In this document: positions 1 through 21,395 of the stretch, piece after piece
Numbering within the stretch: position 1 is the first letter of the stretch
Layout of the letters: the number at the start of each line of letters is the position of its first letter
Virus record (IMG/VR): IMGVR_UViG_3300005582_001345
Location: 1 to 21,395 of that record
Length of the DNA: 21,395 nucleotides
Reading direction: 5' to 3' (one strand)
Origin: a virus
Translations under genes and position numbers: made by a program
Notes under the pieces: model-generated
Told to the model about the DNA's origin: nothing
Databases searched by the model: none
What the model saw: only the letters and a program-made list of their open reading frames with translations

Positions 1-5
1 TTACA

Positions 6-26
6 TTTGTCTAGACCCTAGACAAA
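6..26 (-). terminator. Perfect 9-bp hairpin over the end of the first radical SAM gene
   Basis: A perfect inverted repeat (TTTGTCTAG, 3-nt loop, CTAGACAAA). The stop codon of the minus-strand radical SAM gene, TAG at 18-20, lies inside it. It is the last element of the five-gene minus-strand block, so a 3'-end or terminator role is plausible. No clear U-tract follows on the minus strand (the next bases read TGTAA), so it may be an RNA-stabilising 3' hairpin rather than a canonical intrinsic terminator. Confidence 0.45.
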
Positions 27-1151
27 CAAACTCCTGAGTTCCGGACATACTTCTAATACATCAGTACCCCTGATGTTATCTAAATCACGGGTGAAGTCCA
101 CGAATGTAGGCAACAAATGTGCTAATTCAGGGTCTTGCGTATAGTTAATCGTTTCTATATTGTTTAAGTTTTTACCTAATTGCAATATATCATTAGGCAA
201 TAGTCTAGGATTTAGATAGTTTGGGGTAGCAACTACATTATTATAGTAGATAGTAAAATTATCTTTCTTTACACTATCATACCAGTCTTGTATCGTATAC
301 AGTTGAGATACATTATATGTCATAACTGTCACCGCAATGATAATTCTGTCGAATATACGATATTCATTTAGGTTATCCTGTAATTGTTCGAACGTAAAGT
401 TCTTTCCCCCACGTATATATTCATATAGTTTACCGGTTGCTTCTACACTTACTGTCCATTTAGTGTGTTTAAACTGTTTTGCAAGTTCATGAAACTCGTT
501 ATCAACTATAGTTCCGTTAGTTGTCACATCAAGCGTAATGTTCTGATTAATACCCAGTTCAATTAATCTTCTAAGAATCTTTTTATTAGCGGGCTCCATA
601 TATGGTTCTCCACCTTTAATACTAACATAACTTAGATTCTTAAAGTATTCGGGGTAAGAAAACAATCTATCAACAATCTCGTCACTTACATTTCGATAAC
701 CAAATTCAGGGTGATCTACTGGTCGCTGATATTTAGAATTTAATTCATTTAATTTAATTTCGTCTTTAACCCATGCGCTAGAGCTAATACCATTACACAT
801 TCTGCACTTAAGATTACATATGTTGCTCATGTTAAACTCCAAGAATCTAATATCATGGAAGTTACTACTATAATCGTATCTATTGTTCTCGACCAATGGG
901 TTTAGCATGTCACGGAAGAATAGTCTTCTACTATGTCCTACAACACTTTCTTTCTTAACACATTGACTGCATTCATTAGGTAATACCCCTAATCTGATGC
1001 TATCCTTAGTGTTGGATGCAACAATACTATTGAATATGTCCGGTAGTTCTTGCGTAATGATGTTCCCGTAACGGTTAGTATATACTCCATCCGGAACTAT
1101 ATCACCGTTAAATCTAACTAAAATACTGTGCCAGGGAGCTAAACATTTCAT
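18..1151 (-). CDS. Radical SAM protein with N-terminal cysteine region (twitch-like)
   Basis: A 377-aa radical SAM enzyme. The CxxxCxxC motif that binds the [4Fe-4S] cluster and S-adenosylmethionine is C112/C116/C119 (CNLKCRMC). The GGEP motif is at about 180-183 and a TNGT beta-strand motif at about 211. The N-terminal 70 residues carry a CxxPW start (C3) and a CxxC pair (C61/C64), as in radical SAM proteins with a twitch/SPASM-like auxiliary region, here upstream of the barrel. The ATG overlaps the stop of the upstream propeller-like gene as ATGA (1148-1151), implying translational coupling. The family acts on peptides, sugars or nucleosides through a 5'-deoxyadenosyl radical; the substrate cannot be deduced. 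It is paralogous in layout to the gene at 3933-4976, from which it is separated by two repeat proteins and a kinase-like protein. Confidence 0.88.
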   Translation of the reverse strand: MKCLAPWHSILVRFNGDIVPDGVYTNRYGNIITQELPDIFNSIVASNTKDSIRLGVLPNECSQCVKKESVVGHSRRLFFRDMLNPLVENNRYDYSSNFHDIRFLEFNMSNICNLKCRMCNGISSSAWVKDEIKLNELNSKYQRPVDHPEFGYRNVSDEIVDRLFSYPEYFKNLSYVSIKGGEPYMEPANKKILRRLIELGINQNITLDVTTNGTIVDNEFHELAKQFKHTKWTVSVEATGKLYEYIRGGKNFTFEQLQDNLNEYRIFDRIIIAVTVMTYNVSQLYTIQDWYDSVKKDNFTIYYNNVVATPNYLNPRLLPNDILQLGKNLNNIETINYTQDPELAHLLPTFVDFTRDLDNIRGTDVLEVCPELRSLFV

Positions 1152-2296
1152 AAATCTATTAGTTTAAATGAGAATTTATCATCGAATACAAACATATGGT
1201 GCGATTCTGTTTCAATATGATAAGCTAATACATGTAGTTTATTTTGATAAATGACGGGGCGACCAAACAAATAGTAGGTAAAATCGACTATGTTTTGAAT
1301 TAAGCCATCACCGTCTACTATAATTACTGGATATTGCGGAGAGCCTGCCGGAAAGAATACTGCATTATTATTAAATTCAATAGCAGAACGGTATCTATAT
1401 TTGCCGCCTTGACCTATACCAATATCAAATGACTTACTTTCTTTTGTAACCGTATTAAATACTATCCCATAGTTACTATGATTACAACTTTCATCTCCAT
1501 AGGGTATACCTATGATATTATCTCCTACCATCACCATGCTGTTAAACTTCTTAGCAAAGTCTGGGATATTTAACTTATGTAATGTAATAGCTTTAGTGTC
1601 AGTATCAAACTCTACTACTTCAGTTAAGCCAGCAACCTCACCATATGGTAAACTGTATAATATGTTACCCTTAACAATTATATCAGTAAATTTTCTAGTA
1701 ACAGATAAGTCGACCGGTATATCATATAACTCAAAGTCTTTACCGTCATAGCTTGCAAGTTTATTATATCCTGGTTGATCTCCTCGAGGCATAGACCAAT
1801 ACTTACCGTTGCAATATACTGTGCCCATATGTGCTTTTTCAACCGAGTGTTCAAATGGTACTAGCTTAGGCTCATTGTCTTCAATATACAATCCATACTG
1901 AGTATTCTCATATCCTAAGGGGAAACTAAACCCAGTAACGCCGTTACTTGCACCACTATAGAACTGCCCTTTGCCCAAAGCGGCAATAGGGTGATTAACT
2001 GTAGTAAAGTCTTTAGTTAATTCTAATACTATGTTATAATTTGATTCATATATACCGTAGGGTACAAACCAACTAGATCCATTAATATCAAGTACACAGT
2101 TTGTTTTACTAACTGCGGGTGGTAGACTAGTATCAATATAGCTTATTTCTGACCCATTGTAACGCATTATTTTATTATAATCTATACAACGTTGTGTAGC
2201 AAACGGCGGGCTAATTAACTCTCCATTGTGTATTGCTAATAATACATGCTTTATATTACCTTCTCTATACCAATCTTCAAATGCTTTATATGTCAT
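1148..2296 (-). CDS. Propeller-like repeat protein with recurring P-x-G motifs (paralogue 1)
   Basis: 382 aa, no catalytic family recognised. The sequence repeats a unit of about 45-50 residues. Each unit has a hydrophobic strand ending in a Pro-x-Gly-like turn, with prolines near residues 31, 79 (FVPYG), 126 (FPLG), 170 (SMPRG), 217 (SLPYG), 265 (GIPYG) and 316 (FFPAG), and a degenerate unit near 357. Strands of the type 'VVEFDTDT' follow each turn. This is the pattern of a beta-propeller with about seven or eight blades (inference). There is no signal peptide. It is the evident paralogue of the next gene upstream, which it overlaps by 11 bp, and it is coupled to the downstream radical SAM gene through ATGA. 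A binding or scaffold role for the neighbouring enzymes is possible but unproven. Confidence 0.8.
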   Translation of the reverse strand: MTYKAFEDWYREGNIKHVLLAIHNGELISPPFATQRCIDYNKIMRYNGSEISYIDTSLPPAVSKTNCVLDINGSSWFVPYGIYESNYNIVLELTKDFTTVNHPIAALGKGQFYSGASNGVTGFSFPLGYENTQYGLYIEDNEPKLVPFEHSVEKAHMGTVYCNGKYWSMPRGDQPGYNKLASYDGKDFELYDIPVDLSVTRKFTDIIVKGNILYSLPYGEVAGLTEVVEFDTDTKAITLHKLNIPDFAKKFNSMVMVGDNIIGIPYGDESCNHSNYGIVFNTVTKESKSFDIGIGQGGKYRYRSAIEFNNNAVFFPAGSPQYPVIIVDGDGLIQNIVDFTYYLFGRPVIYQNKLHVLAYHIETESHHMFVFDDKFSFKLIDL

Positions 2297-3506
2297 TTAA
2301 ATCTATTACCTTAATTACTTTTTCTGTTATAGTATCGAATACTAATAACGTTTGAAACTCTTTAGATTCACCGTACGGGAATGCAAATAATTTATCGTCT
2401 GCCAGTACACAATTATTATACTTTTCTATAGTGGTATTGTCCGTAAAATATTCCCCTATATCTATAGTATAATGACTATCATCCTTAGTGTCAATAACTA
2501 ATACTTCCACTAAGTCACCATATTGTTTCCAACTGTCTACGGGGTCGCATACGCATCCGCCACGTGGAATATAGTATATTTTTCCTAAACTATTCTCAAA
2601 TCCTGCAAAATACTTCTTACTCTCTTTACCAATGTTTAACTCTTTAACATACCAGTAACCGGTTTCCCCATTTATAACTAATAGTTCGCTCCAAGTTTCT
2701 TCATGACCGGCGGGAGGAAAGTATATCTTTCCGTTCTTAGCAACAGTATGACTATAATATTTGCGGCTAGTTTTAGTTAACCCTGTGTTAATATACTTCC
2801 ATTCTTTGTCATACATAGCCATTAAATCAAAGTTAGGATTCTCACTATAAGGAGGTCCGAACAATTTATCTTTATATTTGGCTAGAGTACTATACTTTTT
2901 ATTAGACATTGATTGATTGTCAATGTCAGGCCATAAATCACTCATATCATGTAACACATATGAATAATCATCACAATTAAACTCAATACGATATGAAAAA
3001 TAAGGTTTAACCCAACGTTCTCCTCGCGGTAATCCATGTATTGTGTTACCAATTAACTGAGTAGTATGCCATTTCTTTTCGTCTAATGTGGGAGTATCAA
3101 TAGTCTTTAATATGATTTCATATGTGTTAATATCAAATATTACGCATGTATTGTATGTACTTCCAACACCATAGGGCAAGCTGATAATCTTATCATTATA
3201 TAGGTGACTTGAATAGTACTTACCCGTGCCAGTAACTGGTATATGTACATATTCTACTGTATCGGTATCAGTATCTACTATAAGAATTCTATCCTCATTA
3301 AAGGGCATAAAGAATATCTTGTTATCTATTACAGTACCCACTGTCCATTTTTCAGTGCAATTACTCACGGTTAATGGTATTTTTGTGATATCATATGTGA
3401 TAGTGTCTAACTTTAACATATAGTTTACACTCTCATCCAACCCATAGGGAGGTAAGTATATACTTTTATTAGCAAGTGTACCATAACTGAATAATTGGGG
3501 TGTCAT
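2286..3506 (-). CDS. Propeller-like repeat protein with recurring P-x-G motifs (paralogue 2)
   Basis: 406 aa, built from eight repeats of about 43-63 residues. The turn prolines fall near residues 20 (LPPYG), 68 (FMPFN), 111 (SLPYG), 160 (GLPRG), 219 (GPPYS), 265 (FPPAG), 314 (YIPRG) and 377 (AFPYG). Strands such as LLVFDT or VLVIDT follow, as in beta-propeller blades with Kelch- or YncE-like geometry (fold is an inference). There is no signal peptide, transmembrane segment or catalytic motif. It shares unit size, motif and several turn types with the adjacent 382-aa protein, so the pair probably arose by duplication. Its ATG overlaps the kinase-like gene's stop by 4 bp (3503-3506) and its 3' end overlaps the next gene by 11 bp, so it lies inside a single operon. 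Confidence 0.8.
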   Translation of the reverse strand: MTPQLFSYGTLANKSIYLPPYGLDESVNYMLKLDTITYDITKIPLTVSNCTEKWTVGTVIDNKIFFMPFNEDRILIVDTDTDTVEYVHIPVTGTGKYYSSHLYNDKIISLPYGVGSTYNTCVIFDINTYEIILKTIDTPTLDEKKWHTTQLIGNTIHGLPRGERWVKPYFSYRIEFNCDDYSYVLHDMSDLWPDIDNQSMSNKKYSTLAKYKDKLFGPPYSENPNFDLMAMYDKEWKYINTGLTKTSRKYYSHTVAKNGKIYFPPAGHEETWSELLVINGETGYWYVKELNIGKESKKYFAGFENSLGKIYYIPRGGCVCDPVDSWKQYGDLVEVLVIDTKDDSHYTIDIGEYFTDNTTIEKYNNCVLADDKLFAFPYGESKEFQTLLVFDTITEKVIKVIDLNDI

Positions 3507-3946
3507 TTTATTCTTTCAAATCTTTCTTTTCCGAACGCAGATATCATATCCTTTTCTAGCTTAGAATATACCATAACACTATCGTATATACCTAAGTTAT
3601 CCCAGTCAATCATTCTAATGCCCCGGTCAGTTATAATCATATTGCTCAATACCCAATCACCGTGTACATAGGGTTTGGTTGTTTCAATTTGATCTAAACA
3701 GTAATCATATATCATCTTACAGTATTCATCGGTGTGAGGCACTGAATTAGCCAATACCCCCTCAACTATATTATACTCTATATGTTCGGAGCTATAGTCT
3801 TTTACATATCCCGGACACATTGTTTTCAACAATGTTACGTGCTCAAATATCCAATCGGGTGTAACATTAGTCCAACGTTTGATATAACTAGACCCAGTAT
3901 AATATACACTACGTCCTTTTTCAATATTTTGTTTAATTAATTCCAT
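3503..3946 (-). CDS. Short aminoglycoside phosphotransferase-like kinase (C-lobe)
   Basis: 147 aa. Residues 95-102 read HGDWVLSN, matching the HGDxxxxN catalytic loop of APH/choline-kinase-like phosphotransferases (D97 base, N102 metal ligand). IDWDN at 113-117 matches the metal-binding IDxD motif that follows. These enzymes transfer the ATP gamma-phosphate to a hydroxyl of a small molecule, sugar or protein. The protein is much shorter than typical family members (about 250-300 aa). The N-lobe is reduced to perhaps 60 residues, with SYIKRW near 20-25 offering a candidate lysine and no visible Gly-rich loop. It could be a minimal kinase, a partner-dependent half-kinase or a remnant; the intact motifs and operon position argue against decay. 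It overlaps the radical SAM gene upstream by 14 bp and the propeller-like gene downstream by 4 bp. Confidence 0.7.
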   Translation of the reverse strand: MELIKQNIEKGRSVYYTGSSYIKRWTNVTPDWIFEHVTLLKTMCPGYVKDYSSEHIEYNIVEGVLANSVPHTDEYCKMIYDYCLDQIETTKPYVHGDWVLSNMIITDRGIRMIDWDNLGIYDSVMVYSKLEKDMISAFGKERFERIK

Positions 3947-4976
3947 ATATGCTGGCTATTTCCGGAAGATAGTCTTTTATATTACATGATCTATTGCTAT
4001 CTAATATATTCACATATTTAATAAACTTGTTTCGTTGTTCCATATCTATATCACCATTGTGCCAGTAATTGAATTTAGGAGTTTTTTGTTTAATTATCTC
4101 GTCGGCATTAATTAAATTTAAGTGTGCTGGATTCATTAACATATTGTCATATACTGTAAACTGATTACTATCCGCCCAATTACTTAGTTCATCATAGTAT
4201 AATGCACTCATGACCTGTACAGTAGGACCTATACTGACTGATACGTTAGATAACTCTGCTAACTTATAAACGTTATACTCAATCTCATTCCACGCACTAC
4301 CCCATCTGATGTAGTCATTTACTTTTCCTAATCCGTCAATACTTACACACATATTAACATGATTAAATCTTTTTAATTGGTTATATACCTTAGGATTTAA
4401 TATAGTGCCATTGGTATTAAATCGTAATTCAACAGAACTATCTAATTTTTCTAAAAACTTATCTAAGTGTTTCACCATCATTGGCTCACCGCCGGTCAAA
4501 TATACTTCACGCAAGTCTTGTAGATTCGCAAATCTATCAGCCAAGTCATTATCATACCAATTGTATATTTCAAAACGCTGTGTGCCCCAGGGGCTTTCTT
4601 TACCCTCACTCAATAATTTTTCATGCTCATAGTGCAGACTAGAGCTAGAGCCCGGAAAACACATAACACAACTTAAATTACAACTATTTCCAAATCTCAA
4701 ATCCAAATGACTTAGTCCTGGACCATAGTGAGTAGTCTTTTGACGCATACTTTCTATGTTATTTTCTTCATTGGTCTTGCACTTTATACAAGCATCAGGC
4801 CATTCATTGTTTAGAAACTGTGTCCTTGCACGTTGTATAGTGTCACTACTCAGCCATTCAATGGGTGAGTGTGTTTTGACGTTCTCTATGTTATTAGGTT
4901 CCATGCTGACACAGCACATTCTATATTGCCCGTCTGTTCGTATACAGGCTTGATGTTCTATGTATTGGCATTGCAT
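3933..4976 (-). CDS. Radical SAM protein with N-terminal cysteine region (second copy)
   Basis: A 347-aa radical SAM protein. The cluster motif is C99/C103/C106 (CNLSCVMC), GGEP is at 162-165 and TNGT near 188. The N-terminus carries further cysteines (C3, C11, C21-C22, and C63/C66 in CIKC), resembling the auxiliary Cys-rich segment of twitch-type proteins but placed before the barrel. An RTDGQYRMCC stretch near 13-22 follows the 'G-x-x-x-x-CC' pattern often seen at the start of such proteins. It is first in the minus-strand five-gene block; the perfect late octamer on the minus strand at 5012-5019 gives a leader of about 30 nt. It shares architecture but little overall identity with the 377-aa radical SAM protein at the other end of the operon, suggesting different substrates or successive steps. 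Confidence 0.88.
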   Translation of the reverse strand: MQCQYIEHQACIRTDGQYRMCCVSMEPNNIENVKTHSPIEWLSSDTIQRARTQFLNNEWPDACIKCKTNEENNIESMRQKTTHYGPGLSHLDLRFGNSCNLSCVMCFPGSSSSLHYEHEKLLSEGKESPWGTQRFEIYNWYDNDLADRFANLQDLREVYLTGGEPMMVKHLDKFLEKLDSSVELRFNTNGTILNPKVYNQLKRFNHVNMCVSIDGLGKVNDYIRWGSAWNEIEYNVYKLAELSNVSVSIGPTVQVMSALYYDELSNWADSNQFTVYDNMLMNPAHLNLINADEIIKQKTPKFNYWHNGDIDMEQRNKFIKYVNILDSNRSCNIKDYLPEIASIYGIN

Positions 4977-5005
4977 GTAAGAATATCTGTCTCTATGTTG
5001 ATTAT

Positions 5006-5019
5006 CATAAATATTTATA
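5006..5019. promoter_or_regulatory. Overlapping divergent T4-type late promoters
   Basis: Only 45 bp separate the divergent genes starting at 4976 (minus) and 5022 (plus). The 12-bp palindrome ATAAATATTTAT (5007-5018) sits between them. On the minus strand, bases 5019 to 5012 read TATAAATA, the exact T4 late promoter octamer. On the plus strand, 5006-5013 read CATAAATA, matching the NATAAATA form seen in marine T4-like phages. Minus-strand initiation would give a leader of about 30 nt. Plus-strand initiation would fall at or next to the ATG at 5022, giving a leaderless or nearly leaderless mRNA, or the true start lies elsewhere. Octamer matches are seen directly; promoter function is inferred. 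Confidence 0.7.
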
Positions 5020-5021
5020 CT

Positions 5022-5744
5022 ATGTCACCCGAACACAAAGAAATATTACAAAATTATTGGCAGGAGAATGCTAATATAGAATATCAACAAAAATACCCAG
5101 ACTTTTTCGACCCTAAATGGGTAGTTACCGAGAGTCATTGGCCATGGTTTAGATTAAGTCTGTTTGACAATATGCCATGGAAGGATATGTACAAAGAAGC
5201 TGAACAATTAATGGACGATTTTCATGTACATCGTGATGAATATGGAAGTGGATGGTCAAGTCTTACAATACATGGATTAAATGAAGACACACAAAGTTTA
5301 GAACAATATGGTGATCGTAAAGAGGTATTAGAACAATTAGACTGGACTTGGGTAGCTGACCGTTGCCCCGTGACTAAAAAGTTTTTAACTGATGTATGGC
5401 CAGCTGAATATTTGAATCGTGTTCGTTTTATGCTACTAGAGCCCGGCGGTTATATCTTACCGCATCAAGACAGACCAGACGATCAAAAAAGACTAAGTGT
5501 CTGTAATATATCATTGAACATGCCCGAAGGCTGTGAAATGGTTCTTAAAGGTCACGGCAAAGTGCCGTTTGATGACAACGGTTCTGCTATGTTATTAGAC
5601 ATTAGCAACAAACATGCATACGTAAACAATAGCGACAAGCCCAGACTTCATATGATTATTCACTATGAAATTGGAAATCGTTTACGTGACTTCTTTTATG
5701 TATTACGTTCTAGTTATTATACAAATAGGATGAAAAATGCGTGA
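5022..5744 (+). CDS. Aspartyl/asparaginyl beta-hydroxylase-like 2OG-Fe(II) oxygenase
   Basis: 240 aa from the ATG at 5022. The open frame extends back to 4869, but the earlier part overlaps the divergent radical SAM gene and looks like antisense coding, so the later ATG is preferred. The 2-oxoglutarate/Fe(II) motif is visible: H148-x-D150 (PHQDRP), distal H198 (NKHAYVNN) and R208 (KPRLHMIIH) for 2OG binding, with LSVCNISLNMPEG strands between. GWSSLTIHGL at 77-86 matches the substrate-side part of the aspartyl/asparaginyl beta-hydroxylase (Asp_Arg_Hydrox) family. These enzymes hydroxylate peptidyl or small-molecule C-H bonds. It is the first gene of the plus-strand block, under the bidirectional late promoter, and overlaps the next gene by 8 bp. 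Confidence 0.82.
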   Translation: MSPEHKEILQNYWQENANIEYQQKYPDFFDPKWVVTESHWPWFRLSLFDNMPWKDMYKEAEQLMDDFHVHRDEYGSGWSSLTIHGLNEDTQSLEQYGDRKEVLEQLDWTWVADRCPVTKKFLTDVWPAEYLNRVRFMLLEPGGYILPHQDRPDDQKRLSVCNISLNMPEGCEMVLKGHGKVPFDDNGSAMLLDISNKHAYVNNSDKPRLHMIIHYEIGNRLRDFFYVLRSSYYTNRMKNA

Positions 5745-7218
5745 TTGGAATAGTATAACATATGACCGTTATTTAAGTGATGATAAATTATCAACACCTA
5801 CTGGACATGCAATATTAGATATATCCAGAGATATTCCTAGTGAATTCGTTCGTAAGCGCACTTTTGATATGACATTTTGGATGATTAATCAATGTCTTAA
5901 AATGCGTTTTGGTTCTTACAGGGGCTATAGCGAAAGTGTAAAAGAATTATTAATTAATAGTTTAGAAGGTGGTGATGAGGTATGCATTATACAATGTCAA
6001 GGCATGATGAGCCTACGTTTAGCTCATATTGTTTCACTAAGCACAAAATACTTTAATAACAATCCAGACAAGTTTGTTATGGGGCATATTATGAATAGAA
6101 AGGGTCGCTATCCCGGACTACATAGACAAATGCTTATTGTTAATTTAAAAGTATGGGATAAGTTAGGTAGACCTGAATTTATTGAAAACGCACATTACTG
6201 GGACAGAAGTTTTGTTGGACAGAACTTTACTGTAAGCGAGAATAAGATTGCCGCTGAATATACACCAGAGTACATTACTTCCACAGTGGGCGAGTCTGAA
6301 TATAAAGTAACAGAAGACGGCTCTAATTGGGTTGACATTGCATTAAGGAATAACATCACAATTGACAACTTGAATCTTGAAATGCGTGAGTGCAAATGCT
6401 TTACTTATCCATATGAAGAAACAGATAAGCTAGAGAAAGTTTGGAACAATTTACAAGATGAAGATTTAGTTAATAGTTTCACTAATTACAGTACACGTGC
6501 ATGGGTACGTAAGTTAAGTTATCAAGAGTTTATTGAAAAAGACCGCGTTTATGCATTTAATACAGAAAGATTAAGTGCAGAGGGTATTAGAGTCAATGGA
6601 CCAGTAGATAACGTATTCTGTGCCGCGGCTGGATTTAAACCTGTTGCACTATTAAGAAACAATAGTTTCCATGACAAAACTATAGTTCATTACTTTGACT
6701 GGTGTGAATCTAGTCTAAATTTTAAGAAACATTTGTTAGAAACATGGGATGGATATGATTTAGATAAATGGTTGCTAGAGCATGATTTAAAATATAATTT
6801 TAGTTCGACTTATCGAGGAAACTACGCTGAGTTTTGGAAGTTAGAAGTTGACAAAGAATTTGGCAATAGAGAAGAATTTAAAGAGTTATGGGATAGATAT
6901 CGTAAGCTAGAGCATCATTATCATGTTATTGATATAGTAAATAAACCAGAAAAACTATTTGATTTAATAAATGCATCTACAGGAACTAAGTTGTTATGGA
7001 CTACTAATATATGGGCTAGTATGCAGTTACATTGGGCATTAGAACCTGAGGTATTAGAAGAAAAGTACCTACACTTTGAAAGCCTTGTTCCCGATGATTT
7101 ATCTATGTACGGACAAGATTATATGGCTAGGGATTTAGAGCAACGTATACGTCACAATGTTAGATTAACTCATCCTAGATATAAGACAAAAAACAAATAT
7201 ATAAATTTAAATGTATAG
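5737..7218 (+). CDS. Large protein of unknown function, possible glycosyltransferase-like N-terminus
   Basis: 493 aa; function not recognised with confidence. Residues 82-148 carry CIIQCQGMMSLR, then an FVMGHIMNRKGRYPGLHRQM-type segment and VNLKVWDKLGRPEF. This resembles the acceptor or donor-site region of glycosyltransferase-like proteins in which a hydrophobic strand leads into 'GHI..R...YP.LH.Q'; that reading is tentative. The C-terminal half (from about residue 285) has a possible Rossmann-type beginning (VDNVFCAAAGFKPVALL) followed by VHYFDWCESSLNFKKHLLETW, so a second enzymatic domain is likely. There is no signal peptide or transmembrane helix. Its ATG overlaps the oxygenase stop by 8 bp and has an AGGA Shine-Dalgarno sequence (5727-5730), and its end overlaps the next oxygenase gene by 8 bp. 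Operon membership links it to oxidative tailoring. Confidence 0.7.
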   Translation: MRDWNSITYDRYLSDDKLSTPTGHAILDISRDIPSEFVRKRTFDMTFWMINQCLKMRFGSYRGYSESVKELLINSLEGGDEVCIIQCQGMMSLRLAHIVSLSTKYFNNNPDKFVMGHIMNRKGRYPGLHRQMLIVNLKVWDKLGRPEFIENAHYWDRSFVGQNFTVSENKIAAEYTPEYITSTVGESEYKVTEDGSNWVDIALRNNITIDNLNLEMRECKCFTYPYEETDKLEKVWNNLQDEDLVNSFTNYSTRAWVRKLSYQEFIEKDRVYAFNTERLSAEGIRVNGPVDNVFCAAAGFKPVALLRNNSFHDKTIVHYFDWCESSLNFKKHLLETWDGYDLDKWLLEHDLKYNFSSTYRGNYAEFWKLEVDKEFGNREEFKELWDRYRKLEHHYHVIDIVNKPEKLFDLINASTGTKLLWTTNIWASMQLHWALEPEVLEEKYLHFESLVPDDLSMYGQDYMARDLEQRIRHNVRLTHPRYKTKNKYINLNV

Positions 7219-7876
7219 ATATATCGAAAAGTTTGATCCAATTGATCTAGGGTTTAAAGTAAAGACTTTATTCCCCGTCGATGTGGATAAAATCCGATCT
7301 TGGTATAATGAGTTAGAAACAAAGTACAGTGATTGGAAGTTTATAATTGGAGAAAATCATCATATCTGGCAAGAACCTATAGTTGATCCTTTAGGCATAA
7401 CAGGTCATTATTTGCCAGATGACGTATATTATCATACATTATGTTGGAACGGTGACGAGCCCGGTCCAAAGACTTTTGAACAAGGGTGTGCTAAGCCAGA
7501 GTACAGAGATAATGATGACGACCATCTTAATCCCAGAGAATGCTTTAATGGCTACGCATTAGACTTAGTTAAGAGTTTGCCATTCAGAAGTAAAAAATGG
7601 CTTGTTACTGTGCATACGCCGGGCACTAAATTAATTACACATCAGGACGCTATTGACAAAGTACGTATACATATTCCTATATATACAAACGATGACAGCA
7701 ATTGGATTATAGACGGAGAATCATATCATATGGATGTTGGATATGCTTATCTAGTGAATACTACATTACCACATAGTCTAATAAATAAAGGATCGACCAA
7801 TCGTATACACCTATACGGTAAAGTTTGGACAGAAGACGTTTTAAAGTATTATGGACGATTATTCAGTATTCATTAA
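7211..7876 (+). CDS. 2OG-Fe(II) oxygenase-like protein (asp/asn beta-hydroxylase type), long paralogue
   Basis: 221 aa. The iron and 2OG signature is H144-x-D146 (ITHQDAID), H188 (TTLPHSLIN) and R198 (TNRIHLYGKV), with the strand motif HIPIYTNDDS at 154-163. It is a close paralogue of the next gene: from about residue 130 to 214 the two proteins align without gaps, with shared SYHMDVG/TYHMDVG and VWTEDV/VWTDDV segments. This copy has roughly 40 extra residues (about 52-108) rich in Asp, Pro and Tyr, probably a substrate loop. The start overlaps the preceding stop by 8 bp and has no obvious Shine-Dalgarno, suggesting coupled translation. It probably hydroxylates a peptide or small molecule; substrate unknown. 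Confidence 0.8.
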   Translation: MYRYIEKFDPIDLGFKVKTLFPVDVDKIRSWYNELETKYSDWKFIIGENHHIWQEPIVDPLGITGHYLPDDVYYHTLCWNGDEPGPKTFEQGCAKPEYRDNDDDHLNPRECFNGYALDLVKSLPFRSKKWLVTVHTPGTKLITHQDAIDKVRIHIPIYTNDDSNWIIDGESYHMDVGYAYLVNTTLPHSLINKGSTNRIHLYGKVWTEDVLKYYGRLFSIH

Positions 7877-7907
7877 TAAGTTAGGTGAAAAGAGTTTAGC
7901 TCCTAGA

Positions 7908-8456
7908 ATGTCATATTACGTTGATATATATGACAGAGTTGATGTTGGATTTATCGTACAGAAATACTGTGATATTGATATAGAACAAATAAGAGATTGG
8001 TATCACAAACTAGAAGCACAATTTAGTGATTACAAATACGTGTGCGTTGAGAACGATGATTCAATTCCCTATTCCGGGAGCTTTGGTAAAAATGCCGCAA
8101 TGTACAAACTAACCGATGACATGTTCTTTGATTATGCTAAAGAATTCAGAGACAGTTTGCCCTTCAAGACTGGTAAATGGACTCTAATAATACATGATCC
8201 TACAACTAGATTAGCTACTCATCAAGACCTCGGCGAGGCATTAAGATTGCATGTTCCTATATATACCAACGATGACAGTTTATGGTATATAGAAGGTAGC
8301 ACATATCATATGGATGTTGGTAATGCATATATTGTTAATACTACTATACCGCATGGTTTAAATAACAAAGGAACTACAGATAGAATTCATTTATACTGTA
8401 AAGTTTGGACTGATGACGTTATTAAGTATTACGAATCAAAGAATACTGATCTATAA
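7908..8456 (+). CDS. 2OG-Fe(II) oxygenase-like protein (asp/asn beta-hydroxylase type), short paralogue
   Basis: 182 aa from the ATG at 7908. An in-frame ATG at 7851 would add 19 residues and overlap the previous gene by 26 bp. The later start is preferred because its first 15 residues (MSYYVDIYDRVDVGF) align from the methionine with the paralogue's MYRYIEKFDPIDLGF. Numbered from 7908, H105-x-D107 (ATHQDLGE), H149 (TTIPHGLNN) and R159 (TDRIHLYCKV) form the Fe(II)/2OG site, with HVPIYTNDDS before the second half. It lacks the insertion of about 40 residues present in the upstream copy. The pair looks like a tandem duplication with later divergence. The stop TAA (8454-8456) lies inside the late promoter of the next gene. 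Confidence 0.8.
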   Translation: MSYYVDIYDRVDVGFIVQKYCDIDIEQIRDWYHKLEAQFSDYKYVCVENDDSIPYSGSFGKNAAMYKLTDDMFFDYAKEFRDSLPFKTGKWTLIIHDPTTRLATHQDLGEALRLHVPIYTNDDSLWYIEGSTYHMDVGNAYIVNTTIPHGLNNKGTTDRIHLYCKVWTDDVIKYYESKNTDL

Positions 8457-8459
8457 ATA
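8452..8459 (+). promoter_or_regulatory. T4-type late promoter octamer
   Basis: An exact TATAAATA octamer, 18 bp before the ATG at 8478. It overlaps the TAA stop of the previous gene (8454-8456). A transcript starting a few bases downstream would have a leader of about 12 nt containing the purine-rich AAGAGA just ahead of the ATG. This gives the last plus-strand gene its own late transcription start in addition to read-through from the block. Confidence 0.7.
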
Positions 8460-8477
8460 ATTTGATAAGAGAATAAC

Positions 8478-9068
8478 ATGTCTTTACAAAACGCAATAGT
8501 ACCTTTAGACATTGAGTTTAATCTCAATGAATTACTAGAATACTATAATATATTAGAACGTGATTACCAGCACTTAAAGTGGACCTTTAAAAACGATGTA
8601 GAAGATGCTGACAAAGGTCATAAGCATGATGGGATATTTGGGTGGGGGATACAGAGTAATTTAAATGACTTGAGTAAACCATGTCCACCGTATGACATAC
8701 ACAAAGAACGCACTGATGTATATAGAGATACCGAGTTAGTATTTGGGTTTGCTAAGAAGATTATAGACTACTTCCCGGGAGTGAGACAGTTGGGTATTGC
8801 AGGACATCCACATGGAGTAGAGATATTGCAACACAAAGACAATGATGAATTCTACAAAATACACATCCCCATTATAACTAATGATGAGGCTTACTTTGTA
8901 TTCGGGGATGACAATTATGTGATGAAGCCTGGTAAAATGTACTTTGTAGAGACTGAAATTATGCACGGGACAGTCAATAATGGATTGACACCTAGAGTAC
9001 ATATGTTGTTTAAGTGTACTAGAGACACCATAGACGTTGTTAAAAGAATGACGGGTACGTTAACGTAA
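8478..9068 (+). CDS. Third tandem 2OG-Fe(II) oxygenase-like protein
   Basis: 196 aa. H119-x-D121 (LQHKDNDE), H163 (EIMHGTVNNG) and R173 (TPRVHMLF) give the facial triad and 2OG arginine, and HIPIITNDEA at 129-138 matches the strand motif of the two preceding paralogues. The N-terminal half is His/Asp-rich (GHKHDGIFGWG, near 47-57) and unlike the other copies. It is a more distant member of the same family: the core is shared but the N-terminal substrate region differs. Its own late promoter (8452-8459) and AAGAGA ribosome-binding sequence precede it. The gene ends 2 bp short of a convergent minus-strand gene, with a strong hairpin immediately downstream. Confidence 0.8.
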   Translation: MSLQNAIVPLDIEFNLNELLEYYNILERDYQHLKWTFKNDVEDADKGHKHDGIFGWGIQSNLNDLSKPCPPYDIHKERTDVYRDTELVFGFAKKIIDYFPGVRQLGIAGHPHGVEILQHKDNDEFYKIHIPIITNDEAYFVFGDDNYVMKPGKMYFVETEIMHGTVNNGLTPRVHMLFKCTRDTIDVVKRMTGTLT

Positions 9069-9070
9069 AT

Positions 9071-9676
9071 TCATACTGAAACATTATATCGTGATAATGT
9101 TTCACGCTGTTGCATATATTCATCGACATTAACTTTCCAAACGTTCTGTAGAGTGTTATATATTTCTACATTGGATTGAGCTAAGTGCCATATACCTGTC
9201 TTACTAATATGAGGCATCATTGTTTTATTGATTACATGACTATCTGCACCACCCTCATTGATATTAGTAGTAATATAGAACTCTGCGTCAGGGTTTGTAT
9301 CTTTAATTAATAGTATTTGATAGTATATAAAGTACCCAAAATGAATGAAAGCATGGTATGGATTTTTTGAGAATTGATTATAACCCGGCAATTGTGCTCC
9401 TCTAAACAATACCCTATAGCTATTGTTATTGACTTCTGGAAAATGATGCACACCTGCAATGCTAAAAATACTGTCATTGTCTGTGTCTACTGCTATGAAA
9501 AATTGCCCATAGGGCATCTGCATCTTATCTAATTTTATTGCCTTAAAGTCTTTATTGTTTACAAACCCTAAACTGTCACACCGATCACAGAATACAGATA
9601 ACTTGTCAGTATCTGATTCTTCTAACAGTTTAATTTTAAGGTTTGTTTTTCCATGTATTGAAGTTAGATACATCAT
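9071..9676 (-). CDS. Probable GNAT-like acyltransferase (weak call)
   Basis: 201 aa; function uncertain. The central region FFIAVDTDNDSIFSIAGVHHFPEV (about 59-82), followed by LFRGAQLPGYN (about 89-99), has the look of the beta4-beta5 core of GNAT-type N-acyltransferases. There a strand reporting 'self-information' is followed by an acyl-CoA-facing segment. No canonical Q/RxxGxG/A signature is obvious. Two adjacent ATGs (9676 and 9673) are possible starts; either overlaps the upstream adenylation-like gene by about 40 bp, so a later start cannot be excluded. The last codons fall within the convergent hairpin at 9077-9104. Placed directly after an adenylate-forming enzyme, an acyl-transfer step would make biochemical sense (inference). 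Confidence 0.6.
   Translation of the reverse strand: MMYLTSIHGKTNLKIKLLEESDTDKLSVFCDRCDSLGFVNNKDFKAIKLDKMQMPYGQFFIAVDTDNDSIFSIAGVHHFPEVNNNSYRVLFRGAQLPGYNQFSKNPYHAFIHFGYFIYYQILLIKDTNPDAEFYITTNINEGGADSHVINKTMMPHISKTGIWHLAQSNVEIYNTLQNVWKVNVDEYMQQRETLSRYNVSV
9077..9104. terminator. Perfect 11-bp hairpin at the convergent gene junction
   Basis: The arms TGAAACATTAT (9077-9087) and ATAATGTTTCA (9094-9104) are perfectly complementary around a 6-nt loop. The hairpin lies 8 nt after the plus-strand stop (9068) and inside the last codons of the minus-strand gene (stop at 9071-9073), so it would form in both convergent transcripts. There is no U-tract on either side. A bidirectional transcription barrier or a 3'-end stabiliser is more likely than a textbook intrinsic terminator. 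Confidence 0.6.
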
Positions 9677-10286
9677 CTTTTCTTTTTAGGAAGGTCTGTG
9701 ATTCCATGTCAAACACATCATTAGTAGTGATTCCGTTAACAAAGCACTCGCCCTCGGCAAAGGTAACGTTGTATCCTTTACTATCTGTAAAATCAAAAAC
9801 AGAGCCGTTCTTAGCTATGAATACTGGTGGGGGATTCTCTGTACTACCATACCAATTGGCCACTAACTTAACACCCTTACTCAACATCATATCAACCATT
9901 GATTGCGGTACATTTTGACTGCCCATAATCATATAGCGTACACAACTCATATCTAGAGTTTCAAAATTCTTAGTTTGTTGCAACAGTTCTACATGCTTAG
10001 GTATGAGTCCTATCACAGTAGGCTGATATTTAGTAAACACTTTAATATATGAATATGGGTCAAAGTTCATATTGATTAGTGTGGCGCCTACTTTAGTAGA
10101 AGGTCCAACTGTAATAGTATAGTACCCAATCACATTAAATGGCAATACGTTAAGTACTATATCATCCTTAGTCAATTGCAGTTCCTCGATTGAAATATCA
10201 ATACGATTGTTGATAAACTCCCAAGTATGTTCTACTTCTTTTGCTTCTTTGGTAGAACCTGAAGTATATAATATTAAATTACTCAT
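9636..10286 (-). CDS. Miniature adenylate-forming (ANL/AMP-binding) enzyme
   Basis: 216 aa, with recognisable adenylation core motifs in order: A3 P-loop YTSGSTKEAKEV (7-18), an A4-like PFNVIGYY (49-56), A5 NWYGSTE (144-150), an A7-like TTND (187-190) and an A8-like RKDD (202-205). ANL enzymes activate a carboxylate with ATP to an acyl-AMP and normally are 500-600 aa. Here the P-loop starts at residue 7, so the usual N-terminal segment of about 150 residues is absent. The protein stops just after A8, so the C-terminal subdomain with the A10 lysine is also missing. The motifs are intact and in frame, arguing for a compact enzyme or one half of a complex rather than a pseudogene. It starts 1 bp after the methyltransferase stop and overlaps the GNAT-like gene by about 40 bp. 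Confidence 0.78.
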   Translation of the reverse strand: MSNLILYTSGSTKEAKEVEHTWEFINNRIDISIEELQLTKDDIVLNVLPFNVIGYYTITVGPSTKVGATLINMNFDPYSYIKVFTKYQPTVIGLIPKHVELLQQTKNFETLDMSCVRYMIMGSQNVPQSMVDMMLSKGVKLVANWYGSTENPPPVFIAKNGSVFDFTDSKGYNVTFAEGECFVNGITTNDVFDMESQTFLKRKDDVSNFNTWKNKP

Positions 10287-10287
10287 A

Positions 10288-11142
10288 TCAAAATAGTATC
10301 TTAATTTTTTTATAGCGTTCGAAACATGTCATAAATCCCTCACCCGGGACTACTTCAACTAAGTAGTCTGGTTGTGCTAATTCGGCCGGTATTGCTAAAA
10401 TGTTAGCTACCGTGCTGTCTTCAAATGGGTTTTCATCACTATGTTTAAATGTTTCTGCAATAGGCTTAGTTCTGCAAGCTACCCAATATTGTTTGTATTT
10501 TCTAGCTTCTAAAAACTGTTGGCAGTTATTCCAAACATCCCATTCCATTGCTTCATAAAAGATAACAGGTCTGAATTTGCTGATAGTCTTAACACATCCT
10601 TGTAGTGCTTCAAACTCATGCCCTTCTACGTCAATTTTGATAACGTTACAGTGGGCAAGTTCTACATTATCTAAGGTAAGCATTCTAACAGGAATGCCTT
10701 CGCTACTATTAATGATATGTATATCACCGTAGTTAGATTTCACTTCGGGGTCGAAATCTTTTAAAACACGTTCAGATTTTTTATTACTGGCACCAGCGTT
10801 GATAATTTGAATTTTAGGGTAGTCTTTGCTGTTGTACGATGCTACTGCAAAATGTTTAGGATTGGGTTCAAATCCCAGTGCATTACAGTTTGTTTCTTTA
10901 TGCACCGCTACTAAATGATATCCAACGTTAGTACCTATATCGATATATTGACTAGTATCATCGGGTAAGTATTGCTTAATTATGTTAATTTCTGCTTGGC
11001 AGTATTCACCGTACATGTCAATTGACTTACTTACAGTGTTATCATTTCTATATACCAAAAAGACTCCCACTCTACTATCAGTAAGTAGCAGTGAATCCTT
11101 CATTGAATCGATGGTTTGTTGAATTTCTTCTTCAGTTGACAT
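10288..11142 (-). CDS. FkbM-family SAM-dependent methyltransferase
   Basis: 284 aa. The class I methyltransferase fold is shown by motif I YIDIGTNVGYH (66-76), the acidic ribose-binding residue E92 in GFEPNP, and the FkbM hallmark IKIDVEGHEFEALQG (168-182). The family O-methylates sugars, polyketides and glycans. In phage accessory regions such genes are commonly associated with surface glycan or glycoconjugate modification, which would fit this block (inference). The start has a GAGAG ribosome-binding sequence, with a T-run between it and the ATG. A late-type octamer lies at 11193-11200. The stop at 10288-10290 is followed after 1 bp by the adenylation-like gene, so the two are co-transcribed. 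Confidence 0.9.
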   Translation of the reverse strand: MSTEEEIQQTIDSMKDSLLLTDSRVGVFLVYRNDNTVSKSIDMYGEYCQAEINIIKQYLPDDTSQYIDIGTNVGYHLVAVHKETNCNALGFEPNPKHFAVASYNSKDYPKIQIINAGASNKKSERVLKDFDPEVKSNYGDIHIINSSEGIPVRMLTLDNVELAHCNVIKIDVEGHEFEALQGCVKTISKFRPVIFYEAMEWDVWNNCQQFLEARKYKQYWVACRTKPIAETFKHSDENPFEDSTVANILAIPAELAQPDYLVEVVPGEGFMTCFERYKKIKILF

Positions 11143-11156
11143 TAAAAAATCTCTCA

Positions 11157-11187
11157 GTTACTATAATTTATAGCAAAATACAGTAAC
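11157..11187 (-). promoter_or_regulatory. Weak leader hairpin before the FkbM gene
   Basis: GTTACT (11157-11162) and AGTAAC (11182-11187) are complementary, with a 19-nt AT-rich interval. Read on the minus strand, the hairpin is followed by TGAGAGATTTTTTA and then the ATG at 11142, so it precedes the ribosome-binding sequence and a short U-run. It could mildly attenuate read-through or protect a late transcript that starts a few bases upstream. The stem is short, so this is tentative. Confidence 0.25.
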
Positions 11188-11192
11188 CAAAA

Positions 11193-11200
11193 TATTTATT
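11193..11200 (-). promoter_or_regulatory. Late-type promoter octamer AATAAATA
   Basis: On the minus strand 11200 to 11193 read AATAAATA, matching the NATAAATA late motif. It overlaps the TAA stop (11196-11198) of the upstream small secreted protein gene. It would drive the FkbM, adenylation-like and GNAT-like genes with a leader of about 45 nt. One base differs from TATAAATA, and in AT-rich DNA chance matches occur, so confidence is moderate. Confidence 0.45.
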
Positions 11201-11501
11201 GCTGACAAGTTCTAGTACGTGTGATAGTGCCATCAGAGTGATAAGTTTCAGTCCACGGCGTACAGTTTTGACTTTGTATTACAGGCTGTTGTTGAATAAC
11301 TACTTGTGGTTGTTGAACTACGAGAGGTCTATTGTAGATATCGTATATGACTGCACCCACTATAGCACCACCAACAACTTGTCCCAAACCCCATCCACCA
11401 CGCTGATGGCCGTGTCCGTGACCATGATAGCGAAAATGATGTTGAGCAAAAGCGGGAACGCTAGCCAATAATAACAATAGTGCAAATATAAATTTTTTCA
11501 T
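11196..11501 (-). CDS. Small secreted His- and Gly-rich protein
   Basis: 101 aa. A clear Sec signal peptide is present: MKK, a hydrophobic core FIFALLLLLASVP, and an A-F-A/Q cleavage site near residue 19. The mature protein begins with a His/Gly-rich stretch (HHFRYHGHGHGHQRGG, about 21-36) that could bind metal. A Gly-zipper-like segment GLGQVVGGAIVGAVIYDIY (about 39-57) may insert in or cross a membrane, and a Gln/Val-rich tail ends in a region with two cysteines. It has a strong AGGAG ribosome-binding site 6 nt before the ATG. A phage gene for a periplasmic or outer-envelope protein near a cell-wall hydrolase suggests a role in host envelope alteration or lysis, but no family is recognised. 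It resembles small bacterial envelope proteins and may have been acquired from a host. Confidence 0.72.
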   Translation of the reverse strand: MKKFIFALLLLLASVPAFAQHHFRYHGHGHGHQRGGWGLGQVVGGAIVGAVIYDIYNRPLVVQQPQVVIQQQPVIQSQNCTPWTETYHSDGTITRTRTCQQ

Positions 11502-11526
11502 AACATTCTCCTAGTCATACTAATAT

Positions 11527-11544
11527 AACGCCTCAGAGGACGTT
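11527..11544 (-). other. GC-rich hairpin in the 64-bp intergenic gap
   Basis: AACG (11527-11530), CCTCAGAGG (11531-11539) and CGTT (11541-11544) form an interrupted palindrome with a single unpaired A. It lies between the stop of the 176-aa gene (11566) and the start of the small secreted protein (11501). It is unusually GC-rich for the surrounding DNA. It may be an RNA processing or stability hairpin; no U-tract follows. Confidence 0.3.
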
Positions 11545-11565
11545 TCCGTTGACACATAACTATAT

Positions 11566-12096
11566 TTAGTAGTCTTGGTTGTCCGAATCTACTACAAGCC
11601 ACCCAATTGATAACAAATCTTTTCGTATTTCATCAGTCACTACGCTTTCGGCTACACTGGCTTTAGTTTCCAAATACTTTTCTTGTGCTTCTCTACTAAG
11701 CTGGTTATATTCTTCGTCAGTTAGGTCTTCGTTGTTACGTATGCCGCTACAGTACCAGTCAATATAATCACCCTCTTGTCGTATGTCAGCAACTATTCCA
11801 CCAGCGTATCTCCATGAACAACCCCATCGTTTGTCTGATAATATAGGCCACACATCGTTTTTAATAAATTCATTGTTGCACATTGCGGCATAGAGATGTT
11901 GCGCATAGATACTATCATTGCACTTCTCTATGATAAGTTCGCTGGTTCGCAAATCATATTCCATATTATCAATGCGCCACTCATCAGTTTCTTCTAAATC
12001 TAGTTTATGTTGAGTACTAGTTTTAAAATACTCTATCATAGAACGTGCAGTTTCATCCTGTGGATCTTCTATGAGTTTTTTCTCATAACGTTCCAT
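11566..12096 (-). CDS. Conserved phage protein of unknown function
   Basis: 176 aa from the ATG at 12094-12096. A longer form starting at 12132 is possible but would overlap the hydrolase gene by 35 bp; the chosen start is 1 bp after that gene's stop and has an AGAGG ribosome-binding sequence. The protein is acidic and mostly helical in the N-terminal 90 residues. A conserved-looking aromatic segment WGCSWRYAGGIVADIRQEGD (near 90-110) follows, then YIDWYCSGI. It has no signal peptide, membrane segment or known catalytic motif. Position between a lysin and a secreted protein does not define its role. I know of similar Trp/Gly-rich segments in marine T4-like phage hypothetical proteins, but cannot name a family. 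Confidence 0.7.
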   Translation of the reverse strand: MERYEKKLIEDPQDETARSMIEYFKTSTQHKLDLEETDEWRIDNMEYDLRTSELIIEKCNDSIYAQHLYAAMCNNEFIKNDVWPILSDKRWGCSWRYAGGIVADIRQEGDYIDWYCSGIRNNEDLTDEEYNQLSREAQEKYLETKASVAESVVTDEIRKDLLSIGWLVVDSDNQDY

Positions 12097-12097
12097 A

Positions 12098-12712
12098 CTA
12101 AATGTTCCTCTCTGAGGACTTCTGCTTATCATTTTGTTTTACTTTCTGTTTACTATAAAAAATATGATTACCTATTCTTGCTACTTGTTTATATGGCCAG
12201 AACGGATCAACGGTCAAGTTATGAAAGAATAATGCACTTCTAGGTAATACATCATGGTATGCATCATACGCTAACACTTGATATGCAATATCCATTGCTT
12301 GTATATATTTAGGGTCGTTGACGTTTATTTTTTGTCTGTTCTCGCATACCCAACTAAACTGGCAAAGTCTAACTTTGTATTCATCTAATGTTTCTTCATT
12401 AATCTTGGTTACCATTGTTACTTGGTATATCACGTTGCAAGGAGTACTAGCAAAACCGTGGTTTACTCTATTCATTACTACTCTAGCTACTGCTGCCTTT
12501 CCAGTAATACTTTCGCCTCGGGCTTCATAGAATATATTTTCAGCTAAACATTTTAATTGTTTGTTGTCAACTGGTTTGGCTTCTACAACTTCTGCAATTT
12601 TTTCTGGTTCTGGTTCTGGTTCTATACTGGTGTTACTAAGCACTACGATAAGTGTAAATACGACTAATAATATTGCAAATATCTTAGTGGGATTTAGGGC
12701 TATATTTTTCAT
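12098..12712 (-). CDS. SleB-like cell-wall hydrolase with N-terminal membrane anchor
   Basis: 204 aa from the ATG at 12712, chosen over a GTG 6 bp upstream because AAGGAG lies 5 nt before the ATG and too close to the GTG. Residues 11-26 form one hydrophobic helix (IFAILLVVFTLIVVLS), followed by an EPEPEPE linker and a Hydrolase_2/SleB-type domain from about 51. Its motifs are LAENIFYEARGES (56-68, catalytic Glu region), GKAAVARVVMNRV (71-83), CNVIYQ (92-97) and CQFSW (117-121). The family cleaves peptidoglycan, so this is the likely endolysin or a virion-independent muralytic enzyme. The uncleaved N-terminal helix suggests a signal-anchor (SAR-type) or membrane-tethered form. It has its own sigma70-like promoter, unlike the late-promoter genes around it. 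Confidence 0.85.
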   Translation of the reverse strand: MKNIALNPTKIFAILLVVFTLIVVLSNTSIEPEPEPEKIAEVVEAKPVDNKQLKCLAENIFYEARGESITGKAAVARVVMNRVNHGFASTPCNVIYQVTMVTKINEETLDEYKVRLCQFSWVCENRQKINVNDPKYIQAMDIAYQVLAYDAYHDVLPRSALFFHNLTVDPFWPYKQVARIGNHIFYSKQKVKQNDKQKSSERNI

Positions 12713-12729
12713 ATACACTCCTTTTTCTA

Positions 12730-12749
12730 TACATAGAATACACTATGTA
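12730..12749. promoter_or_regulatory. Operator-like palindrome over the hydrolase promoter
   Basis: TACATAG (12730-12736), 6 bp, CTATGTA (12743-12749): a perfect 7-bp inverted repeat whose centre covers the -10 hexamer of the hydrolase promoter. Its position is typical of a repressor-binding site, though no cognate regulator is encoded in the window. Confidence 0.4.
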
Positions 12750-12763
12750 AGGGTTAATGTCAA
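12735..12763 (-). promoter_or_regulatory. Sigma70-like promoter for the cell-wall hydrolase
   Basis: On the minus strand, TTGACA (12758-12763, perfect -35) is followed by a 17-bp spacer and TATTCT (12735-12740; 4 of 6 match the -10 consensus). Initiation would occur about 15 nt upstream of the ATG at 12712, just ahead of an AAGGAG ribosome-binding site. The 61-bp gap before the 878-aa gene otherwise holds nothing. Confidence 0.65.
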
Positions 12764-12773
12764 TTGTTTTGGA

Positions 12774-15410
12774 TTAGATTATATGATCCCAGCAATCGCA
12801 GTTACATAACACAACTTCATCGATTGCCTGAGACGGCGTAATAATTGACGGTTTTACGATATCAGTAATATTAATTAAATCTATCGATGATGGGACTAAT
12901 GTAGTCCACGGCGATGTATTCGGATTACCTGTATTTGGGTTAATGACCGGATACGGTGAAGCAATGTCTGAATCATTTGGTGTTGTTTCATTATTGCTTG
13001 AACCTGTTATAACATCTCCCCACGGTGGACCAACTGGTCCAGGACCGCCCGTTATGATAGGCAGACCAATCAGAGGGCTAGTAGTGATTAGTGGTACTGT
13101 AATAGTATTACCTGTTACAGGATCTGTTTTGGTAGTGGTTGGTATTGAACCGTTGACTCTAGGCAATGATAATTTCTCAATACCAACCTCATTGTCTTGT
13201 TCAGCTCCGGTCAATCCTAGTCTATGCGCATTACGTACTTCACGCATACTACCAATCATACTGTTACCTCCCACTTTAGAAGTATCAGTTATGGCTTCTA
13301 AGTTTTGTACAGGACCCCATTTTTCTGTCTGAGTAGCATAGCCATTCAAACTTTCCATGAATCCATATATCTCAGTGACAGTAGTATCTAGGTCAGGTAA
13401 ATATTTTTCTTGTCTTAATCCTAGACTTCTAGCATTCTGTTCTAATCTCATGTGTTTGCCGAATACATTGTATAAGTTATTAGCTGTTACCATTAATGCA
13501 GGATTGTTGGTTGCAATAGATGCAATCTCAGTGTTAGCATCATTTATTAAAGATTGAACCACACTGTTCATAGTAGGCCATCCAGCTGTACCAAAAGGAG
13601 AGTTAGTTCCACCAGTATAAGGATAACTAATATATGTTACAGGTGGTGCCTGTAAACGATATTGAATTCCGGGATTAGCAGGAGTTGATCCACCTGTACC
13701 ATAAGTCACCCATGATCCGGGTATGGATGATAAATTTAAATTTACTATTCTACCATATGTACTTGGTGCATTACTAGGATTAGTGTCAGGATTACAAGTA
13801 AGAAGTGCACCACCGGAACTAGCAAGAGTACCATCAGAGAAGGTGTAATCGCCACCCGGGCCCGGGGCTCCGTTTCTTCCATAACCGCCGCCTGAATCAG
13901 TTATAGTAGTGCTGTTGATTCTATACTGCCATGTGTATACGCCTGAATCAGGACTTGTTTCAACTGCTCTTTGTTCCGTAGTTACATTGAATGTAGCTTG
14001 TTTCCAAGTTATTGCTAAGTACAGTTCATTGTATATTTTAAACAACTTTGCAGTTTGTAAACTCTTAATATACCCTTCTAATATTCGCCAATCATACGAG
14101 AGACCTGACATTGCTCCAAAGAAATCACAAGTAGTATATCTACCTTTTTCGCCATTGCCTAATGCAATAAGTGGCAGTGTGGTATTTCTAATAGGTTGAT
14201 TTGCAGGGACATTTGTACCATTAACTCCTAGATCAGATACTGTTTCTAAATTTTGTACTACTTGACTAAATCTTTCAATATCCATTGACTTGATGTTTTT
14301 AATTTGTAACATTGTCGTAGAAAATGCATCACACGCAGAAGCTAATGACTCTGGTAAAATTATTTTTAAGCTCTCACCATAGTTGTTTACTATGTAAGAA
14401 GTTACTTCGCCGGCAGTATATATTAGGTAATAAGTTTTACTATTAGTAGGGCCCGGTACACCATTGTATGTAGGTGACGTTAGTGTAGCATAACTATTTG
14501 GGAACAAATACTTTGGATCTAATAAATCTGCAAGTGTTCTTACTCCTTTGGTTTGACAATTCAAACCTATCATAACTTCAACAAGGTCTATACCCATAAC
14601 AATACAGTATGCGCTATATAGTTTTTTCTGCTGGTCAGTACTAGGCTCTGCCCCTGCAACAAGAGAATCTATTTCATCAGAAGAAAAACCGGCTGCTAGT
14701 AATGCTAGATTTACCGCTTTAGTAAGTGACTTAGTTTTAAATAACGTTCTTAATAATACTACAGGGCTACCGAACTTATCGATATTATGCAAGTCAATAC
14801 TTCTACCGGATGCAATTAAGTCTTGCCCCCAAAAGAACAATGCTAAGGTAACTCCCGAAAAATCAGCAGTTACTAGGTCGTTCATATTGCTATATGCACC
14901 ATCTAAGTATGTATCTGATGCATTCATTGCATCAATCGCTTTGTTTGACTGACTAATAAATCCATGAGCCATATTAAACGTGAACAAGAAATCAGTGTAT
15001 GATCCGTTGTTTATATAAAATTCATAATGTGCTTGTAACGGTATAATACGTAACCATCCGAAACTAGTATACTCACTTGTGTAAGGTACTGCATTAGGGT
15101 AAGGATTAAGTGATGCTGTTCTAGTATATTCAGGTGGTTTGCTGTCACCCAATGCTGGGATAGAAGTAGAGCCTATTGAAATTAAATTATTATAGACAGT
15201 CAGGTTACTGTTTAAGAATCCTGCTCTAATACTCAACACCAACATACGCAATACAGTACCTTGTGTAGTAGATCCCATTACATAATTAGATAGGGAGTTA
15301 CTAGTTCCCATATGACTTTGCGCAACTGCGTTGATGCGTAAGCCTTGGTTCTGAACAAAAGACCCTAAACTGTTTAAGTTAAGGGGAGAATATTTACCGG
15401 TTAAACTCAT
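12774..15410 (-). CDS. Large virion structural protein (baseplate/tail-associated)
   Basis: 878 aa. The start MSLTGKYSPLNLNSLGS followed by QNQGLRINAVAQSHMG resembles the N-terminus of large structural proteins of marine T4-like myoviruses. It lies directly downstream of the PAAR spike-tip gene with a 4-bp overlap (15407-15410), which supports a baseplate or spike-associated location. Residues about 150-470 look helical. A Gly-rich stretch (GGGYGRNGAPGPGGDYTFSDG, about 507-527) interrupts a beta-rich segment. The C-terminal 150 residues are rich in Thr, Pro, Gly and Asn, followed by a CNCDCW end. The Gly-rich loop and Pro/Thr tail are typical of exposed virion appendages. No enzymatic domain is seen. 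The exact baseplate role is unknown. Confidence 0.75.
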   Translation of the reverse strand: MSLTGKYSPLNLNSLGSFVQNQGLRINAVAQSHMGTSNSLSNYVMGSTTQGTVLRMLVLSIRAGFLNSNLTVYNNLISIGSTSIPALGDSKPPEYTRTASLNPYPNAVPYTSEYTSFGWLRIIPLQAHYEFYINNGSYTDFLFTFNMAHGFISQSNKAIDAMNASDTYLDGAYSNMNDLVTADFSGVTLALFFWGQDLIASGRSIDLHNIDKFGSPVVLLRTLFKTKSLTKAVNLALLAAGFSSDEIDSLVAGAEPSTDQQKKLYSAYCIVMGIDLVEVMIGLNCQTKGVRTLADLLDPKYLFPNSYATLTSPTYNGVPGPTNSKTYYLIYTAGEVTSYIVNNYGESLKIILPESLASACDAFSTTMLQIKNIKSMDIERFSQVVQNLETVSDLGVNGTNVPANQPIRNTTLPLIALGNGEKGRYTTCDFFGAMSGLSYDWRILEGYIKSLQTAKLFKIYNELYLAITWKQATFNVTTEQRAVETSPDSGVYTWQYRINSTTITDSGGGYGRNGAPGPGGDYTFSDGTLASSGGALLTCNPDTNPSNAPSTYGRIVNLNLSSIPGSWVTYGTGGSTPANPGIQYRLQAPPVTYISYPYTGGTNSPFGTAGWPTMNSVVQSLINDANTEIASIATNNPALMVTANNLYNVFGKHMRLEQNARSLGLRQEKYLPDLDTTVTEIYGFMESLNGYATQTEKWGPVQNLEAITDTSKVGGNSMIGSMREVRNAHRLGLTGAEQDNEVGIEKLSLPRVNGSIPTTTKTDPVTGNTITVPLITTSPLIGLPIITGGPGPVGPPWGDVITGSSNNETTPNDSDIASPYPVINPNTGNPNTSPWTTLVPSSIDLINITDIVKPSIITPSQAIDEVVLCNCDCWDHII

Positions 15411-15688
15411 GGCACGAATACATCAGGACTACGTTGTACGATACTATGACCGCAACTGTTTCCTGACCCTACTCTAAGAACAGGTGCACCTTCTGCAAAC
15501 ACAGTAGGACTACCTTCGGTAGTGGTTGCTGATTTGTGTGGTGGATGTGGTCTACCCCAGGGTGCGTGAGGAGTGATGGTGCTAACATGTAATCCAACAC
15601 GGATTCCATTCGCATACACTGAATCGGCGCCGCGGACAATTGCTCCACCGGGCTGATTCTGATCTCCTACACGACTTAATGCTGGCAT
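15407..15688 (-). CDS. PAAR-domain spike tip protein
   Basis: 93 aa. The PAAR pattern is clear: GDxxxPGGAIVRGADSVYANGIRVG (8-32), then H-x4-H-like residues (HVSTITPHAPWGRPHPPH, about 34-51) and a second half, EGSPTVFAEGAPVLRVGS (about 58-75) followed by SCGHSIVQRSPDVFV. PAAR proteins form the sharp metal-bound tip of the contractile-tail central spike (T4 gp5.4 type), here probably binding one metal through His/Cys. Length matches small phage PAAR proteins. It is separated by 1 bp from the upstream Lsm-like gene and overlaps the structural protein gene by 4 bp. This places the operon in the baseplate/spike module. Confidence 0.9.
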   Translation of the reverse strand: MPALSRVGDQNQPGGAIVRGADSVYANGIRVGLHVSTITPHAPWGRPHPPHKSATTTEGSPTVFAEGAPVLRVGSGNSCGHSIVQRSPDVFVP

Positions 15689-15689
15689 A

Positions 15690-15998
15690 TTATCCTAATA
15701 CAATTTTCTTGTCAGGTACTTTAATACCTGTTGTAGCTTCTAAATATTTCATCTTTAAGCTATCATCTGTAGTTGCAACTATTGCAATACTATTAGTATT
15801 TAGCTTGAATTCAGCCTTCGGATCTGCGGTAAACACGCTAGGGATCATTTGCATACCCTGTTGCATTGGTGCAATAGAAACGGGTTCTTCAATGTGAATC
15901 CAATCACCACCGGACAATCTTACTTTAGCAATAAGTTCTTCTCCGCTGTTTAATTTAAATGTATATACTGTATTTGGTTCTAGGGCTATTTGTAGCAT
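15690..15998 (-). CDS. Small conserved phage protein, Lsm/Hfq-like appearance
   Basis: 102 aa. The N-terminal half, TVYTFKLNSGEELIAKVR, GDWIHIEEPVSIAPM and QGMQMIPSVF, has the alternating-strand pattern of an Sm/Lsm-type beta-barrel: a strand, a loop with SGEEL and a second strand ending in AKV. Such proteins form rings that bind RNA or act as structural collars. The fold call rests on pattern only. The middle 'SIAPMQQGMQMIPSVFTADP' segment looks strongly conserved in kind, and the C-terminus is Lys-rich. Its ATG overlaps the glutaredoxin stop as TAATG (15998 shared), and the gene ends 1 bp before the PAAR gene. A virion-associated role is also possible given its neighbours. Confidence 0.62.
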   Translation of the reverse strand: MLQIALEPNTVYTFKLNSGEELIAKVRLSGGDWIHIEEPVSIAPMQQGMQMIPSVFTADPKAEFKLNTNSIAIVATTDDSLKMKYLEATTGIKVPDKKIVLG

Positions 15999-16228
15999 TA
16001 TGCGCTTTCTTTTAATTTTGTTTTGAGTTCATTGAACCCACCGATCAATTCTCCGTCTAGGAAAATCTGCGGGACTGTTCTGGCTGTTGGTACAGCTTCT
16101 AATAATTCTTCTTTGGTGTATCCATCACCAATTTTCTTTTCTTCAAATTGGATACCCTTACTAGTTAGTAATGCCTTTGCTTGGTCGCAATAAGGGCAGT
16201 GGTACTTACTCCATATGATTGCTGTCAT
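15998..16228 (-). CDS. grx: Glutaredoxin
   Basis: 76 aa. Active site CPYC at 11-14, the cis-Pro loop TVPQIF (51-56) and the GG glutathione-binding motif (IGGF, 62-65) are all present, and length is that of a minimal glutaredoxin. It reduces disulfides using glutathione and in T4-like phages supplies electrons to ribonucleotide reductase (NrdC role), so it likely works with NrdA/NrdB encoded just upstream. The homing endonuclease gene lies between them on the opposite strand. An AAGGA ribosome-binding site and a sigma70-like promoter precede it. It is the first gene of a four-gene run through the PAAR and structural protein genes, an odd coupling of nucleotide metabolism with virion genes. Confidence 0.93.
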   Translation of the reverse strand: MTAIIWSKYHCPYCDQAKALLTSKGIQFEEKKIGDGYTKEELLEAVPTARTVPQIFLDGELIGGFNELKTKLKESA

Positions 16229-16249
16229 ATTTTTCCTTTATAATTTTAT

Positions 16250-16278
16250 ATTATACACGATATACCTATCATTATCAA
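16250..16278 (-). promoter_or_regulatory. Sigma70-like promoter for glutaredoxin
   Basis: On the minus strand, TTGATA (16273-16278; 5 of 6 at -35), a 17-bp spacer and TATAAT (16250-16255; perfect -10). A start about 7 nt downstream gives a leader of about 15 nt carrying AAGGA before the ATG at 16228. It also could express the following Lsm-like, PAAR and structural genes. Confidence 0.65.
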
Positions 16279-16286
16279 TGATAATG
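16270..16286. promoter_or_regulatory. Palindrome overlapping the glutaredoxin -35 and facing the late octamer
   Basis: CATTATC (16270-16276), AAT, GATAATG (16280-16286): a perfect 7-bp inverted repeat. It covers the glutaredoxin -35 element and ends 1 bp before the plus-strand late octamer (16288-16295). It sits in the 129-bp gap between divergent genes and could be a regulator-binding site; hairpin formation in RNA is possible but neither transcript obviously includes it. Confidence 0.35.
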
Positions 16287-16287
16287 G

Positions 16288-16295
16288 CATAAATA
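16288..16295 (+). promoter_or_regulatory. Late-type promoter octamer CATAAATA before the homing endonuclease
   Basis: CATAAATA matches the NATAAATA late motif. Transcription would begin near 16302, giving a leader of about 56 nt to the ATG at 16358. This start coincides with the 5' edge of the hairpin at 16301-16330. Confidence 0.45.
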
Positions 16296-16300
16296 TTAGT

Positions 16301-16330
16301 GTAGTTCACGGAATTGGAGTTCCTAACTAC
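16301..16330 (+). other. 5'-leader hairpin of the homing endonuclease mRNA
   Basis: The outer arms GTAGTT (16301-16306) and AACTAC (16325-16330) and the inner arms GGAA (16310-16313) and TTCC (16320-16323) form a stem with a small asymmetric internal loop and a 6-nt apical loop. It sits right at the predicted late start and ends 12 nt before the AAGGGAG ribosome-binding site, which stays accessible. A role in mRNA stability or expression timing is possible. Confidence 0.4.
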
Positions 16331-16357
16331 TCTAACGCTTTAAGGGAGCAATCAGCA

Positions 16358-16918
16358 ATGTATTTAGCATATTATGTCTACGCCTATATAAGAAAAGACG
16401 GCAAACCCTACTACATTGGTAAGGGTAAAGATAGCAGAGCATTTCAATCACATCGTACCAAGAGAGGTGGAGTACATACACCTAAGGATCTACGTAGGAT
16501 TGTTTTTTTAGAGAAAAATCTATCTGAGCTAGGCGCTTTTGCATTAGAAAGACGTTATATCAAATGGTACGGTCGTAAAGACTTGGGTAACGGGATACTT
16601 CACAATATGACAGACGGTGGCGAAGGAGGTACCGGATGTATTAGGTCCGATGAATTTAAATCCAATGCAAGTAAACAACTTACTGGCCGTAAAAAATCAC
16701 CAGAGCACATTGCGAATGTTGTGGCTGCTAGATTAGCTAGTCCTAAGGCTAGAGGATATGTTGCTTGGAATAAAGGGTTGCCTAATATATTGAAGGGCAA
16801 AAAATTAGGGTCAAAACTTAAAACTACTTGCCCACACTGTGAGCTAGAAGGTGGCTCAAATGCAATGAAGAGGTATCATTTTGATAATTGTCGTCATAGA
16901 ATTGGCAACTCATCATAA
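16358..16918 (+). CDS. GIY-YIG homing endonuclease, free-standing
   Basis: 186 aa. GIY-YIG nuclease core: YVY (6-8) in beta-strand 1 and YIG (19-21) in strand 2, R27 as the catalytic arginine, E64 in the [11 protein letters not shown] helix as metal ligand, and N83 in [17 protein letters not shown]-type helix-turn-helix region ([20 protein letters not shown], about 110-129) follows, and then a C-terminal zinc-finger-like CPHC...H...C (C158, C161, H174, C178) for DNA binding. The gene has a strong AAGGGAG ribosome-binding site and is on the strand opposite to all neighbours. Its 3' end overlaps nrdB by 25 bp in convergent orientation. As in T4 (mobE and nrd introns), such enzymes cleave conserved nrd genes of competing phages to spread themselves. 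No intron splice structure is visible here. Confidence 0.9.
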
Positions 16919-17994
16919 TTAACTGTATCTGACATTACCCCTATTACATAGGATGTACTTTCTGTCTCCTGGAGCGCGGCCTGTTTTTTATTTAAATTAA
17001 CGTGCTTGTTGAACCATGGGATAGGACTATGCTTAGGATAGTTTTCCGTGTACTTGATACCAATTTCTTTCAAACGAGTAAATGCAGTAAAGTCTACAAA
17101 GTCTTTTAATATCTCTGCATTCAAGCCAATTACTACACCCTTACTGAATAGATACTCGGCCCACTCTTTTTCTTCTTTAATAACTTCCATATACAATGCA
17201 TACACTTCGACACGACATTCTTCTACAATAGAAGCAAATCTAGTATCATCCTTAGTCACGTTATTAATCAACCATGCTGTCCACTCAGCGTGAAGCAACT
17301 CATCTTGCAGGATCAAGGAGATAATGTTTCCGTTACCAATGTAAATTCGATTCTCTACCATAGCAAGACTTGTTGCAAAACTTACCATAAATCTAAATGC
17401 TTCTAATGCATAACTTGCATGTAGTGCCATCCAAATAGCTTTAATGTGTTCACGTTCTGATACTTCAGAACCTGTTTCTTTTAAACAATTAAGTTGATGT
17501 AGTGCTTCATAGTATCTACCGATGCTAGCAGCCATGTCAATAATCTCTTTTGTATCATGTATCTTGTTGAATTCTTCTTTAGGTACACCATATACATTGC
17601 GAATGATATGACTGTATGACTTACTGTGAATGTTAGTCTCAAAGAAACTCCAGTTACCCACTAGTGCTTCAAGTTCAGGTATACTGATTACAGGACTAAA
17701 CACTTGACTAGGTGCACGACCTTGAATACTGTCTAAGGCTGTTTGTCTTAGTAGGTTGCTAGTAAAAATATGCTTGATAGCATCACTGGAATCTTTGTGA
17801 TCCATTTTATCTTTAGTCAACGAAATCTCTTCGGGCACCCAAAAGAAGCCACGTGCTGTTTCTTCATACTTGGCAATGCGAGGGTACTTAACTTCTTCAA
17901 AACGTTGTACTGTTACAGGACCGGCTGGGTCTAAAAACATTGTACGCTTGAGGTAGTTTGTTTGCTTACTTAAATTATATTGTTCTTTACTCAT
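16894..17994 (-). CDS. nrdB: Class Ia ribonucleotide reductase small subunit (R2)
   Basis: 366 aa from the ATG at 17994, which overlaps the nrdA stop as ATGA. A TTG 9 bp upstream is rejected. The protein carries the diiron-tyrosyl radical cofactor that oxidises the NrdA cysteine. Visible ligands (E. coli equivalents): D88 (D84, LDSIQGR), H123 (H118), Y127 radical tyrosine (Y122), E198 (E204, ALEAFRF), and E232 and H235 (E238/H241, DELLH). W52 corresponds to W48. The C-terminal tail [11 protein letters not shown] is the expected NrdA-docking end. One oddity: the usual ExIHSxxY is ETNIHSKSY, so the ligand glutamate lies four residues before His instead of three. The 3' end overlaps the convergent homing endonuclease by 25 bp. 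Confidence 0.96.
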
Positions 17995-20321
17995 AATACA
18001 CAACTTTCACAGTATTCTTCATCTTCTATTGCATCTAACTTTACAAAAGGAATAATATTATTTTCTTCTTGTAGGGACGCTTTGCTACCTACTTTGTTAA
18101 TCAAACTATAATATATAGTTTTGATTCCCCACTTATATGCTAGCATCAAGTTCTTAGCAATCAATGTGCCAGGTACTTTACCTTGATCAAAGAATGCAGG
18201 GTTATAGAACGTATTTGTTGATAGTGATTGGTCAATGTATACTGCCAATACTGCACTAGTTTTTAAATACTCTACACAGTCTTTTTGATCCCACATTAGT
18301 TGATATCGATTCTTTAATCGTCTGTATTCTGGTACTACTTGTACAAACGATCCAGCTTTGCTTTCCTTAACACTAATCAATTCCATTGGCATCTCAATAC
18401 CATTTGTACTATTCAATACAACGCTTGAACTTTCAACTGGTGCTACTGCCATTAGTGTAGCATTTCTAATGCCATACTTCAATAGATTTTGGCGCAAGAC
18501 TTCCCAGTCTAAATTTGCACTAGGAGTAAAATCTGTTAGTTCATTGACTCCGGGATTTCTACGTTCCCAAGGAAATACTCCCTTGCCATAATACGTATGT
18601 TCACTGCGTTTACACGCACCTTTTTCTTGTGCTAGTTCTACGCTCATCTCAGTGAGGTAGTATGCTTGATGTTCCATCCAACGCTTGACTTCTGCTAGTG
18701 CATCTGCTTCACCATACTTGAAACTCTTACGTGCATGCCAGTAAGCTAAGTTAGTAATACCAACACCTAACGGTTCAAAATCTAAGTTAGCCAGTTTACT
18801 TTGTATTGATAGAAAGTCTTGATAGGTTAACAAATTACTTAAGCTACGTACTAATACACGACATGCTTTACGCATTTCTTGTGGGGTTTTGAATGCTCCC
18901 CAGTTTATGCTACCAAGAGTGCAAAGAGCAATTCTGCCCTTTTCGTCTTCAATTCTCTGGAAAGGACGGGTGGGTAAAAGTATCTCTTGGCATAGGTTTG
19001 ATTGATATATTGGATCAAGTTTTGTGTCGAACGGGCCCTGATTGATAACGTTGTCGATATTGACAAGATAAATTCTGCCAGTATCAGTGCGTTCTTTAAG
19101 TATTCCATTTTTGAATATTTCAACCGCGGGTAGTACCTTCTTTTTCTTTGTCTTATCTTGTTCATATTTTTTATACAGTTTCTCAAATTCTTCACTGTCT
19201 CTGTAATATGCTTCATACAAATCAGGAACTTCGTGTGGATCAAACAATGTAATATTTTCGTTGTTACGATAACGATTCCAGAACATCTTGTTGACTACAA
19301 CAGAGTAATCCATTTGACGCACACGTGTTTCTTCTGTGCCTTGATTGTTCTTTAACACAATAAGGTCTTCAAATTGATAGTGCCATACTGGGAATGTAAC
19401 TGTGCAGGATGCATTGCGAACACCACCTTGACTGCAACTACGTAGATCACCAAACCACTTCTTTAAGAAAGGAATCATGCCTGTGTGTTTGATTTCTCCA
19501 TTACGAATGGCGGCTCCTAGTGGGCGAATGCGCCCTAACTCTAATCCAATGCCAGCACGTTTGCTAGCATACTTTGCCATCATTTCTCCTGAGGCGAATA
19601 TCGAATCAAGGGTATCGTCACTGCTAATAAGCACACAACTGCTGAACTGTTTAGTTGTAGTACCGAGGCCAGCGAGCACAGGAGTAGCGAGAGTAAAATG
19701 ACCATCAGACGCACATTCATAATATTCTTTAACATATTTTAATCTTTTTTCTTTGGGTTCATTGTGGAAGGCAGTGGCGGCCGCGATTGCATAACGTACT
19801 TGAGGACTTTCAAAAACTTGGCCAGTAGCACGGTTCTGCACTAAGTACTTTTCGGTTAGTTGTGCGATAGCCGCATAAGTGTAATTTTCGTCCTTGCTGT
19901 GGTCAAGAAATAAGTCGATGATATCCCATTCTTCTTTAGTATACCAGTCTAGTAGTTCGCTAGTGTACATTCCCTTTTCAATATTTGTCTTTACAATATC
20001 ATATAAAGGAGGGGGATCATAGGTTCCATATACTTCTTTACGTAGCATAGAGACTTTTTGTCTACCGGCTACGTATTGATAGTTTACGTTATTGATATCG
20101 CTGTTTTCGCTTTCATCAATCAGATTAACCATTGCTTTAAGCAGTAGTTCATCAATTGTTTTTGTAGTCATTCCATCACATAGTTCTATTTGTGCTTTGA
20201 TTTCGATCATACTCGGGCTAACGTTATCGATGCCTCTACATCCATATGCTACCTGTCTTTGTATTTTTGAAATATCTAAGGGTACGGTTTCCCCGTTGCG
20301 TTTAACTACGTTTATATTCAT
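17991..20321 (-). CDS. nrdA: Class Ia ribonucleotide reductase large subunit (R1)
   Basis: 776 aa, reducing ribonucleoside diphosphates to deoxy forms for phage DNA synthesis. An ATP-cone-like N-terminus occupies about 1-95 (VVKRNGETVPLDISKIQ). Catalytic residues are C229 (SSCVLIS), N442/C444/E446 in SNLCQE, and C467 (ALCTLGS), matching E. coli C225, N437/C439/E441 and C462. The radical-relay Tyr pair is in TIYYS near the C-terminus. The tail ends CESCVL, a CxxC shuttle pair instead of the longer CESGAC spacing of E. coli. ATP-binding and specificity-loop motifs such as GRIRPLGA and CSQGGVR are intact. The start has a weak TAGG ribosome-binding sequence. It is coupled to nrdB by ATGA and lies 11 bp after the unknown 144-aa gene. 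Confidence 0.98.
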   Translation of the reverse strand: MNINVVKRNGETVPLDISKIQRQVAYGCRGIDNVSPSMIEIKAQIELCDGMTTKTIDELLLKAMVNLIDESENSDINNVNYQYVAGRQKVSMLRKEVYGTYDPPPLYDIVKTNIEKGMYTSELLDWYTKEEWDIIDLFLDHSKDENYTYAAIAQLTEKYLVQNRATGQVFESPQVRYAIAAATAFHNEPKEKRLKYVKEYYECASDGHFTLATPVLAGLGTTTKQFSSCVLISSDDTLDSIFASGEMMAKYASKRAGIGLELGRIRPLGAAIRNGEIKHTGMIPFLKKWFGDLRSCSQGGVRNASCTVTFPVWHYQFEDLIVLKNNQGTEETRVRQMDYSVVVNKMFWNRYRNNENITLFDPHEVPDLYEAYYRDSEEFEKLYKKYEQDKTKKKKVLPAVEIFKNGILKERTDTGRIYLVNIDNVINQGPFDTKLDPIYQSNLCQEILLPTRPFQRIEDEKGRIALCTLGSINWGAFKTPQEMRKACRVLVRSLSNLLTYQDFLSIQSKLANLDFEPLGVGITNLAYWHARKSFKYGEADALAEVKRWMEHQAYYLTEMSVELAQEKGACKRSEHTYYGKGVFPWERRNPGVNELTDFTPSANLDWEVLRQNLLKYGIRNATLMAVAPVESSSVVLNSTNGIEMPMELISVKESKAGSFVQVVPEYRRLKNRYQLMWDQKDCVEYLKTSAVLAVYIDQSLSTNTFYNPAFFDQGKVPGTLIAKNLMLAYKWGIKTIYYSLINKVGSKASLQEENNIIPFVKLDAIEDEEYCESCVL

Positions 20322-20332
20322 ATTTTTGCCTA

Positions 20333-20767
20333 TTATAATTTTAATTTTATTGGTGACACATCGATGTGCCGTTTAATTGTAAAGTCGTTTGAACTGTTAT
20401 TTACTACAGTATCGGGCCAGTAATTAAGTACATACTTTGCACTATCGACCAGGACTAATACCATATCTTCACCCTGCATGTCTGTTGCTTCTACCAAATC
20501 TATATCCTGTACTCCAGTCAGAAGTAAAGTATAACACATTCCTAATGCTCTTGCAACCATACAGTAGGTATTTTCTACCAAAAGATCCCAGGGGCCGGGC
20601 CAATTCTCACTGTCCAAAATATGTAGGTGGTGATTAACTAATGGAGCTTTTTGCCACCAGTTATCAATTTCCACACATTTGGTTTTAGTATCACTATGTT
20701 CTAGTTTTGACCTTAACTTATACCAGTCGCTGAGCCTGGTATCATAATTCAATTGGAATACATTCAT
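20333..20767 (-). CDS. Hypothetical phage protein upstream of nrdA
   Basis: 144 aa, no family recognised. The sequence has a Trp-rich core: DNWWQKAPLVNHHLHILDSENWPGPWDLL, about residues 35-63, with several Trp/Pro/His residues. A helical hydrophobic stretch (NTYCMVARALGMCYTLLLTG) and a LVLVDSAKYVLNYWPDTVV segment follow. There is no signal peptide or obvious catalytic motif. The gene ends 11 bp before nrdA, with which it is probably co-transcribed, and begins 45 bp after a methyltransferase gene. A role beside DNA metabolism or virion assembly is equally possible. Confidence 0.65.
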   Translation of the reverse strand: MNVFQLNYDTRLSDWYKLRSKLEHSDTKTKCVEIDNWWQKAPLVNHHLHILDSENWPGPWDLLVENTYCMVARALGMCYTLLLTGVQDIDLVEATDMQGEDMVLVLVDSAKYVLNYWPDTVVNNSSNDFTIKRHIDVSPIKLKL

Positions 20768-20812
20768 TACAACTATACTTATCAGATAGATATTATGACT
20801 AAGAATTACTGA

Positions 20813-21391
20813 CTATTCTTGAATTTTAATAAACGCAGTTTGTGCGCCGTCTGGGAGACTCAACACATTTAGCTTGTGCCAATTGCATTGTATAAAGGTT
20901 TCAACTGCAAGTCTAGGACTCATTTGTGCAGATTGCGTTCCATTAGCGTCTTTGTACTTCCATGTCGTAGTATCGTCACATAGCATGATGCCACCTACTT
21001 TAAGTAGTTCCCATGCTAGCACAAGATCGGTTAATACTTCAGCAGCTTTGTGGTCACCGTCGATGTAGATTAACTCAGCACGGACACCCAAATTGATCAG
21101 GTCAATCAGTCCATTCTTGCTGTGCTTTTGAATGTAAGTTACATTTTTAGCTGGGTGAACTGACAAGTTATATTCAAAGTTCTGCTTGATTACTGCAAAA
21201 TCTTCACTCATGTCATTGCTGCCCACATGCGGATCAATGGCATAAATCTGTGATGTTGCACTAGTTTTAGCAAGTTGCTCACTGATCCAGAACGTAGTGC
21301 CACCCTCGAACACACCAACTTCAATGATAGTGTGTGGTACACCGTAGATGCCGACAAGATTACTGATGTTTTGCATCGCACCCTTGCCCAT
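20813..21391 (-). CDS. Class I SAM-dependent methyltransferase (possibly N-terminally cut by window edge)
   Basis: 192 aa as read from the first ATG (21391), 4 bases from the window end. The frame stays open upstream (a codon AAC), so the true start may lie outside. Motif I IIEVGVFEGGTT (about 22-33), motif II IYAIDPH (about 49-55), IYIDGDHKAAEV (about 108-119) and the following GGIMLCDD (about 133-140) fit a Methyltransf_24-like fold. Such enzymes methylate sugars or small molecules; the substrate is unknown. It is followed after 45 bp by the 144-aa unknown gene, with no recognisable terminator. It is a second methyltransferase, distinct from the FkbM protein at 10288-11142. Confidence 0.85.
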   Translation of the reverse strand: MGKGAMQNISNLVGIYGVPHTIIEVGVFEGGTTFWISEQLAKTSATSQIYAIDPHVGSNDMSEDFAVIKQNFEYNLSVHPAKNVTYIQKHSKNGLIDLINLGVRAELIYIDGDHKAAEVLTDLVLAWELLKVGGIMLCDDTTTWKYKDANGTQSAQMSPRLAVETFIQCNWHKLNVLSLPDGAQTAFIKIQE

Positions 21392-21395
21392 GTTA

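Follow-up and report, generated by a model that had tools for sequence, protein, structure and literature searches.

The window, i.e. the entire stretch of DNA analysed here, is a virus record of 21,395 bp that carries nrdA and nrdB as well as genes for a PAAR protein and a cell-wall hydrolase. Inspection of the sequence further points to a GIY-YIG-like homing endonuclease frame beside nrdB, on the opposite strand (16358–16918, +). In locus L002 (contig 3300013285_000579) the NrdA frame (100–1203) opens with what looks like the C-terminal end of an intein (..VYDITVPETECFFANDILVHNC), a hint that the ribonucleotide reductase of this phage contains one.

On the minus strand of the window, a gene for an FkbM-type methyltransferase is followed by a gene for a 216-residue protein of the ANL type (referred to as mini-ANL) and by a gene for a GNAT-fold partner. 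For coordinates and sequence motifs see Table 1. The stop codon of the methyltransferase gene is separated from the ATG of mini-ANL by a single nucleotide. Because of this gap and the 41-bp overlap with the downstream gene, there is no space for a missing half of the enzyme on either side. In the window as well as in close relatives, the neighbouring genes directly adjoin the mini-ANL gene or overlap with it at both ends.

Table 1. Genes and sequence motifs at the mini-ANL locus (window positions).
Feature	Position	Strand	Remarks
FkbM-type methyltransferase	10288..11142	-	Pfam Methyltransf_21 (4.5e-16); counted as a neighbour, not as part of the system
mini-ANL gene	9636..10286	-	216 aa, stop codon 9636–9638; Pfam AMP-binding, AF2 model, VIA
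A3 P-loop TSGSTKEAK	10239..10265	-	residues 8–16
Adenine site G122-S123	9918..9923	-	97–100% conserved in both clades
A5 motif NWYGSTENPP	9828..9857	-	residues 144–153; E150 at the metal-binding glutamate position
A7 motif T188-N-D190	9717..9725	-	TGD in relatives; ribose-binding aspartate position
A8 arginine R202	9681..9683	-	14 residues before the protein end
C-terminal TWK	9648..9656	-	clade 1 only; kept in L016 and L047, which lack an overlap with a GNAT start
GNAT-fold partner	9071..9676	-	201 aa; overlaps the mini-ANL 3' end

The first-pass annotation had described a protein with A3, A5 and A8-like motifs in order, running from the P-loop to just past A8 and devoid of the C-terminal catalytic lysine domain. 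This description is borne out by the positions of the P-loop, the adenine-site Gly-Ser pair, A5, an A6-like motif (GECFVNG), A7 and A8. The protein starts seven residues ahead of the P-loop, and the ANL N-terminal region, which comprises about 150–190 residues before the P-loop, is missing. The domain with the A10 lysine is absent as well, since the protein ends at residue 216, only 14 residues past A8. The Pfam AMP-binding profile matched mini-ANL above its cut-off (E = 1.2e-17), covering only profile positions 166–330 of 384, and sequence matches in the PDB begin at about residue 140–210 of the full enzymes.

An AlphaFold (AF2) model of mini-ANL has a pLDDT of 84.4, with low confidence in the last ten residues, TWK included. 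A VIA comparison with ANL enzymes yielded Z-scores of up to 19.1 (r.m.s.d. 2.9 for 208 residues). The model superimposes on residues 190–438 of BasE, i.e. on its N-terminal domain (Z 18.7, r.m.s.d. 2.4 for 199 residues), so that mini-ANL lacks the initial ~185 residues as well as the entire C-terminal domain, which bears the A10 lysine. The core fold is also like that of EntE, PchD and the 4-coumarate/feruloyl-CoA ligases, which together with BasE align over ~200 residues (Z 17.3–18.8, r.m.s.d. 2.2–3.1) and share the P-loop, A5, A7 and A8 residues with mini-ANL. Unlike mini-ANL, these enzymes possess an additional 150–190 N-terminal residues and a C-terminal A10-lysine domain. In BFVD we found a deposited member of the mini-family, the uncultured Caudovirales phage protein A0A6J5L770 (214 aa), which agrees with mini-ANL in length and fold (47% identity, TM 0.88–0.89). 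It bears only the generic title 'AMP-dependent synthetase/ligase', and no description of a partner or of the truncation was found for it. Mini-ANL is thus homologous to the ANL superfamily, yet lacks defining features of a complete ANL enzyme.

The overlapping downstream gene had been described in the first-pass annotation as GNAT-like, and structure prediction of the two proteins had been proposed as a check; modeled singly, they adopt an ANL fold and a GNAT fold. The AF2 model of the partner (pLDDT 81.5) has PA3270-type GNATs (8gxj, 1yre) as the top-scoring solved fold, with a VIA Z-score of 12.2 over 167 residues at 7% identity. A Foldseek search (best E 2.6e-6) returned 79 matches at E ≤ 0.001 and, among the matches listed, all were GNAT proteins. 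At the sequence level a profile match to 3t9y (E 0.006) was obtained; no Pfam family was found for the window protein and no PHROGs family for the partner, and PF00583 matched weakly in 6 of 42 members of the partner family (best E 0.028). Invariant residues of the family are N40, N41, K48, G75, H77, R88, F91-R92-G93, N138 and Q177. The GNAT CoA motif Q/R-x-x-G-x-G/A in the β4-α3 loop, as judged by inspection of the family alignment (A5), is not conserved in the phage family, a point of difference from the PA3270-type proteins. This site is occupied by FRG[AC]xLP followed by a variable loop, and residues 96–101 of the loop have pLDDT values under 50. The unconserved CoA signature fits a non-CoA donor for the partner.

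A first scan of viral contigs yielded six relatives of mini-ANL with 58–70% identity, all 212–219 aa long. The genes upstream of these relatives vary (FkbM methyltransferase, SGNH-like proteins and others), yet they adjoin the same mini-ANL start. When the two ANL clades served as queries, 107 and 100 matches were obtained, some of them on shared contigs. The same start and end points are common to 121 distinct full ORFs from the two divergent clades, which are only ~22–26% identical to each other, and the mini-ANL form is therefore not due to chance. Invariant in all 121 are S9, G10, F75, P96, G122, G138, N144, W145, G147, E150, P153, T188, D190 and R202; K16 is 99–100% conserved, and the A10 lysine region is present in none. 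R202 is usually followed by 11–16 residues in clade 1 and by 1–5 in clade 2; since the clades were split by their P-loop string, a few clade-2 sequences fall in the clade-1 counts. An overlap of reading frames with the GNAT gene was rejected as the sole cause of the clade-1 TWK motif, given its persistence in the two loci named in Table 1. The pair T105-K106 (window 10014–10037 at most) is ~88–98% conserved in both clades and is not a known ANL motif; K106 could be a stand-in for the A10 lysine.

With overlap codons excluded, the median dN/dS was 0.126 for the ANL gene (0.063–0.288, 27 close pairs) and 0.117 for the GNAT gene (19 pairs), and no internal stops occurred in 43 aligned genes. Such purifying values mean that both genes are maintained. 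Full-length relatives at this locus, which had been named beforehand as the sign of truncation and decay, were not found: close relatives have 210–225 aa and no spare coding space beside them. The miniaturisation pointed out from the single sequence is thus real and conserved, with the same cut in all 121 sequences. Separate full-length ANL genes are carried in addition by a few phages (L030, L047). In L088 and L092 the ANL protein beside the GNAT is N-terminally longer and C-terminally still truncated. These genes (L088:4949–6001, L092:4907–6001) encode ~350 aa with an intact N-terminal region and no C-terminal domain, lie directly before the GNAT gene and overlap it by 4 bp. Their P-loop is degenerate (LFTDYLTDEPK), and L092 carries a mini copy besides. 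The ~350-aa protein may be an inactive ANL that has been retained as a partner.

The two genes are closely linked. A search seeded with the partner gave 107 loci, of which 80 were kept, and an ANL-like frame was present in 80 of 80. Within the fetched stretches, a GNAT lies beside the ANL gene in 49 of 55 non-redundant clade-1 loci and within ~6 kb in 40 of 55 non-redundant clade-2 loci, some clade-2 pairs being 1–5 kb or more apart. The usual layout is ANL followed by GNAT with an overlap of 11–41 bp. The order is reversed, again with an overlap, in L079 and L083, the two genes are convergent in L016 and they are mostly separated in L047 and L086–L093. No fused ANL-GNAT protein was seen among the loci compared. 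We also searched 20 whole contigs for a GNAT: about 18 without a nearby one, L137 with a distant one and L014 as a known positive. A match was obtained in 11 of the 20, eight of them strong (L137 and L014 included) and three weak. The contigs that still lacked a GNAT were mostly short, with the exceptions of G026 (42 kb) and G027 (155 kb). In L251 (3630–4379) and L263 (3308–4057) a different gene of ~250 aa, oxygenase-like by eye, overlaps the mini-ANL end in the usual place of the GNAT; the L251 copy has no Pfam match. No GNAT was found in the 11-kb contig of L251, and the L263 contig has a weak GNAT match elsewhere.

Tree distances of the ANL and GNAT proteins are correlated (r = 0.72 overall, 0.65 and 0.46 within the clades; 0 of 500 permutations in each case), as common vertical descent and co-inheritance would also lead one to expect. 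The genomic linkage strongly supports a functional connection between the two proteins, and the pair is a conserved system and not a quirk of one gene.

The neighbouring genes were classified by comparing one representative per cluster with Pfam or NCBIfam. Among 51 loci, Asp/Asn-hydroxylase-like genes occur in 42, a Trp halogenase in 26, tail-fibre-type genes with an Mtd_N domain in 25, SGNH-like genes (by eye) in 15 and a twitch-type radical SAM protein in 15. The Asp/Asn β-hydroxylase-like genes form strings, often near tail-fibre genes (window 5019–9068, +), and among them lies a conserved ~495-aa protein without a Pfam match (window 5737–7218). In clade 2 an IMPDH/GMP-reductase-like gene is often located ahead of the ANL gene, e.g. 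directly upstream in L126 (4973–5998, Pfam 1.5e-62), with similar genes in L115, L132 and L158. This neighbourhood suggests that the pair may have a macromolecule-modifying role.

The ANL-GNAT pair was found in none of 50,697 records of isolated phages. Mini-ANL gave only weak matches there (25–29% identity, unannotated or bacterial-looking records), and the window GNAT and the clade-2 ANL had no homologues among these records. A pattern scan of 84,980 species genomes, which was limited by its pattern and to clade 1, returned only full-length Nocardia enzymes (25–28%). In the literature, mainly its openly accessible part, nothing relevant to a phage ANL/GNAT pair or to an ANL core of this type was found.

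Based on these results we propose as the most likely mechanism, at a little short of an even chance, a two-protein acylating system in which an acyl-AMP formed by mini-ANL serves as the donor for acyl transfer by the GNAT-fold protein, a division of labour that the first-pass annotation had put forward as possible. The minimal adenylation core from A3 to A8 would bind ATP and a carboxylic acid to form the acyl-AMP. In ANL enzymes, this segment holds most of the acyl-pocket residues besides the ATP motifs. In full ANL enzymes, thioester formation is driven by the C-terminal domain, which is also where the A10 lysine lies. We infer that the GNAT-fold partner probably docks where the missing ANL parts were and would receive the activated acyl group straight from mini-ANL and pass it on to an acceptor, at an amine or a hydroxyl. 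Candidates for this acceptor are structural proteins of the phage, peptides and surface molecules of the host, a guess based on the neighbouring Mtd_N tail-fibre proteins, Asp/Asn hydroxylases, Trp halogenase and FkbM methyltransferase. The conservation of nucleotide-site residues (99–100%) across such distant clades argues for a retained ATP chemistry. However, ANL enzymes that have been studied adenylate far more poorly once the A10 lysine or the C-terminal domain is removed, and the isolated core could thus work very slowly or not at all. The loss of ~185 N-terminal residues, normally part of the fold, the few ANL loci without an adjacent GNAT and the absence of fused ANL-GNAT proteins from the loci compared also speak against the mechanism. 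Direct attack of an amine on acyl-AMP, with no need for CoA, is known from GH3 enzymes and McbA-type amide synthetases, in which one full-length protein without a GNAT partner performs both steps, whereas the phage pair consists of two proteins. Activated donors other than acyl-CoA are used by the GNAT folds of LuxI and FeeM (acyl-ACP) and of the Fem/Aat enzymes (aminoacyl-tRNA). We know of no GNAT-fold acyltransferase with an acyl-AMP donor from a separate mini-ANL.

An unlikely alternative is that mini-ANL is not an enzyme but an ATP/AMP-binding sensor, a scaffold, or a protein that regulates its GNAT-fold partner or is modified by it. The missing A10 lysine is in line with this, and conservation of a nucleotide site does not by itself prove catalysis. 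Pat-type GNATs acetylate acyl-CoA synthetases, and PatZ and the Pat GNAT domain in complex with the Acs C-terminal domain (4u5y, Z 11.5) are among the VIA matches of the partner. The Z-score of 4u5y is, however, tied with those of many other GNATs, and the lysine modified by Pat enzymes sits in the C-terminal domain, precisely the part that mini-ANL has lost. Moreover, S9, K16 and E150 are highly conserved, and in the ANL enzymes studied so far these residues mainly serve the chemistry of phosphate and metal.

We consider it unlikely that mini-ANL passes its acyl-AMP to CoA, a host enzyme or a carrier protein, with the GNAT-fold protein using acyl-CoA or acyl-ACP in the ordinary way. The fold matches of the partner are CoA-dependent acetyltransferases, and hosts could supply carriers that are missing from the phage contigs. 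Against this stand the unconserved CoA signature and the absence of the thioester-forming C-terminal domain from every mini-ANL. In 20 contigs of up to 356 kb, one match to AMP-binding_C (PF13193) exceeded the cut-off, and it lies in a full-length ANL of 460 aa, separate from the mini-ANL, on the L030 contig; a second, weak match belongs to a 388-aa ANL, and at E ≤ 1 the domain was not found elsewhere in 18 of the 20. A PP-binding carrier protein (PF00550) above the cut-off was found in none of them, the contigs of 147–356 kb included. The usual thioester route therefore has almost no visible phage-encoded parts. Mini-ANL is the sole AMP-binding match in most of these contigs, and with both searches essentially negative we rejected the idea that the missing halves are encoded elsewhere in the phage.

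It seems quite improbable that the two proteins belong to one pathway but act on different substrates without direct hand-over, as other modification enzymes nearby may do. The dense modification genes (hydroxylase-like, Trp halogenase, SGNH-like) and the widely spaced clade-2 pairs would agree with such an arrangement, but the GNAT stays with the ANL gene through order swaps and non-adjacent placement, and the other neighbours do so less. Decay of a full-length ANL, for which the loss of more than half of a normal enzyme and the full-length or longer genes in L030, L047, L088 and L131 could be cited, was in the main rejected on the shared boundaries in both clades, the dN/dS of about 0.13, the intact frames and the abutting genes. 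Hardly more credible is a GNAT-type toxin with mini-ANL as antitoxin: the overlapping two-gene layout and the fold matches TacT3 and AtaT recall such systems, but these toxins do not score above other GNATs, the gene order is reversed in some loci, and the antitoxins known for such toxins are small proteins that bind DNA, whereas mini-ANL, by its sequence, appears to retain an enzyme active site.

Mini-ANL bears on how little of an ANL enzyme suffices, a question to which the same cut from P-loop to A8 in two clades offers a natural answer. That a free-standing adenylation unit of ~215 residues works in cells and that the GNAT-fold protein consumes its acyl-AMP directly, as a CoA-free two-protein acyl ligase, is possible, if doubtful. 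If active, mini-ANL would be the smallest natural adenylate-forming enzyme of the ANL superfamily known to us and a handle for the engineering of amide synthesis, and its partner would be a GNAT fold that uses acyl-AMP. The pair points to a widespread, undescribed phage chemistry, often near tail-fibre genes, in many uncultivated phages.
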